From positions 1,674,001 to 1,738,000 of the forward strand of contig NC_009486.1 of the NCBI RefSeq assembly GCF_000016785.1: a stretch of 64,000 nucleotides of DNA, given 5' to 3'. Shown here piece by piece: positions 1-64,000 of this stretch. This DNA comes from Thermotoga petrophila RKU-1 (GTDB taxonomy: Bacteria; Thermotogota; Thermotogae; Thermotogales; Thermotogaceae). The notes below the pieces were generated by a model. That model was not told where the DNA came from. It did not search any database and saw only the letters and a list, made by a program, of their open reading frames with translations. The stretch's first letter is position 1. Each line of letters begins with the position of its first letter. The position numbers and the translations under genes were made by a program.

Positions 1-1
1 G

Positions 2-916
2 AACAGGGAAAAAGGTGGCTATAGAGTTTTGAGATGGGTTTGGGGTGTTGGCAGCATAGTAACGTTCTATGTGAATCAAAATGTGAAAGATCCCGTTCTT
101 AGAGAACTCTTCCAGAATCCAAAGTTCAGATACGCCCTTTCACTGGCGATAAACCGAGAAGAAATAGCTACCCTGGTCTTCCACAACCTTGGTGAGCCAC
201 GTCAAGCATCACTGATCACAGGTGTTGCTTTCTACGATCCTGAATGGGAGAAAGCATATGCGGAATATAACCCTGAGAAGGCGAACGCTCTCTTGGATGA
301 AATAGGCCTGACAAAGCGAGATGCCGAGGGTTATAGAATAAGATCGGATGGCAAAAGGTTGGAAATAATAATAGAGTACTCCGTAACAGACGCTGTTGTT
401 GACGTACTGGAGATGGTAAAACAGTACTGGGAAAATCTGGGTATCAAGGTGCTCCTGAAACCTGAGGAACGATCGCTCTACATGACAAGGTGTGAAGCAG
501 GAGAGCCTGAAATAGGTGCGTGGTCATTCGACAGATGTGCAGCCGTATTGAGCGATCCTGGAAGGTTACTGGGAACAGTGTGGGATGGCCCATGGGCACC
601 TCTTTATGCAAGGTGGTACATTTCCGGTGGAAAAGCTGGCGAGGAACCACCAGAAGGCTCAGACATTAGAAGAATCTACGAGCTTTGGGACAAAGTAAAA
701 GTAACCGTCGATGAAGAAGAAAGAGACAGACTTTTCAAGGAGCTCATCAACATTCATAAGAAAAATATCTTCTTCATAGGAACGGTGGGAGAAGTCCAGA
801 TACCTGTCATCGTGAAGGACAATTTCAGAAATGTCCCTGATGGATTAATCTTTGATCATCCTCTCTTCAGTCCAAAGAATGCCCGACCGGAACAATTCTT
901 CTTTGAACTGAAATAA
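2..916 (+). CDS. Oligopeptide/oligosaccharide ABC transporter family-5 binding protein, C-terminal part (cut by window edge)
   Basis: The reading frame is already open at base 2, so the gene starts outside the window and about 304 C-terminal residues are seen. It is clearly paralogous to the complete binding protein at 12860-14818: shared blocks include NQNVKDPVLRELFQN, FYDPEWE, LDEIGLTKR and NIHKKNIFFIGTVGE. This is the SBP_bac_5 fold that delivers peptides or oligosaccharides to Opp/Dpp-type permeases. A TTG at 29 is in frame but lies inside the conserved domain and is not the start. A strong terminator follows at once, so this is the last gene of an upstream operon. The substrate cannot be read from sequence; the neighbours suggest plant oligosaccharides. 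Confidence 0.9.
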   Translation, partial: NREKGGYRVLRWVWGVGSIVTFYVNQNVKDPVLRELFQNPKFRYALSLAINREEIATLVFHNLGEPRQASLITGVAFYDPEWEKAYAEYNPEKANALLDEIGLTKRDAEGYRIRSDGKRLEIIIEYSVTDAVVDVLEMVKQYWENLGIKVLLKPEERSLYMTRCEAGEPEIGAWSFDRCAAVLSDPGRLLGTVWDGPWAPLYARWYISGGKAGEEPPEGSDIRRIYELWDKVKVTVDEEERDRLFKELINIHKKNIFFIGTVGEVQIPVIVKDNFRNVPDGLIFDHPLFSPKNARPEQFFFELK

Positions 917-935
917 TAAGCATCTACCGGAATTA

Positions 936-961
936 CCCGGTGGTCCACCACCGGGTTTTTT
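936..961 (+). terminator. Rho-independent terminator after the first binding-protein gene
   Basis: An 8-bp G/C-rich stem (CCCGGTGG, loop TCCA, CCACCGGG) is followed by a run of six T. It lies 20 bases after the stop codon. Confidence 0.9.
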
Positions 962-971
962 ATTGCCGATC

Positions 972-1001
972 TTGAATTTGCAGATCATAACATGATAAAA
1001 T
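972..1001 (+). promoter_or_regulatory. Likely sigma-A promoter of the rhamnogalacturonan lyase gene
   Basis: TTGAAT (972-977), an 18-base spacer and TAAAAT (996-1001) stand about 40 bases ahead of the chosen GTG start, directly after the terminator of the previous operon. The match is good but not perfect, and no start site has been mapped. Confidence 0.55.
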
Positions 1002-1040
1002 CTGTAACTGATGATGATCATTTTATGGGGGGTGATGCTG

Positions 1041-2891
1041 GTGAAAAGATCTCTTTTGATTCTGATTTTGACCATCGTCTGTTCCCTTTTGCTCTTCGGA
1101 GCCCGGCAGATGGAATACCTCAAAAGAGGGATGGTAGCCATCAAGACTGATGAGGGAGTCTTTCTGAGCTGGAGAAAACTGGGAACCGATCCTGAAGATG
1201 TCAGATTCCACATCTACCGCGATGGGCAAAGGATAACCCCCGCTCCCGTCAGCTTGACCAATTTCCTCGATCCTGAAGGGACACTTGAGTCTGTATACAA
1301 AGTGATTCCTGTGATCGGAGGGAAAGAGCGGGTTGAAGAAGCTTCAAAAGAGGTGAAAGTCTGGGAGAAGAACTATCTTGAGATTCCCATCAGAAAACCG
1401 GAGGGAGGTGTCACACCAGACGGTGTGCATTATGAGTACACCGCAAACGATGCAGCTGTCGGAGATTTGGACGGTGATGGTGAATACGAAATCGTTCTGA
1501 AATGGGATCCTACCAATTCGAAGGACAACGCACACGATGGTTACACTGGGAACACATATCTTGATGCCTACGAGTTTGACGGAACACACCTCTGGAGGAT
1601 AGACCTGGGTAGAAACATCAGATCAGGTGCACATTACACACCTTTCATCGTTTATGATCTCGACGGCGATGGCAGAGCAGAAGTTGTTTGCAGAACTTCC
1701 GATGGTACAGTGGATGGACAGGGGAACGTGATAGGAGATCCAAACGCGGATTATCGAAACGAGAAAGGAAGGATCCTCACGGGGCCGGAGTACTTGACGG
1801 TGTTCGATGGATTAACAGGAAGAGCTCTGGTAACAGTTCCGTTCGAACCTGCACGGGAAACTGTGGAGAGCTGGGGAGACAACTATGGAAACAGAGTGGA
1901 CAGATTCCTGATGGCAGTTGCTTATCTGGATGGCCAGAGACCGAGTGTTGTCTCTTGCAGAGGTTACTATGCCAGAACTGCTCTGGCTGCTTACAACTTC
2001 AGGAATGGGAAATTGGAACTCCTCTGGAAATTTGATACCAAGACCGGCAACAAAGAGTACGAAGGTCAGGGACATCACTTCTTGAGGGTTTTTGATGTGG
2101 ACAACGATGGAAGAGATGAGATCATCTACGGTTCGTGTGTCATAGATGACGATGGAACTGGTCTGTTCTCGACACGCCTTGGACATGGTGATGCAATGCA
2201 CTTTGGAGATCTCGATCCAACAAGGCCTGGTTATGAAGTCTTTACAATCCACGAAGGAAGGTCAAAGAAACCCTACGGTGTCGCCATGTGGGACGCCAAG
2301 ACAGGAAATGTGCTGTGGGGTGTCTACATCGAAGGAGCGGATGTAGGAAGAGGACTCGCAGCCGACATAGATCCAAGGTATCCCGGTGTGGAATGCTGGA
2401 CGAACAAAACGGGTCTCTACACTTGTAAAGGAGAAAAGATCTCCGACAACAGACCCAATTCTGTCAACTTCGCCATCTGGTGGGACGGAGACCTTCTCAG
2501 AGAACTCCTCGATCATACCTGGTACGGCGATCACGGAATAGGGAAGATCGACAAATGGGACTACATAAACGAAAAACTGGTAAATCTTGTGACCTTCACC
2601 GGAACTCTTTCCAACAACTGGACGAAAGGAAATCCCTGCCTGCAAGCAGATATACTCGGTGACTGGAGAGAAGAAGTTATCTGGAGAACAGAGGACAGCA
2701 CTGCGCTCAGAGTGTATGTATCTACTTACCCAACGAACTACACATTCTACACATTGATGCACGATCCTCTTTACAGAATAGACATCGCCAATCAGAATGT
2801 GGGTTACAATCAGCCGCCACACACAAGTTTTTATCTCGGTACCGGTATGATGGAAACTCCTCCAAAACCAGATATTTACGTTGTCAAATAA
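1041..2891 (+). CDS. Rhamnogalacturonan lyase, polysaccharide lyase family 11
   Basis: About 616 residues. It begins with a signal peptide (KRSLLILILTIVCSLLLFG), so the enzyme is likely exported. The mature part has the PL11 pattern: an N-terminal beta domain (MEYLKRGMVAIKTDEG) followed by an eight-bladed propeller with calcium-binding D-x-D-G-D-G loops (DLDGDGEYEI, DLDGDGRAEV, DVDNDGRDEI). PL11 enzymes cleave the rhamnose-galacturonate backbone of rhamnogalacturonan I by beta-elimination. The frame opens at ATG 1011, but the ribosome site GGGGGGTGAT (1027-1036) fits GTG 1041. The binding protein follows 25 bases downstream, and the rhamnosidase and glucuronidase of the same locus fit pectin breakdown. 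Endo- or exo-action cannot be decided here. Confidence 0.9.
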   Translation: MKRSLLILILTIVCSLLLFGARQMEYLKRGMVAIKTDEGVFLSWRKLGTDPEDVRFHIYRDGQRITPAPVSLTNFLDPEGTLESVYKVIPVIGGKERVEEASKEVKVWEKNYLEIPIRKPEGGVTPDGVHYEYTANDAAVGDLDGDGEYEIVLKWDPTNSKDNAHDGYTGNTYLDAYEFDGTHLWRIDLGRNIRSGAHYTPFIVYDLDGDGRAEVVCRTSDGTVDGQGNVIGDPNADYRNEKGRILTGPEYLTVFDGLTGRALVTVPFEPARETVESWGDNYGNRVDRFLMAVAYLDGQRPSVVSCRGYYARTALAAYNFRNGKLELLWKFDTKTGNKEYEGQGHHFLRVFDVDNDGRDEIIYGSCVIDDDGTGLFSTRLGHGDAMHFGDLDPTRPGYEVFTIHEGRSKKPYGVAMWDAKTGNVLWGVYIEGADVGRGLAADIDPRYPGVECWTNKTGLYTCKGEKISDNRPNSVNFAIWWDGDLLRELLDHTWYGDHGIGKIDKWDYINEKLVNLVTFTGTLSNNWTKGNPCLQADILGDWREEVIWRTEDSTALRVYVSTYPTNYTFYTLMHDPLYRIDIANQNVGYNQPPHTSFYLGTGMMETPPKPDIYVVK

Positions 2892-2916
2892 TTCCGTATT
2901 TTAGGAGGTGGTTAAC

Positions 2917-4197
2917 GTGCGCTCTAGGTTGATGGTCCTGGGATTTTTACTACTTTTGTTCGCTGGCATTCTTCTAGGAGTGAAACTTACGATCTTCAGT
3001 GCCGGTGCCAGTGAGGGTCAGGCACTGGATGCGGCAATCGCTGAGTACAAAAAACTACATCCAGAGGTGGAATTCGAGCACGTCAATATCACATCTGGTT
3101 GGCAGGAGAAGTTCTCCCTTGCGTTGATGAGTGGTGATGCTCCCGATCTAATAGCGATCACTGTTCCATACGCGGATTATTTCAGATCTTACCTTATTGA
3201 TCTCGCACCTTATGTAGAGAAACACCTAGGCATTTCTCTCAAAGAGTACAAAGATTCCATGTACGATGTGGTCAGAGCCTATGTGGGGAAAACGGAGGAT
3301 GAGTTAACTTACGTTCCCCTCTATCTCACTGTCCACAGTCTTTGGGTGAACGTTGATTATTTTGAGAAAGCGGGTATTCCTTATCCTCCACTTGGAGGAA
3401 GGGATGAACCCTGGACATGGGAAGAGTTCGTAGATGTTCTCAGAACAGTCAAAAAAGTCAACAAACTACCAGCTGCCATGTCATTTTCCTATTCCACGGA
3501 GAGATTATTCAATTACCTTGCCGTGAGGGGAGTTAAAGTTCTGGACGAGAACCTGGATCTTGTTCTCGATAAGGATCCCAGAGCAAAAAAGGTGCTGCAA
3601 GATTTTGTAGATCTTTTCAAAGAAGAACTAGTGCCGGCACCGGAGTGGATAGCACAGCAGTCCGATATAAACGATTTCCTGGGGGGTATCACGGCGGTTC
3701 ACTGGTCCGGTAGCTGGATGTGCAGATCCATCATCGACATCATGAAACAGACAGGAAAACGTTTTGCTCCGGCTTACGTTCCAAAAGATGTCGACTGGTT
3801 TGGCATCAACGGAGGCCATATCTTCGGGGTGGTAAGAACAGGCGACAAGAAGCGAGAGGAAGAAGCTATAAAATTCGCTCTCTGGATAGGACAGAAGGGA
3901 CTTGGAAACGATGTGTTCAACAAGGCGCTTCTCGGAATTTCACCGTTCAAAGGCCATGAAATAGATTACGGTGTACCGGAGATGAACGAATGGATACCGG
4001 TCTTTCAGACTTTGATCGAAAGGGCACCTTCTTGGATAGTTCCGGTCAGAACCTGCGAACTCTGGGCAAGACTCTACGATCCTTTGAGAACACAGATCGC
4101 CATGGTAATAGGTGACCAGCAGAATCTTGATGATGCATTGAAAAACATCCGAAAAGAGTACGAAACCATCCTAGAAGAACTTGGAGGAAAGAGATAA
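2917..4197 (+). CDS. Sugar ABC transporter binding protein, family 1
   Basis: About 426 residues with an N-terminal hydrophobic segment (MVLGFLLLLFAGILLG) and the SBP_bac_1 layout, including the early block LTIFSAGASEGQALDAAI and the region SGDAPDLIAI. It binds a sugar or oligosaccharide outside the membrane and hands it to the two permeases encoded next. AGGAGGTG at 2903-2910 points to GTG 2917 rather than the in-frame GTG 2908, which lies in the ribosome site itself. A terminator-like hairpin separates it from the permeases, a usual device for making more binding protein than membrane subunits. Its position after the rhamnogalacturonan lyase suggests that lyase products are the ligand. Confidence 0.88.
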   Translation: MRSRLMVLGFLLLLFAGILLGVKLTIFSAGASEGQALDAAIAEYKKLHPEVEFEHVNITSGWQEKFSLALMSGDAPDLIAITVPYADYFRSYLIDLAPYVEKHLGISLKEYKDSMYDVVRAYVGKTEDELTYVPLYLTVHSLWVNVDYFEKAGIPYPPLGGRDEPWTWEEFVDVLRTVKKVNKLPAAMSFSYSTERLFNYLAVRGVKVLDENLDLVLDKDPRAKKVLQDFVDLFKEELVPAPEWIAQQSDINDFLGGITAVHWSGSWMCRSIIDIMKQTGKRFAPAYVPKDVDWFGINGGHIFGVVRTGDKKREEEAIKFALWIGQKGLGNDVFNKALLGISPFKGHEIDYGVPEMNEWIPVFQTLIERAPSWIVPVRTCELWARLYDPLRTQIAMVIGDQQNLDDALKNIRKEYETILEELGGKR

Positions 4198-4201
4198 CCA
4201 G

Positions 4202-4224
4202 GGCGGGGGTTCCCCGCCTTTTTT
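4202..4224 (+). terminator. Hairpin with T-run between binding protein and permeases (likely partial terminator)
   Basis: GGCGGGG, loop GTT, CCCCGCC, then six T. It lies 4 bases after the binding-protein stop and only 14 bases ahead of the permease start. As no separate promoter is visible between the genes, I infer partial read-through that lowers permease expression relative to the binding protein. Confidence 0.75.
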
Positions 4225-4237
4225 GGAGGGAGTAATC

Positions 4238-5089
4238 ATGAGACAACTCATTAAGACCCGTTTTGTATTTCTTTTACCTGGTCTGTTTTTTATGTCTCTC
4301 TTTGTTCTTGTACCTATAGTTTCTATATTTTTCATTTCTTTTTATTCATGGAATCTTCTGTCTCCGATGAGGTTTATAGGATGGGCAAATTTCAAAAGGA
4401 TGATATCTGATAAATACTTCTGGAATTCACTTGTTGTGACCTTCAAGTTGATGGGACTCGGCGTTCCCATAAATTTCTTTCTGTCTCTCAGTCTGGCTCT
4501 TGCTCTTTACAGAGAGGATAGATTTTCGAAGATTTTCAGAGCCATTTTCTACTGGCCGTGTCTTATGCCTGCAATAGCAGGAGCAACGATGTGGAAGTGG
4601 ATGTTTTCGTATCACACAGGTCTCTTTAATTACATTCTTAGAACTCTTGGTCTTTCTCCCATTTACTGGCTTGAAAAACCCCTAAACGCTTTATTCTCAG
4701 TGGTGCTTTCGGGTATCTGGGGTGTGGGGTTCTTCATGATGATGTTCATCACAGGTCTCCAGAACATACCACAGGAGCTGATAGAAGCGGCCAGAATCGA
4801 TGGAGCAAACAGATGGCAGACCTTCTGGTATGTGACCTTCCCATGTTTGAAGAACACCAACTTGCTTGTGCTTATGGTGTCTGTTGCTTATTCTCTGAGA
4901 AGTTTTGCCGGTATTTATGCTTTAACAGGAGGAGGTCCCGGTTATGCCACCACGAACATCGCCTTGTACATCTACAGATCAGGCCTTACACAATTCAGGA
5001 TAGGATATGCGTACGCAATGAGTGTTGTTTACTTTGTACTTGCACTTGTGGTGGGGCTGATCATCTTAAGGTTGCAGAGGGAGGAATAA
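4238..5089 (+). CDS. Sugar ABC transporter permease, MalF/UgpA type
   Basis: 283 residues with six predicted membrane spans and the cytoplasmic EAA loop (ELIEAARIDGANRWQTFWYVTFP) that docks on the ATPase. It is an inner-membrane subunit of the importer served by the preceding binding protein. The frame opens at 4181 inside the previous gene, but GGAGGG at 4225-4230 selects ATG 4238. The partner permease starts 3 bases after its stop. No ATPase gene is present in this cluster, so it probably uses a shared sugar ATPase encoded elsewhere. Confidence 0.92.
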   Translation: MRQLIKTRFVFLLPGLFFMSLFVLVPIVSIFFISFYSWNLLSPMRFIGWANFKRMISDKYFWNSLVVTFKLMGLGVPINFFLSLSLALALYREDRFSKIFRAIFYWPCLMPAIAGATMWKWMFSYHTGLFNYILRTLGLSPIYWLEKPLNALFSVVLSGIWGVGFFMMMFITGLQNIPQELIEAARIDGANRWQTFWYVTFPCLKNTNLLVLMVSVAYSLRSFAGIYALTGGGPGYATTNIALYIYRSGLTQFRIGYAYAMSVVYFVLALVVGLIILRLQREE

Positions 5090-5092
5090 GTA

Positions 5093-5896
5093 ATGGGTAG
5101 AAAATTGTTCGTCATAATATTGTCAATTTTCTTCATGCTTCCAATCTTCTGGTCAATTACTTCTTCGTTTAAAGGAATAGGAGAAATTTTTTCTTACCCA
5201 CCAACGTTTTTTCCGAAAAATCCTACCTTTGAGGGATACATAAAAGTGTTGAAAGAACATGATTTCTTACTTTATCTCAGAAACACTCTTTTCGTAGCGG
5301 TTGTGGCAACACTTTTGACAGTTCCTGTGTGTTTGATGACCGGATACAGTTTGGCAAAAGGGACTTTTAGAAGCAGAAAATTTTTCAACGGTCTCTTTGC
5401 GTGGACTCTGTTCATAACAGCAGAAGTCACAATGGTTCCGCTCTTTATAGTTATCAGAGGTTTGGGTCTGGTGAATTCCATATGGGGTATGATCATACCA
5501 GCTGTATACACCCCCACAGGTACATTTGCTGCAGTCCAGTATATGAGAGATATTCCCAATGAGCTCCTTGAGAGCGCAAAGATAGATGGTGCAAACGAAT
5601 GGCAGATTTTCTGGAGAATCGTTGTACCGCTTTCAAAACCACTGATGGCCACCCTTTCTATATTCTCCTTCACCTGGAGATGGAATGATTTTGTACTACC
5701 TCTCATCATTGTGAATAAGAAGAGTCTTTTCACCTTGCAACTAGCTCTTGCCTCCATTCAAGAAGAGCTGGGGCCGTACGATTGGACCGCTGTGCTCGCT
5801 TTTTCGAACCTTACCGTGATTCCAACTCTCATAATATTCCTGCTGTTCCAGAGATGGTTTATGAGGGGTATCATGACTGGTGGATTGAAATATTGA
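5093..5896 (+). CDS. Sugar ABC transporter permease, MalG/UgpE type
   Basis: 267 residues with six predicted membrane helices and the EAA loop ELLESAKIDGANEWQIFWRI. It is the second permease of the family-1 sugar importer, starting at ATG 5093, three bases after the first permease and behind GAGGAATAA. No clear terminator follows; the next 190 bases hold candidate regulatory sites and the rhamnosidase promoter. Confidence 0.92.
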   Translation: MGRKLFVIILSIFFMLPIFWSITSSFKGIGEIFSYPPTFFPKNPTFEGYIKVLKEHDFLLYLRNTLFVAVVATLLTVPVCLMTGYSLAKGTFRSRKFFNGLFAWTLFITAEVTMVPLFIVIRGLGLVNSIWGMIIPAVYTPTGTFAAVQYMRDIPNELLESAKIDGANEWQIFWRIVVPLSKPLMATLSIFSFTWRWNDFVLPLIIVNKKSLFTLQLALASIQEELGPYDWTAVLAFSNLTVIPTLIIFLLFQRWFMRGIMTGGLKY

Positions 5897-5921
5897 TCGG
5901 TTGAGTAACGATAAGAGATCA

Positions 5922-5940
5922 GTTGTAACTGGTTGTAATT
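5922..5940. repeat. Tandem GTTGTAAYT half-sites upstream of the rhamnosidase (candidate regulator site)
   Basis: GTTGTAACT and GTTGTAATT occur one base apart, so equivalent bases are 10 apart, one helical turn. They lie about 100 bases upstream of the putative -10 box of the rhamnosidase gene. Such phased repeats often bind sugar regulators. No regulator gene is in the window and the role is inferred. Confidence 0.3.
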
Positions 5941-6021
5941 GAAAGATTTCGCAAGATAATCACCTGTGATTCTTCATGAAAACCATAATTCAACAATAAT
6001 TTCTATTTTCTATGTACCAGA

Positions 6022-6049
6022 TTGGTTGTATGAAAGATCATATTATGAT
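6022..6049 (+). promoter_or_regulatory. Likely promoter of the rhamnosidase/Opp operon
   Basis: TTGGTT (6022-6027), a 16-base spacer and TATGAT (6044-6049; five of six consensus bases) lie about 40 bases before the rhamnosidase start. Confidence 0.5.
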
Positions 6050-6089
6050 AAATTTATGATCGATAAAGAACAAAAAAAGAGGTGACAAA

Positions 6090-8720
6090 ATGATACAGGC
6101 CTGTGATCTTCGCTGTGAATATTTGACGTCTCCTGTCCTTGGACTCGATGTGATTCCTCGATTTTCTTGGAGATTAAAGGGTAATGGAAAGAAACAAACA
6201 CGATACAAAATTATCGTTTCGGACAATTTCGATGATATCGAAAGAGGAATAGGAAATGTGTGGGAGAGCGAAAAAGATTCTTCAAAAAACCTGAACATAG
6301 AATATGAAGGGCCAAAATTGAAAGCTTACAAGGGCTACTATTGGCGCGTGAAACTTTGGGATGAAAAAGAAAATGGACCGTGGAGTGAGACAGCTTACTT
6401 CGAAATGGGCCCTTTAGAGGATTGGAGAGGAAAATGGATAACCATGCCTTCTCCGCTCTCTTTTAAGGATCCAGCCCATCGCCATGAACTCTTCTACGCT
6501 ATGTACTTTCGAAAGGAGTTTCTCTTAAACAAAGAGGTAGAAAAAGCACGGGTTTATGTGAGCGGGCTGGGAGTCTATGAACTCCATTTGAACGGAAAAA
6601 GAGTGGGAAACAATGTTCTCGATCCTGCACCAACGGATTACAACAAGGTAGCACTCTATTCAACATACGATGTCACACAATATCTAACAACGGGAAAAAA
6701 TACAATAGGTGTGATTCTTGGTAACGGCCGCCATATCAGAGATTATGGGTATTCAAAACCAAAACTTTATCTTCAACTGCTTGTGTTCTACAAAGATGGA
6801 TCGCGGGAATTCATTTGCTCCGACGAAACATGGAAGGTTTCACATGGACCTCTGAAGGAAAATGGCATCTATTTTGGCGAAGTCTACGATGCCCGCGACG
6901 AAATATCTGGATGGGATTCACCCGGTTTCGACGATAGGAACTGGTCAGAAGTAGAAATCGTAGAAGGTCCTTCTCTGAAAGCACAACTGATTCCTGTCAT
7001 ACGTGTTTGTGAGGTTATTAAACCAAAGAGGTTGTGGTTGTCTTCCAGAGGAACTTTCATAGTTGATTTTGGCAAAAATATTTCCGGGTGGGTGAAGCTG
7101 AGAGTAAATAACGGTAAAAGAGGGGAGAAAATTATCATACGCTATGCGGAAGTACTGGATCCCTCCATGGATCGGCTGGATACGAGAAATCTTCGTCTAG
7201 CACGTGCTACAGACGAATACATTCTGAAGGGACAGGGAGTGGAAATCTACGAACCAAGATTCACATACCATGGGTTTCGTTATGTCGAAGTGGAAGACTA
7301 TCCTGGCACTTTAACCTCCGATAACATAGAAGCAATGTTTGTCCACACAGATGTTGAAAAAGTTGGAGATTTTGCCTGCTCGAGTGAACTTTTGAACAAA
7401 ATCCACTCATGTGTTGTGAACAGTCAGTTAGCTAACCTGATGGGAATTCCTACAGATTGCCCCCAGAGAGATGAAAGAATGGGATGGTTGGGTGATGCCC
7501 AATTAACGGTTGAAGAGGCGATGTACAACTTCGACATGGCAGCTTTCTACACGAAATATCTCATGGACATAAAGCTTTCCCAGAAAGAAGATGGAAGTAT
7601 ATCAGATGTTGCTCCTCCCTACTGGAAGAGATACCCGTCAGATCCAGCTTGGGGAACCGCCTATGCGACGATTTTGTGGTATCTCTATTTCTTCTATGAA
7701 GACAGAAGAGTACTGGAAGAACACTATGATTCGCTGAAACGTTACGTAGAGTTTCTCAGAAAGAATTCCCCTAATCATTTAACAAAATTAGGACAGCATG
7801 GTGATTGGTGTCCTCCAGGTGATAAATTCCCAAAGCGCACTCCTTTGATTCTAACTTCCACATGGTATTACTATCACGATACCCTCATTTTGAGCGAGAT
7901 AGCGAAAATACTCGGAAAAAAGGAAGACGAACATGAGTATAGAAAACTTGCCGGAGAAATAAAAGAAGCCTTCAACCGTCATTTTCTCAGGAAAGTTGAG
8001 GATCACACGGGTCGGATTGTGTGCTTCTACAGAGGAATAAAGTTGAGCCCCAAAGATAGAATTCCCACCACTCAGACGTGTAATGTTCTGCCTCTCTGGA
8101 ACAAGATGGTTCCGGAAGAGTGTAGAGAGGATGTGTTCAAAGTCCTTGAGAGACTGATAGAAGTGGATAACGATACGCATTTTGACACCGGAATCGTGGG
8201 TACTCGTTACATACTCGAGGTTTTATCGGAAAATGGCAGGAAAGACCTTGCATTGAAACTTCTTTTGAAAGAAGATTATCCAAGCTTTGGCTACATGATA
8301 AAGAACGGTGCAACAACACTGTGGGAGAGATGGGAGAAGCTGGAAGGTACTGGCATGAATTCACATAATCATGTCATGCTGGGTAGCGTCGACACATGGT
8401 TCTATAAGTATCTTTCGGGAATAAAACCGGTTGCTCCCGGTTGGAAGAAGATAAGGATAGAACCATACTTCGCTGATCAAATAGATTTCGTTTCGGCCAA
8501 AATAAAAACCCCAAATGGATCACTTGAGGTTAGTTGGAAAAAGCAGAATAAAGAATATGAAATCCAGATTATTATACCGGTGAATACGGTTGGTATTTTC
8601 GCTGTTCCGGAAAGTTTCAAAGTATCTGCAATAAACAGCAAACAAGTGAGTTATCCTTCTGAGTTTGAACTTGAACCAGGTGCCTACAACATCGTTCTCG
8701 AAAGGGTGAGAGAATGTTAG
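6090..8720 (+). CDS. Alpha-L-rhamnosidase, glycoside hydrolase family 78
   Basis: 876 residues, the usual size for bacterial GH78. N-terminal beta domains are followed by the (alpha/alpha)6 catalytic barrel. The family block DCPQRDERMGWLGDAQ lies near residues 456-471 and holds catalytic acidic residues; a second block, NGATTLWERWE, supplies the conserved glutamate; a C-terminal beta domain closes the chain. It removes terminal alpha-L-rhamnose from rhamnogalacturonan pieces or glycosides. There is no signal peptide, so it probably works in the cytoplasm on imported oligomers. The start ATG 6090 has AGAGGTG ahead of it. Its last 7 bases overlap the first Opp permease gene, tying hydrolase and transporter into one operon. 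It is visibly more A/T-rich than the Opp genes that follow. Confidence 0.93.
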   Translation: MIQACDLRCEYLTSPVLGLDVIPRFSWRLKGNGKKQTRYKIIVSDNFDDIERGIGNVWESEKDSSKNLNIEYEGPKLKAYKGYYWRVKLWDEKENGPWSETAYFEMGPLEDWRGKWITMPSPLSFKDPAHRHELFYAMYFRKEFLLNKEVEKARVYVSGLGVYELHLNGKRVGNNVLDPAPTDYNKVALYSTYDVTQYLTTGKNTIGVILGNGRHIRDYGYSKPKLYLQLLVFYKDGSREFICSDETWKVSHGPLKENGIYFGEVYDARDEISGWDSPGFDDRNWSEVEIVEGPSLKAQLIPVIRVCEVIKPKRLWLSSRGTFIVDFGKNISGWVKLRVNNGKRGEKIIIRYAEVLDPSMDRLDTRNLRLARATDEYILKGQGVEIYEPRFTYHGFRYVEVEDYPGTLTSDNIEAMFVHTDVEKVGDFACSSELLNKIHSCVVNSQLANLMGIPTDCPQRDERMGWLGDAQLTVEEAMYNFDMAAFYTKYLMDIKLSQKEDGSISDVAPPYWKRYPSDPAWGTAYATILWYLYFFYEDRRVLEEHYDSLKRYVEFLRKNSPNHLTKLGQHGDWCPPGDKFPKRTPLILTSTWYYYHDTLILSEIAKILGKKEDEHEYRKLAGEIKEAFNRHFLRKVEDHTGRIVCFYRGIKLSPKDRIPTTQTCNVLPLWNKMVPEECREDVFKVLERLIEVDNDTHFDTGIVGTRYILEVLSENGRKDLALKLLLKEDYPSFGYMIKNGATTLWERWEKLEGTGMNSHNHVMLGSVDTWFYKYLSGIKPVAPGWKKIRIEPYFADQIDFVSAKIKTPNGSLEVSWKKQNKEYEIQIIIPVNTVGIFAVPESFKVSAINSKQVSYPSEFELEPGAYNIVLERVREC

Positions 8721-9697
8721 GCTACATTCTACGGCGATTAGTCCAGATGCTGGTGACATTGTTTGTGATATCGGTGATATCGTTTGTGATCATACAGCTT
8801 CCACCTGGGGACTATCTGACATCGTACATAGCGTCACTGGCAGCGACGGGAGAGACAGTGGATCAAGCGACGATAGAGGCATTGAGGAAGCAATATGGAC
8901 TGGATTTACCGATATACGTACAGTATTTCAAGTGGTTGTGGGGGATACTGCACGGGGACTTTGGCTACTCGTTTTCGTGGAACAGGCCGGTATCGGAACT
9001 TTTGTGGGGAAGACTTGGGCTTTCGGTTCTTGTGTCGACGGTTGCTGTGATCTTCAGCTGGGTGAGTGGCTTTTTGATAGGCATGTACTCTGCGACACAT
9101 CAGTATTCGATAGGGGACTATCTTGCGACATTTTTGGGCTACATTGGGCTTGCCACACCGAACTTTTTGCTGGCACTGGTACTTCTGTGGCTTGTTTACA
9201 GCACGACAGGGGTGAACCTTGGAGGGCTGTTTTCACCGCAGTACCTTGATGCACCATGGAGTTTTGCAAAATTTGTGGACATGCTGAAGCACCTGTGGCT
9301 TCCGATGATCGTTGTGGGAACGGCGGGCATGGCAGGGCTCATCAGGACACTGAGGGCAAACCTTCTCGATGAACTTCACAAGCCCTATGTGGAGGCAGCA
9401 CTCTCCAAGGGGCTTCCAGAGAACAAAGTGTTCTGGAAGTATCCTTTGAGGATAGCGATGATACCGTTCATCAGCACGGTGGGATGGTCACTGCCGGGGA
9501 TCTTTTCCGGTGAGACGATCACGGCGATAGTTCTGAACCTTCCGACCGTTGGGCCACTTCTTCTGGGGGCGCTTCAGAGTCAGGACATGTACCTTGCGGG
9601 GAGTTTGGTGATGTTTTTGAGCTTTTTCACGGTGATAGGGACACTGATCTCAGACATACTTCTTGCGTGGGTGGATCCGAGGATCAGGTTCGAGTAG
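8714..9697 (+). CDS. Opp/Dpp-type ABC transporter permease (OppB/DppB)
   Basis: 327 residues. It has the N-terminal signature of this family (MLGYILRRLVQMLVTLFVIS), about six membrane spans and the EAA loop (YVEAALSKGLPENKVFWKYP). With the next three genes it forms a complete importer for peptides or, commonly in Thermotoga, oligosaccharides. ATG 8714 overlaps the rhamnosidase stop. The coding sequence has strikingly many GGG, ACG and GCG codons compared with the rhamnosidase just before it. Confidence 0.93.
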   Translation: MLGYILRRLVQMLVTLFVISVISFVIIQLPPGDYLTSYIASLAATGETVDQATIEALRKQYGLDLPIYVQYFKWLWGILHGDFGYSFSWNRPVSELLWGRLGLSVLVSTVAVIFSWVSGFLIGMYSATHQYSIGDYLATFLGYIGLATPNFLLALVLLWLVYSTTGVNLGGLFSPQYLDAPWSFAKFVDMLKHLWLPMIVVGTAGMAGLIRTLRANLLDELHKPYVEAALSKGLPENKVFWKYPLRIAMIPFISTVGWSLPGIFSGETITAIVLNLPTVGPLLLGALQSQDMYLAGSLVMFLSFFTVIGTLISDILLAWVDPRIRFE

Positions 9698-9707
9698 GAG
9701 GGGAAGC

Positions 9708-10811
9708 ATGAAGAAGAAAGAGAGGATGGAAGAAAAGTTCTATTACGCATCACAATGGCAGCTCATCTGGTGGAGGTTCAAAAGACACAAACTTGCGGTG
9801 ATAGGAGGAGTGGTGCTTTTAATAATCTACGTTCTTGCGATATTCTGCGAGTTTTTTGCTCCGTACGATCCGAACAAGTACAACTACAGGTTTCCCTACG
9901 CACCGCCGCAGAGGATACACTTTTTCCACGAGGGAAAGTTCATAGGGCCTTTTGTGTACGGCTACACCTCCACGGTGGATCTTGAGACCCTGAGGAGGAT
10001 CTACAGGGAAGATAAGAGCAAGATCTTCAGGATAAAGTTTTTTGTTCGGGGAGACGAGTACAAACTTTGGGGCATATGGAAGACGAACGTACACTTCATC
10101 GGAGTGGAAGAAGGCTACATGTTCCTTCTTGGAACAGACAGACTGGGAAGGGATATGCTCTCAAGGATCATCTACGGTGCCCGCATCTCGACATCGATCG
10201 GTCTTATAGGGGTCTTTTTGAGCTTTGTTCTTGGTATCACCATAGGGGGCATCTCAGGATACTTCGGTGGTGCTGTGGACAACTTCATCCAGAGAACGAT
10301 AGAGATCATAAGGAGCATTCCCACAATTCCCCTCTGGATGGCACTCAGTGCGGCTCTTCCTGAGAACTGGTCACCTCTTAGGGTCTACTTTGCGATCACG
10401 ATCATTCTGTCCCTTACAGGCTGGACAGGTCTTGCAAGGGTTGTAAGGAGCAGATTTTTGTCTTTGAGGGAAGAAGACTTCGTGATGGCAGCAAGGTTCA
10501 TGGGGGCTTCAGAAGCAAGGATCATCTTTCGTCACATGCTTCCTTCCTTTATGAGCCATCTGATAGCGAGCATCACACTTTCCATTCCCGGGATGATACT
10601 TGGTGAGACGAGTCTCAGTTTTTTGGGGCTTGGTTTGAGGCCGCCTGTGATCAGCTGGGGAGTGCTTCTGCAGGAAGCGCAGAATCTCACGGTTGTTGCC
10701 CTGTATCCATGGCTTTTGATACCCGTTGTGTTTGTGATCACAACCGTTCTGTGCTTCAACTTCGTTGGGGACGGGCTCAGGGATGCGGCAGATCCGTACG
10801 CGAACATGTAG
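9708..10811 (+). CDS. Opp/Dpp-type ABC transporter permease (OppC/DppC)
   Basis: 367 residues with an N-terminal OppC_N-like segment (WWRFKRHKLAVIGGVVLLII), an inserted periplasmic stretch, then the permease domain with EAA-like loop DFVMAARFMGASEARIIFRH. AGGAGGGG at 9696-9703 selects ATG 9708; the longer frame from 9663 lies within the previous gene. It pairs with the OppB-like permease. Confidence 0.92.
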   Translation: MKKKERMEEKFYYASQWQLIWWRFKRHKLAVIGGVVLLIIYVLAIFCEFFAPYDPNKYNYRFPYAPPQRIHFFHEGKFIGPFVYGYTSTVDLETLRRIYREDKSKIFRIKFFVRGDEYKLWGIWKTNVHFIGVEEGYMFLLGTDRLGRDMLSRIIYGARISTSIGLIGVFLSFVLGITIGGISGYFGGAVDNFIQRTIEIIRSIPTIPLWMALSAALPENWSPLRVYFAITIILSLTGWTGLARVVRSRFLSLREEDFVMAARFMGASEARIIFRHMLPSFMSHLIASITLSIPGMILGETSLSFLGLGLRPPVISWGVLLQEAQNLTVVALYPWLLIPVVFVITTVLCFNFVGDGLRDAADPYANM

Positions 10812-10822
10812 GAGGGAAAAAG

Positions 10823-11818
10823 ATGGCACTTCTTGAGGTGAAGAACCTGAAGACCTACTTTTTTACAGACGAAGGCGTTGTGAAGGCGGTCGATGGGGTG
10901 AGTTTTGAGATAGAGGAAGGAAAGACACTGGGTGTTGTCGGTGAGAGTGGCTGTGGAAAGAGTGTGACGGCAAGGTCGATCATAAAGCTTCTTGGCACAA
11001 CAGGAAGGATAGTCTCCGGAGAGATCCTCTACAACATGGACGGGAAGGTGGTGGATCTTGCAAAGTTCTCAAAGGAAGAGATCAGAAAGGTCAGAGGAAG
11101 GCACATTGCGATGATCTTTCAGGAGCCGATGGCCGCCTTCTCTCCTGTCTACACGGTGGGAGACCAGATCATAGAAGGTATGGTCTATCACTTCAAGATA
11201 TCAAGGGAAGAGGCAAGAGAGCGTGCGATAGAACTCTTAAGAAGAGTTGGTATTCCAAAGCCGGAGAAGATGATAGACGCCTATCCGTTTGAGTACTCGG
11301 GTGGTATGAGGCAGCGTGCGATGATAGCGATGGCTCTTTCGTGTAATCCGCGTCTTTTGATCGCAGACGAGCCGACCACGGCCCTCGATGTGACGATACA
11401 GGCTCAGGTTCTTGATCTTTTGAGGGAGCTTCAAAAAGATTACAACATGTCGATCATGATGATCACACACAACATGGGAGTCGTTGCGGAGATGTCTGAT
11501 CATGTTGTGGTGATGTACCTTGGAAGGGTGGTGGAGAGTGCACCCGTTGAGGAGCTCTTTTACAATCCAAAGCATCCATACACGTCGCTTCTTTTGAGGT
11601 CCATTCCTGTTGTGGGAAAGAGGGTGGAAAGGCTCGAGGTGATAGAAGGGGATGTACCAGATCCAAGGAACATGCCAAAAGGTTGCAGGTTCCATCCAAG
11701 GTGCCCCTACAGGATGAAGGGTCTCTGTGATGAGAAAGAGCCGGTTGAGGTTGAGGTGGGGCCAAAACATAAAGTCAGTTGTTTTCTCTATGGAGGGACA
11801 GAAGATGGCGCTTCTTGA
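10823..11818 (+). CDS. Opp/Dpp-type ABC transporter ATPase (OppD/DppD)
   Basis: 331 residues. Walker A is GESGCGKSVTA, the signature is YSGGMRQRAMIAMAL and Walker B is LLIADEPTTALD; the C-terminal oligopeptide-transporter extension contains RFHPRCPYRMKGLC, which in some relatives holds an iron-sulfur cluster. ATG 10823 lies behind AGGAGGG. It hydrolyses ATP to drive import together with the next ATPase, whose start overlaps this stop by 14 bases. Confidence 0.94.
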   Translation: MALLEVKNLKTYFFTDEGVVKAVDGVSFEIEEGKTLGVVGESGCGKSVTARSIIKLLGTTGRIVSGEILYNMDGKVVDLAKFSKEEIRKVRGRHIAMIFQEPMAAFSPVYTVGDQIIEGMVYHFKISREEARERAIELLRRVGIPKPEKMIDAYPFEYSGGMRQRAMIAMALSCNPRLLIADEPTTALDVTIQAQVLDLLRELQKDYNMSIMMITHNMGVVAEMSDHVVVMYLGRVVESAPVEELFYNPKHPYTSLLLRSIPVVGKRVERLEVIEGDVPDPRNMPKGCRFHPRCPYRMKGLCDEKEPVEVEVGPKHKVSCFLYGGTEDGAS

Positions 11819-12827
11819 GGTGAAGAATCTGAAGAAGTACTTTCCCATCATGAAGCGTGGCTTTAGAAGGAAGGTTGTTGGATATTTGAAGGCGGTGGAT
11901 GGTATTTCTTTCCACATAGAAGAGGGGGAAACCCTCGGGCTTGTTGGAGAGAGTGGTTGTGGTAAGACCACAACGGCAAAACTCATCATGAGAGGGATCG
12001 AGCCAACAGAGGGAAAGATTATTTTGAGTATGAACGGAGAGAAAGTCGATATCACAAAGCTTTCTGAGAGAGAACTCAGGGAAAAGGGTGTGAGAAGGTT
12101 CGTTCAGATGATCTTCCAGGATCCTTATTCTTCTTTGAATCCAAGAATGACCGTGAGGGATATCATAGCAGAACCCCTTGTTGTAAACAAACTGGTGAAG
12201 TCGAAGGAGGAGATAGACCAGATCGTATCAGATCTTTTGAGGGCTGTCGGCCTGAGGCCAGAGTACATGCAAAGGTATCCCCACGCCTTCTCGGGTGGGC
12301 AGAGACAGAGAATCGCCATCGCACGTGCGATCGCTTTGAAGCCAAAGCTTGTTCTGTGTGATGAGCCAACTTCCGCTCTGGATGTGTCCGTTCAGGCACA
12401 GATCATAAATCTTCTCAAGGACCTTCAAAAAGAGTACAATCTCACCTATCTGTTCATCTCACACGATCTTGGTGTGGTGGAACACATCACAAACAGGGTG
12501 GCCGTGATGTACGTGGGAAGGATCGTGGAACTTGCAGAGACTGAAGATCTCTTTTCTTCTCCAAAGCACCCCTACACGGAGGCTCTCCTTTCTGCCGTTC
12601 CAAAGCCAGATCCAAAAAGAAAGAGAAAGAAGGTGCATCTCACAGGTGAGGTCCCGGACCCATCGAATCCACCCTCTGGTTGTTATTTCCATCCAAGGTG
12701 TCCTTACGCTAAAGCCATCTGTAAGGAGGTGTACCCAGAGCTCAGAAACGTCGGCTCTGACCAAAATCCTCACTTCGTGGCGTGTCACTTTGCTGAGGAA
12801 CTGGAGTTAATGGGGGTGAAAGTATGA
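11805..12827 (+). CDS. Opp/Dpp-type ABC transporter ATPase (OppF/DppF)
   Basis: 340 residues with Walker A GESGCGKTTTA, signature FSGGQRQRIAIARAI, Walker B LVLCDEPTSALD and the cysteine-containing C-terminal extension (YFHPRCPYAKAIC). ATG 11805 is preceded by GGAGGG at 11792-11797; the frame itself extends further upstream inside the previous gene. It forms the heterodimeric motor with the preceding ATPase. Confidence 0.94.
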   Translation: MALLEVKNLKKYFPIMKRGFRRKVVGYLKAVDGISFHIEEGETLGLVGESGCGKTTTAKLIMRGIEPTEGKIILSMNGEKVDITKLSERELREKGVRRFVQMIFQDPYSSLNPRMTVRDIIAEPLVVNKLVKSKEEIDQIVSDLLRAVGLRPEYMQRYPHAFSGGQRQRIAIARAIALKPKLVLCDEPTSALDVSVQAQIINLLKDLQKEYNLTYLFISHDLGVVEHITNRVAVMYVGRIVELAETEDLFSSPKHPYTEALLSAVPKPDPKRKRKKVHLTGEVPDPSNPPSGCYFHPRCPYAKAICKEVYPELRNVGSDQNPHFVACHFAEELELMGVKV

Positions 12828-12859
12828 GATTACCTCAAAATTTCCGTGGAGGTGGTAGG

Positions 12860-14818
12860 ATGAAGCGTTTTCTGGTGTTTCTTGTGGTTTTGCTCACTTT
12901 AACAGCGGTTTTTGCAACAGAGTTGCCTCCTCTCACACAGTACAACCTTTCAGACTTTGAAAAACTCACCGGCAAGAAGATCACTCAGTTCAACGAAGCT
13001 CCGATTCTGAACGAACAGGTAAAGCAGGGCAAGTTACCCCCTGTAGAAGAACGACTGCCGGAAGATCCCGTTGTTCTCATTCCGTGGGAAAGCACAGGAA
13101 AGTACGGAGGAACATGGAACAGAGCCTGGACAGGACCTGCCGACAGACCACAGGCCGACAGGTTCATGCTCGAATCTGCAATGGTGTTTGATCCCCAGGG
13201 TAAGGAGCTCTATCCGAACATCCTTGAGAAGATCGAAATGTCTTCCGATGGAAAAGAATTCATCTGCACTCTCCGAAAAGGTTTGAAATGGTCTGATGGA
13301 GTTCCTGTTACCACAGAAGATGTGAGATTCTGGTACGAAGATGTCCTTCTCAACGAGGAACTCGTTCCTACATTCCCAAGAGATCTCATGGCTGGCGGCA
13401 AACCTATGAAACTCGAAATCATAGACGAATACACCTACAAGATCACTTTTGAAGAACCTTATCCTCTCTTCCTGTACCTGTACGCAACGAGAAAGGGAAG
13501 CTGGGGAATCCGTGGAATCATGCTTCCAGCGCATTACCTGAAACAATTCCATCCAAAGTACGTGCCGCTGGAAAAAATCCAGAAGATGGCAGAAGAAAAT
13601 GGGTACGACAACTGGACGAACTACTTCTGGTCTCTCGGTGATCACAACGCTCACATCTCCAATCCCGATCTTCCCGTGCTAGCTGCTTGGAAGTTGAAAG
13701 AAATCACGGATGCAAAACTCGTAATAGAAAGGAACCCGTACTACTGGAAGATAGATCCCGAAGGGAATCAGCTTCCTTATATCGATGAGATCGTATTCTG
13801 GACCGTCCAGGATAGACAGATGATACTTCTGAAAGTCATGGCAGGAGAAATCGATATGCAAGCAAGACACCTGAGTCTGGAAGACTACACACTCCTTGCC
13901 GCTAACGCACAGAAGGGTGGTTACAAAATCATCAAGTGGAAACTTGCACGCGGAAGTGATGTTACACTCTGGTTGAATCAAAACGTCAAAGATCCTGTTC
14001 TCAGAGAACTCTTCCAGAACATCAAATTCAGACAGGCACTCTCACTTGCCATCAATCGTGAAGAGATAAACTCCCTTGTCTATTACGGTCTCTGTGAACC
14101 GAGACAGGCATCGTTTGTGAGCGGTGTTAAATTCTACGATCCTGAATGGGAAACAAGATTCGCCGAATACGACCCTGAGACTGCAAATAAACTTCTGGAT
14201 GAAATAGGCCTTACAAAACGCAACGCAGAAGGTTACAGATTGAGACCGGACGGTCAACCACTGATCCTGACGATCGAATATCCCACGGGTATCTTCGGTG
14301 CATGGGACAAAACACTCGAGATGATAGCTCAATACTTCCAAAAAATCGGGATAAAGGTCAATCTGAAACCAGAGGAGAGATCACTGTACATAACAAGATG
14401 TAACGGTGGTGAGCCTGAAATAGGCGTCTGGTTCTTTGACAGAAACAAGTATCCAATGCTCGATCCCGGAAGGCTTCTTGGAACGGTAACCGATGGGCCA
14501 TGGGCACCACTCTACGGTCAGTGGTACACTTCGGGTGGAAAGGGTGGTGAAGAACCACCCGAAGGATCCGACATCAGAAGAATATACGAACTCTGGGAAA
14601 AGGTCAAAATGACAGTCGATGAGAAAGAAAGAGACAAACTCTTCAGAGAAGTCATAAATGTTCACAAGAAAAACATTTTCTTCATAGGAACAGTTGGAGA
14701 ACCAATCTGGCCGGTTGTTGTGAAGACTTATTTCAAGAATGTACCTGATTCACCAGATTTTGTGTGGGAAAACGAGGGTGATGGACAACACGCTGAACAG
14801 TACTACATGGACAAATAG
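12860..14818 (+). CDS. Oligopeptide/oligosaccharide ABC transporter binding protein, family 5
   Basis: 652 residues with a clear signal peptide (MKRFLVFLVVLLTLTAVFA). The SBP_bac_5 domain holds the motif YPNILEKIEMSSDGKEF and the long ligand-binding body. GGAGGTGG at 12849-12856 fixes the start at ATG 12860; an in-frame ATG at 12824 overlaps the ATPase stop but lacks a better site. It is the ligand receptor for the Opp-type importer encoded directly upstream and a close paralogue of the truncated gene at the left edge. Neighbouring glycosidases suggest an oligosaccharide ligand. A strong terminator follows. Confidence 0.93.
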   Translation: MKRFLVFLVVLLTLTAVFATELPPLTQYNLSDFEKLTGKKITQFNEAPILNEQVKQGKLPPVEERLPEDPVVLIPWESTGKYGGTWNRAWTGPADRPQADRFMLESAMVFDPQGKELYPNILEKIEMSSDGKEFICTLRKGLKWSDGVPVTTEDVRFWYEDVLLNEELVPTFPRDLMAGGKPMKLEIIDEYTYKITFEEPYPLFLYLYATRKGSWGIRGIMLPAHYLKQFHPKYVPLEKIQKMAEENGYDNWTNYFWSLGDHNAHISNPDLPVLAAWKLKEITDAKLVIERNPYYWKIDPEGNQLPYIDEIVFWTVQDRQMILLKVMAGEIDMQARHLSLEDYTLLAANAQKGGYKIIKWKLARGSDVTLWLNQNVKDPVLRELFQNIKFRQALSLAINREEINSLVYYGLCEPRQASFVSGVKFYDPEWETRFAEYDPETANKLLDEIGLTKRNAEGYRLRPDGQPLILTIEYPTGIFGAWDKTLEMIAQYFQKIGIKVNLKPEERSLYITRCNGGEPEIGVWFFDRNKYPMLDPGRLLGTVTDGPWAPLYGQWYTSGGKGGEEPPEGSDIRRIYELWEKVKMTVDEKERDKLFREVINVHKKNIFFIGTVGEPIWPVVVKTYFKNVPDSPDFVWENEGDGQHAEQYYMDK

Positions 14819-14844
14819 TGATCTGTTTCTCTGAAAGACCACAA

Positions 14845-14871
14845 GGGGGTGGATGTACCACCCCCTTTTCT
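14845..14871 (+). terminator. Rho-independent terminator after the binding-protein gene
   Basis: GGGGGTGG, loop ATGTA, CCACCCCC, then TTTTCTT. It ends the rhamnosidase-Opp operon just ahead of the next ribosome site (AGGAGGTG at 14878-14885). No separate promoter is obvious before the next gene, so some read-through is likely. Confidence 0.85.
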
Positions 14872-14891
14872 TAAAGCAGGAGGTGCAAACT

Positions 14892-16076
14892 GTGATTGTT
14901 GTGAATAAAGAGGACAAACACTTTGTTCGAGATGGGAGGAAAGTCTTCTACCTCGCTGACACCGCCTGGAGGGGAGTTTACAAAGCGAAGATTGAAGACT
15001 GGTATGGGTATCTGGAAACAAGAAAAAAACAGGGATTCAATGCTATCCAGATGAATCTTACACCCTGGGAGAATTACAAAGCAATTCTAAAAGATGATTA
15101 TCTCGATCAGATAGAAGAAAAGGTAAAAATAGTTTTCGAGAAAGGAATGGTACCCGTTATAACTGTTGTCTGGTGCGGTTGTGTACCTGGAACGTGGGCT
15201 ACTGTCTCCGATAGTTCAAACATTCTTCCGCTTCAAATACTTGAGGATTTTAGTAAAGAAGTAGCAAGGAGGTTCAGTAAATACAATCCTATCTTCTTCT
15301 CAGGTGGAGATGTCGATTTCAGAACTCCTGAAGCGGTGAAGTATTATTCGGCCATTACGAAAATAATAAAAGAAAACACAAATTGTCCGGTCTCCATTCA
15401 TCTTGCAAGGGGATGGATGAGCGTTCCTCCAGAAATAGACCAGTATATAGACTTCTATACGTATCAATCTGGACATGACAGACATCACCCAGAACTCACC
15501 TGGGAACTAGCAAATGAATTCTATAAGAAAGGCAAGCCTGTGATAAACGGTGAGATCTGTTACGAAGGTATTGGTTACAAAAGTGATGGGTACAGATTCA
15601 ACTCATTCGACGTGAGAAAAGCTTTTTGGCAAAGCTTCCTTTCGGGTTCTTTTGCAGGAATAGGATATGGTGCACACGGTATCTGGAACTGGTGTGAGGA
15701 GGAAGGGGAAGAAACCGAAAGACATCTTTCATCTTTTACATGGAAAGAAGCTCTCAAAATGAAGGGAGCAAACGATGTTTGTTTTGCAAGATGGCTGATA
15801 GAGAAATTCGGATTCTTTGGGTTGAAACCTTCTCGGGAATTGCTCTTGGATACTGAGAATCCCGAGATCCGGATAGCGAGAAATGACCAGCACTGCCTCA
15901 TTTACATCCCGTTCGCGAGTGTCGTGAGAATCCGGCTGGATAACCTGAAAGAAGTCTGGGGCGTGGACCTGACAACACGCGATGTGTTCCTGCCTGAGGT
16001 GTATTTCAGAAGTGATTCTGTATGTTTGAAGCTTTTAGACCGAAACTCGGATGCCTTAGTTGTTGTTGAACTCTGA
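14892..16076 (+). CDS. DUF4038/apiosidase-like glycoside hydrolase (GH140-like)
   Basis: About 394 residues with the N-terminal block of DUF4038 proteins (KVFYLADTAWRG, then DWYGYLETRKKQGFNAIQMN), a (beta/alpha)8 barrel and a C-terminal beta domain. Candidate catalytic acids are D140/D142 in SGGDVDF and E221 in VINGEICYEG. Characterised GH140 members release disaccharides from apiose-linked side chains of rhamnogalacturonan II; similarity is at fold level, so the true substrate is open. No signal peptide is seen, suggesting an intracellular enzyme. The GTG 14892 start is set by AGGAGGTG; the longer frame runs back through the terminator. Beta-glucuronidase follows 17 bases after the stop. Confidence 0.7.
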   Translation: MIVVNKEDKHFVRDGRKVFYLADTAWRGVYKAKIEDWYGYLETRKKQGFNAIQMNLTPWENYKAILKDDYLDQIEEKVKIVFEKGMVPVITVVWCGCVPGTWATVSDSSNILPLQILEDFSKEVARRFSKYNPIFFSGGDVDFRTPEAVKYYSAITKIIKENTNCPVSIHLARGWMSVPPEIDQYIDFYTYQSGHDRHHPELTWELANEFYKKGKPVINGEICYEGIGYKSDGYRFNSFDVRKAFWQSFLSGSFAGIGYGAHGIWNWCEEEGEETERHLSSFTWKEALKMKGANDVCFARWLIEKFGFFGLKPSRELLLDTENPEIRIARNDQHCLIYIPFASVVRIRLDNLKEVWGVDLTTRDVFLPEVYFRSDSVCLKLLDRNSDALVVVEL

Positions 16077-16093
16077 GAGAGGAGGAAGATTGC

Positions 16094-17785
16094 ATGTTAA
16101 AACCAAAGAACACTCTTAAGAGAATCGTACAAAACCTGGATGGCTTCTGGGATTGTGAGATAAAAGAAGAGAACAGACCCATAGCCGTTCCTGGAAGCTG
16201 GAACGAGCAGTACCAGGATCTGTGCTACGAAGAAGGACCCTTCACCTACAAAACCACCTTCTACGTTCCAGAGGAACTTTCACAAAAACACATCAGACTT
16301 TACTTTGCTGCCGTGAACACAGACTGCGATGTCTTCCTAAACGGAGAGAAAGTGGGAGAGAATCACATTGGATACCTTCCCTTCGAAGTAGATGTGACAG
16401 GGAAAGTGAAACCAGGAGAGAACGAATTCAAGGTGGTTGTTGAGAACAGGTTGAAGGTGGGAGGATTTCCCTCGAAGGTTCCAGACAGAGGCACTCACAC
16501 TGTGGGATTCTTCGGAAGTTTTCCACCTGCAAACTTCGACTTCTTTCCCTACGGAGGAATCATAAGACCTGTTCTGATAGAATTCACAGACCACGCGAGG
16601 ATACTCGACATCTGGGTGGACACGAGTGAATCCGAACCGGAGAAGAAACTTGGAAGAGTGAAAGTGAAGGTAGAAGTCTCAGAGGAAGCGCTGGGACAGG
16701 AGATGACGATCAAACTTGGAGAAGCTGAGAAAAAGATCAAAACATTCGACAGGTTCGTTGAAGAAGAGTTCATCCTCGAAAACGCCAGATTTTGGAGCCT
16801 CGAAGATCCGTATCTTTATCCTCTAAAAGTGGAACTCGAAAGGGACGAGTACACTCTGGACATCGGAATCAGAACGATCAGCTGGGACGAGAAAAAGCTC
16901 TACCTGAACGGAAAACCCGTCTTTTTGAAAGGCTTTGGAAAACACGAAGAATTTCCCGTTCTGGGACAGGGCACTTTCTATCCTCTGATGATAAAAGACT
17001 TCAACCTTCTGAAGTGGATCAACGCGAATTCCTTCAGGACCTCTCACTACCCTTACAGTGAAGAGTGGCTGGATCTTGCCGACAGGCTGGGAATCCTTGT
17101 GATAGACGAAGCCCCGCACGTTGGTATCACAAGGTACCACTACAACCCCGAGACTCAGAAGATAGCCGAAGACAACATAAGAAGGATGATCGACAGAGAC
17201 AAAAACCATCCCAGTGTGATCATGTGGAGTGTAGCGAACGAACCAGAATCCAACCATCCAGACGCGGAGGGTTTCTTCAAAGCCCTTTACGAGACCGCCA
17301 AAGAAATGGATCGAACACGTCCTGTGGTCATGGTGAGCATGATGGACACGCCAGACGAAAGAACAAGAGATGTGGCACTGAAGTACTTCGACATCGTCTG
17401 TGTGAACAGGTACTACGGCTGGTACATCTATCAGGGAAGGATAGAAGAAGGACTTCAGGCTCTGGAAAAAGACATAGAAGAACTCTACGCAAGACACAGA
17501 AAGCCCATCTTTGTCACGGAGTTCGGTGCAGACGCGATAGCCGGTATCCACTACGACCCACCTCAGATGTTCTCCGAGGAGTACCAGGCAGAGCTCGTTG
17601 AAAAGACGATCAGGCTTCTTTTGAAAAAAGACTTCGTCATTGGAACACACGTGTGGGCCTTCGCGGACTTCAAAACCCCTCAAAATGTGAGAAGGCCCAT
17701 CCTCAACTACAAGGGTGTCTTCACAAGAGACAGACAACCCAAACTCGTTGCTCATGTGCTGAGAAAACTGTGGAGTGAGGTTTGA
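16094..17785 (+). CDS. gusA: Beta-glucuronidase, glycoside hydrolase family 2
   Basis: 563 residues with the GH2 layout: sugar-binding jelly roll (1-170), Ig-like domain, then TIM barrel. The acid/base is E383 in VANEPES and the nucleophile E476 in VTEFGAD, counted from this start; this agrees with the published nucleophile of the T. maritima enzyme as I recall it. It removes terminal beta-glucuronic acid from imported oligosaccharides. No signal peptide. It sits between the GH140-like hydrolase and the DUF2264 protein in what looks like one operon for uronic-acid-decorated glycans. Confidence 0.95.
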   Translation: MLKPKNTLKRIVQNLDGFWDCEIKEENRPIAVPGSWNEQYQDLCYEEGPFTYKTTFYVPEELSQKHIRLYFAAVNTDCDVFLNGEKVGENHIGYLPFEVDVTGKVKPGENEFKVVVENRLKVGGFPSKVPDRGTHTVGFFGSFPPANFDFFPYGGIIRPVLIEFTDHARILDIWVDTSESEPEKKLGRVKVKVEVSEEALGQEMTIKLGEAEKKIKTFDRFVEEEFILENARFWSLEDPYLYPLKVELERDEYTLDIGIRTISWDEKKLYLNGKPVFLKGFGKHEEFPVLGQGTFYPLMIKDFNLLKWINANSFRTSHYPYSEEWLDLADRLGILVIDEAPHVGITRYHYNPETQKIAEDNIRRMIDRDKNHPSVIMWSVANEPESNHPDAEGFFKALYETAKEMDRTRPVVMVSMMDTPDERTRDVALKYFDIVCVNRYYGWYIYQGRIEEGLQALEKDIEELYARHRKPIFVTEFGADAIAGIHYDPPQMFSEEYQAELVEKTIRLLLKKDFVIGTHVWAFADFKTPQNVRRPILNYKGVFTRDRQPKLVAHVLRKLWSEV

Positions 17786-17790
17786 GATCT

Positions 17791-18945
17791 ATGACCGATG
17801 CTCGGCGTTACTGGGTTTCTCTTCTTCGGAAAATATGTGAAATGCCTCTTGAGCTCTGCGCATCGGATCGTTTGAAGGAATCGATGCCTGTGGAGGGAAA
17901 GAAGAGCGAAGAGAGAAGAAAATTCACTTACTTAGAACTTCTGGGGAGAATTCTTTGCGGGATCTCCCCGTTTCTTGAATTGAACAAAGAAAGCCTGGAC
18001 ACAGATCCAGAGGAGAGAAAGATCGCATTCCGATTATCGGAGCTTGCGGTCAAATCCCTCAGTGTGGCGACGAACCCAAACTGCAAAGACTACATGAACT
18101 TCAAAAATGGAAGGCAACCACTGGTTGATGCTGCTTTTATTGTACAGGCTATATTGAGAGCTCCAAAAGTTCTTTGGGAAGATCTTGATGTTTCTATAAA
18201 GAAAAGATTGATCGGAGAATTGAAGACAACAAGAAAGATAGAACCTTACTTTTCCAACTGGCTTTTGTTTTCCGCCGTGGTTGAGACTTTTTTCTTCTTC
18301 GCAGGAGAAGAATGGGACAGCACAAAAGTCGATCTGATACTGAGAAGTGTAGAAAGCTGGTACAAAGGAGATGGAGCCTATGGTGATGGTCCTCTTTTCA
18401 GGTGGGACTATTACAACAGTTTCGTTATTTATCCGATGATGATAGACATACTAAGGATCATTTCCAAGGAAAAAGCAGAGTGGGAAGAGTTGTACGTGAG
18501 AGTACTGAAGCGAGCTCAAAGGTATGCTGTCGTTCTCGAGAGAATGGTATCCCCTGAAGGAACGTTTCCCATCATCGGTAGATCGATAACCTACAGAACG
18601 GCAGTCTTTCATCTTTTGAGCCAGTTATCGCTTCTTCACCTTCTTCCAGTGAGCCTTTCTCCAGCCCAGGTCAGATGTGCACTCACTGCCGTTCTCAGGA
18701 GGATTTTTGAAAACCCCTCGACGTTCGATGAAAAAGGCTGGTTGAAGATCGGTGTTGTTGGTTCTCAACCCTCACTCGGTGAGGAGTACATTACAACAGG
18801 CAGTCTGTATCTGTGCACAACGGTCTTTCTGCCTCTCGGACTTCCTTCCTCAGACCCTTTCTGGAAAGATTCCTGCAAGGAATGGACGAATAAAAAGATA
18901 TGGGAGGGTGAAGATACTATACCCGACAAAGCATTAGAGGATTAA
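17791..18945 (+). CDS. DUF2264 family protein, likely (alpha/alpha)6-barrel glycosidase
   Basis: About 384 residues with the conserved DUF2264 blocks: PYFSNWLLFSAVVET, WYKGDGAYGDGPLF followed by WDYYNSFVIYP, RAQRYAVVLERMVSPEGTFP then IGRSITYR, and a C-terminal FLPLGLPSSDPFW. I recall that DUF2264 members have been classed with beta-glucuronidase-type family GH154, which would suit its place after a beta-glucuronidase, but this has not been checked. No signal peptide. TTG 17782 overlaps the previous stop; ATG 17791, 10 bases after GAGG, is equally plausible and chosen here. Confidence 0.7.
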   Translation: MTDARRYWVSLLRKICEMPLELCASDRLKESMPVEGKKSEERRKFTYLELLGRILCGISPFLELNKESLDTDPEERKIAFRLSELAVKSLSVATNPNCKDYMNFKNGRQPLVDAAFIVQAILRAPKVLWEDLDVSIKKRLIGELKTTRKIEPYFSNWLLFSAVVETFFFFAGEEWDSTKVDLILRSVESWYKGDGAYGDGPLFRWDYYNSFVIYPMMIDILRIISKEKAEWEELYVRVLKRAQRYAVVLERMVSPEGTFPIIGRSITYRTAVFHLLSQLSLLHLLPVSLSPAQVRCALTAVLRRIFENPSTFDEKGWLKIGVVGSQPSLGEEYITTGSLYLCTTVFLPLGLPSSDPFWKDSCKEWTNKKIWEGEDTIPDKALED

Positions 18946-19027
18946 CATACATTAAAACTCTCCGAACCAATCCATTAATCTTTCAGTGATACTATGTCTG
19001 AAGTCAAAACAACTTGAGGAGGAAGTG

Positions 19028-20365
19028 GTGTTGGATCCAAAAATAAAAAGAGCGCTGAACATATCCATCATAGAAGGAGCACTGGCCGTACTCATCAACC
19101 AGTTCTTCGGTGGAGCTTATCTGACGGGCTATTTCCTGTGGATGGGAGCCTCAAGCTTCTTCATCGGCCTTTTCGGTTCTATTCCCTTCTTGGCAAACAC
19201 GCTCCAACTTCTCACACTCTCATTCTCACATCGTTTGAAATCCAGGAAACAGATCATCGTTCCACTGATGTGGACTGCCAGAACGTCCATATTGCTGTTC
19301 GCCGTATTTCCCGCTATCAGGCATGGCCTTCTCTTTGCGTATCTTCTTTATTTTTACATCCAGATCGCTGGTGCCCTGTCTGCTCCTCTCTGGCAGAGCT
19401 GGATGTCTGATTTGGTACCAAAAGATATGATTGGAAGCTACTTTGGTTTCAGAAATCTCATTCATGGAGCGGTTCAGATTCCCGCTATGTTCCTTGCAGG
19501 CGCGATACTCGATTCTCTTGGAGAAAACTGGAAAGGTTTTGGCACACTCTTTCTCATAGCGGGTTCTCTCGGGGCACTGAACGGATACTTCTTGAAGATA
19601 CAGTACGAGCCACCGTACAAACCACGCGAGGCGTCTGTTTCCATAACAAAAGCCGTGAAGTTTCTCCTGAAAGAAGAACACTTCAAAAACTTTCTTCTTG
19701 GATTCGCCTTCTGGCAATTTGCCATAGGTGTTGGTACGGTCTATATAAACGTGATGCTTTTAAAAGAGGTCGAGTTTTCCTATCTTCAAATAAGTGTTCT
19801 GAACGCAGTGGGAATGTTCATAGGAACTCTCTTCCAACCTTTCTGGGGAAAGTTGGGAGACAGGTATGGATTTCAATACTTTCTCAAAGTCTGTCTGTGG
19901 ATTCATGCGATTGTTATTCTCCTCTGGGCACTGACTCCTAGATCGTTCCTTTACGTCTTCTTCCTCCAGATAATAATTGGTATATTCGTAACAGCAGGAA
20001 CAAGCCAGCTTGTTTTCTACACCCTCATGTACACAGCACCTTCATCCCTCAAAACTGAAGCCTTCTCTGTGTTCAACAGCCTATCCAATCTTTCTTTATT
20101 CGCCGGCTCTTTAGTTGCAAGCGTTTTAGTTGCCTCACTGGAAAACATCAATCTTCCCTTTGGGATATCCGCCATCAGACTCACCATGTTTGTATCGTTC
20201 TTTTTGAGAGCATTGGCAGCGTACATAATGTCCAGAATGGATCTTGGAACACCACAGAAAGTGGACTCTCTGATCCAGGCGGTTAAAGAGTCATTCTTCT
20301 CAGAAACAGTTCCGTGGATCAGAGAAAGGTTGAACACACTGAACATTTTTAGAAGAAAGCGTTGA
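19028..20365 (+). CDS. Major facilitator superfamily transporter
   Basis: About 446 residues with roughly twelve hydrophobic spans and an MFS-like cytoplasmic loop (LGDRYGFQYF) between the halves. The frame opens at GTG 18986, but GAGGAGG at 19016-19022 selects GTG 19028 or TTG 19031. It probably moves a sugar or sugar acid released by the preceding hydrolases, in or out; the substrate cannot be told from sequence. It is the last gene of the polysaccharide locus; no clear terminator follows. Confidence 0.8.
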   Translation: MLDPKIKRALNISIIEGALAVLINQFFGGAYLTGYFLWMGASSFFIGLFGSIPFLANTLQLLTLSFSHRLKSRKQIIVPLMWTARTSILLFAVFPAIRHGLLFAYLLYFYIQIAGALSAPLWQSWMSDLVPKDMIGSYFGFRNLIHGAVQIPAMFLAGAILDSLGENWKGFGTLFLIAGSLGALNGYFLKIQYEPPYKPREASVSITKAVKFLLKEEHFKNFLLGFAFWQFAIGVGTVYINVMLLKEVEFSYLQISVLNAVGMFIGTLFQPFWGKLGDRYGFQYFLKVCLWIHAIVILLWALTPRSFLYVFFLQIIIGIFVTAGTSQLVFYTLMYTAPSSLKTEAFSVFNSLSNLSLFAGSLVASVLVASLENINLPFGISAIRLTMFVSFFLRALAAYIMSRMDLGTPQKVDSLIQAVKESFFSETVPWIRERLNTLNIFRRKR

Positions 20366-20378
20366 GACGTGGTAAAAT
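20349..20378 (+). promoter_or_regulatory. Candidate promoter of the SpoVS-like gene
   Basis: TTAGAA (20349-20354), an 18-base spacer and TAAAAT (20373-20378) lie 35 bases ahead of the ATG. It overlaps the 3' end of the MFS gene. Confidence 0.4.
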
Positions 20379-20413
20379 ACTGTTGAGATCACACAACGAA
20401 GGGGGTAAGTAAC

Positions 20414-20677
20414 ATGGAAGTACTGAAGGTATCGTCGAAGTCCGATCCTAACAAGGTCGCTGGTGCTATTGCCGGTGTAGTGAGGGAGCACGGAAAAGCG
20501 GAGATTCAGGCCATCGGAGCCGGTGCAGTGAACCAGGCAGTGAAAGCTATTGCCATCGCGCGGGGGTATCTTGCACCGAGTGGCATCGATCTCGTTTTTG
20601 TTCCTGCCTTCACGGACGTAGAAATCGAAAACGAAAAGCGAACAGCCATCAAGTTCATTGTCTTTCCAAAAAGCTAA
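20414..20677 (+). CDS. SpoVS-like small Alba-type nucleic-acid-binding protein
   Basis: 87 residues that match the stage V sporulation protein S family along the whole length: VSSKSDPNKVAGAIAGVVRE, then the GAGAVNQAVKAIAIARGYL helix and a C-terminal strand KRTAIKFIVFPK. SpoVS has an Alba-like fold and is thought to bind nucleic acid. The host does not sporulate, so the role must be general regulation. GGGGGTAAG precedes ATG 20414. It is monocistronic, ending in a perfect 11-bp hairpin. Confidence 0.92.
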   Translation: MEVLKVSSKSDPNKVAGAIAGVVREHGKAEIQAIGAGAVNQAVKAIAIARGYLAPSGIDLVFVPAFTDVEIENEKRTAIKFIVFPKS

Positions 20678-20700
20678 AGGGGAGCATCAGCTCCCCTTTA
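20675..20700. terminator. Bidirectional terminator between the SpoVS-like gene and the glutamate-synthase-like gene
   Basis: A perfect inverted repeat: TAAAGGGGAGC, loop ATCA, GCTCCCCTTTA. On the minus strand it is followed by AGCTTTTTGG, on the plus strand by GTTCTCCTGTTTC. It serves two converging genes. Confidence 0.85.
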
Positions 20701-20718
20701 GTTCTCCTGTTTCTCGCT

Positions 20719-22317
20719 TCACTCTTCAAGGATTCTTTCTGCTTCGTCCCTGTAAGACTCCATGACGTACGGAATTCCTGAGATTTCTGCCGCGTCTTTT
20801 GTGAGAGCGACGAGATCCTTCCTACAAAGAGCAGAGAGTCTGAACTTCCTCGCACCGGCCATGAGCTGCTGCAGACCTGTTTTGAACTTCTGAACGAACG
20901 TGTAAAATCCTATAGCGCCAAGAGGCAATTTCTTGACTTCTTCCTCTCCAAATCGGGATTTCAATTCTTCATAGGTGATGAAGATTTCCTCTTCCGTCGT
21001 TCCGTATTTCGAAACTGTCTTTGGCAAGTTTCCACTTTTGAGCCACTCACCTATGTTCTTTCCCACCATTGCAGGTATCATGAGGGCCCTTCCCATACAA
21101 ACGGCTTTCACGTATGGAGAGCCCATCGCAATAGCTTTGAAGACACCGTCTTCTGTGGAAAAACCACCGGCTATGGCGATATCGGGAACCCTGATTCCTC
21201 TCCTGCTCAATTTCTCCGCGAATTGATACGTCAAAGCTTCGAGGTAGAATGTGGGAATCCCCCACTCGTTCATCATCGGCCATGGACTCATACCCGTTCC
21301 GCCTGGTGCTCCATCGACGGTGATTAGATCTATCTTCGCTTCAGCACCGTATCTGAGGGCCATGGCAAGATCAACTGCGGAATAAGCTCCCATTTTCAAA
21401 GTGATTCGTTTGAACCCGAGTTTTCTGAGTCTTTCTACTTCTTTCAGAAAAGACTCCTTGGAAACGAAACCGAGTCTTGAATGTCTTTCGAACTCCTTGA
21501 TTTCTCCTTCTTTGAACGCTCTTTGGACTTCCGGAAGTTCGGGATCGGGAAGAACTATATAACCTCTTCTTTTCAGTTCCAGAGCTCGCTCAAGGGATCT
21601 TACCTTTATCTCTCCACCGATACTCTTGGCTCCCTGACCCCATTTGAGTTCAATGGTTTCGATACCGTGTTTGTTTATAACGTATTCGGCAACACCCAGT
21701 CTTGTATCCTCAACGTTCATCTGAATAAGTATTTCCCCATATTCCCCGTCGTGATATCTTTTGTATATTTCTATTCTCCTGTCGAGCTCAGGTGATTTCT
21801 TTACTTTTCCATTGCTGTCAAGTTCCAGATTCGGATCGACGCCCGCTACGTTTTCTCCACAGACAACCGTTATTCCACTGATGGCTGCTCCCACCGCTAT
21901 GTGATCCCAATTCTTCCTCGCGATTTCTGTGGAACCGAGTGCACCCGTGAATATGGGAACCTTCATCTTCACTTTGATGTCCCAACCGTATTCTGTGGTC
22001 GTATCGACGTTCGTGAATATCGCAGTGTCAGGACCAGGTTCTACGTCTTCGGGCAGTCCTTCCGCACCGTGCGCGTATCCTAGGATGTTCAGGTGTGAGT
22101 AGTCAACCGGATAGTCCTTGACAGCACCCGCGGTGATTTCACCAAACGGGCCCGGGTAGAGTACCTCCCTTCCTCTAAACGACGCGAGCCAAATCTCGCA
22201 GCCACCGGTGCATCCGTCAATACACCTGGAACATATGCCAGACATAGGAACAACATCTCTTGAACGATTGAACGTTCCAGTTGCTTCATTCGCATTTGGT
22301 CTTCTCAGGTTTCCCAT
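20719..22317 (-). CDS. FMN-binding glutamate-synthase-like protein (GltB central domain)
   Basis: 532 residues. A short N-terminal region has a cysteine cluster C-x2-C-x3-C-x3-C (CSRCIDGCTGGC, about residues 29-40), likely an iron-sulfur site. The rest is the FMN-binding (beta/alpha)8 domain of glutamate synthase, with AKIDLITVDGAPGGTGMSPW and IAGGFSTEDGVFKAIAMGSP. It lacks the glutaminase domain and the C-terminal GXGXG helix of a full large subunit. In archaea-like systems such domains act with separate subunits, none of which is adjacent here, so activity could be glutamate synthesis or another FMN reaction. ATG 22317 has AAGGAGGGA ahead of it. Confidence 0.85.
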   Translation of the reverse strand: MGNLRRPNANEATGTFNRSRDVVPMSGICSRCIDGCTGGCEIWLASFRGREVLYPGPFGEITAGAVKDYPVDYSHLNILGYAHGAEGLPEDVEPGPDTAIFTNVDTTTEYGWDIKVKMKVPIFTGALGSTEIARKNWDHIAVGAAISGITVVCGENVAGVDPNLELDSNGKVKKSPELDRRIEIYKRYHDGEYGEILIQMNVEDTRLGVAEYVINKHGIETIELKWGQGAKSIGGEIKVRSLERALELKRRGYIVLPDPELPEVQRAFKEGEIKEFERHSRLGFVSKESFLKEVERLRKLGFKRITLKMGAYSAVDLAMALRYGAEAKIDLITVDGAPGGTGMSPWPMMNEWGIPTFYLEALTYQFAEKLSRRGIRVPDIAIAGGFSTEDGVFKAIAMGSPYVKAVCMGRALMIPAMVGKNIGEWLKSGNLPKTVSKYGTTEEEIFITYEELKSRFGEEEVKKLPLGAIGFYTFVQKFKTGLQQLMAGARKFRLSALCRKDLVALTKDAAEISGIPYVMESYRDEAERILEE

Positions 22318-22367
22318 CGCTGTCCCTCCTTGACAACAAGTGAATTTATATTCCGGCAGTTTTTTTA

Positions 22368-22395
22368 ATTATAGAACAAACAAACGACATCACAA
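22368..22395 (-). promoter_or_regulatory. Promoter of the glutamate-synthase-like gene
   Basis: On the minus strand TTGTGA (22395-22390), a 16-base spacer and a perfect TATAAT (22373-22368) lie about 50 bases before the ATG. Confidence 0.65.
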
Positions 22396-22439
22396 AGTAG
22401 TCAATGTGTTGTAATATTTATGGATAGGAGGTAAAAAAC

Positions 22440-23438
22440 ATGAAGAGAAACATCATCATACTCATACTCATGATAGCGTTCGTATTTGTTTTCGGAACGG
22501 TTGCCTTCCATCTGATAGAAAGTTGGAGTCTTTTCGATTCGTTTTTTTTCACACTCATCACCGTTTCCACGGTGGGATACTCTATTCCTGAGAATCTCTC
22601 TCAGGCTGGAAAAGTGATAGCTTCCATTCTCATAAGCGCTGGTGTGACCATCGTGCTGTACGGTTTCACATCGGTAACATCGATGATCGTTGAGGGGCAC
22701 ATAGGAGAGTACTTCAAAAGCAGGAGGATGAGGAAGATGATCGACAGACTGAAAGATCACTTCATCGTAGTTGGAGCGGGAAGAACGGGAAGACACACCA
22801 CTCTGGAAATAATGAAAGCCAAGAGACCTTTTGTTGTGATAGATCAATCGGAAGAAGCCATTGCCAGACTCAAAGATTTTTTGGGAGAGGAGTTTCCCTA
22901 CGTTGTGGGAGATGCTGCAGAAGAAGAAATTCTCATAAAAGCAGGAGTTGAAAGAGCTCGTTCTCTTGTGGTGACACTTCCTGATGACGCGAAAAGCACG
23001 TTTGTTGTTCTCACCGCAAAATCGTTGAACCCAAATCTCGAGATCGTATCCAGAGTCTCTGACATGAAAGCTCTGAGCAAGCTCGTTTACGCTGGAGCGG
23101 ACAAAGTGATCGCCACATCGGAGCTCGCGGGTACGAGGCTCGCCCAGATGGCTCTCAACCCTACTACCATAAGCTTTCTGGACATTCTTTCTTTCGGTGA
23201 GGAATCCTTCAGAGTAGAAGAAGTGGTAATACCTCCAAACAGTCCTGTTGCTAACAAAACACTCGGTGAAATAAACCTTGCGAAGAGAGCTGGAACCATC
23301 GTCATTGCGATCAGACGTGGAGGAGAGGTGATCTTCAACCCGACGGGAGACACGAAGATACTCCCGGAAGACCGACTCATGGTGGTGGGAAAAAGTGATC
23401 ATTTCGAAAAACTCCACAGATTGATCGAGGAGGGATAA
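22440..23438 (+). CDS. Two-helix potassium channel with TrkA-N (RCK) domain
   Basis: 332 residues. The N-terminus has two membrane helices with a pore loop and the K+ selectivity filter TVGYS at residues 44-48. The cytoplasmic part starts near residue 105 with an RCK/Rossmann domain (VVGAGRTGRHT, residues 111-120) and ends with a TrkA-C domain. It is a ligand-gated K+ channel of the MthK/Kch type, controlling K+ flux and turgor. AGGAGG precedes ATG 22440. The cutA gene starts one base after its stop. Confidence 0.92.
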   Translation: MKRNIIILILMIAFVFVFGTVAFHLIESWSLFDSFFFTLITVSTVGYSIPENLSQAGKVIASILISAGVTIVLYGFTSVTSMIVEGHIGEYFKSRRMRKMIDRLKDHFIVVGAGRTGRHTTLEIMKAKRPFVVIDQSEEAIARLKDFLGEEFPYVVGDAAEEEILIKAGVERARSLVVTLPDDAKSTFVVLTAKSLNPNLEIVSRVSDMKALSKLVYAGADKVIATSELAGTRLAQMALNPTTISFLDILSFGEESFRVEEVVIPPNSPVANKTLGEINLAKRAGTIVIAIRRGGEVIFNPTGDTKILPEDRLMVVGKSDHFEKLHRLIEEG

Positions 23439-23439
23439 T

Positions 23440-23745
23440 ATGATACTCGTATACTCAACCTTCCCGAGTGAAGAGAAAGCGCTTGAGATAGGAAGAAATC
23501 TCCTTGAAAAAAGGCTGATCGCCTGTTTCAACGTGCTTGAAATCAGATCCGGATACTGGTGGAAAGGCGAAATCGTTCAGGACAAAGAGTGGGCAGCTAT
23601 CTTCAAAACCACAGAAGAAAAGGAAAAGGAACTCTATGAAGAACTGAGAGGTCTACACCCATATGAAACACCCGCGATCTTCACACTGAAGGTGGAAAAT
23701 GTCCTCCCTGAATACATGAATTGGCTCAGAGAATCTGTTCCATGA
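23440..23745 (+). CDS. cutA: CutA1 divalent-cation tolerance protein
   Basis: 101 residues matching CutA1 end to end: VYSTFPSEEKALEIGRNLLE, then RLIACFN, YWWKGEIVQDKEWAAIFKT and HPYETPAI. CutA1 forms very stable trimers with a ferredoxin-like fold and has been tied to copper tolerance, although its function is unsettled. It is co-transcribed with the K+ channel gene. Its 3' end overlaps the convergent LOG-like gene by 20 bases. Confidence 0.95.
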   Translation: MILVYSTFPSEEKALEIGRNLLEKRLIACFNVLEIRSGYWWKGEIVQDKEWAAIFKTTEEKEKELYEELRGLHPYETPAIFTLKVENVLPEYMNWLRESVP

Positions 23746-24241
23746 TCTGAACAATTTCCTCTACAGTCCAAGCCTGATAAACTTCCACAATTCTTCTGTT
23801 ATCCAGATATTTTCCGTCTATCAAAACCTGGGAAATTCTGTCGGTCCACCCGCCCGTTCCTCTCAACAGGATCACAGGCTTTCCCAGCGCATATGCTCCC
23901 AGGATTTCTATCGCTGTTCCAATCTCTCCGCCAACCGAGACAACCACATCTGCATTTCTCAAAAGAACGAAAGACCTCATCTGAAAGTCAAGGCCTGTTT
24001 TCACTGCGACAGAAAGATAGGTGTTTCCCACCTCTTCATCGGGAAGTATTCCCACTACGATTCCACCCGCTTCTCTGATTCCCTGAGACACGAGTTCCAT
24101 CACGCCGTCTCTTCCACCGTTGAACACGATGCAACCTTTTTTGGCAAGGGTTTTCCCGAGTTCCAAACAGATATCCCGAAGCTCCAGTAGCGGAGGCCTG
24201 TCCACCGGTCCGGAGTATCCAATGACGGCGACCTTTTTCAC
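23726..24241 (-). CDS. LOG-like Rossmann protein (TIGR00725 family)
   Basis: 171 residues with the N-terminal KVAVIGYSGP strand-loop, FNGGRDGVMELVSQG and VSVGGEIGTAIEILGAYALG; the last is a variant of the PGGxGTxxE motif of lysine-decarboxylase-like/LOG nucleotide hydrolases. Relatives cleave nucleoside 5'-monophosphates, but the subgroup is uncharacterised. It is the last gene of the nine-gene minus-strand operon, overlapping the ATPase gene by 4 bases and the convergent cutA by 20. Confidence 0.82.
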   Translation of the reverse strand: MKKVAVIGYSGPVDRPPLLELRDICLELGKTLAKKGCIVFNGGRDGVMELVSQGIREAGGIVVGILPDEEVGNTYLSVAVKTGLDFQMRSFVLLRNADVVVSVGGEIGTAIEILGAYALGKPVILLRGTGGWTDRISQVLIDGKYLDNRRIVEVYQAWTVEEIVQIMEQIL

Positions 24242-24951
24242 GTTCCGAGGTACACCTCCTTCACTGTTTCGTCTTCCAAAATTCTTTCAGGAGGACCTTC
24301 CGCGAGAATTTCTCCTTTGTAGATGACGTAGATTCTGTCAGCGATTTCAACGAGTTCGTCGACGTTGTGGTCGGTGATGACGATTCCGAAATTTTTCTGC
24401 TTCAGTTCCAAAGTCATTTTTTGAATTTCTTTCACAGTCTTCGGATCTATTCCACTGAAGGGTTCATCGAGCAGTATAAAAGCGGGATTCAAACACATCA
24501 TCCTTGCGAGTTCCAGCTTTCTCTTTTCTCCTCCAGAAAGAAAGCTCGCAGGTTGATTTTCGAGGGGTTTCAGATGAAATTCGTGGAGGAGTTCTTCTAT
24601 TTTTCTTTCCCTCTTCTCTCTCTCCTTTTCGTGGAAGCGAAGCACAAGATCTATGTTCTCTCTCACAGTGAGGCCTCCAAAGATCGAAGTCTCCTGTTGA
24701 AGATAGGTGATACCGAGCCTTGCTCTTCTGTAAACGGGAAACTTCGTTATATCCAGATCCCTGAAGATGATCCTTCCTGAAGTCGGTACAACAACACCAA
24801 GGATCATGTTGAAGATAGTGGTCTTCCCGGCTCCGTTGGGACCGAGAAGACCAACTATCTCACCCCTGTGAAACTCCAGATTCACCCCGTTCACTACGTA
24901 CCTTCTTCCGAATCTCTTTTTGAGGTTCTCGCACTTTAGAAAATCCATCAT
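24238..24951 (-). CDS. LptB-like ABC transporter ATPase
   Basis: 237 residues with Walker A GPNGAGKTTI, signature FLSGGEKRKLELARM, Walker B FILLDEPFSGID and a C-terminal DHNVDELVEIADRIYVI typical of LptB. LptB drives lipid or glycan export to the outer membrane. It is encoded directly after a Skp/OmpH-like chaperone, suggesting both serve the Thermotoga outer sheath. No permease gene is adjacent. ATG ATG at 24951 leaves the exact start open by one codon. Confidence 0.82.
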   Translation of the reverse strand: MMDFLKCENLKKRFGRRYVVNGVNLEFHRGEIVGLLGPNGAGKTTIFNMILGVVVPTSGRIIFRDLDITKFPVYRRARLGITYLQQETSIFGGLTVRENIDLVLRFHEKEREKRERKIEELLHEFHLKPLENQPASFLSGGEKRKLELARMMCLNPAFILLDEPFSGIDPKTVKEIQKMTLELKQKNFGIVITDHNVDELVEIADRIYVIYKGEILAEGPPERILEDETVKEVYLGT

Positions 24952-25427
24952 TTCTGATTGATGTAAGCGATCACCTGGTCTGTTATATCGTAAGATGGCT
25001 TTCCATAGAGAACCATCTGTTTTGCAACCACAAGATCGTATCCCATGACGCTCGCGTATTCCTGAATTTTGTTCACAACTTCTCCCATTACTTCCTGGAT
25101 TTTCTGCTGGTATTCGGACTTCAGAAGATTTTCGTACTCGGTCTTTTTCGAGAGAATCTCCTTCTGTTTTGCCAGTATCTCTTCCTGAGGCCTTCCCTCT
25201 TCTTGCATCTTTTTGAGCTCATCTTCCATCTCCTTCAACTTGTTCTGATAGAAAGAGTAGTCTCTCTTGTATTTTTCGTTCAGATCCTGCCACTTGTAGT
25301 AACTCTCCGTTGCTTTCTCCACATCGACGTAGGCCACCCTCAGGGAAGAATTCGAGGAACTTTGTGAAACGAGTAACGTTGCAAGGAGAACACTTGCCAA
25401 AACAAATGGTAGGAGCAGTTTCTTCAT
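24948..25427 (-). CDS. OmpH/Skp-family periplasmic chaperone
   Basis: About 159 residues: a signal peptide (MKKLLLPFVLASVLLATLLV), then a long coiled coil rich in K, E and Q (residues 40-120) and the C-terminal strand LVVAKQMVLYGKPSYDIT, as in Skp/OmpH, which holds unfolded outer-membrane proteins. An upstream in-frame ATG at 25445 is rejected because AAAGGAGGA lies between it and ATG 25427. It fits with the outer toga of Thermotoga and the LptB-like gene behind it. Confidence 0.88.
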   Translation of the reverse strand: MKKLLLPFVLASVLLATLLVSQSSSNSSLRVAYVDVEKATESYYKWQDLNEKYKRDYSFYQNKLKEMEDELKKMQEEGRPQEEILAKQKEILSKKTEYENLLKSEYQQKIQEVMGEVVNKIQEYASVMGYDLVVAKQMVLYGKPSYDITDQVIAYINQK

Positions 25428-25441
25428 GTTTATTCCTCCTT

Positions 25442-25987
25442 TCAAAATGTGATTTTTCCTCTTATTTTCTCCAGTGTCTTTTCACCTATTCCAGGCACGT
25501 TCAGAAGATCTTCGGGAGAACAGAAAGGACCGTTTTTTTCACGGTACTCGACAATGGCTTTTGCCTTCATCTCACCTATGTAGGGAAGGGTTTCGAGTTC
25601 TTCAACAGAAGCCGTGTTTACGTTCAGTTTTGTGACTTCTCTTTTGATATGTTGTTCAACTCCCTCAACGGTCACATATCCAGAAATCTTCTCCAGAGTT
25701 TTCTCTCCGATCCCGGAGACGTTCTTCAATTCTTCCACACTCGAAAACCCACCATGTGACTCTCTGTAATCGATGATCCTCTGGGCCTTCACAGGGCCGA
25801 TTCCGGGAATCGACATCAGATCTTCCAGAGAAGCGGTATTCAGATCCACCGGAAAAGCAACAACCTTCTGAGAGGGTGTTGTGTCCTCCTCTGTTTTTGT
25901 TTCTCGTTCCATAACAATTCCAAGCAATATGAAGAACACGAGTGCCACGAACAGTATTGTTCTTTGATGCTGCTTTTTGAGTTTCAA
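25442..25987 (-). CDS. ComEA-like helix-hairpin-helix DNA-binding membrane protein
   Basis: 181 residues: an N-terminal membrane anchor (TILFVALVFFILLGIV), a short linker and two tandem double helix-hairpin-helix units (VDLNTASLEDLMSIPGIGPV; LNVNTASVEELETLPYIGEM), each ending in a GIGEKTLEKI repeat. ComEA proteins bind incoming DNA outside the membrane during natural transformation, and Thermotoga has been reported to take up DNA. Duplicated HhH units are less usual than the single pair in classic ComEA. It overlaps the next gene upstream by 4 bases. Confidence 0.88.
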   Translation of the reverse strand: MKLKKQHQRTILFVALVFFILLGIVMERETKTEEDTTPSQKVVAFPVDLNTASLEDLMSIPGIGPVKAQRIIDYRESHGGFSSVEELKNVSGIGEKTLEKISGYVTVEGVEQHIKREVTKLNVNTASVEELETLPYIGEMKAKAIVEYREKNGPFCSPEDLLNVPGIGEKTLEKIRGKITF

Positions 25988-26685
25988 GGACTGATCAACC
26001 TCCCGGCGTATCCCGGCCTGTTCACCTTCACCCGCTTCATGATGTCTTCCCAGTTCAGTTTTTCAAAATACTCTTCAGCAAGTCGAAGCGTTGGAAAAGC
26101 CCCCACCACCACAGAGTAGTACTTCTTATCAAGTTTCTGGAAGGCGTAAACATAGGAAGGATAACCCGCCACTCTCAGATCGTAAGCGAGTTCTTTTGAA
26201 AGACTCTCAGACAACGTTGTTATCACAAAGACTCCATAAAGAGACCTCTGGGCAATCTGTGAGAAATCCTCGAACTCACCGAGGAGCACCACCGAATAGG
26301 TGTCCGTTGAAACGGGAGAAATGAGATACGGAAGACCCGACCTTCTGATGATCCTCAGAGCGTCTTCTTTCTTCACAACGAAGGAGGAAACCACCTGATC
26401 TTCAGAGACGAAATTCGCCATCTCGTCTCTCAACTTCTCGTAGTCGAACTCCTCGAATTCTACGAGGAGAGGAGTCGGTGGAGGTGTTAACGAGATGGAT
26501 GCTTCTATTTCTTCAGGTATCTTTATCTCCACTGGCTTTATCTCCACAATCTCCACTTTTACGTTTTTGAGCTGGAATTTCAAATAAATATTCCAAGACA
26601 GCAAAGCTATAGCCACACCGAAAATAACGACGATCAGCCAAAACAGAAACCTCGACTGACCATCGGAAAGGGTGATTCTGGCCAT
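25984..26685 (-). CDS. Membrane-anchored SPOR-like protein
   Basis: 233 residues with one N-terminal membrane helix (FLFWLIVVIFGVAIALLSW), a Glu/Pro-rich linker (VEIVEIKPVEIKIPEEIE) and a C-terminal region whose YYSVVVGAFPTLRLAEEYFE resembles a SPOR domain; an earlier TYSVVLLGEFEDFSQIAQRS may be a second copy. SPOR domains bind septal peptidoglycan. Co-transcription with minC supports an envelope or division role, but the assignment is by pattern only. Confidence 0.6.
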   Translation of the reverse strand: MARITLSDGQSRFLFWLIVVIFGVAIALLSWNIYLKFQLKNVKVEIVEIKPVEIKIPEEIEASISLTPPPTPLLVEFEEFDYEKLRDEMANFVSEDQVVSSFVVKKEDALRIIRRSGLPYLISPVSTDTYSVVLLGEFEDFSQIAQRSLYGVFVITTLSESLSKELAYDLRVAGYPSYVYAFQKLDKKYYSVVVGAFPTLRLAEEYFEKLNWEDIMKRVKVNRPGYAGRLISP

Positions 26686-26688
26686 CTC

Positions 26689-27684
26689 TCACGCCCCCAG
26701 ATACCTGATGAGAAGATCGACCGTTGCCTCAACATCATCCGGTGCGATCATCTCACTGGGTGAATGAACGTATCGTGTGGGAACAGACACCGTGGCGGAA
26801 GGAATTCCTTCTCTTGTTCGTTGATATCCCATGGCGTTCGTGCCACCGAACGTCAGAACTTCCATCTGATACTTTATACTGAACTTTTCCGCGATCTCTA
26901 TCAGATTTTCGAGGATGCGTCTGCTGCTGATCGAGGCTCTGTCTTTGACTTTCAAAGCGGGACCACCGGAGAGTCTCATAGCGTGTCTCTTTATGGCCTT
27001 CGGTGTATCTGCCGAATCTGTCACATCGATCGCAATGGCCTCATCCGCTGATATGCCGTAGCCTGCCACCGAGGCACCAACCAATCCCACTTCTTCCTGA
27101 ACACTGAAAACACCGTAGAGCGTAACAGTGGGTTTGATTCTTTTGAAAACTTCGACGATTACGGCGCATCCTATCCTGTCGTCCATCGCCTTCGAGACGT
27201 ATTTTCCGGAAACTTCAACGAATCCACTGTCGTAGACGCCGAAACTTCCAATCGGGCACATCTTCTGTGCTTCCTCCCGGGAACTTGCACCGATGTCAAC
27301 GAACAGCTTGTCGAACGAGAGCTTTCTCACATTCTCCTGCCTTTCTTCTGTTGTTTCACCTTCCATACCAACAACGCCTACCACACCGTTTTCGAACCTG
27401 ATCCTTTTTCCAAGAAGCATGTACGGAGAGACACCACCGACGGGTTCTATCGTCAGAAATCCTTTTTCATCTATGTTTGTAACAACAACACCTATCTCAT
27501 CTATGTGAGCGTCCAGTATCACCTTCTTCTCACCGCTTCCTTTCCAAACTATGAGATTGCCGAGCCCATCGATTCTGTGACCATCTATGTACCCTTCGAG
27601 TTCTTCGAGGATGATTCTTCTCACCTCTTCTTCCCGTCCACTCGGACCGAAGGCTTCCGTCAGCTTTCTGATCAGTTCCTTCAT
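26689..27684 (-). CDS. M42 family metallo-aminopeptidase (first of three paralogues, downstream copy)
   Basis: 331 residues with the M42 metal and catalytic blocks: ILDAHIDEIG (H60, D62), AMDDRIGCAVIVE, SVQEEVGLVGAS, AIAIDVTDSADTP and RYVHSPSEM. These di-zinc or di-cobalt peptidases form dodecameric shells and remove N-terminal residues from peptides in the cytosol. It overlaps the middle copy by 4 bases. Similarity to glucanases in old annotations (FrvX, CelM) is misleading. Confidence 0.92.
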   Translation of the reverse strand: MKELIRKLTEAFGPSGREEEVRRIILEELEGYIDGHRIDGLGNLIVWKGSGEKKVILDAHIDEIGVVVTNIDEKGFLTIEPVGGVSPYMLLGKRIRFENGVVGVVGMEGETTEERQENVRKLSFDKLFVDIGASSREEAQKMCPIGSFGVYDSGFVEVSGKYVSKAMDDRIGCAVIVEVFKRIKPTVTLYGVFSVQEEVGLVGASVAGYGISADEAIAIDVTDSADTPKAIKRHAMRLSGGPALKVKDRASISSRRILENLIEIAEKFSIKYQMEVLTFGGTNAMGYQRTREGIPSATVSVPTRYVHSPSEMIAPDDVEATVDLLIRYLGA

Positions 27685-28700
27685 GAGACCACCTCCACGA
27701 TTTTTCCTTCCTCGACAAGTACTTTTATGAGTTTCTTTGTGTTTTCGTAGTCATTCAAATCTATGATCGAATTCGAACTGTGAATGTATCGGGCTGGAGT
27801 GGAGATCACACCTGCGGGCACTCCGTAGGCGGTTCTGGCGTAGCGTCCAGCGTCTGTTCCCCCAGCGGTTCTCCTTTTCATCTGAAACGGAATGTCGTTG
27901 TTCTTCGCCGTATCCACGATGGTCTGGAAAATCTCTTTTGGAACCACGTATCCCCTGTGGAAGAAGGTGATGGCAGGACCGTCACCCAAATGTGTTGCCC
28001 ACTTTCTTTCCTCCAGTTCCGGATTGTCACCGGCTGTGGTGGTTTCCACGACGATGGCACAGGTGGGTTCCAGCTGTTCCACCACAACTGCACTTCCACG
28101 AAGGCCTGTCTCTTCCTGAACTGTGAATACAAAGTACGTATCGTAGGCGGGATTCACACCACTCTCGAGAACATCGATCAGAACGGAACAACCCGCTCTG
28201 TCATCAAATGCTTTTCCAACTGCCCGACCGTTCTTTTCGATGTAATCACTCACAAAAGAAACGTAATCCCCTATTGATATGTACTTTTTCGCTTCGTCTG
28301 CAGAAGAAAAACCAAAATCAATTCGCAGATTCTCAAACTTTGGTGGGGTATTCATCTCATCACGCTGAAGGTGAATCGGTCTGTAGCCGATGACTCCTTT
28401 GAGATCCTTCAACTGAACCACCTTTCCGGGAAGTATCCTGGGATCGACCCCTCCAACGGGCAAGAACGCCACTTTTCCATCTTTTTCTATTTTGTTCACA
28501 ACGAAACCAACCTCGTCCATGTGAGCCGAAACGAGCAGTTTTTTTGAAGAATCTCTGCCCCTTTTCAGGGCTATCAAATTCCCAAGGACATCGGTGTAAA
28601 GATTGTCAACAAGACCTTCTATCTTTGACCTTATGAAATCCCTAACTTTTCCTTCATCTCCAGACACACCCGGCATCATCGAAAGCTCTTTGAGATACAT
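27681..28700 (-). CDS. M42 family metallo-aminopeptidase (middle copy)
   Basis: 339 residues. Metal and catalytic blocks are LVSAHMDEVGFVV, AFDDRAGCSVLID, TVQEETGLRGSAV, VETTTAGDNP and RYIHSSNSII. It differs from its two neighbours in the first part of the metal motif (VETT in place of xDVT), suggesting a different residue preference. It starts 3 bases after the upstream copy. Confidence 0.92.
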   Translation of the reverse strand: MYLKELSMMPGVSGDEGKVRDFIRSKIEGLVDNLYTDVLGNLIALKRGRDSSKKLLVSAHMDEVGFVVNKIEKDGKVAFLPVGGVDPRILPGKVVQLKDLKGVIGYRPIHLQRDEMNTPPKFENLRIDFGFSSADEAKKYISIGDYVSFVSDYIEKNGRAVGKAFDDRAGCSVLIDVLESGVNPAYDTYFVFTVQEETGLRGSAVVVEQLEPTCAIVVETTTAGDNPELEERKWATHLGDGPAITFFHRGYVVPKEIFQTIVDTAKNNDIPFQMKRRTAGGTDAGRYARTAYGVPAGVISTPARYIHSSNSIIDLNDYENTKKLIKVLVEEGKIVEVVS

Positions 28701-28703
28701 CTG

Positions 28704-29708
28704 TCACACCTCCAATTCTACCGCGACAAGGGAGAGAAGTCTTGCGAGTTCCTCCACATCGTGTGGGTCTACCATCTCCACGGGAGTGTGCATATACTTC
28801 AAGGGAATGGATATGAGAGATGTTCTAACGCCGTTTCGAACAAGCTGAACGAAATCCGTTTCTGTACCAGACCTTCCTCCAACCGCTTCTTCCTGAAGAG
28901 AAACGTTGTGTTTCTTCGCTATCTCGATGATCTTCTGGACAAGATTCCTATCCACAACCGGTCCCAGGCCTATCACCGGTCCCTTTCCGAGCTCTATGTG
29001 ATCACTGAATGGAGGCTCGGAAGCGAACGTAACATCCATCACGATCGCCACGTCGGGATTTATCTCGTACGCACTCGTGAGAGCACCCAGACATCCTGTC
29101 TCTTCCTGAACAGAAAAGACAACGTAGACATCCCACAGGTGATCGTACTTTCTGAGAAATTCGAGTGTTTTCACAAGAACTCCACAACTCGCTCTGTTGT
29201 CCAGAGCTTTCCCAACCACCTTCCCATTCGCTTCGAAAGCAGTTTGATCTATCACCGCTATATCCCCTACACGGACATCTCTTTCGCACAAAGATAAATC
29301 AACGAAAATTTCATCGTACATCAGGACCTTTTTTCCAGATTCCAGATCCTGTAAATGTGGAGCGAGCATCCCTATCACGCCACGTTCGACTCCGTTTTTT
29401 GTGTAAATACGAACTTTCGAAGCATAAACTACCTTTGGATCCACTCCACCCACGGGCTCGAGTCTGGCGAACTGCCCCTCCACCTTCGAAACAACAAAAC
29501 CGATTTCATCCACGTGGGCAAAGAGTGCGAGTTTTCCTATTCCTTTACCTTTTTTGTACCCGATCAAACTCCCGTGGCGGGTTGTTCTCGCTTCATCTAT
29601 GAAAGGTTCAATGATTGACTTTATGTAAGAAACCACGTTCGTCTCGTAACCTGAAGGACCGTCGAGGTTCGACAGTTCCATCAATAGTTTTCTGGTTTCC
29701 ACCTTCAT
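28704..29708 (-). CDS. M42 family metallo-aminopeptidase (upstream copy)
   Basis: 334 residues with LFAHVDEIGFVV, ALDNRASCGVLVK, SVQEETGCLGALT, IVMDVTFASEPP and KYMHTPVEMVD. In the third block the usual D-x-P is E-P-P, and ALDNR replaces the DDR of its neighbours, so one metal or substrate site may differ. It overlaps minC by 4 bases. The three tandem copies are clearly divergent, not a recent duplication. Confidence 0.9.
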   Translation of the reverse strand: MKVETRKLLMELSNLDGPSGYETNVVSYIKSIIEPFIDEARTTRHGSLIGYKKGKGIGKLALFAHVDEIGFVVSKVEGQFARLEPVGGVDPKVVYASKVRIYTKNGVERGVIGMLAPHLQDLESGKKVLMYDEIFVDLSLCERDVRVGDIAVIDQTAFEANGKVVGKALDNRASCGVLVKTLEFLRKYDHLWDVYVVFSVQEETGCLGALTSAYEINPDVAIVMDVTFASEPPFSDHIELGKGPVIGLGPVVDRNLVQKIIEIAKKHNVSLQEEAVGGRSGTETDFVQLVRNGVRTSLISIPLKYMHTPVEMVDPHDVEELARLLSLVAVELEV

Positions 29709-30337
29709 TCACTCCTTTCGAAGCTCACCTTGTCGAACGGTTCGATCACTATTCGATTCCCCTTCACATGCGCGATGGAAGGCACGTTCTCTTCTCCTTT
29801 GGAATGCGTGATAAAACCCGCTATCTGAATGAGGGAGGTTTGAAGATCGAGAGCGGCCACCACAGCCTGTTCTCCTTCGTTCAATCCCGCACGTATGTTG
29901 CCCTGTGCCTTCCCAAAGACAACAACAGAACCTCCGGCGAGGATTTCAGCCCCCTTGTTCACGTTCCCGAAGACTATCACATCACCGGAATGAACAACAG
30001 TCTGACCGGATCGGATGTTCCTTTTTATCACTTTCCCGGTGCTTTCAACCGTCGTTCGTGATTCTACTTTCAGGTCATTTTCCTTTCCACCAACAGTGCT
30101 TCCAACGAGTATCTGGGAGACTTCAAGACCGAGATTTCTCAGGTGAGAAACGATCTTTGGAATATCCTGAGAGTGTTTGTTGTGATTCTCGATCATCAGA
30201 GAAATCCTGTCTCCCTTGGCAAAGAATCCCCCCATCTGGGTGATACGAGCGGAGATCGCGTTCAAGACTTCTTCGAGGTTCTGATAATCTCTTATGAGGA
30301 GTACGAGACCTTCCTTTGTCATCTTGAAGTCCACCAT
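29705..30337 (-). CDS. minC: Septum site-determining protein MinC
   Basis: About 210 residues. The N-terminal domain (MVDFKMTKEGLVLLIRD) is joined to a C-terminal right-handed beta-helix (SGDVIVFGNVNKGAEILAGG, then GKAQGNIRAGLNEGE) that binds MinD and FtsZ. MinC blocks Z-ring formation at wrong sites. The open frame extends 66 codons upstream, but GAGGTGATAGG lies just before ATG 30337, and the upstream part overlaps the divergent hydrolase gene. minD is not adjacent. First gene of the nine-gene operon. Confidence 0.93.
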   Translation of the reverse strand: MVDFKMTKEGLVLLIRDYQNLEEVLNAISARITQMGGFFAKGDRISLMIENHNKHSQDIPKIVSHLRNLGLEVSQILVGSTVGGKENDLKVESRTTVESTGKVIKRNIRSGQTVVHSGDVIVFGNVNKGAEILAGGSVVVFGKAQGNIRAGLNEGEQAVVAALDLQTSLIQIAGFITHSKGEENVPSIAHVKGNRIVIEPFDKVSFERSE

Positions 30338-30396
30338 TCCTATCACCTCATCTTTAGATTCTATCATGTTTAAAATAATAATCGGAGGTGTCTGAA

Positions 30397-31254
30397 ATGA
30401 GACTGATAACGTTCGATGCTTCTTACGAACCCATTGTTGAGGAGAGTAAAACTGTACGGGTCTATGTTTTTGAACCGGAGAGGATTGAACACAATCTGAT
30501 CTTTCTTCACGGGATAGGAAACGGAAATATTCCATACCTTCTCTGGTTCGGAGAGAAGTTCAGAGAGCACAACATCAAAACCTGGTTTCTCATCCTTCCC
30601 TACCACGAGAAGCGAGCACCGAAGAACTGGACTGGGGGAGAACCTTTTTACCATTCCTCACCTTCTTTCTGTGTGAAGCGATTCGACGAGGCTGTGCAGG
30701 ACGTGATCGATCTGGTTGGTGTTGTGAAGAAAGACAACGACAAGCCCATCTCGCTGATGGGTTTCAGTTTCGGAGGGATGATAACGACCATAGCACTCGC
30801 CCGTGAAAAACAAATTGGGAAGGGTGTTATCTGCTGTTCCGGTGGGGACTGGAGGTGGATCAACTGGTATTCACCCTACACAGAGAAATTGAGAGAACTC
30901 TACAGAGAGAACGGAAACGAATACGGTTGTAGATCAGAGAAAGATTGTATTAAGAACAGAGGAAGTGTCCTTGAAGTCGTCAGATCGTTTAACTCTATCG
31001 AAGATATCAGGAGAAAACCACCGGTGGGTTGCTATTTCTACGATCCGGCATCTTTCGCGCCGTTCGTGGATCAGAAAGTTCTCTTCTTCTGGGCGCTCTT
31101 CGATCGTGTGATACCGTACCAGTCCTACGCGTGTCTTCACAAGCTTCTCAAGAACAAGAAGACCGTCTATCTTCCATCGGGTCACAAAGGTTCTTACTTC
31201 TTCAGGAGATACATCGCAAGAAGAGCGATGAGATTCTTAATAAATGATGAGTGA
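30397..31254 (+). CDS. Alpha/beta hydrolase
   Basis: 285 residues with an oxyanion-type HGIG loop (LIFLHGIGNG), nucleophile elbow GFSFGGM, and late D and H candidates in FALFDRVIPYQSY-type and PSGHKGSYF blocks (ALFDRVIPY; SGHKGSYF). It probably hydrolyses an ester; no substrate can be named. GGAGGTG at 30384-30390 selects ATG 30397. It is divergent from minC and its last 18 bases overlap the convergent permease gene. Confidence 0.8.
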   Translation: MRLITFDASYEPIVEESKTVRVYVFEPERIEHNLIFLHGIGNGNIPYLLWFGEKFREHNIKTWFLILPYHEKRAPKNWTGGEPFYHSSPSFCVKRFDEAVQDVIDLVGVVKKDNDKPISLMGFSFGGMITTIALAREKQIGKGVICCSGGDWRWINWYSPYTEKLRELYRENGNEYGCRSEKDCIKNRGSVLEVVRSFNSIEDIRRKPPVGCYFYDPASFAPFVDQKVLFFWALFDRVIPYQSYACLHKLLKNKKTVYLPSGHKGSYFFRRYIARRAMRFLINDE

Positions 31255-32502
31255 ATAGAGTATTGCGATTATGAACGGTATGAACATGAAACTCCACGCC
31301 ACTTTGAAAAATTCCTTGAAACTCACCGTGTGTTTCGTGTGCTTTTCTAGTAGAGAAAGACCAACTATGTTCTGAACAGCCCCAAGTGGTGTCAGATTCG
31401 TTCCAAGATTCGCCCCGAAGGCGTACACCCACCACAGCGAAGCGGGGAAGCCCTGCGAGATGAGAATTTTCAGTGTGGGAGCGATTATGAGAGTCGCGGG
31501 AACGGCGCTCAAAAAGGCAGTGGAAAAGAAGGAGATACATGTTACCGTGCTAACGAAAAGAAATCTGTTGAAAGATAGAGCTTTCAGGAAACTGGCTATG
31601 ACTTCCATAACACCGATCTGTTCCAGAGAGTACGAGATGATGAAGAGCCCTGTGTAGAAGAACAGCGTGTCCCAGTCCATTCCCTCTGACACTTCTTCGA
31701 AATTCTTTCCAAGCATGAGAAGAAGCGCACAGGCAGCTATGAGCGCTATCAACGAAAGTTCCACTTCCACGAGGGAATGAAGGCCAAACAACACCAGCGT
31801 TGAGAGGAAAACGAACAGCGATTTTTTGAGAACCACAGGATCCGTGATCGATCGTTTCGGATCTACATTGAGAAGATTTCTCAGTCTTTCAAAGGCTTTT
31901 TCATCGATGTGAACGTACCTTTTGAAGAGGAAGAAGACGATCACGAATACAAGAACAGTCACAGGACCCATGTTCTTCAGAAAATCGTTGAAGCTGAGTC
32001 CACTTATCGAACCAAGCACGATGTTCAGAGGACTCCCGATGAGTGTCGACATTCCCCCGATGTTGTCTATGAAGATCGTGAAAAGAAAGAAAGGCACGGG
32101 ATTCACTTCCATCGTATCGAGGATCAAAAACAGTATGGGAGAAATGAGGATGATGGTGATCAAATTGTCAAGGAAGGCGGAGGTCACAGCGGTGAGTACC
32201 ATGAGGAAAGCGAACAGAAGCCAGAATCTACCCTTGGAAATCTTTATAGCGGAAATCGCAAGATACTCGAAAAAACCAGTCCCTTTCAATATGTGTACGA
32301 TGATCATCATTCCTAAGAGAAGCCCCAACGTGTTGAAATCTACCACTTCACCTATGTTTCTAAGATCGAGACCCTCGACAACTTTTATTGCCATGAGAAC
32401 GAGTGCTATGAGGAGAGTAACAACAGATTTAGCGATCTTCCCAAAGATGATGAAGTAGTAGGCGAGGATCGCAAACAATAGTACCAGCAGTGCTTCGTTC
32501 AT
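31237..32502 (-). CDS. ArsB/NhaD-superfamily anion or Na+/H+ permease
   Basis: 421 residues, about eleven to twelve hydrophobic spans. The two family re-entrant regions are visible: FLDNLITIILISPILF with GGMSTLIGSPLNIVLG, and in the second half SAVPATLIIAPTLKILI with GANLGTNLTPLGAVQNIVGL. It is an ion-transporter-superfamily membrane protein; the ion could be arsenite, a dicarboxylate or Na+/H+. ATG 32502 has GGGAGGCG ahead. Compare the broken relative at 50807-52055. Confidence 0.82.
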   Translation of the reverse strand: MNEALLVLLFAILAYYFIIFGKIAKSVVTLLIALVLMAIKVVEGLDLRNIGEVVDFNTLGLLLGMMIIVHILKGTGFFEYLAISAIKISKGRFWLLFAFLMVLTAVTSAFLDNLITIILISPILFLILDTMEVNPVPFFLFTIFIDNIGGMSTLIGSPLNIVLGSISGLSFNDFLKNMGPVTVLVFVIVFFLFKRYVHIDEKAFERLRNLLNVDPKRSITDPVVLKKSLFVFLSTLVLFGLHSLVEVELSLIALIAACALLLMLGKNFEEVSEGMDWDTLFFYTGLFIISYSLEQIGVMEVIASFLKALSFNRFLFVSTVTCISFFSTAFLSAVPATLIIAPTLKILISQGFPASLWWVYAFGANLGTNLTPLGAVQNIVGLSLLEKHTKHTVSFKEFFKVAWSFMFIPFIIAILYSLIIY

Positions 32503-32589
32503 ACTCTTCGCCTCCCTGTCACGGGATTATTCTAACACCGGTTTTTTTAAAAGTATTATTCAAAATAGTGAATTCTACGGCAAGAATGG

Positions 32590-32595
32590 TAGAAT
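32590..32595 (+). promoter_or_regulatory. hisZ: Candidate -10 box of the histidine operon
   Basis: TAGAAT lies 23 bases before the leader-peptide ATG. The -35 region is weak (TAGTGA at 32566-32571, 18-base spacer). The position would give a short 5' end and a leader transcript of about 150 bases up to the terminator. Confidence 0.4.
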
Positions 32596-32618
32596 AAAGA
32601 CTAGAGGAGTGAAAGGGT

Positions 32619-32708
32619 ATGAAAATACAGAACGAAATCATGAAAATGTTTTTTGATGAACACCACCATCACTGCTATGGCCCGGCGGTTTCTCCACCGG
32701 GTGTGTGA
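32619..32708 (+). CDS. hisL: Histidine-operon leader peptide with four consecutive His codons
   Basis: A 29-codon frame, ATG 32619 to TGA 32706-32708, behind AGGAG and AAAGGG. Codons 15-18 (32661-32672) are CAC CAC CAT CAC, giving the peptide stretch DEHHHHCYGP. It lies between a plausible -10 box and a rho-independent terminator upstream of hisZ. This is the classical layout of a his attenuator: ribosome stalling at the His codons when charged tRNA-His is scarce would control read-through. The frame is too short for standard gene callers. The peptide differs in sequence from the enterobacterial HisL. Confidence 0.88.
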   Translation: MKIQNEIMKMFFDEHHHHCYGPAVSPPGV

Positions 32709-32730
32709 TGGTGGAAAATCGTTCGGGCCA
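32663..32730 (+). promoter_or_regulatory. Competing RNA pairings of the his attenuator
   Basis: Three pairings can be read. The His-codon segment CCACCATCAC (32663-32672) is perfectly complementary to GTGATGGTGG (32705-32714), which includes the leader stop codon. Inside it, CCCGG (32681-32685) and CCGGG (32697-32701), extended by a further GG/CC, form a hairpin. TGGCCCG (32678-32684) is perfectly complementary to CGGGCCA (32724-32730), which is the 5' arm of the terminator, so it could act as antiterminator. Which pairing wins with a ribosome on the His codons is inferred, not shown. Confidence 0.7.
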
Positions 32731-32757
32731 CGTCGAGAAGACGTGGCCTTTTCGTTT
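32726..32757 (+). terminator. Attenuator terminator of the his operon
   Basis: GGCCACGTC (32726-32734), loop GAGAA, GACGTGGCC (32740-32748), then TTTTCGTTT. It lies 18 bases after the leader-peptide stop and ahead of the hisZ ribosome site. Confidence 0.88.
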
Positions 32758-32774
32758 ATTGGGAGGTGAGCTAC

Positions 32775-33593
32775 TTGGACTTCGAGAAGGTGGTTTCGTT
32801 CTACAGCAAGGCCACAAAAAAAGGATTTTCACCGTTCTTCGTTCCAGCACTTGAGAGAACGGAAGGCCCAACGGGAAATTTCTTTCTCGACAGAAAGGGC
32901 AATCTTTTCTCCATCAGGGAAGACTTCACAAAAACTGTTCTCAACCATCGTAAAAGATATTCCCCTGGATCTCAGGTCAAGGTCTGGTACGCTGATTTCG
33001 TTTACAGGTACTCTGGAAACGATCTGGTGGCGGAGTACCAACTCGGACTCGAAAAGGTTCCAAGGAACTCCATGGACGATTCGCTGGAAGTTCTTGAGAT
33101 CATCGTCGAAAGTGCATCGGAATTTTTCGAAGGTCCGGTGATAGTGGAGATCGGACACACCGGAGTTTATGAGGACCTGCTGAAAGAAATTCCGAAGAAC
33201 CTCCACGAGAAGGTTTTGAATCTCATCGACACGAAAAATCTCGCAGAAATCGAGTTCCTCTCTCACATGAAGAAGATAGACCTCTCCAAGGTAGGAAAGA
33301 TCATTGAAGACAGTATATACCGGAGATCACCGGAACACCTGAAAGCGATGGATCTCCCACCTTCAGTGAAGGAAGATCTGCTTCGAGTGTCTTCTTTCCT
33401 TCAGGAAAAGTTTCCCATCGTCTCCGTTGAGATCGATCTCACCCTTGCGAGGACGATCGAAGAATACAGTGGCCTGATATTCACCATATACGACACATCT
33501 TCTTCCAGACTTGTGGCTGCCGGTGGAGAGTACACAGTGAACGGAGAAAAGGGTGTGGGTGGATCCATTTTTCTGGAGGGAAAAACATGCTGA
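32775..33593 (+). CDS. hisZ: ATP phosphoribosyltransferase regulatory subunit HisZ
   Basis: About 272 residues, histidyl-tRNA-synthetase-like but without aminoacylation function. It contains KGFSPFFVPALERTEG, NLFSIREDFTKTVLNH (motif 2-like), VWYADFVYRYSG and the late GGEYTVNGEKGVGGSIFLEG. HisZ combines with short HisG into the hetero-octameric first enzyme of histidine synthesis and carries its feedback control. It is shorter than many HisZ because it lacks a C-terminal anticodon-binding region. GGGAGGTG at 32761-32768 selects TTG 32775; GTG 32766 lies inside that site. First structural gene after the attenuator. Confidence 0.92.
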   Translation: MDFEKVVSFYSKATKKGFSPFFVPALERTEGPTGNFFLDRKGNLFSIREDFTKTVLNHRKRYSPGSQVKVWYADFVYRYSGNDLVAEYQLGLEKVPRNSMDDSLEVLEIIVESASEFFEGPVIVEIGHTGVYEDLLKEIPKNLHEKVLNLIDTKNLAEIEFLSHMKKIDLSKVGKIIEDSIYRRSPEHLKAMDLPPSVKEDLLRVSSFLQEKFPIVSVEIDLTLARTIEEYSGLIFTIYDTSSSRLVAAGGEYTVNGEKGVGGSIFLEGKTC

Positions 33594-34213
33594 AACTCGC
33601 TATTCCCAAAGGAAGACTAGAAGAGAAGGTGATGACATACCTGAAAAAAACGGGATTTACTTTTGAAAGAGAGTCATCCATTCTTCGAGAAGGAAAGGAT
33701 ATCGTCTGTTTCATGGTGAGACCATTCGATGTACCAACGTATCTCGTTCACGGGGTGGCAGACATCGGGTTCTGTGGAACAGACGTGCTCCTCGAAAAGG
33801 AAACCAGTCTTATTCAACCCTTTTTCATTCCCACAAACATCAGCAGAATGGTTCTCGCCGGTCCGAAGGGAAAAGGAATTCCAGAGGGTGAAAAGAGAAT
33901 CGCCACGAAGTTTCCGAACGTAACTCAGAGATACTGCGAAACCAGAGGATGGCACTGTCGCATCATACCGCTGAAAGGTTCTGTTGAGCTCGCTCCAATA
34001 GCCGGGCTCGCAGATCTCATCGTGGACATCACCGAAACGGGAAGAACACTGAAAGAGAACAATCTGGAGATTCTCGACGAGATATTCGTCATAAGAACCC
34101 ATGTTGTGGTGAACCCGGTGAGTTACAGAACGAAAAGAGAAGAGGTGGTTTCCTTCCTTGAAAAGCTCCAGGAGGTGATCGAACATGATTTTGATGAACA
34201 ACCCCGGAGATAA
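33587..34213 (+). CDS. hisG: ATP phosphoribosyltransferase, short form
   Basis: 208 residues, the short HisG type that needs HisZ. Motifs: LAIPKGRLEEKVM at the start, the PRPP/ATP loop VDITETGRTLKENNL, and GFCGTDVLLE. It joins ATP and PRPP in the first committed step. It overlaps hisZ by 7 bases and hisD by 29. There is no C-terminal regulatory domain, consistent with HisZ dependence. Confidence 0.96.
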   Translation: MLKLAIPKGRLEEKVMTYLKKTGFTFERESSILREGKDIVCFMVRPFDVPTYLVHGVADIGFCGTDVLLEKETSLIQPFFIPTNISRMVLAGPKGKGIPEGEKRIATKFPNVTQRYCETRGWHCRIIPLKGSVELAPIAGLADLIVDITETGRTLKENNLEILDEIFVIRTHVVVNPVSYRTKREEVVSFLEKLQEVIEHDFDEQPRR

Positions 34214-35471
34214 AGAAGTGCTCAGACTGTTGAAACAGAGGATGGAATCCGTATCGCAGGTGGAAGAGGCCGTAAAAGAGATCATCAGGAGAGTGAAAGA
34301 AGAAGGAGACAGAGCCCTCGAAGAATTCCTCAAAAGGTTTGAGAAGCACCCGGTGGGCATCGAGAACCTTCGTGTCACAAAGAAGGAAATATCGGAAGCC
34401 CAAGTAGAAGAAGAATTCGTTGAAACGATAAAAATGGTGATAGAAGACCTGAAAGAATTCCATCGAAGACAGGAGGAAAGATCTTTCTTTTTCACGACGA
34501 AGGGTGGAAGTTTCCTGGGAGAGATGGTTGTCCCTCTCGAGAGCGTGGGAATTTACGTTCCTGGAGGAAAGGTTCCGTACTTCTCTACGCTCCTCATGTG
34601 TGCGGTTCCTGCTATCGTCGCTGGTGTGGAAAGGATCGTCGTCACAACACCACCAGATGAAAACGGAGGCATCTCCCCATACATCCTGAAAACCTGCGAA
34701 ATCCTCGGTCTGAAAGAGATCTATCGGATGGGAGGAGCTCATGCGGTGGCTGCTCTCACGTACGGCACGGAAACAGTGAAACCCGTTGACAAGATCGTGG
34801 GACCAGGTGGAGTCTTCGTCACGCTCGCGAAGAAACACGTTTACGGAGACGTCGGAATCGACTCCATAGCAGGTCCCAGTGAGATCACGATCGTGACGGA
34901 CGGTAGCGTTGATCTGGATCTCGTAGCCGCGGATTTTCTCTCCCAGGCGGAGCACGACGAGAACGCGATGAGCGTGGTGATAACCACCTCGAGAGAAGTC
35001 TTCGAAAAATTGCCTCATGTCATAGAAAGACACCTGGAAGCTCTTCCAGAAGAGAGAAGAAAAACGGCCAGGATCTCAACGGAAAACTTCGGTACCATCA
35101 TCTTGACAGACAGTCTGAAAAGGGCCTTTGAGATCTCCAACCTCATCGCTCCCGAACATCTGGAAGTCCTCGTGGAAAAGCCGTTTGAATCGCTGGGATA
35201 TATAAAGAACGCGGGATCTGTTTTCCTTGGAAAGTACACCTGTGAGTCTGTGGGAGACTACGGTGCGGGACCGAACCACGTCCTTCCCACCTTCAGATCC
35301 GCGAGATTCTCCTCCGGACTCAGAGTTTCCGATTTCACGAAGAAGATATTCATCACGTATCTCTCCGAAGAAGATTTCAAAAGAAAGGGCGAGCTTTACT
35401 CGAAGATGGCACGTTGGGAAGGTTTTGAAGCCCACGCTCGGGCAATAGACGTCAGGAGGGGAAAACTGTGA
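34185..35471 (+). CDS. hisD: Histidinol dehydrogenase
   Basis: 428 residues, full length. Blocks include [45 protein letters not shown] (zinc and catalytic His) and [10 protein letters not shown]. It oxidises histidinol to histidine in two NAD+-dependent steps. AGGAGGTG precedes ATG 34185, inside hisG. Confidence 0.97.
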
Positions 35472-36475
35472 ATCCTCTCGATTTGATAGCAAGGAGGGCG
35501 TATCCGTACGAAACCGAAAAGAGAGACAGAACCTACCTCGCGCTGAACGAAAATCCCTTCCCCTTTCCAGAGGATCTCGTGGATGAAGTGTTTCGACGAT
35601 TGAACAGCGACACCCTGAAGATCTACTACGACTCCCCCGATGAAGAATTAATAGAAAAGATACTCTCATACCTCAACACCGATTTCCTCTCGAAAAGCAA
35701 CGTCTCTGTGGGAAACGGAGCGGACGAGATCATCTACGTGATGATGCTCATGTTCGACCGTTCCGTCTTTTTTCCTCCGACCTACAGTTGCTACAGGATC
35801 TTTGCGAAGGCAGTTGGAGCGAAATTCTTGGAGGTGCCGCTCACGAAGGATCTGAGGATACCTGAGGTGAACGTGGGAGAGGGAGACGTTGTTTTCATTC
35901 CGAACCCGAACAATCCAACGGGCCACGTCTTCGAAAGAGAGGAAATCGAAAGAATCCTGAAAACGGGTGCCTTCGTCGCACTGGATGAAGCCTACTACGA
36001 ATTCCATGGAGAGAGTTACGTGGATCTTCTGAAAAAATACGAGAACCTCGCCGTGATCAGGACCTTCTCGAAAGCGTTTTCTCTGGCAGCGCAGCGTATC
36101 GGATACGTTGTATCCTCAGAAAAGTTCATTGACGCTTACAACAGGATGAGACTTCCTTTCAACGTGAGCTACGTTTCCCAGATGTTCGCGAAGGTGGCTC
36201 TCGATCACAGAGAGATCTTTGAGGAGAGAACGAAGTTCATCGTGGAAGAACGCGAGAGAATGAAGAGTATCCTCAGAAAAATGGGATACCGAATCACCGA
36301 TTCCAGAGGAAACTTCGTGTTCATATTCATGGAAAAGGAAGAAAAAGAAAGACTTCTCGAACACCTCCGGGCAAAGAACATTGCTGTTCGTAGTTTCAGG
36401 GAAGGTGTTAGAATCACAATCGGAAAGCGCGAGGAGAACGATATGATCCTGAAAGAACTGGAGGTGTTCAAATGA
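35468..36475 (+). CDS. hisC: Histidinol-phosphate aminotransferase
   Basis: 335 residues, a fold-type I PLP enzyme: [48 protein letters not shown] and PLP lysine in [16 protein letters not shown]. It converts imidazole-acetol phosphate to histidinol phosphate using glutamate. GTG start at 35468, overlapping the hisD stop by 4 bases. Confidence 0.96.
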
Positions 36476-37059
36476 CGGTAGAAAGATTGGAAAACGGCGT
36501 GATCGTTCAGAGAAACACCAACGAGATCGAGATCTCTATAACACTCGACACGGTACACGGAAAACTCGAAGGGAGTACTGGTGTGAACTTCTTCGATCAC
36601 CTTCTGAACACCTTCTGTCATTACTCCGGCTTGGGTCTCAGGGTGAGTACCTGCGAAAGCAAAGACGGTATCCTCCACCACCTGATAGAGGACTTTGGAA
36701 TCTCACTGGGTCTCGCATTCAGGGAGCTCTTCGACTACACGAAAGTGAGAAGATTCGGGGAAGCCACCGTTCCCATGAACGAGGCGCTGGTGGGATGCTA
36801 CGTGGATCTTTCCGGAAGACCCTTCTTCCAGAAGAACTTCGAGTTCTCCGTTGAAAAGATAGAAGACATGCCCGTCGAAGGATTCGAGGAGTTCATGTGC
36901 GGATTCGTAAACCATGCAAGGATCACGGTCCACTTCTTCAAATTCTTTGGAAAGAACGACCATCACATTTCTGAATCTGCCATGAAATCTTTTGGACTCG
37001 CGATCGCCCGGGCTCTGGAGGGGTCGGAAAAAAAGACCACTAAGGGTGTGATAGATTGA
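36472..37059 (+). CDS. hisB: Imidazoleglycerol-phosphate dehydratase (single-domain HisB)
   Basis: 195 residues, the dehydratase alone. The three metal-binding blocks [27 protein letters not shown] and [15 protein letters not shown] are intact. No phosphatase domain is fused and no histidinol-phosphatase gene is in the operon, so that step is encoded elsewhere. ATG 36472 overlaps hisC by 4 bases. Confidence 0.96.
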
Positions 37060-37661
37060 GGATCGGAATAATCTCTGTTGGTCCGGGAAACATAATGAAC
37101 CTGTACCGTGGAGTGAAGAGGGCATCAGAAAATTTTGAGGATGTTTCGATAGAACTCGTGGAGTCACCTCAAGACGATCTGTACGATCTTCTGTTCATCC
37201 CGGGTGTAGGACACTTCGGCGAAGGAATGAGACGACTCAGAGAGAACGGTCTTGTTGAGTTCATAAAAAAACACGTCGAAGATGGAAAATACGTGGTCGG
37301 AGTCTGCCTTGGAATGCAGCTCCTTTTTGAAGAGAGCGAAGAGGCACCCGGCGTAAAGGGTCTTTCTCTCATAGAAGGAAACGTCGTGAAACTGAAGAGT
37401 AGAAGACTTCCACACATGGGCTGGAACGAGGTGATCTTCAAAGGCACGTTTCCGAACGGGTATTACTACTTCGTCCACACCTACAGAGCCGTGTGCAAAG
37501 AGGAACACGTTCTGGGAACAACGGAATACGACGGTGAGATCTTTCCATCCGCGGTGAGGAAGGGGAGAATTCTGGGTTTTCAGTTCCATCCCGAAAAGAG
37601 TTCAAAAATCGGAAGAAAACTGCTTGAGAAGGTGATCGAATGCTCGTTGTCCCGGCGATAG
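37056..37661 (+). CDS. hisH: Imidazole glycerol phosphate synthase, glutaminase subunit
   Basis: 201 residues, a class I amidotransferase: [11 protein letters not shown] (oxyanion region), nucleophile in [12 protein letters not shown], and the late His-x-Glu of FQFHPEKSS. It feeds ammonia to HisF. TTG 37056 forms a TTGA overlap with the hisB stop, which supports the non-ATG start. Confidence 0.96.
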
Positions 37662-38365
37662 ATCTCTTCAGAGGAAAGGTAGCGAGAATGGTGAAAGGAA
37701 AAAAGGAGAACACCATATTCTACGAAAAAGATCCCGCAGAGCTGGTGAAAAAACTCATCGAAGAGGGATTCACACTGATCCACGTTGTGGATCTTTCGAA
37801 GGCGATAGAAAACAGCGTTGAGAACTTTCCTGTCCTCGAAAGACTTTCCGAATTTGCCGAACACATACAGATCGGAGGCGGGATCAGATCATTCGATTAC
37901 GCAGAAAGACTCCGCAAGCTGGGATACAAGAGACAGATTGTGAGTTCAAAAGTTCTGGAAGATCCTTCTTTTCTGAAATTTCTGAAAGAAATCGACGTGG
38001 AGCCCGTGTTCAGTCTGGACACCCGAGGTGGGAAAGTCGCGTTCAAAGGATGGCTGGCGGAAGAGGAAATCGATCCGATATCTCTTCTGAAGAGACTGAA
38101 GGAATACGGTCTTGAAGAGATCGTACACACGGAGATCGAAAAAGATGGCACTCTTCAGGAGCACGATTTTTCTCTCACCAGGAAGATAGCGATCGAAGCT
38201 GAAGTGAACGTATTCGCAGCAGGGGGAATCTCTTCGGAGAACTCTTTGAAAACAGCGCAGAGGGTTCACAGAGAAACGAACGGGCTTCTCAAAGGTGTGA
38301 TCGTGGGAAGGGCATTTCTGGAGGGAATTCTCACAGTTGAGGTGATGAAGAGATATGCTCGCTAA
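37640..38365 (+). CDS. hisA: ProFAR isomerase
   Basis: 241 residues, a half-barrel-derived (beta/alpha)8 enzyme. Catalytic D8 in [15 protein letters not shown] and the second half-barrel aspartate in [14 protein letters not shown] are present, as are the phosphate loops GGGIRS and AAGGISS. It isomerises ProFAR to PRFAR. It overlaps hisH by 22 bases and hisF by 11. Confidence 0.97.
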
Positions 38366-39119
38366 GAGAATAATCGCATGTCTCGACGTGAAAGACGGCC
38401 GTGTGGTGAAGGGAACGAACTTCGAAAATCTCAGGGACAGCGGTGATCCGGTCGAGTTGGGGAAGTTCTATTCCGAAATTGGAATAGACGAACTCGTTTT
38501 TCTGGATATCACCGCATCTGTTGAGAAGAGGAAAACCATGCTGGAACTGGTCGAAAAGGTGGCCGAGCAGATCGACATTCCGTTCACCGTTGGAGGAGGC
38601 ATCCACGACTTCGAAACGGCCTCCGAACTCATTCTCCGGGGTGCGGACAAGGTGAGCATAAACACGGCGGCTGTGGAGGATCCTTCCCTGATCACGAAGA
38701 TCGCCCGAACTTTCGGAAGCCAGGCCGTCGTCGTGGCGATAGATGCAAAAAAGGTGGATGGAGAGTTCGTGGTCTTCACCTACTCCGGAAAGAAGAACAC
38801 GGGCATACTTCTGAGAGACTGGGTGGTTGAAGTAGAAAGGAGAGGGGCAGGAGAGATTCTACTCACCAGTATCGACAGAGACGGCACGAAAGCAGGTTAC
38901 GACACGGAGATGATAAGGTTTGTGAGACCACTGACTACGCTTCCCATCATCGCTTCTGGTGGTGCGGGAAAAATGGAACATTTCCTTGAAGCGTTTCTGG
39001 CGGGTGCCGACGCTGCCCTTGCGGCTTCCGTCTTTCACTTCAGAGAGATCGATGTGAGAGAATTGAAAGAATATCTCAAAAAACACGGAGTGAACGTGAG
39101 ACTGGAGGGGTTGCGATGA
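38355..39119 (+). CDS. hisF: Imidazole glycerol phosphate synthase, cyclase subunit
   Basis: 254 residues, near-identical in pattern to the well-studied Thermotoga HisF. Catalytic D11 in [15 protein letters not shown] and the second aspartate in [13 protein letters not shown] are present, with phosphate loops GGGIHD and [10 protein letters not shown]. It makes the imidazole ring with HisH. hisIE starts in its last codons. Confidence 0.97.
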
Positions 39120-39706
39120 CGCTCTATCCAGTGGTGGTTCAGGAGAAAACAACGGGTGAAGTGTTGATGCTGGCCTACGCGAACGAGGAGGCTTTGGAGC
39201 TCACCAAGAAAACGGGATACGCGCATTTCTTTTCGAGGGAGAGACAGAAAATCTGGAAAAAGGGAGAGACCTCTGGAAACACGATGAGAGTGGTTGAAAT
39301 AAGAAGAGACTGCGATGACGATACTTACCTGTACATCGTCGATTTTCCAGAAGACAAGGTGGCGTGTCACACGGGAAACAGATCCTGTTTTTTCAAGGTG
39401 GAACACAGATTTGAAGAAACGGGCTCTCCCACCTTCTGGCTGGATCTCTACAGACTCGTTAAAAAAAGAAAAGAAGAGATGCCGGAAGGTTCCTACACGT
39501 CGAAGCTCTTCAGGGAAGGCAAGGGAAAAATCGCCAAAAAGTTCGGTGAAGAAGCGGTAGAGGTGGTCACAGGGTATCTCCAGAATGACAAAGAAAACCT
39601 CGTCTGGGAAATAGCGGACATGATCTACCACCTCACCGTCCTCATGGTCGACGCTGGTGTCACTATCCAGGATGTCATGAAAGAGCTCGAAAAGAGAAGA
39701 AAGTGA
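39116..39706 (+). CDS. hisIE: Bifunctional PRA-cyclohydrolase / PRA-ATP pyrophosphatase
   Basis: 196 residues. The N-terminal HisI domain has [19 protein letters not shown] and the metal site [12 protein letters not shown]; the C-terminal HisE domain (from about 110) has [20 protein letters not shown], then EAVEVV and [13 protein letters not shown]. It performs the second and third steps. Last gene of the operon; its TGA abuts the stop of convergent wecB in a single TGATCA, with no terminator in between. Confidence 0.96.
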
Positions 39707-40846
39707 TCAGCCAAATTCCTCCGGTGGATCTGAAAGCCCGAATTCGTGGAGAATCGCCTTCACTATGCGCTCTGAAGCCCTGCCATCCCCGAATGGATTC
39801 ACGGCTTTCGCCATTTTTTCGTATTCTTCTCTGTCCAAAAGAAGCTTTTTTGCGAGTTCGAATATCCTTTCTTCCTCCACTCCTCCCAAAACGGCAACAC
39901 CCGCTTCGATCGCTTCGGGCCTTTCAGTTTCCCTTCTCAGAACGATCACCGGCCTTCCGAGGGCCGGTGCCTCTTCCTGTATTCCTCCAGAGTCCGTCAT
40001 GATGAGATAGCTTCTTGCCATCAGATTGTGCATGTCTATCACATTCACGGGGTCGATCAAGAAGACTCTCTCCATGTTTTCGAGCATCGGGAAGACGATC
40101 TCTCTCACGGCGGGGTTCATGTGAACCGGGTAAATCACCCTCACATCTTCGAATTCTTCAACGATCCTTCTCACTGCTTTACAGATGTTTTCAAGGGGCT
40201 TTCCGATGTTCTCTCTTCTATGGGAAGTGAGAAGGATGTACCTTCCGTCGGAAAAATCCATATTCCTCAAAACCGGATTCTCAAAAACGTGGCTCTCCTT
40301 CACGGTGTACCTGAGGGCGTCTATCACCGTGTTTCCAGTCACGTAGATCTTTCCCATGACGTTTTCCCTAAGAAGGTTCTCTCTGTTCCTCTTTGTAGGT
40401 GCGAAATGCAGTGTAGAAAGAACACCCGTTAGTCTTCTGTTGATCTCCTCTGGGAAAGGGGAGTACCTGTCATTTGTTCTCAAGCCTGCTTCAACGTGGC
40501 CAACCGGGATCCTGTGATAGAAGGCCGCGAGTGCTCCTGCGAACGTAGTCGTTGTGTCTCCCTGAACCAGTACGATATCCGGTTTTAACTCTTCAATCAA
40601 ATCGTAGAGACCCGACAGTGCGTTCACAGTTATATCGGCAAGACTCTGCCGCTCTTTCATTATGTTCAGGTCAAAATCCGGTTTTATATCGAAAACTTCC
40701 AGCACCTGGTCCAACATCTGTCTGTGCTGAGCGGTGACACAGACCAAACTTTCCACGTTTCGTTCTTCTTCTTCGAGTTTTTTCACGAGAGGTGCCATCT
40801 TTATTGCTTCGGGTCTTGTTCCGAAGACGCTGAGAACTCTGATCAC
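39707..40846 (-). CDS. wecB: UDP-N-acetylglucosamine 2-epimerase
   Basis: About 379 residues, a GT-B-fold epimerase. Blocks: SVFGTRPEAIKMAPLV at the start, VCVTAQHRQMLDQVLEVF, VQGDTTTTFAGALAAF, GHVEAGLRTNDRYSPFPEE and TDSGGIQEEAPALGRPV. It makes UDP-ManNAc for surface polysaccharide. AGGAGGTG at 40860-40853 points to GTG 40846 rather than the GTG within the site. It is divergent from manC, with which it shares a short regulatory gap. Confidence 0.94.
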   Translation of the reverse strand: MIRVLSVFGTRPEAIKMAPLVKKLEEEERNVESLVCVTAQHRQMLDQVLEVFDIKPDFDLNIMKERQSLADITVNALSGLYDLIEELKPDIVLVQGDTTTTFAGALAAFYHRIPVGHVEAGLRTNDRYSPFPEEINRRLTGVLSTLHFAPTKRNRENLLRENVMGKIYVTGNTVIDALRYTVKESHVFENPVLRNMDFSDGRYILLTSHRRENIGKPLENICKAVRRIVEEFEDVRVIYPVHMNPAVREIVFPMLENMERVFLIDPVNVIDMHNLMARSYLIMTDSGGIQEEAPALGRPVIVLRRETERPEAIEAGVAVLGGVEEERIFELAKKLLLDREEYEKMAKAVNPFGDGRASERIVKAILHEFGLSDPPEEFG

Positions 40847-40889
40847 GTCCTCCACCTCCTGTTAAAATTGTACACGAGGAGGTGAAGTA

Positions 40890-41897
40890 ATGAAAGCTCT
40901 GATTCTCGCAGGAGGATCTGGAGAAAGATTCTGGCCCCTTTCCACTCCTGAGACTCCAAAACAGTTTTTGAAACTCTTTGGAAACAAGAGTCTCATAAGG
41001 TGGACCTTCGAACGTGTTATGGAGGAAATGGACCCAAAAGACGTGATCGTTGTAACTCACAAAGACTACGTTGAGAGAACGAAAAGAGAACTTCCAGAGA
41101 TCCCTGATGAGAACATCATCGCAGAGCCAACGAAGAAAAACACCGCTCCAGCCTGTTTCATAGGAACAAAGCTGGCGGATGACGATGAGCCGGTGCTTGT
41201 TCTACCCGCGGACCACAGAATACCGGACACAAAAAAATTCTGGAAAACGGTGAAGAAATCACTCGATGCCCTGGATAAGTACGGCGGTCTTTTCACTTTC
41301 GGCATCGTTCCAACAAGGCCGGAAACCGGCTACGGCTACATAGAGATCGGAGAAGAACTGGAAGAAGGAGTTCACAAAGTTGCTCAGTTCAGGGAAAAGC
41401 CGGACTTTGAAACGGCTAAAAGATTCGTCGAAAGTGGAAGATTCCTCTGGAACAGCGGAATGTTCCTGTGGAAAGCGAAAGAATTCATCGAAGAAGCGAA
41501 GGTGTGTGAACCATCCATATACGAAAACCTGAAGGATGTCGATCCAAGAAATTTCGAAGAGCTCAAAAAAGCCTACGAAAAAGTACCTTCGATCAGCGTG
41601 GACTACGCTGTCATGGAGAGATCGAAAAAGGTGCGGGTTGTGAAGGCGGATTTCGAGTGGTCTGACGTGGGAAACTGGTCTTCCGTGAGAGAAATAGAGG
41701 GATACACAGAAGAATCGGACGAAGTGATACTCATCGACAGTGAACGCATCTTCGTGAAAACCCACAACAAACCCATAGCGGTTGTTGGGCTATCTGATCT
41801 GATCGTGGTCGACACACCGAACGGGATTCTGATCTGCAAAGAAGAGTATGCTCAAAAAGTGAGAGAGGTGGTCAAGAAGCTCTTTCGTACTTCCTGA
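40890..41897 (+). CDS. manC: Mannose-1-phosphate guanylyltransferase
   Basis: 335 residues with the nucleotidyltransferase signature LILAGGSGERFWPLS, then PKQFLKLFG, the FVEKP-like REKPDFETA and GRFLWNSGMFLW, and VDYAVMERS. It makes GDP-mannose from GTP and mannose-1-phosphate. It lacks the isomerase domain of bifunctional enzymes. GAGGAGGTG precedes ATG 40890. Its 3' end overlaps the convergent MFS gene by 26 bases. Confidence 0.94.
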   Translation: MKALILAGGSGERFWPLSTPETPKQFLKLFGNKSLIRWTFERVMEEMDPKDVIVVTHKDYVERTKRELPEIPDENIIAEPTKKNTAPACFIGTKLADDDEPVLVLPADHRIPDTKKFWKTVKKSLDALDKYGGLFTFGIVPTRPETGYGYIEIGEELEEGVHKVAQFREKPDFETAKRFVESGRFLWNSGMFLWKAKEFIEEAKVCEPSIYENLKDVDPRNFEELKKAYEKVPSISVDYAVMERSKKVRVVKADFEWSDVGNWSSVREIEGYTEESDEVILIDSERIFVKTHNKPIAVVGLSDLIVVDTPNGILICKEEYAQKVREVVKKLFRTS

Positions 41898-42981
41898 GGA
41901 AAAGAAAGACAAAAAGAGAAACGATCATGGGAACCAAACCGAGAATCCTGTATGAATCGATAAGACCAAGATTTTCTGCGAGCACACCACCTACCGATGA
42001 GCCTATGAACGGCCCTATTCCCATAGCGACCCAGAAATACTTTTGTGCTCTGATCCTTGCGGGACCAAACGTTCGAATGAGAAACATCATGGAGTAATAG
42101 ATCACTATGTAAGTCCATCCCTGCAAGAGCTGAACCATCAGCAGAGTAGCTGGAGAACTTGTCAGAGTTACCAGCAGGTTTCTGAGACCCACAACGAACA
42201 CACCCGAAGCGAGCATGAAACCCACACCGAGTCTTTTCACTGTCTCATCGGCCCACAGGAGGAACGGCGTCTCTGTGATGGCCATGAGAGAAAGGGCTAT
42301 ACTCGCAAGAGACACGTCGTAGTTTCTTTCCTTCATCAAAACGGGTAGAAAGACAAAATTGAAATTGTTTGCCGCTATACCAAAGATCACTACAGGGAGA
42401 AGGAGCCAGAAGAAAGTGGGAAGAGGTTTTTTGCTTTTTCTTTTTTCTTCCTCACCGAGGTCTACTTCTTTCATCGGCTTCAGTATCCAAAAGGTCAAAA
42501 GCATCAAGGCAGTGAAAACGTAAAATATCGTGACGAAACCCAGTCTGATGAGTCCGCTCATCAAAAGCGCTGTGAAAGAGAACCCAAAGGTTCCAAACAA
42601 CCTGATCCTGCCGTAGTTCATTTTCATCTGGTGTGTGATGTCCACGATAACGGACTCAGCAAGAGGAGTCACCGCAGAGAAGAAGAAAGCGAACACTGAC
42701 ATGAATATGAGTTTCAGGTAGAACTCCTCGAACAGAAACAGCCCCCAGAAGAGGATTCCAGCGAACAGAATCACTTTTTTCAGCCAGTTCACTCTTCCTA
42801 TGGTAGAGGCGATTTCGAAATTTAGATGGTTCGCGTAGAGTGATGTGATCGGCAGGATAGACATCAGAATGCCTATCTGAGATTTCGAGAGTTCTTCGTT
42901 TGCCAGAAACTGACTCAACAGTGAATAAACGGCCATCGTGCCGTAGACAAAGAATTCTATCGACATGAGTCTGTACCGCAC
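41872..42981 (-). CDS. MFS transporter (MFS_1_like)
   Basis: About 369 residues with ten to twelve hydrophobic spans, a basic loop near the middle (EEKRKSKKPLP) and an MFS pattern FGPARIRAQKYFWVAMGIGP. AAGGAGGGAAC selects GTG 42981; the longer frame starts 12 codons earlier without a site. Fold is like LacY/nucleoside permeases; the substrate is unknown. Confidence 0.75.
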   Translation of the reverse strand: MRYRLMSIEFFVYGTMAVYSLLSQFLANEELSKSQIGILMSILPITSLYANHLNFEIASTIGRVNWLKKVILFAGILFWGLFLFEEFYLKLIFMSVFAFFFSAVTPLAESVIVDITHQMKMNYGRIRLFGTFGFSFTALLMSGLIRLGFVTIFYVFTALMLLTFWILKPMKEVDLGEEEKRKSKKPLPTFFWLLLPVVIFGIAANNFNFVFLPVLMKERNYDVSLASIALSLMAITETPFLLWADETVKRLGVGFMLASGVFVVGLRNLLVTLTSSPATLLMVQLLQGWTYIVIYYSMMFLIRTFGPARIRAQKYFWVAMGIGPFIGSSVGGVLAENLGLIDSYRILGLVPMIVSLFVFLFLRKYERAS

Positions 42982-43058
42982 AAAGTTCCCTCCTTTGCAT
43001 AGAAGGAATTGTAACATATTGATTCGCTTCCTGAACTTTTCAGTTCTGTGAGAATTAA

Positions 43059-43087
43059 TTGAAATGATTCGTCAGCTGTGATAGAAT
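43059..43087 (+). promoter_or_regulatory. Promoter of the glutaredoxin-like gene
   Basis: TTGAAA (43059-43064), a 17-base spacer and TAGAAT (43082-43087) lie about 40 bases before the ATG. This is one of the best sigma-A-type matches in the window. Confidence 0.7.
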
Positions 43088-43125
43088 AAATTTGGACTAA
43101 AAAAGTAGAAAATGGAGGTGAACCG

Positions 43126-43368
43126 ATGCAGCACCTGAAAATCAAAATCTACACAACCCCCACCTGTCCGTACTGTAGAAAAGCAAAGGAATACTTCAGA
43201 TCGCTGGGGCTCGAGTTCAAAGAAGTCGATGTAACAAAAAACCCAAGAGAAGCCGAGCTCATGGTGAAGAAGACAGGACAAATGGGAGTTCCCGTGATCG
43301 AGATCGGCAACAAGATAGTCATCGGATTCGACAAAGCAAAAATCGACAGAATCCTCGGAATATCGTGA
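43126..43368 (+). CDS. Glutaredoxin-like redox protein
   Basis: 80 residues with the thioredoxin-fold redox site CPYC (TTPTCPYCRKAKEYF) and the cis-proline loop MGVPVIEIGNKIVIGF. It likely reduces disulfides or carries electrons from a thioredoxin-reductase-like enzyme (NrdH type). GGAGGTG precedes ATG 43126. Single gene with its own promoter and terminator. Confidence 0.92.
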   Translation: MQHLKIKIYTTPTCPYCRKAKEYFRSLGLEFKEVDVTKNPREAELMVKKTGQMGVPVIEIGNKIVIGFDKAKIDRILGIS

Positions 43369-43395
43369 AAAGCGGGGGATTCCCCCGCTTTATTT
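43369..43395. terminator. Bidirectional terminator, glutaredoxin gene and TetR gene
   Basis: AAAGCGGGGG, loop ATT, CCCCCGCTTT, followed by ATTTTG on the plus strand and by TTTTCACG on the minus strand. It overlaps the last codons of the tetR-like gene. Confidence 0.85.
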
Positions 43396-43992
43396 TGTCA
43401 TACCTCTCTTCAAAATCCTGAGCATGACCTTCACTTCTTCAACGAGTACGTTCATGTCTTTTTTCAATAGTTCAGGCTTACCCTGATAGGTCCTCAGATA
43501 GACTTCTTCGAATCCGGAAAAGAACCACATCAGAAATTTCAATGCGATTTCCTCCGTTACATCTTCTGCGAGATCTAAGTCTTTCAACTTTTCCCTTACG
43601 AAGTCGAAAAAGACCCTCTGTGATTTTTCGAGGTCGAGAAGTATTCTTTTCCTGAGATCTTCACCCACACTCACAAGTGTTATCAGAAAATCCGCTTCTT
43701 CGGGATGAGAAGCAGAGTACTCCAGTTTCTTTTCTATCCATCGTTCCATGAAATCGAAGATGTCTCTATTTCTGTTCTCCCTGAGAAAATTCTTGAATTC
43801 CCTCTGCAGTTTCTCTACAACATACCTGTATGCCTGGTAGTACAGTTCTTCTTTGTTCTTGAAATAGTGAAAGATCAATCCCTTGGCTACTCCGGCCTTC
43901 TCCGCTATTTCGTCTGTTGTGGCTCGATCGTAACCTTTTTTTCCAAAAACCTCGATCGACGCTTTCAATATCGCATCTTTCTTCGACAACAC
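43390..43992 (-). CDS. TetR-family transcriptional regulator of the adjacent ABC exporter
   Basis: About 200 residues. The N-terminal HTH contains DRATTDEIAEKAGVAKGLIF and HYFKNKEELYYQAY; the rest is a helical ligand-binding and dimer domain. It matches the Thermotoga regulator of known structure (TM1030, from memory). GGAGGGATC precedes GTG 43992. It is the third gene after an ABC ATPase and permease, and the operon promoter carries a TetR-type palindrome, so it very likely represses its own operon until a ligand binds. Confidence 0.93.
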   Translation of the reverse strand: MLSKKDAILKASIEVFGKKGYDRATTDEIAEKAGVAKGLIFHYFKNKEELYYQAYRYVVEKLQREFKNFLRENRNRDIFDFMERWIEKKLEYSASHPEEADFLITLVSVGEDLRKRILLDLEKSQRVFFDFVREKLKDLDLAEDVTEEIALKFLMWFFSGFEEVYLRTYQGKPELLKKDMNVLVEEVKVMLRILKRGMTK

Positions 43993-44002
43993 GATCCCTC
44001 CA

Positions 44003-44794
44003 TTACACAAGAATGTCTTTCTTTGAAAACAGAACGATCGAACTGATCAGAAGAGCTATGTTCACAAGTACAAAGAAAAGACCGGAGAACGTCGGAAAAC
44101 CGTGCCTTATGACAGTGGAGGGATCTGCGTAGGAAAACGGAGTGAAATACTTCAAAAACTCCGCTTTGTCCGTGATCTTCGATATCATGTTCAAAATGTA
44201 CAGAACGAACACAGTACCGAGCCCAAGAGAGAGTGCTCCGTCTGACTTCGTAGTACCCACAAAGAGAGATATGTTCATCAATGTGAAGTGGAGACAAACC
44301 TGACTAAAAGCGAAGGCAACAAACTTTTCCACTTCAACCGGGCCTGAACTGTAGATATTTGCGAACACAAACAGACTGCTGAACAAGAGCGCATCGAAAA
44401 TGAGAACGTGCACCAGAGATGAGAAAAACTTCGAGATCACAACTTCAAGCCTCGAAACAGGTTTCGACAAGAGAAACTCAACGGTCTTTTCGTTTTCTTC
44501 TCTCGAAATACTCCTCACACCTACCAAAGAAGCGAAAACTCCTCCAACGAGTGTTACGTAGATACTGGACACCATGGCAAGGTAGTTCATGATGTTGGAA
44601 AAGTCCATGTCTTCTAACCCAAAGAGTTTCACAAACGCTTTTGGCATTACCTTCATCCACTTTGTTATGAACTCTGTCTCCTTTGCCATACTCGGATAGA
44701 ACGCGGCGTACATGAGCTGAAGGAGAATGAGAACGACCGTCCAAGCGATCGTGCTCTTTATGTACCTCTTCATATCCCATTTGAATATGTTCAT
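44003..44794 (-). CDS. ABC-2 type exporter permease
   Basis: 263 residues with six hydrophobic spans and the loop SREENEKTVEFLLSKPVSR typical of ABC-2 exporter permeases. It pairs with the ATPase just upstream (4-base overlap) to export an unknown, probably toxic or hydrophobic compound. The overlap continues into the regulator gene region, where only 10 bases separate the two. Confidence 0.88.
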   Translation of the reverse strand: MNIFKWDMKRYIKSTIAWTVVLILLQLMYAAFYPSMAKETEFITKWMKVMPKAFVKLFGLEDMDFSNIMNYLAMVSSIYVTLVGGVFASLVGVRSISREENEKTVEFLLSKPVSRLEVVISKFFSSLVHVLIFDALLFSSLFVFANIYSSGPVEVEKFVAFAFSQVCLHFTLMNISLFVGTTKSDGALSLGLGTVFVLYILNMISKITDKAEFLKYFTPFSYADPSTVIRHGFPTFSGLFFVLVNIALLISSIVLFSKKDILV

Positions 44795-45672
44795 TTTTCT
44801 CCCTCCCGATAGTAGGACATGAATATCTCTTCAAGAGAAGGTTCCTCCACCCAGAAATCGGACAGTTTCAAGCTACGAAGAATTTCAATGAGTCTTTCAA
44901 CACTTCCTGAGAAGAGGAACTCTGCTGTGCCGTTTTCAAACTTCAGTCGATTCACTTCAGCCAGATCTTTCAGCTTTTCCAGATTTTCTCCTTTGACCCG
45001 GACCACCTTGTACCTTTCCCCTTTGAGATTCTCCACCTTTTCTACCCTGATGATTCTTCCATCCTTTATCATCGCCACACGATCACACAGCTTTTCCACC
45101 TCGCTCAGTATGTGAGAAGAGAAAAACACGGTCGTTCCTTTTTCTTTCTCTTTTTTCAGAATTTCAAAGAAGGTGTTTTGAACGATAGGATCGAGTCCAT
45201 TCGTGGGCTCATCCAGGATAAGAAGTTTTGGCCTGTGCATCAAAGACTGAACGATAGCCACTTTCTTTTTGTTTCCCATGGAGAGTTCCTTGATACGTTT
45301 TTTCATGTCGAGCGAGAAAACACCACAGAGCTCCTTCACATGATCCCAGTCTACCCTTTCGTAGAAACTGGCAGAGTACCTGAGAAATTCCTCCACCGTC
45401 ACTTCCGGATAAAAGCTCACCTCTCCTGGAATGTAACCGATGTTCTTTCTTATTTCTTTTCCTTCTCTCAGAACGTCTCTTCCGAAAACCTCTGCCAGAC
45501 CAGAATCCGGAAAGATCAAACCAAGAAGAAGCCTTATGGTGGTTGTCTTCCCGGCACCGTTCGGTCCGATGAAGCCGAATATCTCTCCTTCTTCAACTGA
45601 GAAAGTTACACCTTCTACTCCTCTGGACTTTCCGTAGTATTTAGTGAGATCTCTCACTTCGATCACCGACAC
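44791..45672 (-). CDS. ABC exporter ATPase
   Basis: 293 residues: Walker A GPNGAGKTTTIRLLLGL, signature LSMGNKKKVAIVQSL (an MGN variant of LSGGQ often seen in exporters of this type), Walker B LLILDEPTNGLDP and a C-terminal extra domain. First gene of the regulated operon; it starts 16 bases after the operator. Confidence 0.92.
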   Translation of the reverse strand: MSVIEVRDLTKYYGKSRGVEGVTFSVEEGEIFGFIGPNGAGKTTTIRLLLGLIFPDSGLAEVFGRDVLREGKEIRKNIGYIPGEVSFYPEVTVEEFLRYSASFYERVDWDHVKELCGVFSLDMKKRIKELSMGNKKKVAIVQSLMHRPKLLILDEPTNGLDPIVQNTFFEILKKEKEKGTTVFFSSHILSEVEKLCDRVAMIKDGRIIRVEKVENLKGERYKVVRVKGENLEKLKDLAEVNRLKFENGTAEFLFSGSVERLIEILRSLKLSDFWVEEPSLEEIFMSYYREGEK

Positions 45673-45688
45673 GTTTACACCTCCTTGA

Positions 45689-45704
45689 TTGACTGGTCAG
45701 TCAA
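45689..45704 (-). promoter_or_regulatory. TetR-type operator
   Basis: TTGACTGGTCAGTCAA: perfect 6-base arms (TTGACT/AGTCAA) around GGTC. It begins directly after the -10 box and covers the expected transcription start, an ideal place for repression by the operon's own TetR-family protein. Confidence 0.85.
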
Positions 45705-45734
45705 ATTCTAACAAAATAAAATCAGACATGTCAA
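45705..45734 (-). promoter_or_regulatory. Promoter of the ABC exporter-tetR operon
   Basis: On the minus strand a perfect TTGACA (45734-45729), an 18-base spacer and TAGAAT (45710-45705), directly followed by the operator. Confidence 0.85.
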
Positions 45735-45780
45735 CATGCCTTTGTGGGATGAGATAAATCTCCTGAATTGAAAGCATTCA

Positions 45781-46152
45781 TCATCGAAGAAACTCTAAAA
45801 TTTTACTCTCGATCTTTTCTCTTTTCAGTTTTGCTATTCTCTCGAGTGAAAACTCATCCTCAAGCCAGCAAACGAATTTGTACCCGAGACAGTAACCCAG
45901 GAGCTGCTTCTCAAAAAGTTCATACCACGAACCAAAGAATGGATTCAAAGGTTCTTTTTCTTCTATTCTTCTCAAAAATTCCCGTTTGAGTAAATCTTCG
46001 TTCTCTTCACACCAATCGAACCATGCTGACATGTAACCACGAGCCCTGATCCATTCAGGAACGGGATATTTCGAAGAAAAGAGTAAGTCTGGCACCTGGG
46101 CAAAACACGAGACAAGAACGAAAGACATCATCAACACCACAATTTTTTTCAT
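45781..46152 (-). CDS. Small predicted lipoprotein of unknown function
   Basis: About 123 residues. The N-terminus MKKIVVLMMSFVLVSC has a lipobox LVSC, so it is probably a lipid-anchored envelope protein. The rest is charged and aromatic (WFDWCEENEDLLKREFL) with no family I recognise. ATG 46152 follows GAGAGGTAG; the frame opens four codons earlier. It overlaps no gene but begins 1 base after the VanZ-like stop region and is presumably co-transcribed. Confidence 0.65.
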   Translation of the reverse strand: MKKIVVLMMSFVLVSCFAQVPDLLFSSKYPVPEWIRARGYMSAWFDWCEENEDLLKREFLRRIEEKEPLNPFFGSWYELFEKQLLGYCLGYKFVCWLEDEFSLERIAKLKREKIESKILEFLR

Positions 46153-46153
46153 A

Positions 46154-46678
46154 CTACCTCTCACCCCGATGGACGTTGTATGTGCGGGTGATCAACCTCC
46201 CAACGACCAGAATCAGAAGAGCAATCACCACTCCAAACAGAGCACCGTTCATGTCTATGAACACATCGTACAGCGAAGATCCTCTGTTGTGAAAAACCTG
46301 GTTGTACTCATCGAGAACGGCTATCAATGTAGGTAAAGACACTCCCAACAAAATAGAAAACACATACTTTCTAAGATAAGTATAACTAAACGTGAAAGAA
46401 AGAATGCCCATTATAAAATAAAGTCCAAAATGGGCAGATTTTCTGACAAGATCTTCCCCCGTTGGTTTTTTGTCAGGGAACCACCATTTTTCGAGTAGAG
46501 ATCTCAGATTTTTGTACCAATTTGTCCGTGTGAAATCAAGAACACTATCTATCTTTTTGAGAAACTTATAAACGCTCCCGGACTGCCTTCCAGAAACATC
46601 AGGGGGCTGCGATGAAAAGTAAAAGACAAGACCGATCCATATCAATATCAGGATTAGAATCAAAAAAGATCTTTTCAT
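46154..46678 (-). CDS. VanZ-like membrane protein
   Basis: 174 residues with four hydrophobic spans and VanZ-family marks: an early WIGLVFYFSSQPP, then RKSAHFGLYFIMGIL and LDEYNQVFHNRGSSLYDVFI followed by DMNGALFG. VanZ proteins are linked to teicoplanin resistance in enterococci, but most family members are of unknown role. TAGAAT at 46702-46697 (minus strand) may be its -10 box. Confidence 0.85.
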   Translation of the reverse strand: MKRSFLILILILIWIGLVFYFSSQPPDVSGRQSGSVYKFLKKIDSVLDFTRTNWYKNLRSLLEKWWFPDKKPTGEDLVRKSAHFGLYFIMGILSFTFSYTYLRKYVFSILLGVSLPTLIAVLDEYNQVFHNRGSSLYDVFIDMNGALFGVVIALLILVVGRLITRTYNVHRGER

Positions 46679-46775
46679 CCTATCACCTCAACAGGAATTC
46701 TACCATCGTTTCGTACTTCCTATAACTAAATGTTAAAATATTGTTGCACCCAAAAACTCATCAGGGGGTGCTCCT

Positions 46776-47537
46776 ATGAATTTTCCACGATGTAAAACTG
46801 TGGAGAAGTCGCTCCCGATCTTCCTCAAGGGTGAAAACGAAGGTGTTTTATTCATCCACGGTTACACGGGATCACCCCACGATTTCGAGTACATGGCAAA
46901 AGAGGTGAACAGAGTGGGTTTCACCGTTTCCGTTCCGAGACTTCCAGGACACGGAACCTGTGGTGAAGATTTTCTGATGACAACCGCTCGAGACTGGCTG
47001 AGACGCGTCTTCGATGCATATTACGATTTAAAAGCCATATGCGATAGAGTCCATGTGGTTGGACTTTCCATGGGTGGTGTGATCGCCCTGATACTCGCAT
47101 CTCAGATGAATCCTCCAAAACTGGTCACACTTGCCGCGGCAACACATGTTTTCGACAAAAGGATAGTCCTCACGCCTCTTTTGAAGCTCTTTTCGAAGAA
47201 GATGCCCCGCAAAAGCACAGAAAAGTACGAAGATCCGGGCATCGAATACCTGAGAAAAGAGTACTGGTCTTACAACTGGCCCAAGCAGGCAGCGGAGCTC
47301 TACAAACTCATGAGACTGGCAAGAAAGAGTGTTTCGAAGATCACATCGGACACTCTCGTCGTTGCGGCAAAGAACGACAACATGGTTCCCATGAAGGCAA
47401 CCGAGTTCATATACAACAACATCAGATCAGAAAACAAGAAGCTTCTTGTTTTTGAAAAATCCGGTCACGTTCTGAGCAACGACGTGGAGAAGGAAGATGT
47501 CACTAAGGCGGTCATAGAATGGCTGAAGGGGGAATGA
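46776..47537 (+). CDS. Carboxylesterase / monoacylglycerol-lipase-like alpha/beta hydrolase
   Basis: 253 residues: oxyanion loop FIHGYTGSPHDF, nucleophile GLSMGGVIAL, late Asp in VAAKNDNMVP and His in KSGHVLSNDVEKED. It resembles thermostable Est30-type carboxylesterases that cut short-chain esters. An extended -10 (TGTTAAAAT, 46731-46739) lies upstream and GGGGGTG precedes the ATG. The downstream MFS start overlaps or abuts its stop. Confidence 0.9.
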   Translation: MNFPRCKTVEKSLPIFLKGENEGVLFIHGYTGSPHDFEYMAKEVNRVGFTVSVPRLPGHGTCGEDFLMTTARDWLRRVFDAYYDLKAICDRVHVVGLSMGGVIALILASQMNPPKLVTLAAATHVFDKRIVLTPLLKLFSKKMPRKSTEKYEDPGIEYLRKEYWSYNWPKQAAELYKLMRLARKSVSKITSDTLVVAAKNDNMVPMKATEFIYNNIRSENKKLLVFEKSGHVLSNDVEKEDVTKAVIEWLKGE

Positions 47538-47539
47538 AG

Positions 47540-48805
47540 ATGGCAGTGATATTCATTCTGATTCTCATGGTCCTCCTGAACGCGGATCAGATGGTGATGT
47601 CTCCGAACATAGGAGCGATAGAACAGGAGTTCAACATCACTGATGCTCAGATAGGTCTCGTTGCGTCGTCTTTCACGGTGATAGGGGCTCTTGTGAGCCT
47701 TGTGTGGGGGTACCTTGCCGACAGATACAGCAGGAAGAACCTTCTCATCTACTCCATTCTCGTTGGTGAGATTCCCTGTCTCATGAGTGCGTTTTCTCAC
47801 TCCTACGGAGAACTCTTTTTCTGGAGAGCCCTCACCGGAATAGGTGTGGGAGCGTCCTTTCCCATTGTTTACTCGATGATAGGAGACATGTTCGACGAGG
47901 TAAAGAGAGGAAAGGTCGTGGCTCTTATATCTTCTGCGATCTCCATAGGAAGCGTTCTTGGGATGATCGTTGGGGGTTTTTTGGGACCGAAATACGGTTG
48001 GAGAGTTCCCTTCATCGTGGTTTCTGTTCCAAACATCGCCCTTGCGATTTTATCCATCTTCGTTCTGAAAGAACCGAAAAGAGGTGCCTTTGAAAAAGGC
48101 ATCGGTGAACTCGTTCAATCCGGGTACGAGTATCCGAAAGCGCCGAAACTCTCTGATTACGCAAAACTTGTGAAGGTGAAAACGAATCTTCTTTTGTTCT
48201 TTCAGGGTATAGCAGGGACTATTCCCTGGGGTGCCATTCCTTACTTTCTTGTGGAATTCTTCAGAAGAGAAAGAGGTCTTTCGGTGGAGACGGCTACCCT
48301 TGTTTTCCTCGTGTTCGGTCTTGGAAACATCGCTGGAATCATCCTCGGAGGACTGTGGGGAGCGAGCATCTACGCGAAATCCAGGCCATTTCTACCGCTG
48401 TTTTGCTCGATCACAACCGCTCTTGGAACTTTCTTCACCGTTATGACCCTGGACTACGTGGGAAGTCTTCTCGTTCTCATGTTACTTGGTTTCGTCGCTT
48501 CTTTCACCGCGAGTCTCACGGGTCCGAACGTGAAGTTCATGCTTCTGAACGTCAACGAACCACAGGAAAGAGGAAGGATATTCTCCATATTCAACCTCAC
48601 CGATTCGCTCGGAACGGGATTTGGAAAATTCGCGGGAGGAGTGATGTCCGTTGCCCTCGGATCTCTCGGAGCTGCCTTGAAAGTCTCCGCTTATTTCTGG
48701 CTTATCTGTGCGGTGCTGCTCTTTGTTCTGGTTTTTTACTTCACAAGGGACGTGGAAAGACTTCAGAAAAGCATGATGAAGCTGGCCAAAGATATTTCTT
48801 CTTGA
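47540..48805 (+). CDS. MFS transporter
   Basis: About 421 residues, twelve spans, with the MFS loop motif GYLADRYSRKNLL after span 2 and the acidic block NADQMVMSPNIGAIEQEFN near the start. ATG 47534 overlaps the esterase stop as ATGA; ATG 47540, better spaced from AAGGGGG, is preferred. The substrate is unknown, possibly a product of the esterase. Confidence 0.85.
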   Translation: MAVIFILILMVLLNADQMVMSPNIGAIEQEFNITDAQIGLVASSFTVIGALVSLVWGYLADRYSRKNLLIYSILVGEIPCLMSAFSHSYGELFFWRALTGIGVGASFPIVYSMIGDMFDEVKRGKVVALISSAISIGSVLGMIVGGFLGPKYGWRVPFIVVSVPNIALAILSIFVLKEPKRGAFEKGIGELVQSGYEYPKAPKLSDYAKLVKVKTNLLLFFQGIAGTIPWGAIPYFLVEFFRRERGLSVETATLVFLVFGLGNIAGIILGGLWGASIYAKSRPFLPLFCSITTALGTFFTVMTLDYVGSLLVLMLLGFVASFTASLTGPNVKFMLLNVNEPQERGRIFSIFNLTDSLGTGFGKFAGGVMSVALGSLGAALKVSAYFWLICAVLLFVLVFYFTRDVERLQKSMMKLAKDISS

Positions 48806-48829
48806 ACTCCCAGAGAGTGGAGGTACAGC

Positions 48830-49681
48830 ATGGATCTGAAGGTTCTCCTTTCGGGTTTCTCCTACTCCACGATATTCGGACTTTCTTTTCTTTTCACGAA
48901 GAACGCTCTCGATCATGTGACTCCCCTGACTTTTCTTTCTTTCAGATTCAGCGTTGCTTTTCTCACTTACCTTCTTCTTTTGATAACCGGCGTTGTGAAG
49001 CTTGGAAAGAAACCCTACTGGAAGCTCTGGAAACTCGTCCTGTTCCAGCCTGTGCTTTACTTTCTTTTCGAAACGTACGGCCTTCAGAGGGTGAACTCCT
49101 CGGAAGCGGGTATGATCATTGCCCTCATCCCGGTCGTTGTCAACCTTCTTGCTCCTTTCATACTCAAAGAGAAGGGAGATCTTCTTCACTACTTTCTTGT
49201 GGGAATGGGTTTTCTTGGAGTTTCGTTGATAGTTGGTTTCAACATCACGCCTGGGAACATCATTGGGAAAGCCTTCTTACTCTTAGCTGTTCTCTCCGGA
49301 GCGATGTACAGTGTGCTTTCGAGAAAGTTTTCAAAAGAGTTCACACCTGCTGAAATCACTTTCTTCATGATGATGACCGGAGCAGTTTTCTTCACACTTT
49401 TGAGTCTTTCAACAGGAGATTTCAGACCGGTGTTCAACGTCCATGTGGTAATCGGTACCCTGTATCTCGGTGTTCTTTCTTCCACCGTCGCGTTTTTCCT
49501 TCTCAACTACGCCATAGGGAAAATGTCTCCCATCTTCACCACCCTCTTTTCCAACTTCACAACGGTGATTTCTGTGATAGCTGGGGTTGTTTTCAGAAAC
49601 GAAACGGTGGAAATTCAACAGATTGCAGGGATGGGATTGATAATCGTTTCTATAATCGCAATGGCGGTTCGTAAGGAGTAA
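48830..49681 (+). CDS. EamA/DMT-family transporter
   Basis: 283 residues with ten hydrophobic spans in two EamA repeats (SYSTIFGLSFLFTKNALDHV; SGAMYSVLSRKFSKEFTPAE). Such proteins export metabolites or amino acids. GGAGGTAC precedes ATG 48830, 24 bases after the MFS gene, suggesting one operon with it. Confidence 0.88.
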   Translation: MDLKVLLSGFSYSTIFGLSFLFTKNALDHVTPLTFLSFRFSVAFLTYLLLLITGVVKLGKKPYWKLWKLVLFQPVLYFLFETYGLQRVNSSEAGMIIALIPVVVNLLAPFILKEKGDLLHYFLVGMGFLGVSLIVGFNITPGNIIGKAFLLLAVLSGAMYSVLSRKFSKEFTPAEITFFMMMTGAVFFTLLSLSTGDFRPVFNVHVVIGTLYLGVLSSTVAFFLLNYAIGKMSPIFTTLFSNFTTVISVIAGVVFRNETVEIQQIAGMGLIIVSIIAMAVRKE

Positions 49682-49722
49682 ATATAGTCTTGTAATAGAA
49701 TACTTGCGAAGGAGGTGAATTG

Positions 49723-50169
49723 ATGAGGAAAACTTACGAGGTAATACGCGCAATTCTTCGGAAGACAGGACCTATACTGAAGACAAAACTATTGAAATTA
49801 CTTTTCCTTGTTGATTATTATGCGATCAAAAAAATTGGGAAACAAATAACCGATTTAGATTACAAGAAATATTTTTATGGTCCATATGATAAGAATTTTG
49901 AGCTTGTATTGAATAAAATGTATGTAGAAGGTCTTATCCACACGGAGGAACATATTATAGAACCTGGTCCCTTTGAAACAGGAAAAATTAACCTTTCAAA
50001 TGAAGAAAAAGAAATATTAGATGAGGTACTGCAAAAGTATGGGGAGATGACTCTAAATGAAGTCTTAGAAGAAATTTACAAATTAGATGAAATAAAAAAA
50101 TATTCCCTCCACTCAAGAATAGGAAGTGAAAAATTTGAGAAAAATAGAAATAGGCCCTTGGTTATGTGA
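49723..50169 (+). CDS. Panacea-domain (SocA/DUF4065-like) putative antitoxin
   Basis: About 148 residues. The pattern KTKLLKLLFLVDYYAIKKIG, then LDYKKYFYGPYDKNFELVL and a C-terminal helical part is that of the Panacea domain, an antitoxin domain reported to neutralise many unrelated toxins. GGAGGTG (49711-49717) selects ATG 49723. The gene is visibly A/T-rich against the transporter genes before it. It overlaps a small unknown gene by 44 bases, as expected for a toxin-antitoxin pair. Confidence 0.75.
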   Translation: MRKTYEVIRAILRKTGPILKTKLLKLLFLVDYYAIKKIGKQITDLDYKKYFYGPYDKNFELVLNKMYVEGLIHTEEHIIEPGPFETGKINLSNEEKEILDEVLQKYGEMTLNEVLEEIYKLDEIKKYSLHSRIGSEKFEKNRNRPLVM

Positions 50170-50578
50170 TACTCCTGCCAATGACAATCTTTCCGACGTC
50201 TTCACGAAATTTGAAAACGCTTCTAATCGACATTTAAGGGAGATCTTGAAACTATTTTTCATCTACATGTTTTTCTCTAGACTGAACAAATTGTATATTG
50301 TCTCTCTCGAGCGAGAACCCGATAGCTATGAATTGTGTGTTGCTCATCCCGATTTACTATTGTTCCCAACACTTAGAAAAGGTATAGTTGTCCCCTTTGA
50401 AGAAAAAGATATGTTCGAAGTTGAAGACTTGAATTTCCAGATGTGTAAGTTGATATCTTCTTTGAATCTCCTGAAAGTACACCAGGTTCAGAAAAATTTG
50501 GAGAAATTATCACGAAGAGTTCTGAAGATACCCAGTGGGAATCTTTATCTCCTCCCCAATCCCCTAAAGAGGATGTGA
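50126..50578 (+). CDS. Unknown protein overlapping the Panacea gene (candidate toxin or partner)
   Basis: 150 residues from GTG 50126; TTG 50135, about 9 bases after AGGA, is an alternative. I do not recognise a family. There is an N-terminal charged part, a hydrophobic stretch ILKLFFIYMFFSRLN and a C-terminal helical region. It overlaps the putative antitoxin by 44 bases and shares its A/T-rich composition. By position it could be the cognate toxin, but no catalytic motif is evident, so this is inference from context. Confidence 0.55.
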   Translation: MKNLRKIEIGPWLCDTPANDNLSDVFTKFENASNRHLREILKLFFIYMFFSRLNKLYIVSLEREPDSYELCVAHPDLLLFPTLRKGIVVPFEEKDMFEVEDLNFQMCKLISSLNLLKVHQVQKNLEKLSRRVLKIPSGNLYLLPNPLKRM

Positions 50579-50806
50579 TTCTTCATGCGGTGTGCTCAGC
50601 TTACGAGCCTTAACCACTCCAGGTCGGTCAAAAGCCATACTCCTACCTTGCAATAGACGCGATTTAAAGTGCAAAGCAGTTGTCTGAGATTTAAAAACTG
50701 ATTCACTTAGAGTTTCCAGAATAGAAAGTCAGAAGGAAACATTGGAAATGGAAAATAGATGATGGCACAGTAGTCGTACACCTGAATCCGCCAAGGAGGG
50801 TTTCTC

Positions 50807-52055
50807 TTGATCCCTGCGATTGTTCTGATAGTAGTTTTTGCTCTCATCAGTGTAAGAAAGTTTGGTAAAGTAAAAATTCAAATGTGGCAGATAATGCTTC
50901 TTGGGGCACTTTGTGTCGTATTAACAGGACAAATTTCTATCTCCAGTGCTTTGAAGTCGATAAACCTTGAAGTTATGTTGTTTTTGTTCAGCATGTTCAT
51001 TATAGGGACCGCTCTTGAAGAAAGTGGATACCTGCATCATCTTTCTTACATCATCTTTAGAAGAACTCGCAACAAAACAGAACTGATCTTTTCAATCGTT
51101 TTTGTGTTCGGTATTTTGTCAGCGTTTCTTATGAACGATACTACGGCAATCATTGGTACTCCCGTTGTTCTTCACCTTGCGAGAAGAAACAACATAAAAC
51201 CGTCGATTCTTTTGATCACTCTTGCTTTTTCCGTGACTGTTGGAAGTGTTATGAGCCCTCTCGGTAATCCACAGAATTTCATTATAGCCACGGCGGGAGT
51301 TATAAAGAATCCTTAGATATCTCGCCTTACCAACTGTTCTTAATCTCCTGGTAGTGTTCTTCATGGTGAGAATTTTCTACAGGAAACATTTCGTAAATGA
51401 AACGATTAACCATATCAAAGATTCAATTGAAGATGTTGAACTCGCAAAAATTTCCAAGATTTCGATTGTTCTTCTTTTTTCCCTGATCATTCTCAAAATC
51501 ATTCTTGCTTTTTTGAAGTCTTCTTTGAACATTGAACTGGTTCATATCACACTTCTCTCTGCCTTACCCATTCTTATTTTCAGCAAGAAGAGAAATGAAA
51601 TCATCAAAAAGATCGATTGGCATACTCTTATCTTTTTTGCTTCTATGTTTGTTCTGATGCAAAGTGTCTGGGAAACTGGAATTTTCCAATCTATCTTCGA
51701 ACGCCTGAATTTTGATGTTCTTTCCGTATCTGCGATCTTACTGGTGAGTGTTATCATGAGCCAATTCATCTCAAATGTACCCATGGTTACACTCTATCTT
51801 CCAATACTTCTTGAAGCTGGTGCTGGTGTAAAAGAACTCGTTACACTTGCTGCTGGTAGCACAGTGGCCGGAAATTTGTTCATACTTGGTGCTGCCAGCA
51901 ACGTCATAATCATACAGAGCGCCGAAAAAAGAACGGGAGACACAATCACTTTCTGGGAATTCACAAAAATTGGCCTTCCACTAACGGTAGTAAATATTCT
52001 CATCTACTGGTTTTTTTTTAAAAAACACTCTCTGAAAAAATCCGTTCCCGCTTAA
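50807..52055 (+). pseudogene. ArsB/NhaD-like permease broken by a frameshift
   Basis: Residues 1-169 (50807-51316, TTG start behind AAGGAGG) have the first-half marks SAFLMNDTTAIIGTPVVLHL and SVMSPLGNPQNFIIATAGV and end in TAG right after IKNP. The second half resumes in another frame from about 51309 (RYLALPTVLNLLVVFFMVRI) and runs to 52055 with MSQFISNVPMVTLYLPIL and the GSTVAGNLFILGAASNV loop. At 51310-51316 the sequence CCTTAGA would read through as Pro-Phe-Arg if it were CCTTTTAGA, so a loss of two T is the simplest cause. Both halves are otherwise intact, so the lesion is recent or a sequencing error. Compare the intact relative at 31237-32502. Confidence 0.85.
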
Positions 52056-52185
52056 AACTCCCCCCTTTCGAATGAAGCCAAGTTACATTCCACGAGCACA
52101 AAATGTTTCTGTATTATGGACAAAAATGATACAATAGGTAACGATATGGTTTATATCGCATATTCCTATTCGAAGGGGGAAATAC

Positions 52186-53436
52186 ATGTCGGAAAAAAGC
52201 CTCTATGAAATGGCAGTTGAACAGTTCAACCGTGCCGCATCGCTCATGGATCTGGAACCGGACCTTGCAGAGGTTCTGAGGAGGCCAAAGCGAGTTTTGA
52301 TCGTTGAATTTCCAGTGAGAATGGATGACGGCCACGTCGAAGTCTTCACCGGATATCGCGTGCAACACAACGTCGCGAGGGGCCCAGCCAAAGGTGGCAT
52401 CAGGTACCACCCGGATGTCACCCTCGATGAGGTGAAAGCCCTCGCATTCTGGATGACATGGAAGACGGCTGTGATGAATCTGCCCTTCGGTGGTGGGAAG
52501 GGAGGAGTCAAAGTAGATCCGAAAAAACTTTCAAGAAGCGAACTTGAAAGACTATCAAGAAGGTACTTTTCAGAGATTCAGGTGATAATAGGACCGTACA
52601 ACGACATACCCGCACCGGATGTGAACACAAATGCAGATGTGATGGCATGGTACATGGATACGTACAGTATGAACGTAGGTCACACCGTTCTGGGAATTGT
52701 CACGGGAAAACCTGTGGAACTGGGAGGATCCAAGGGACGTGAAGAAGCTACAGGACGTGGCGTTAAAGTGTGCGCAGGACTTGCAATGGACGTTCTTGGA
52801 ATAGATCCCAGGAAGGCAACTGTTGCTGTTCAGGGATTTGGAAACGTTGGTCAGTTCGCCGCCCTTCTGATTTCTCAGGAACTCGGATCAAAGGTAGTTG
52901 CAGTGAGTGACAGTAAAGGAGGTATCTACAATCCCGAAGGATTCGACGTGGAAGAACTGATCAGATACAAAAAAGAACACGGAACGATCGTCACATATCC
53001 AAAGGGTGAAAGAATAACCAACGAAGAACTTTTAGAACTGGATGTTGATGTTCTCGTCCCTGCTGCTCTGGAAGGTGCTATCCATGCTGGAAACGCGGAA
53101 AGAATAAAGGCAAAAGCTGTGGTGGAAGGAGCAAACGGTCCCACAACACCTGAAGCTGATGAGATTCTGTCGAAAAGGGGTGTTCTTGTGGTACCAGACA
53201 TACTCGCCAACGCTGGAGGAGTCACGGTTTCTTACTTCGAATGGGTTCAGGACCTTCAGGAGTTCTTTTGGGATCTTGACCAGATAAGAAGTGCTCTGGA
53301 AAAGATGATGAAAGGAGCATTTGAAGATGTTATGAAGGTAAAAAAGAAATACAACGTCGACATGCGAACTGCTGCTTACATTCTCGCGATCGATCGTGTT
53401 GCGTACGCCACAAAGAAGAGAGGTATCTATCCGTGA
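52186..53436 (+). CDS. gdhA: Glutamate dehydrogenase
   Basis: 416 residues, hexameric thermophile type. Substrate site GPAKGGIRYHPDVTLDEVKA; catalytic lysine K105 in LPFGGGKGGVKVD; NAD(P)-binding VQGFGNVGQFAALL. It interconverts glutamate and 2-oxoglutarate plus ammonia. ATG 52186 has a GGGGGAAA site. TACAAT at 52130-52135 may be the -10 box, without a clear -35. Single gene with a strong terminator. Confidence 0.97.
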   Translation: MSEKSLYEMAVEQFNRAASLMDLEPDLAEVLRRPKRVLIVEFPVRMDDGHVEVFTGYRVQHNVARGPAKGGIRYHPDVTLDEVKALAFWMTWKTAVMNLPFGGGKGGVKVDPKKLSRSELERLSRRYFSEIQVIIGPYNDIPAPDVNTNADVMAWYMDTYSMNVGHTVLGIVTGKPVELGGSKGREEATGRGVKVCAGLAMDVLGIDPRKATVAVQGFGNVGQFAALLISQELGSKVVAVSDSKGGIYNPEGFDVEELIRYKKEHGTIVTYPKGERITNEELLELDVDVLVPAALEGAIHAGNAERIKAKAVVEGANGPTTPEADEILSKRGVLVVPDILANAGGVTVSYFEWVQDLQEFFWDLDQIRSALEKMMKGAFEDVMKVKKKYNVDMRTAAYILAIDRVAYATKKRGIYP

Positions 53437-53439
53437 AAA

Positions 53440-53463
53440 AAGCCCCACCGGTCGGTGGGGCTT
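53440..53463. terminator. Bidirectional terminator between gdh and the DUF505 gene
   Basis: AAGCCCCACC, loop GGTC, GGTGGGGCTT. On the minus strand it is followed by six T, so it works best for the DUF505 gene; on the plus strand the tail is CGTATTT. Confidence 0.88.
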
Positions 53464-53471
53464 CGTATTTA

Positions 53472-55244
53472 TCAAACTTCAACCCATGGATACTCTTTTC
53501 TTGCAAGCTCATCCACCGCCTGAAGGAGTGCCACTCCCGCTTCTGTCAGTGCGTTTTCTGCTATGAATTTGGATATCCTGGCGAGGTTGACAGTTTCATC
53601 GAAGGTTTCCGGATCAACACCGAGTTCTCTTTCTACAGCTTTCCAGCTCTCCGGGTTTATCCTGATCCTCTTCTCCCTCATATGAAGTCCACCGTGTGTT
53701 CTTATAGCCTGAAGAAGCCTGATCACAAGGGGTGTCACCGGTGCTTCCACGTCGTCGGAAACAGCAGAGAGAGCTCTCTTCATGAGTTGACCTGCTTCTG
53801 TGAGCGTGACAACGTTTGTGGGCAAAATCTCCACCAGATTCTTCGCTTCGAGACTGTCGAGTGCAATTCTTTCCTCCTCTGAAAGATTCATATCTTCGAT
53901 AAAGACACCCGCTTTGTACGGAACCTTTCTGAGAACCTTCATTTCCACGTTCGTTATGAGTGGCCTTCTCTCAACTTCGACAGAAAGCCTCGCGTAGAGG
54001 CGACCAGAAGAAGTGGGAGCTGCATCGCTGACGAGACCTTCTTTTCTTGCCTGTTCGTACCACTCCACGTTTGGAGCTGCGAACTCTTTCTTTGTCATGG
54101 TGATTGATTTCACACCGACAGCTGTGATACTCCTGAGGTTCTTTCTCTGATCTTCGAGCACTTCTTCACCATAGCTGGTCAACTCGTACACAAGTGTTCT
54201 CCTTGCTCCGTGTCTGTGTTCTCTCGACTTCAAAAGGCCGAAACCTTCAAGATTGTAGAGTGCGAGTTTCACGGTGAGGTCCTTTCTCTTCCATTCCCAG
54301 TCTACTGCCTTTTCTATCTGCTTTGGTTCTGGGAAGACATCCTCTTCCTTTTCATGCCTCTTCCAGAGCTTGACGATCACTTCCAGGAGTCTTGCTTCGT
54401 CCTCCGAGATCTGGAAAGCGGGAGTTATGAGGTAAGGACCCTTTTTGTATATCTTCCACGCGAGGTAGAGATGCTCCGCCATTGGGTGAAGTTCTCCCGT
54501 CCAGTCGATGAGGCCCCTTTCAAGAAGTACGTTCCTTTCAAAGTCACTCAACCGGTTACCTTCGTAAGCCTTCGCAACGGTGTCCAGAACGAGTTCGTCG
54601 AGGATCAGTTCATCCGTCACAACAAGACCCTTTCTGAGCGCCGCTCTGATTTGCTGTCCGAGTCCTGTGAGAGCGTAAATGTCGGACTTCGGAACAGAGA
54701 AGGCTATCATCCTCATCGCTTCGAGCTGGAGAAGTTCATCTCCCTCTACTGGAAGCGTACTGGACTCCCCCGGGCCCTCCACCATCTTTCTCAGGTACTT
54801 CGCAACTTTCGAATTTACGATCAGTCTGGGATGTGAAGCGTGGTAAACCTCATCGAGAGTGTAAGCGTAAGGTGTGAGATTTCCTTCCTTCGCGAACCCT
54901 CTCTCTTCAAGCGCTTTAGCGACTTCTCCTCTTACCCTCGACTGAGCCAGCTTGGAGTATCTGATCATGGAAATGACTTCGGAACCGATCCACCTGAACG
55001 AGTCGTCCCATTCCTCAGGATTCTTCAAGACACCTTCTTTTATCATGTCGGCGAGGAGTTCTCCAAGAATGTTACCGGAAAAAGTCAGATCGTACATCTC
55101 AACACCGACGGGTTTGACCAGCCCAGCGAGTTCAAGGTGCCACAGCGTTTCTCTGTCGAAGTCCTCCCATCCCTTTACGCTGAACTCTTCTCCCTTCTCG
55201 TAGAGCTTTTTCAGCACGATTGCATGTCTTTTTGTTACAATCAT
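53472..55244 (-). CDS. DUF505 family protein
   Basis: About 590 residues, matching the long, highly helical DUF505 proteins of Thermotogae and some archaea; function unknown. It looks like repeated winged-helix units, each with patterns such as LEAKNLVEILPTNVVTLTEA or LYNLEGFGLLKSREHRHGAR, suggesting DNA or protein binding. GGAGGTGGCA selects ATG 55244 over GTG 55253. It has its own gap of about 50 bases to the upstream same-strand gene. Confidence 0.75.
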   Translation of the reverse strand: MIVTKRHAIVLKKLYEKGEEFSVKGWEDFDRETLWHLELAGLVKPVGVEMYDLTFSGNILGELLADMIKEGVLKNPEEWDDSFRWIGSEVISMIRYSKLAQSRVRGEVAKALEERGFAKEGNLTPYAYTLDEVYHASHPRLIVNSKVAKYLRKMVEGPGESSTLPVEGDELLQLEAMRMIAFSVPKSDIYALTGLGQQIRAALRKGLVVTDELILDELVLDTVAKAYEGNRLSDFERNVLLERGLIDWTGELHPMAEHLYLAWKIYKKGPYLITPAFQISEDEARLLEVIVKLWKRHEKEEDVFPEPKQIEKAVDWEWKRKDLTVKLALYNLEGFGLLKSREHRHGARRTLVYELTSYGEEVLEDQRKNLRSITAVGVKSITMTKKEFAAPNVEWYEQARKEGLVSDAAPTSSGRLYARLSVEVERRPLITNVEMKVLRKVPYKAGVFIEDMNLSEEERIALDSLEAKNLVEILPTNVVTLTEAGQLMKRALSAVSDDVEAPVTPLVIRLLQAIRTHGGLHMREKRIRINPESWKAVERELGVDPETFDETVNLARISKFIAENALTEAGVALLQAVDELARKEYPWVEV

Positions 55245-55298
55245 CACTGCCACCTCCTTTCATACGAAGTTTGTTGAGTTCTCTCTATAATTATTTTA

Positions 55299-57809
55299 TC
55301 ACCTAATGCTGATGAAAACAGGAATAGAAGGCAATCCATTCGGACTGGTACCTACTCCCACGTAGAAACCACCAGAGGAAATATCGCTCATGTTCAAAAA
55401 CCCTCCAACTGTGATATAGAACTTGAGTCCTTCCATGTACACTTCCTGGAAAAGGTGATCATAAATAACGTGTTCTTCTTCCCCATTTGAAAATCTTAGT
55501 CGAGCGATTCCCAATGTGTTCCCTGTGTTTCTGAGAAGAATAAGACCATCGAAAAGTTCTGCACTGTTTTTGAAAAGCGTTTGAGCAAAAGACACATCGT
55601 ATGAAAAATTCTCCGGGTTTAAAAGCTGAAACTTGAAGTTCGCGGAGAAACTGTTGTCTTTTCCAAGCGTTGAAGTCAGGCCAGCGAAACAGAACAAACT
55701 GTTCAGATCGAAAAGGTGCGAGAGATCATAATTGATAAGATTCAAAGACACCTTCAAGGAGGAAGGCATACCCAGAAGATACGTTCTGAGATCGACACCT
55801 ACTCCAATGTTGTTAGAGACTCCTGATTCATTGTTCAGAAACGTTTGGGTCGAACTAAAACTCATTTCAAAGGTAACGCCAAGTCGTGTGTCTGCTGAAA
55901 CAGGGAAATCGCCTAAAACCCCCGTCAAACCGAAGCTGTAATCTCCAGAAGAGGAGTAGTCACCGTACGCTGTGAAATTGTCTCTGGAGATCACAAAGCC
56001 AGTGTATTGATTGAAATTTCCTTTCAAATCAACAGACGGCATCAAGAACAGGAAAGTGTTGTTTTCCACGCTGGAAAAGGTGAGAAAAATCGAGAAAGCA
56101 CCGTCAAAATACATTGGAAACCACATCGCAGGCTGGAAAAATTTCCTCAGTCTGAAACCGAATTCGTCTCCAGCGGAGAACTCTCTTTTTTCTATCACAA
56201 AAAGTTCACTCTTTTTCTCTTCGATCTCCACAGGTTCCATTTTCAGATCAATTTTGTAGATGCCAGTTCCGCCTGTCTGCCCGTAGGGTATGTAACTTAT
56301 GTAGTAAATTTTGTCTTTATCGATCACGAAATCCCCGATGAGGGTCTTTGATGCGAGTCGATAGAGTCTTCTTTTCTGAAGATCGTAATAACAGGGAACG
56401 GTGTGATCCCCTTCCACCTGAACGAATATTATTCCATCTTTCCAGAACTTCACGTATGGTCCCTTCATCGTTCCGTTGTCCAGTTCAAGAACGACTTCTC
56501 CGTTTGTTTTCAGAACGATTATGTCGTTCTTTCCTGTGAGAAGCGCCACAAAACGGTTTGATACGTCCATGTATCTTATAAACTCGTCGAGCGTGATACG
56601 AAAATTCGGCCCCTCTACTGTTGTTTTCCTTGTCTTCGTATCGTAGATAGCAAGGCAAACCCTTCCGTTTTCCACATCGAAAGCGCTTATGTTCCCCTTT
56701 GAAATCTGTCTTCTACCCTTCACATCCCACAGGACATTCTCGTATCGACCAGAGAATTCTTCTTTAGAGAGTACATAAATCTTCTCTCCATCGATTTTCA
56801 CGTCCAGAACGTTTCTCACGGGAATCTCCTGAACTTCTTTCCCATCCAGGTCAAGGATCTTCAAAACCTGTTTTTTCATCCCCGTGTACGAAGTGGAGGG
56901 CCCGTACTCTTCCGAAAGGACAACCAGATGGTCCCCGTACAGATCGATCTTGTGAAGCCAGGTGTTTTTTGCGCTGTATACAAGATCTCCCTGAGGGTAC
57001 TCGTGTTTTGTGAGAGAATAGATCCAGTCCGTGTAGATCTCTTCGCGCGTTTTTCCAAAGACCTTCTCGTATGGGTCCTTGAAACCCTCAAAGGCAAAAG
57101 TACTGAACGTTCTGGAAGTTTCCCTGAAAAATTCCTTCACTTTCTCAAGGCCGTACGTCTCCACAAGGTAGCTGTAAAACCCGGCTGTGAAGTTGTAGTA
57201 CAGAAGCCCGTCTCTGTAGTCGTCATCGGGTGCAATTTTTATATAACCGGGAGATGGAAAATTGGAAAGTGAGTAGTAGAAGAGGCCGTTTGAGTAGAAA
57301 GGACTGTTCAGTCTTCCGGATGAGCTCGAGAAAGAGCTCTCGTTGAAAACGGTAACACCCTCCACCAGGTCGCTGAAGAGTTGAGGATAAAGAGGAATTC
57401 CCGTGAGTTTTGTTATCGTCTTTCCTATTTTGTCCTGATAGGTGAGATGGCACATGTGGGAGAATTCGTGAATGAGAACGTAAGCGTACCAGTCCTCGAG
57501 AGGAAGGCGAAAATAAATCCAGCTTTCGGGAGGCCACAGGTAGATCACAATCGTTTTATGAAAGAAAGGCATCGTGTAGCCGTTCGAGATGGTACCTTTG
57601 TCTTTGAGAACGATCGTTATCCGTCCCGGGTCGTTTCCGACAAGCTCTATCACCTTCGACCTGATCGTCTCGAAGATGTTTCCTACAAGAACGGCGTTTT
57701 CTATGTATCCTTCAGGATAGACAACATCCGCGTGCTCAAAGTGGAGAACACCGGAGAAGAGTTCTGCGACAGATAAAAGAACTACGGCAAAAAACAACCT
57801 CTTGATCAA
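55299..57809 (-). CDS. Large envelope protein: HExxH metalloprotease domain, propeller-like middle, beta-barrel-like end
   Basis: 836 residues. A signal peptide (residues 1-20) precedes a domain with the zinc motif HEFSH (H114, E115, H118) and a likely third ligand E150 in LVEGVTVF, a gluzincin pattern (peptidase_MA-like). The middle (about 260-520) has repeated strands of the kind LDVKIDGEKIYVLSKEEFSG, like a TolB-type propeller. The last 270 residues alternate aromatic and polar strands (VKVSLNLINYDLSHLFDLNS-like) as in outer-membrane barrels and end IPVFISIR. I infer an outer-toga protein with a surface or periplasmic protease. The exact fold of the last part is uncertain. Confidence 0.7.
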   Translation of the reverse strand: MIKRLFFAVVLLSVAELFSGVLHFEHADVVYPEGYIENAVLVGNIFETIRSKVIELVGNDPGRITIVLKDKGTISNGYTMPFFHKTIVIYLWPPESWIYFRLPLEDWYAYVLIHEFSHMCHLTYQDKIGKTITKLTGIPLYPQLFSDLVEGVTVFNESSFSSSSGRLNSPFYSNGLFYYSLSNFPSPGYIKIAPDDDYRDGLLYYNFTAGFYSYLVETYGLEKVKEFFRETSRTFSTFAFEGFKDPYEKVFGKTREEIYTDWIYSLTKHEYPQGDLVYSAKNTWLHKIDLYGDHLVVLSEEYGPSTSYTGMKKQVLKILDLDGKEVQEIPVRNVLDVKIDGEKIYVLSKEEFSGRYENVLWDVKGRRQISKGNISAFDVENGRVCLAIYDTKTRKTTVEGPNFRITLDEFIRYMDVSNRFVALLTGKNDIIVLKTNGEVVLELDNGTMKGPYVKFWKDGIIFVQVEGDHTVPCYYDLQKRRLYRLASKTLIGDFVIDKDKIYYISYIPYGQTGGTGIYKIDLKMEPVEIEEKKSELFVIEKREFSAGDEFGFRLRKFFQPAMWFPMYFDGAFSIFLTFSSVENNTFLFLMPSVDLKGNFNQYTGFVISRDNFTAYGDYSSSGDYSFGLTGVLGDFPVSADTRLGVTFEMSFSSTQTFLNNESGVSNNIGVGVDLRTYLLGMPSSLKVSLNLINYDLSHLFDLNSLFCFAGLTSTLGKDNSFSANFKFQLLNPENFSYDVSFAQTLFKNSAELFDGLILLRNTGNTLGIARLRFSNGEEEHVIYDHLFQEVYMEGLKFYITVGGFLNMSDISSGGFYVGVGTSPNGLPSIPVFISIR

Positions 57810-57813
57810 GGTA

Positions 57814-58224
57814 TCACTCCTTCCTTTTGCTTAACCACTTCCTCAACACCTCAGCTTTCTCTACTCTGCCCAGTTTCAAATATGCCTGATATTCATACTA
57901 CATGGATAAAACCGGTTTACGGGATCTTCCCAGGTTTCATCTTCGAGCCGTTTTTGAATGTCTCCCATAAATATTAATTCACCGATAATGAGAACAGATT
58001 TTTTCCGTGGAAGAAAACCTGACCTTTTTACTTACGAACTCAGAGAAAATGCGTTCGATTTCATAAGCCCCTTCTTTATCAGTTTGAATGTCGATATCGT
58101 GAACTTCAGCAGGAACTCCCTACAGCGCAAAACTGAGACTACCCATAACTACCCAGTTCACTTTCTCATTTCTCAGTCGATCGTATATTTTGCGAAGAAC
58201 GCGAAAATATTAGGGCCTTATCAT
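57814..58224 (-). pseudogene. Decayed nucleotidyltransferase gene (Pol-beta superfamily)
   Basis: No single open frame, but reading the minus strand across frames gives a coherent protein. From ATG 58224 (behind GGGAGAT): MIRP, stop TAA, then VLRKIYDRLRNEKVNW, VVMGSLSFAL, stop TAG, GVPAEVHDIDIQTDKEG, AYEIERIFSEFVSKKV; a frameshift; FMGDIQKRLEDETWEDPV; a second frameshift, and EYQAYLKLGRVEKAEVLRKW then LSKRKE and TGA at 57814. The GS-x10-DxD active-site pattern (MGS...HDIDI) marks a nucleotidyltransferase. About 25 residues seem deleted between EDPV and EYQAY, judging from relatives as I remember them. At least two nonsense and two frameshift lesions make it a real relic. Confidence 0.85.
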
Positions 58225-58299
58225 TTTCTTATCTCCCTGGATAGTTTTTCATCTGAATTGTACCCTTCGCCATCACAAATATGTTATCACTACATATTG

Positions 58300-58308
58300 T
58301 GTTATAAT
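58300..58308 (+). promoter_or_regulatory. Extended -10 promoter of the two-gene membrane module
   Basis: TGTTATAAT (TGn plus a perfect TATAAT, 58303-58308) lies 56 bases before the ATG, with no convincing -35 box. Extended -10 promoters can work without one. Confidence 0.5.
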
Positions 58309-58364
58309 TATGAATAAGAAAATAATCTAATATCCTCATGACACCAGGTGGGGGATAAATCATT

Positions 58365-59600
58365 ATGAATAACGTTGATTTCAACAGTTTTTTCGAGGGT
58401 ATACTCTATGATTATTATTTACTGGAAGAATCACTTACTTATCTTAGAGATGAGAAGCAGATACAAAAAGAACTTGACCAGATCTACAAAGAATTAAGTC
58501 TCTTAAGATTTCCTATCAGCGTGAAAGATACTCTAGCAGCGATTTTTATCGGGATTGTTGCGGGATTATTTGAAGTCTTGATAAGTGAATCTGGTCTTGC
58601 CCCGGATCATAAGCACGAAGTCACCAGAGTACCTATCGATTATGCCATACCAAAACCACAGGGTTTCAAGGGCTCAGTATCAGATTTACATCGTCAAATA
58701 GGACCAGGACATGATCTTCTCAGATTCAAAGAAGCGATAGAGATGATGAAAGGGGAAAAGATTGATTTTCCACTCTGGGATAGCACAATATCAGAAGTGA
58801 TGAATGGAAAACTGCGACCGATAGGATTATCTATTGAAAAAGCTGAAGAATTAAATGGTTTCAATATTCCCGAACAACCTATCCTTGAGTGGTTAAAGCA
58901 TATGTATGTTGATCTCTTCACTAGGAGGAGTTTGCCCGTACCAGGTACTACTCTCATCGCTGATGGGAATCCAAGGGCCGCTGAGATAGTACTAAATATG
59001 TATAAAAATGGCTTCAACCTAAAAAATCTTTTGGCTGGTGGTATTGGAATACTAGCAATAAATGTTGGAATCAAAATTTATTGGTCACTAAAGTTATTTA
59101 AAGACAACAAAGATAGACAATTACCTTTTGTTGAAGCTTTTAAAGAGACAGAAAAACAATTAAAAGAAATCCAAAAAACAGAAAAGTTTACTTTTATGGA
59201 GATGATATCCTATGTTACATTAGTAATAATTAGCGGTCTAAAATCTGCTATTTTAAAGGAGCTGTTTTCATTTAATTTTGGTGCTTGCATCATGTTTATA
59301 AAAGCTTTATTGAGTTACATCAAGAAAATTCAAGAAAAAAGAAAGAATCTATTAGAAACTAAAAACTTGAAATTACTTGAACTATCGAATATAAATAATG
59401 CTTGGACTCGAACAACCGAAAAGCAAATTCTTTACGTAATAAATCTTATGAATGAGTATCAGCGTGTTATTTCTGATGATAAATCTAACTGTAAAATTGA
59501 ATTGGATAACGAAATATCAAATGAAAGGATGATTAAAGCTCTACGAGAAATAAAATTATATTTAGAAAACATACGAAGGAGGTATTCAGAAAATGAATGA
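58365..59600 (+). CDS. Multi-pass membrane protein of unknown function with His/Asp motif
   Basis: 411 residues, no family name I can give. Residues 10-48 are helical and charged; a membrane span lies at 54-74; then a soluble part with HRQIGPGHDLLRF (109-121) and WLKHMYVDLFTRRSLPVPGT (176-195), whose spaced His and Asp residues (H109, H116, D117, H179, D183) look like a metal site; further spans near 222-242, 276-296 and 301-320; and a charged helical tail from 325. GGTGGGGGAT precedes ATG 58365. The gene is A/T-rich with many AAT, ATA and TTA codons unlike the core genes, suggesting transfer. The next gene begins inside its last codons. Confidence 0.7.
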   Translation: MNNVDFNSFFEGILYDYYLLEESLTYLRDEKQIQKELDQIYKELSLLRFPISVKDTLAAIFIGIVAGLFEVLISESGLAPDHKHEVTRVPIDYAIPKPQGFKGSVSDLHRQIGPGHDLLRFKEAIEMMKGEKIDFPLWDSTISEVMNGKLRPIGLSIEKAEELNGFNIPEQPILEWLKHMYVDLFTRRSLPVPGTTLIADGNPRAAEIVLNMYKNGFNLKNLLAGGIGILAINVGIKIYWSLKLFKDNKDRQLPFVEAFKETEKQLKEIQKTEKFTFMEMISYVTLVIISGLKSAILKELFSFNFGACIMFIKALLSYIKKIQEKRKNLLETKNLKLLELSNINNAWTRTTEKQILYVINLMNEYQRVISDDKSNCKIELDNEISNERMIKALREIKLYLENIRRRYSENE

Positions 59601-60363
59601 ACTACAGAAAATGCCGAGGCAGTATGAAGAAATAAACAAATCAGATTCTAATTTTACAGAAATCATAAAGAAAGAGGTTACAGCAAAATTTATATCAGTG
59701 AGAGAAGAACTAGAAGAACTACGAAAAGATCTTGAAGAGTTGTCCGATTACGGAGAAGCCTTAGATATCATTAGAAACAGAAATGCATTTATTGGTTTCT
59801 TTACATCAAGTTATGATGTTAAGCGACTCGCAGAGATTGTATTTAAGCTTGTGAATTTGGAAAAACGTCTTACAAATTTCGTGCTTTTTTTAATAATCGC
59901 AATAATGCATGGAGTCATTGAATTCAGTGAAATAGAAAAGTATCTTCAGGAACTTAAACGTAATAAGAAGAATGATGATATTATTAACTTTATTGAAGAA
60001 AAACTGATGAAAGAGATAAAAGAGATACTTAAATCGGCAGAGATGTTTAATAAAAAATTTTATACAATAGAATCAAATCTTAAAATCATTTTCGAGCGCT
60101 TGACAAGAAACGAACAAACGACAAAAAAGAACATTGAATCTATCCATAAAATAGAGTCAGATCTCAAAGGTGTATCTGAAACCTTGTCAAAAGTTGAGGA
60201 ACTGGTGAGAAAAAACAGCGAGGAGATAAATTCTTTGAAATCAAATCTTATCAATGAACTTCAAATGGAAGTTGGTAAATTAAAACGTCGAGTAAAAATA
60301 CTCTCAGTTATGACTTTAGGAGCATTTGTTTCAGTTGTATTGTTCATTCTTCTTTTACTATGA
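59593..60363 (+). CDS. Tail-anchored coiled-coil protein of unknown function
   Basis: 256 residues. Charged helices at 30-60 (REELEELRKDLEELSDYGEA), a hydrophobic stretch TNFVLFLIIAIMHGVIEF (94-111), a long coiled coil (115-232) with repeated units such as IESDLKGVSETLSKVEEL and a C-terminal membrane helix ILSVMTLGAFVSVVLFILLLL-type at the very end (ends FILLLL). AAGGAGGTAT inside the previous gene precedes ATG 59593; the 8-base overlap shows translational coupling. I infer that it works in a membrane complex with the preceding protein. Shape recalls sensors or tethers in phage-defence pairs, but there is no known domain. Confidence 0.7.
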   Translation: MNELQKMPRQYEEINKSDSNFTEIIKKEVTAKFISVREELEELRKDLEELSDYGEALDIIRNRNAFIGFFTSSYDVKRLAEIVFKLVNLEKRLTNFVLFLIIAIMHGVIEFSEIEKYLQELKRNKKNDDIINFIEEKLMKEIKEILKSAEMFNKKFYTIESNLKIIFERLTRNEQTTKKNIESIHKIESDLKGVSETLSKVEELVRKNSEEINSLKSNLINELQMEVGKLKRRVKILSVMTLGAFVSVVLFILLLL

Positions 60364-60390
60364 TATCATTTCTTATCCTCAAAGAGGATA

Positions 60391-60627
60391 TCAATCCCAG
60401 ACTGCTTCAAGGCTTCCAATATCTATCTTCGTAATCAGATCTTTCCAGTGCACCATCTTCTGCTTGAATAGACACGGTTACTGTTATCCCTGAGAACCTG
60501 AAGTTCTTTTGAACTCAAAGCAATCCCCAGAATGCGTATATGATTTCCAATCTCCTGAATTTTTTTCAATTCTGACAGGTCCCCCTAAAATTCCTTCAAC
60601 AATGCATCCTTCCCTTGGACTAACCAT
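60391..60627 (-). pseudogene. Decayed small ORF of about 78 codons
   Basis: No long frame on the minus strand, but three protein-like segments join up with two compensating frameshifts: from ATG 60627 (GGGAG ahead) MVSPREGCIVEGIL; then, one base shifted, GDLSELKKIQEIGNHIRI and LGIALSSKELQVLRDNSNRV; then back in the first frame LFKQKMVHWKDLITKIDIGS and LEAVWD with TGA at 60391-60393. The family is not recognised. Beyond it, bases 60364-60390 hold a small hairpin (ATCCTC, AAA, GAGGAT) without a T-run; the rest of the stretch to 60673 holds nothing I can name. Confidence 0.5.
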
Positions 60628-60673
60628 GAAAAATTCTCCCGTTATATCTCAAACCTCTGAACTGTCCATTTTT

Positions 60674-61087
60674 CTATCTCTTCAACGGTTTTTTCAATCT
60701 GTACATCACAGGCTTCTTTTTCCCTGTCCATTCGATAAAACCTCGCAGTTCCAGAACACCAAGCACCATGTTTATCTTGTACCTTTCGCTTTTGCCACGG
60801 AATGGCTTTCCAGGGACTAATTCTTTAAGCAGAGAGGAAATTATGCTGGAACTCACTTCAGTATTGTTTCTAAGCGCTTCCATAATTTTTCTTATGACGA
60901 CATGAAAATGTTTGAGAGGAAAAAATGCTGATATGGGTTCTCTTTCCGAGCCCAAACAACTACCGATTTGTTTTTTTATTCCCCATTTGAAATACTTTGT
61001 CACAAGTTTCGAAGTTTCTTTTTCTTTTTCGAGTCCAAAAGAATCCGCTATCTGTTTGAAAACAACTGATGAATTCTTTTTGTCCAT
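60674..61087 (-). CDS. Hypothetical protein, third gene of the HARE-HTH nuclease operon
   Basis: 137 residues, no family recognised. A basic N-terminal half (SKLVTKYFKWGIKKQIGSCL), then a part that resembles a winged helix (MVLGVLELRGFIEWTGKKKP, ending VMYRLKKPLKR), so nucleic-acid binding is plausible. It starts 9 bases after the 52-residue gene and follows the nuclease on the same strand. Confidence 0.55.
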   Translation of the reverse strand: MDKKNSSVVFKQIADSFGLEKEKETSKLVTKYFKWGIKKQIGSCLGSEREPISAFFPLKHFHVVIRKIMEALRNNTEVSSSIISSLLKELVPGKPFRGKSERYKINMVLGVLELRGFIEWTGKKKPVMYRLKKPLKR

Positions 61088-61096
61088 AACCAGAAC

Positions 61097-61255
61097 CTAC
61101 TTCCTCTCAGAAACCTCTTCAACGGCTTTTATCAAATGGGAGTTCAGAAGGTCTATGACGCTTTTTATCATCTGGGACCCCAATTTTTCCTCCACCGTTC
61201 TTGCAACCAGTGAATCAACAGAGAAATACTCGAACAAACTCCGTAGATTATCCAA
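61097..61255 (-). CDS. Small protein of 52 residues between nuclease and 137-residue gene
   Basis: TTG 61255, overlapping the end of the nuclease gene by 8 bases and preceded by GTGGAGAAG, opens a frame of 52 codons ending TAG at 61097-61099. The peptide looks real: LFEYFSVDSLVARTVEEKLG in the middle and HLIKAVEEVSERK at the end, two amphipathic helices. It lies in the only long gap of this operon. Family unknown; the non-ATG start and short length make it less certain than its neighbours. Confidence 0.5.
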   Translation of the reverse strand: MDNLRSLFEYFSVDSLVARTVEEKLGSQMIKSVIDLLNSHLIKAVEEVSERK

Positions 61256-62045
61256 TCTTCTCCACTATGAGTTTCAGGTTTTCCAGAAAACTCGTCCTGT
61301 TTAGATAAGATCTTATGATCTCTTCTACAACATCATCAGTGTTACCGGGTGTTTCAAAGAGGCTTTTTAACTCAAGCAGGTTGAATGGGTATTTGGCATG
61401 TTCTTTCAAAAGTTCTATCAGATCTTTCACCTTCAAAAGAACAACACCACTTTTTTGGGCTCTTTTTTCCACGTTTCCTTTTGCAAAATCAGGTCCGACA
61501 ACGACCACAAAATCTGTTTCTGTTTTTTCTTTGTGGTCTTTCAGAGAAAACCAGTCTATCTGTATGTCTTCGATCTTTCCATGTTTGCTCGTTTTTCCAT
61601 CTACGTTCACCCTATAAGATTTCTCTCCCACTTCTGCTTTCAAAAGTACATCTGTGTTTCCAGGTGTTCCTATGAGTTCTGTCTCAAATCCCAGGAAAGA
61701 AAAAGCGTCTCTCAAGGTCTCTTCAAACTCCGATGGTGATGAGCTCTTGTATTGTGTTTCTTCCAGTCTTCTGATCAGATCTTCAAGTTCTGAACCTTCT
61801 CTTCTTCTTTCTGCGCTGTGCTCCCTCAGTGCGAATTTTCCCCTTCCAACTTTGACAAACGTGGAGGAATCACCGTGTAAAATGATGTCGTTGTACAAAA
61901 CACGACGGATTTTTGTCCTCAATTTGGACAAATTTTTCGGAGAATCGACTAGGTTCTCTCTTAATGCTATTTCCGCTATTTCTTTTGCACTCATGGGTCT
62001 TTTTTCTCTCTCCAAAATGAAGCGCACTATTTCCTTGAAGGTCAT
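61248..62045 (-). CDS. HARE-HTH domain restriction-endonuclease-like protein
   Basis: 265 residues. Residues 1-76 form a HARE-HTH domain (MTFKEIVRFILEREKRPMSA, then KEIAEIALREN and FVKVGRGKFAL), a winged helix found in restriction enzymes and thought to sense DNA modification. After a linker, residues 100-215 look like a PD-(D/E)XK nuclease of the Mrr type: EFEETLRDAFSFLGFE, GTPGNTDVLL with the metal Asp, and VNVDGKTSKHG where D-x-K stands for the catalytic D/E-x-K. AAGGAGTGAT selects ATG 62045 over GTG 62054. It likely cuts foreign or modified DNA; no methyltransferase gene is nearby. Confidence 0.8.
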   Translation of the reverse strand: MTFKEIVRFILEREKRPMSAKEIAEIALRENLVDSPKNLSKLRTKIRRVLYNDIILHGDSSTFVKVGRGKFALREHSAERRREGSELEDLIRRLEETQYKSSSPSEFEETLRDAFSFLGFETELIGTPGNTDVLLKAEVGEKSYRVNVDGKTSKHGKIEDIQIDWFSLKDHKEKTETDFVVVVGPDFAKGNVEKRAQKSGVVLLKVKDLIELLKEHAKYPFNLLELKSLFETPGNTDDVVEEIIRSYLNRTSFLENLKLIVEKIG

Positions 62046-62138
62046 TCCTATCACTCCTTGCAGGATTCCTTACAAATATGTTACCACTTCAAAATCTGAG
62101 AGGGAAAAGCTTCTATGTTACTTCTGCCCCCGAAAGCA

Positions 62139-62164
62139 ACTTCCGACCCCGGAAGTGATATAAT
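62139..62164 (+). promoter_or_regulatory. Promoter with inverted repeat ahead of the AAA ATPase gene
   Basis: ACTTCCG (62139-62145), loop ACCC, CGGAAGT (62150-62156) is a perfect inverted repeat directly ahead of a perfect TATAAT (62159-62164). The repeat fills the spacer and would be an efficient operator. No -35 match is seen. A half-copy-like CCCCCGAAAG lies just upstream. Confidence 0.55.
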
Positions 62165-62183
62165 AAAGATGGAGGTGATCGAC

Positions 62184-63266
62184 TTGCTCTTCTCCCTCAC
62201 TCCCAAGACGAAAAAGGAAGATCTCTTCGACAGAGAAAAAGAACTGAAAGACCTCGAAAAACTGCTCCAAACCTACCCGATCGTTGTGATCACCGGTCTG
62301 AGACGGGTTGGAAAGTCCTCCCTCGTGAAAGTCTTTCTGAACGAAAGCGATCTCTTACACATAACCGTGGACGGAAGAAGACTCTACGAAACATCGGGAG
62401 GTAACATCTCATCCCATCATCTCACAAGATTTCTCGGAGAAGAGCTGTCCAGAATATCGAAATCTCAGAAACTTCTGAACGTTCTCAAGAGGGTCCGTGG
62501 GATCACGGTGAGTGGAACATCGATAGAACTCAATCCAAAGGAGTTCAGTCTCTCTGATCTTCTCGAAAAGCTGAACGAAACGGCAAAGAGGCGAAAGAAA
62601 AAGATGGTCATCTTCTTCGATGAGGCGCAGTATCTCAGATACTACGGCTCTCGCGGCGGAAGCGATCTTCTGGCACTCCTTGCCTACTCCTACGACAACT
62701 TCGAAAACGTACGCTTCATCATCAGCGGTTCAGAAGTCGGCGTTCTCCACGATTTTTTGAAACTCGAAGACTACAGCTCACCCCTCCACGGCCGTGGAAT
62801 AGGTTTTCTCACGGTGAGACCGTTCACCTTCGATCAATCCGTGGACTTCCTCATGGAAGGCTTTCGAGAGGTGGGAGAGAAGGTCAACTTCGACGTGGAA
62901 GAAATCGTGAGAGAAATAGACGGCATAGTGGGGTATCTCGTCCTGTTTGGAGTGAAGTACCTCGAAAAGAAGAACAAAGATGAAGCGCTGAAAGAGGTGT
63001 TCCATGCCGTGAAGGCCCTTTTTGAAAAGGAAATGGAAGAGCTCAGAAAAAGGAGCGAAAGGTATCCGTTCATATTGAGACAGATCTCAAGAGGTATAAA
63101 CACCTGGTCTGCTCTGAAAAACATCTTTCGTGCAAAAGGCGACTTCATCGGCGACTCCCGATTGTACTCTCTCCTCGAAACTCTGGAAAAGATGTCCTTC
63201 ATAGAAAAAACACAGAGCGGATACAGAATAGTTGATCCGGTTTTTGAGAAGATTTTGAGCGAATGA
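62184..63266 (+). CDS. AAA ATPase of the archaeal ATPase_2 type
   Basis: About 360 residues. Walker A in VVITGLRRVGKSSLVKVF, Walker B in KMVIFFDEAQYL, sensor region VRFIISGSEVGVLHDF, then a C-terminal winged-helix-like part (YPFILRQISRGINTWSALKN). Such STAND-like ATPases are common in archaea and Thermotoga and some are linked to defence or mobile elements. GGAGGTG at 62171-62177 selects TTG 62184; the upstream open frame runs through the promoter. Divergent from the HARE-HTH nuclease, with an operator-like repeat in between. Confidence 0.85.
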   Translation: MLFSLTPKTKKEDLFDREKELKDLEKLLQTYPIVVITGLRRVGKSSLVKVFLNESDLLHITVDGRRLYETSGGNISSHHLTRFLGEELSRISKSQKLLNVLKRVRGITVSGTSIELNPKEFSLSDLLEKLNETAKRRKKKMVIFFDEAQYLRYYGSRGGSDLLALLAYSYDNFENVRFIISGSEVGVLHDFLKLEDYSSPLHGRGIGFLTVRPFTFDQSVDFLMEGFREVGEKVNFDVEEIVREIDGIVGYLVLFGVKYLEKKNKDEALKEVFHAVKALFEKEMEELRKRSERYPFILRQISRGINTWSALKNIFRAKGDFIGDSRLYSLLETLEKMSFIEKTQSGYRIVDPVFEKILSE

Positions 63267-63280
63267 AACGGAGAAATTCG

Positions 63281-63688
63281 CTACTTTCCTTCCGTGGTTT
63301 TCCGGTACTCTTCTTCTGTAACAGGTCCAAACCACTCTGCAGGACCGAGATGAACCTGTGTACTGATACCTATATGTACGAGTTCTTCATTGGGGGCCGC
63401 GCCATGCCAGTGAACCACGTTCGGTGGTATCTCCACCACATCACCTTTTTTCAAAACTCTTGCGGGTTTTCCTCTTTCCTGGTAAAAGCCTCTTCCCTGG
63501 GTCACGATCAGGATCTGCCCTCCTGGATGGCTGTGCCAGTGTGTTCTCGCTCCTGGCTCGAACACCACGTTGTATACCTGTGTGTTGAATACTCCGTTTT
63601 CGTCAGTAACCAGCATCTTCACCCAGACGTTCCCAGTGAAGAAGTCGCTCGAGCCTTTAGAACCCTTTTCAAAGATATCATCCACCAT
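63281..63688 (-). CDS. Cupin-domain protein
   Basis: 135 residues forming one cupin barrel. Metal-site motif 1 is THWHSHPGGQILIVTQG and motif 2 is GDVVEIPPNVVHWHGAAP; four His and Glu/Gln positions are present. Members near hydrolases or carboxymuconolactone decarboxylases act on small organic acids or peroxides; the reaction here is unknown. AGGAGGTAC precedes ATG 63688. It follows a hydrolase gene on the same strand, 14 bases downstream. Confidence 0.88.
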   Translation of the reverse strand: MVDDIFEKGSKGSSDFFTGNVWVKMLVTDENGVFNTQVYNVVFEPGARTHWHSHPGGQILIVTQGRGFYQERGKPARVLKKGDVVEIPPNVVHWHGAAPNEELVHIGISTQVHLGPAEWFGPVTEEEYRKTTEGK

Positions 63689-63702
63689 GGTTGTACCTCC
63701 TC

Positions 63703-64000
63703 TTAGTGGTTTTTCATGTTTTTCACCCAGAATTCTATTGCTTTGTCAATCCATTCTTCCGCAATGGTACCTTCTCCAAGCCCAAAACCATGTGAAAGCC
63801 CAGGAAAAACAATTATTTCTGCATCAGTTCCATTTGCCTTAATCCTTTTGATCCTGTCCATCATAACCCTGTAAGGTACGATTGGATCGCTTGTTCCTAC
63901 AACTGCGAATGTTGGTGGTTCTTTCCCAGTAACATCTGTCAAAGCAGTATATTGCATTATTACAGCTGCCGGACGTGGATATCTCTTTTCTCCAAAACTC
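63703..64000 (-). CDS. Alpha/beta hydrolase (esterase), C-terminal part cut by window edge
   Basis: The frame is open through base 64000, so the N-terminus lies outside; about 98 residues are seen. They show the last part of a BD-FAE/dienelactone-type hydrolase: RPAAVIMQYTALTD, the late Asp in FAVVGTSDPIVPY, and the catalytic His in VFPGLSHGFGLGEG. It probably removes acetyl or similar groups from sugars or other small esters. It is co-transcribed with the cupin gene. Confidence 0.82.
   Translation of the reverse strand, partial: SFGEKRYPRPAAVIMQYTALTDVTGKEPPTFAVVGTSDPIVPYRVMMDRIKRIKANGTDAEIIVFPGLSHGFGLGEGTIAEEWIDKAIEFWVKNMKNH

Follow-up and report, generated by a model that had tools for sequence, protein, structure and literature searches.

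We found that two coupled genes of Thermotoga petrophila RKU-1 encode a membrane protein (P0001) that is very probably, from its sequence, a distantly related member of the BnzB superfamily, and a coiled-coil membrane protein (P0002) that apparently replaces BnzA or PDC-M09A as a new type of partner. In the Bunzi anti-phage system, BnzB is the membrane subunit. A Bunzi-like B protein with an unseen partner, in reversed gene order and in Thermotogota, is new here. The pair is likely to have a role in defense. With more reserve, we favor the view that it was acquired horizontally and is an anti-phage module, Bunzi-like but highly divergent, which acts by the mechanism proposed below. The genes are in a stretch of 64,000 nucleotides (the window), corresponding to positions 1674001-1738000 of a 1.82-Mb single-contig genome (G000:C1). 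Coordinates below are those of the window, and the features of the pair are:

58365..59600, + strand: P0001, probable BnzB-superfamily membrane protein, 411 amino acids (open reading frame, profile matches, tblastn)
59593..60363, + strand: P0002, coiled-coil membrane partner, 256 amino acids (open reading frame, Shine-Dalgarno sequence, heptad periodicity, C-terminal transmembrane helix)
58300..58308, + strand: extended -10 promoter element TGTTATAAT (perfect TGnTATAAT; consensus only)
58632..58640, + strand: P90-x-D92 motif of P0001 (alignments; P-x-D in most relatives, not universal)
58689..58715, + strand: H109-R110-x5-H116-D117 motif, predicted metal or catalytic ligands (alignment of 11 divergent members)
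58899..58943, + strand: H179-xxx-D183...L190-P191-x-P193, predicted metal or catalytic ligands (invariant in 11 members; profile-aligned to the HxxxD of YdjM)

Both reading frames are intact. They overlap by 8 nt, and P0002 is preceded by a strong Shine-Dalgarno sequence (AAGGAGGT). The promoter element, 57 nt upstream of P0001, is one of two perfect TGnTATAAT sites in the window (both strands counted). GC content is 38% at 58365-59009, 28% in the rest of P0001 and 31% in P0002, compared to 45% for the whole window. These findings agree with the initial annotation, made from the sequence alone, which had described two coupled A/T-rich genes at 58365-60363 with their own extended -10 promoter. 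The split in composition within P0001 separates the conserved core (38%) from the C-terminal part (28%), and the C-terminus may have recombined together with P0002.

P0001 matched the PADLOC model of BnzB (E=1.3e-5). To avoid circularity, we rebuilt the profiles leaving out P0001. P0001 was recovered by the family profile (E=9.5e-17), by a profile of the Bunzi-type members alone (E=3e-4), and by a profile of the actinobacterial members alone (E=3e-10). With each of these three profiles it ranked first, apart from the listed family loci, in a set of 2,194 reading frames. Because profiles made without P0001 still recover it as the top frame, we regard homology to BnzB as established. In a profile-profile comparison, P0001 and its actinobacterial relatives matched a full BnzB with 99.2% probability, and the locus of that BnzB also has a BnzA with a TerB domain. 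Searches by tblastn with P0001 found proteins of Rhodococcus plasmids (E down to 9e-8, 22-32% identity). The similarity is remote, with ~20-25% identity to any family member, and searches of Pfam, NCBIfam and PDB sequences with P0001 gave no match. Pattern scans of viral contigs and genome contigs with P0001 as the single query protein were equally negative.

The initial annotation had called the module unrecognised, with no known domain. This was not borne out, because the first gene belongs to the BnzB superfamily. "Multi-pass" holds insofar as P0001 has at least two hydrophobic helices (residues 51-69 and 222-240), which flank the core. We also considered P0001 as a housekeeping transporter, an identity that had been named as contrary to the original proposal, and there was no such match. 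Structure prediction, which had been recommended, was carried out with AlphaFold2; the model of P0001 (4 sequences) had a pLDDT of 36 and was unusable. A relative (locus L098, 8 sequences) gave a pLDDT of 56, and Foldseek comparison of this model with PDB and BFVD gave no match at E<=0.001. Both models are too poor to inform.

Conservation is concentrated in a His/Asp core. Among 11 divergent members, G100, H109, H116, H179, D183, L190, P191 and P193 (P0001 numbering) are invariant (11/11) and D117 is nearly so. The H116-D117 pair and the HMYVDLF block are present as first described. At positions 220, 233 and 237, P0001 has K/N/K, in contrast to the R/E/R that is nearly invariant in its relatives. 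This downstream R/E/R is common in the superfamily and we did not take it as defining.

The core resembles that of YdjM (COG1988; PF04307): P-x-D, HR..H and HxxxD..(V/L)P follow each other in the same order, at similar distances, and adjoin membrane helices. The majority of BnzB-family proteins have about double the length. Among the non-family frames, E. coli YdjM ranked first in one profile build (E=0.64), second in another (E=2), and first with the actinobacterial profile (E=1.4); it was absent with the Bunzi-only profile. The YdjM profile score in the first build was reached by 1/300 column shuffles and 0/200 block shuffles. When the test was rebuilt, the count was 6/300 shuffles, taken against the lower score of all YdjM proteins (18.2) and not that of the subset that was shuffled (20.2). 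Comparison of the BnzB family with YdjM by hhalign gave a probability of 0.5-2%, which is not significant. The Pfam YdjM model (PF04307) had no match in 11 BnzB-family members at E<=10, and P0001 as a Pfam YdjM protein is not supported at this threshold. Our results are at most suggestive of a relationship between the HR..HD/HxxxD core and the YdjM membrane metal hydrolases, as a lead and not as membership.

P0002 has a significant heptad repeat in residues 115-235 (reached in 0/2000 shuffles) and a C-terminal hydrophobic helix (residues 236-254), as expected from its description as a coiled-coil protein ending in a membrane helix. The search for relatives detected no homologues of P0002, and a pattern scan of viral contigs with P0002 found nothing. 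Pfam DUF7032 matched P0002 (9e-7). We discounted this as an effect of the coiled coil, since dozens of unrelated families of coiled-coil proteins match P0002 as well.

We found that BnzB relatives typically have a partner gene. In 19/22 loci, a neighboring gene has the same orientation and encodes a membrane protein with a coiled coil, as read from annotations, open reading frames and sequences in a convenience sample in which several plasmid loci are closely related. The exceptions are L006 (a broken copy), L007 (truncated) and L020 (an outlier). Ten partners were confirmed with BnzA or PDC-M09A profiles. Homologues scattered without linkage had been named as a finding that would refute the original proposal; the pairing in these loci is the opposite. 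P0002 resembles the partners of the relatives in general build (membrane segment plus coiled coil, co-oriented, adjacent).

The relatives are found on plasmids of Rhodococcus, on enterobacterial IncHI2 plasmids, on plasmids of lactic acid bacteria, and on other mobile DNA. Further relatives of P0001 were found in Nocardia, Gordonia and a Rhodococcus MAG, and a genome of the same phylum as the Gordonia relative has a full BnzB (6.8e-80) adjoining a BnzA with TerB. The family reaches hundreds of enterobacterial plasmids, mostly conjugative, and IncHI2 in those examined. Three IMG/VR contigs with family members carry serine recombinases; the phage records searched contained no family member. Several relatives adjoin defense genes: CBASS genes (L004), SIR2 and ThiF/JAB genes (L009), a SIR2-type gene (L013, as read from the sequence), and McrB-like restriction genes (L099).

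Other genes recur beside the relatives. Two Rhodococcus plasmids have a TerD-family gene after the BnzB-like gene (L003, 8971-11118; L009, 8972-11068). In enterobacterial plasmids, a gene resembling trypsin-like proteases (GCSGGPYI) is just upstream of the BnzA-like/BnzB pair (L024, 4633-5280; L087, 849-1505) and could be a third component. In clostridial-type elements, another small membrane protein, which has an HTH at its N-terminus, is encoded upstream of the BnzA-like gene (L097, 2325-2858; L099, 2982-3470); it is possibly a membrane-linked regulator.

The pair is like Bunzi in that P0001 matches BnzB and keeps the HR-x5-HD and HxxxD..LPxP core, and in having two coupled genes, a coiled-coil membrane partner and a defense-island context. 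It differs in that P0001 is ~20% identical to BnzB and shorter, and in gene order: the window has B and then the partner, whereas textbook Bunzi, as in Lactococcus (L026; BnzB 5e-153, BnzA 2e-126), has A and then B. P0002 also lacks the TerB domain of BnzA and the glycine-rich transmembrane hairpin of the relatives' partners. It had no match to the PADLOC BnzA model and hhalign gave 0.1%, so that a divergent BnzA is not supported. We do not class the pair as Bunzi because homology of the partner to BnzA was tested and not found. PDC-M09 is a phage-defense candidate of PADLOC, and the gene order of the pair is that of a BnzB hybrid with it: in Lactiplantibacillus (L027), BnzB (1.1e-100) is followed by a PDC-M09A partner (2e-70). 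The actinobacterial relatives of P0001 also have partners of the PDC-M09A type. However, P0002 matched PDC-M09A neither with the PADLOC model nor by hhalign (0.8%). A publication naming PDC-M09 was not found in the literature searched.

The pair is located in a 3.8-kb cassette, together with remains of Hma genes, that is missing from three congeners (G091-G093). In these genomes, the sequence passes directly from window position 58294 to 62077. The features of the cassette and its left flank are:

57820..58224, - strand: nucleotidyltransferase pseudogene (Aminoglyc_resit, PF10706), left flank (tblastn against the intact gene of G092; Pfam)
58275..58301, + strand: left direct repeat, cassette boundary (repeat search; junction in relatives)
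60369..60499, - strand: HmaC (DUF499) 3' remnant, frameshifted (tblastn, 85% and 78% to residues 819-862 of the intact HmaC of G094)
60501..60669, - strand: HmaA (SNF2 helicase) 5' remnant (tblastn to residues 1-56 of the intact HmaA of G094)
60680..62045, - strand: HARE-HTH/Mrr-type gene, frameshift near 61254 (tblastn, 67% and 61% to the intact 480-amino acid gene of G094; Pfam HARE-HTH and Mrr_cat)
62072..62098, + strand: right direct repeat, cassette boundary (81% identical to the left repeat; junction in relatives)

The direct repeat at both ends begins ACAAATATGTTAYCACT. We favor gain of the cassette here over loss in the congeners, because the pair is absent from the other Thermotogota searched and is AT-rich. 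Of the other 102 Thermotogota genomes that we searched, none had the pair; a single coiled-coil match was due to chance. Two matches, L002 (for P0001; an SMC/Rad50-like ATPase) and L023 (for P0002; a coiled-coil lipoprotein-like frame), were rejected because both fall in long coiled-coil reading frames.

Every cassette gene except the pair is broken. The two gene relics between which the pair had been placed can be identified as the nucleotidyltransferase pseudogene, with in-frame stops and an internal gap relative to the intact G092 gene, on the left, and the remains of HmaC, HmaA and the HARE-HTH/Mrr gene on the right. A deletion of ~9 kb at 60500/60501 accounts for the HmaC/HmaA remnant. 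The initial annotation also had a HARE-HTH nuclease operon beside the pair. Comparison by tblastn with the intact gene of G094 indicates that this is not a working operon but the wreck of a single gene, split by the frameshift. The AAA ATPase that had been placed beside the pair is present (62115-63266), but it is part of the conserved flank and outside of the cassette. Hma is a three-gene defense system, HmaABC (PMC8565338). Although its remnants and the HARE-HTH/Mrr gene directly adjoin the pair, the pair is not part of Hma, and the intact Hma locus of G094 lacks it.

The literature searched gave no mechanism for Bunzi, which is listed as unknown in this respect (PMC12926258). We propose that the His/Asp core of P0001 (H109, H116, D117, H179 and D183), predicted to bind metal, would hydrolyze a membrane-proximal substrate, e.g., phospholipid or a lipid-linked phosphate. 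Membrane-anchored P0002, which we infer to be a sensor, would hold P0001 inactive at the membrane. Disturbance of the envelope by infection would cause P0002 to release P0001, which would then damage the membrane by metal-dependent hydrolysis, and infection would be aborted. A metal hydrolase step is possible rather than probable. Lack of homology of P0002 to BnzA or PDC-M09A, the missing TerB domain and glycine-rich hairpin, the reversed order of the genes, K/N/K in P0001, and the statistically weak link to YdjM count against the overall reading. The original guess of a defense-type system is supported by the BnzB family, the partners of the relatives, the neighboring defense genes and the local Hma relics.

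The pair might also be Bunzi-like by family and work without hydrolysis, by partner-driven pore formation or membrane depolarization, with the conserved His/Asp residues of the B protein being structural or binding a regulatory metal. Membrane permeabilization ends many abortive systems, the glycine-rich hairpins of the relatives' partners are typical of oligomerizing membrane segments, and the link to YdjM is weak, all as this alternative would have it. However, the strongest conservation is in the HR..HD/HxxxD core of the B protein and not in the partner, and the hairpin is missing from P0002; we consider pore formation unlikely here. It seems improbable that the pair is a Ter-type module for response to metal, tellurite or envelope stress and not dedicated to phage. 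TerB in BnzA, the TerD-family gene after two Rhodococcus relatives, and the location of relatives on large IncHI2 plasmids are consistent with such a role, whereas the CBASS, SIR2 and restriction genes beside other relatives count against it. The phage-tested Shango system likewise contains TerB domains (PMC10250203), and defense systems are where Bunzi is listed (PMC10952713).

Alternatively, the pair could be toxin-antitoxin-like, or a decaying accessory pair with no present function that happened to survive in a dead island. Addiction would be a conceivable role for a membrane toxin with a coiled-coil partner, the rest of the cassette is broken, and no other Thermotogota among those searched keep the pair. 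Against this, both frames have stayed intact over 2 kb of very AT-rich DNA, with a promoter and a Shine-Dalgarno sequence, and all of the putative active-site residues are kept while the neighboring genes are frameshifted or truncated. We give this alternative little credence. Even as a divergent Bunzi-like module, the pair might itself be in the course of being lost, as the rest of the cassette decays.

P0001 extends the Bunzi-like family to Thermotogota, and a constant membrane subunit with variable partners suggests partner swapping in this family. More speculatively, and with considerable doubt, the BnzB superfamily might consist of YdjM-like, membrane-embedded, metal-dependent hydrolases that act as exchangeable effectors of abortive infection with swapped sensors (TerB-BnzA, PDC-M09A, short glycine-hairpin proteins), the Thermotogota pair having a further, unseen coiled-coil type of sensor. 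HR-x5-HD and HxxxD are kept in a thermophile relative that is only ~20% identical, which makes the active-site hypothesis testable with ordinary mutants, and the pair gives a testable lead on the working of a defense family that is so far unexplained.

Counterparts of the broken cassette genes were found at other loci. In the congener G094 (L079; G094:C4:41500-61000), positions 1588-12312 of L079 contain an intact operon of HARE-HTH/Mrr, HmaA, HmaB and HmaC, an Hma system, and its upstream HARE-HTH/Mrr-type gene is possibly an extra Hma component. The genome of the pair has a second, intact HARE-HTH/Mrr paralogue of 584 amino acids (G000:C1:1771464-1772413; L080, 2465-4219) that adjoins an AAA ATPase and a DEAD-type helicase. 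Another DUF499/HmaC-like gene (816-amino acid frame; G000:C1:1781333-1782808; L100-L102) is ~10 kb from this paralogue.
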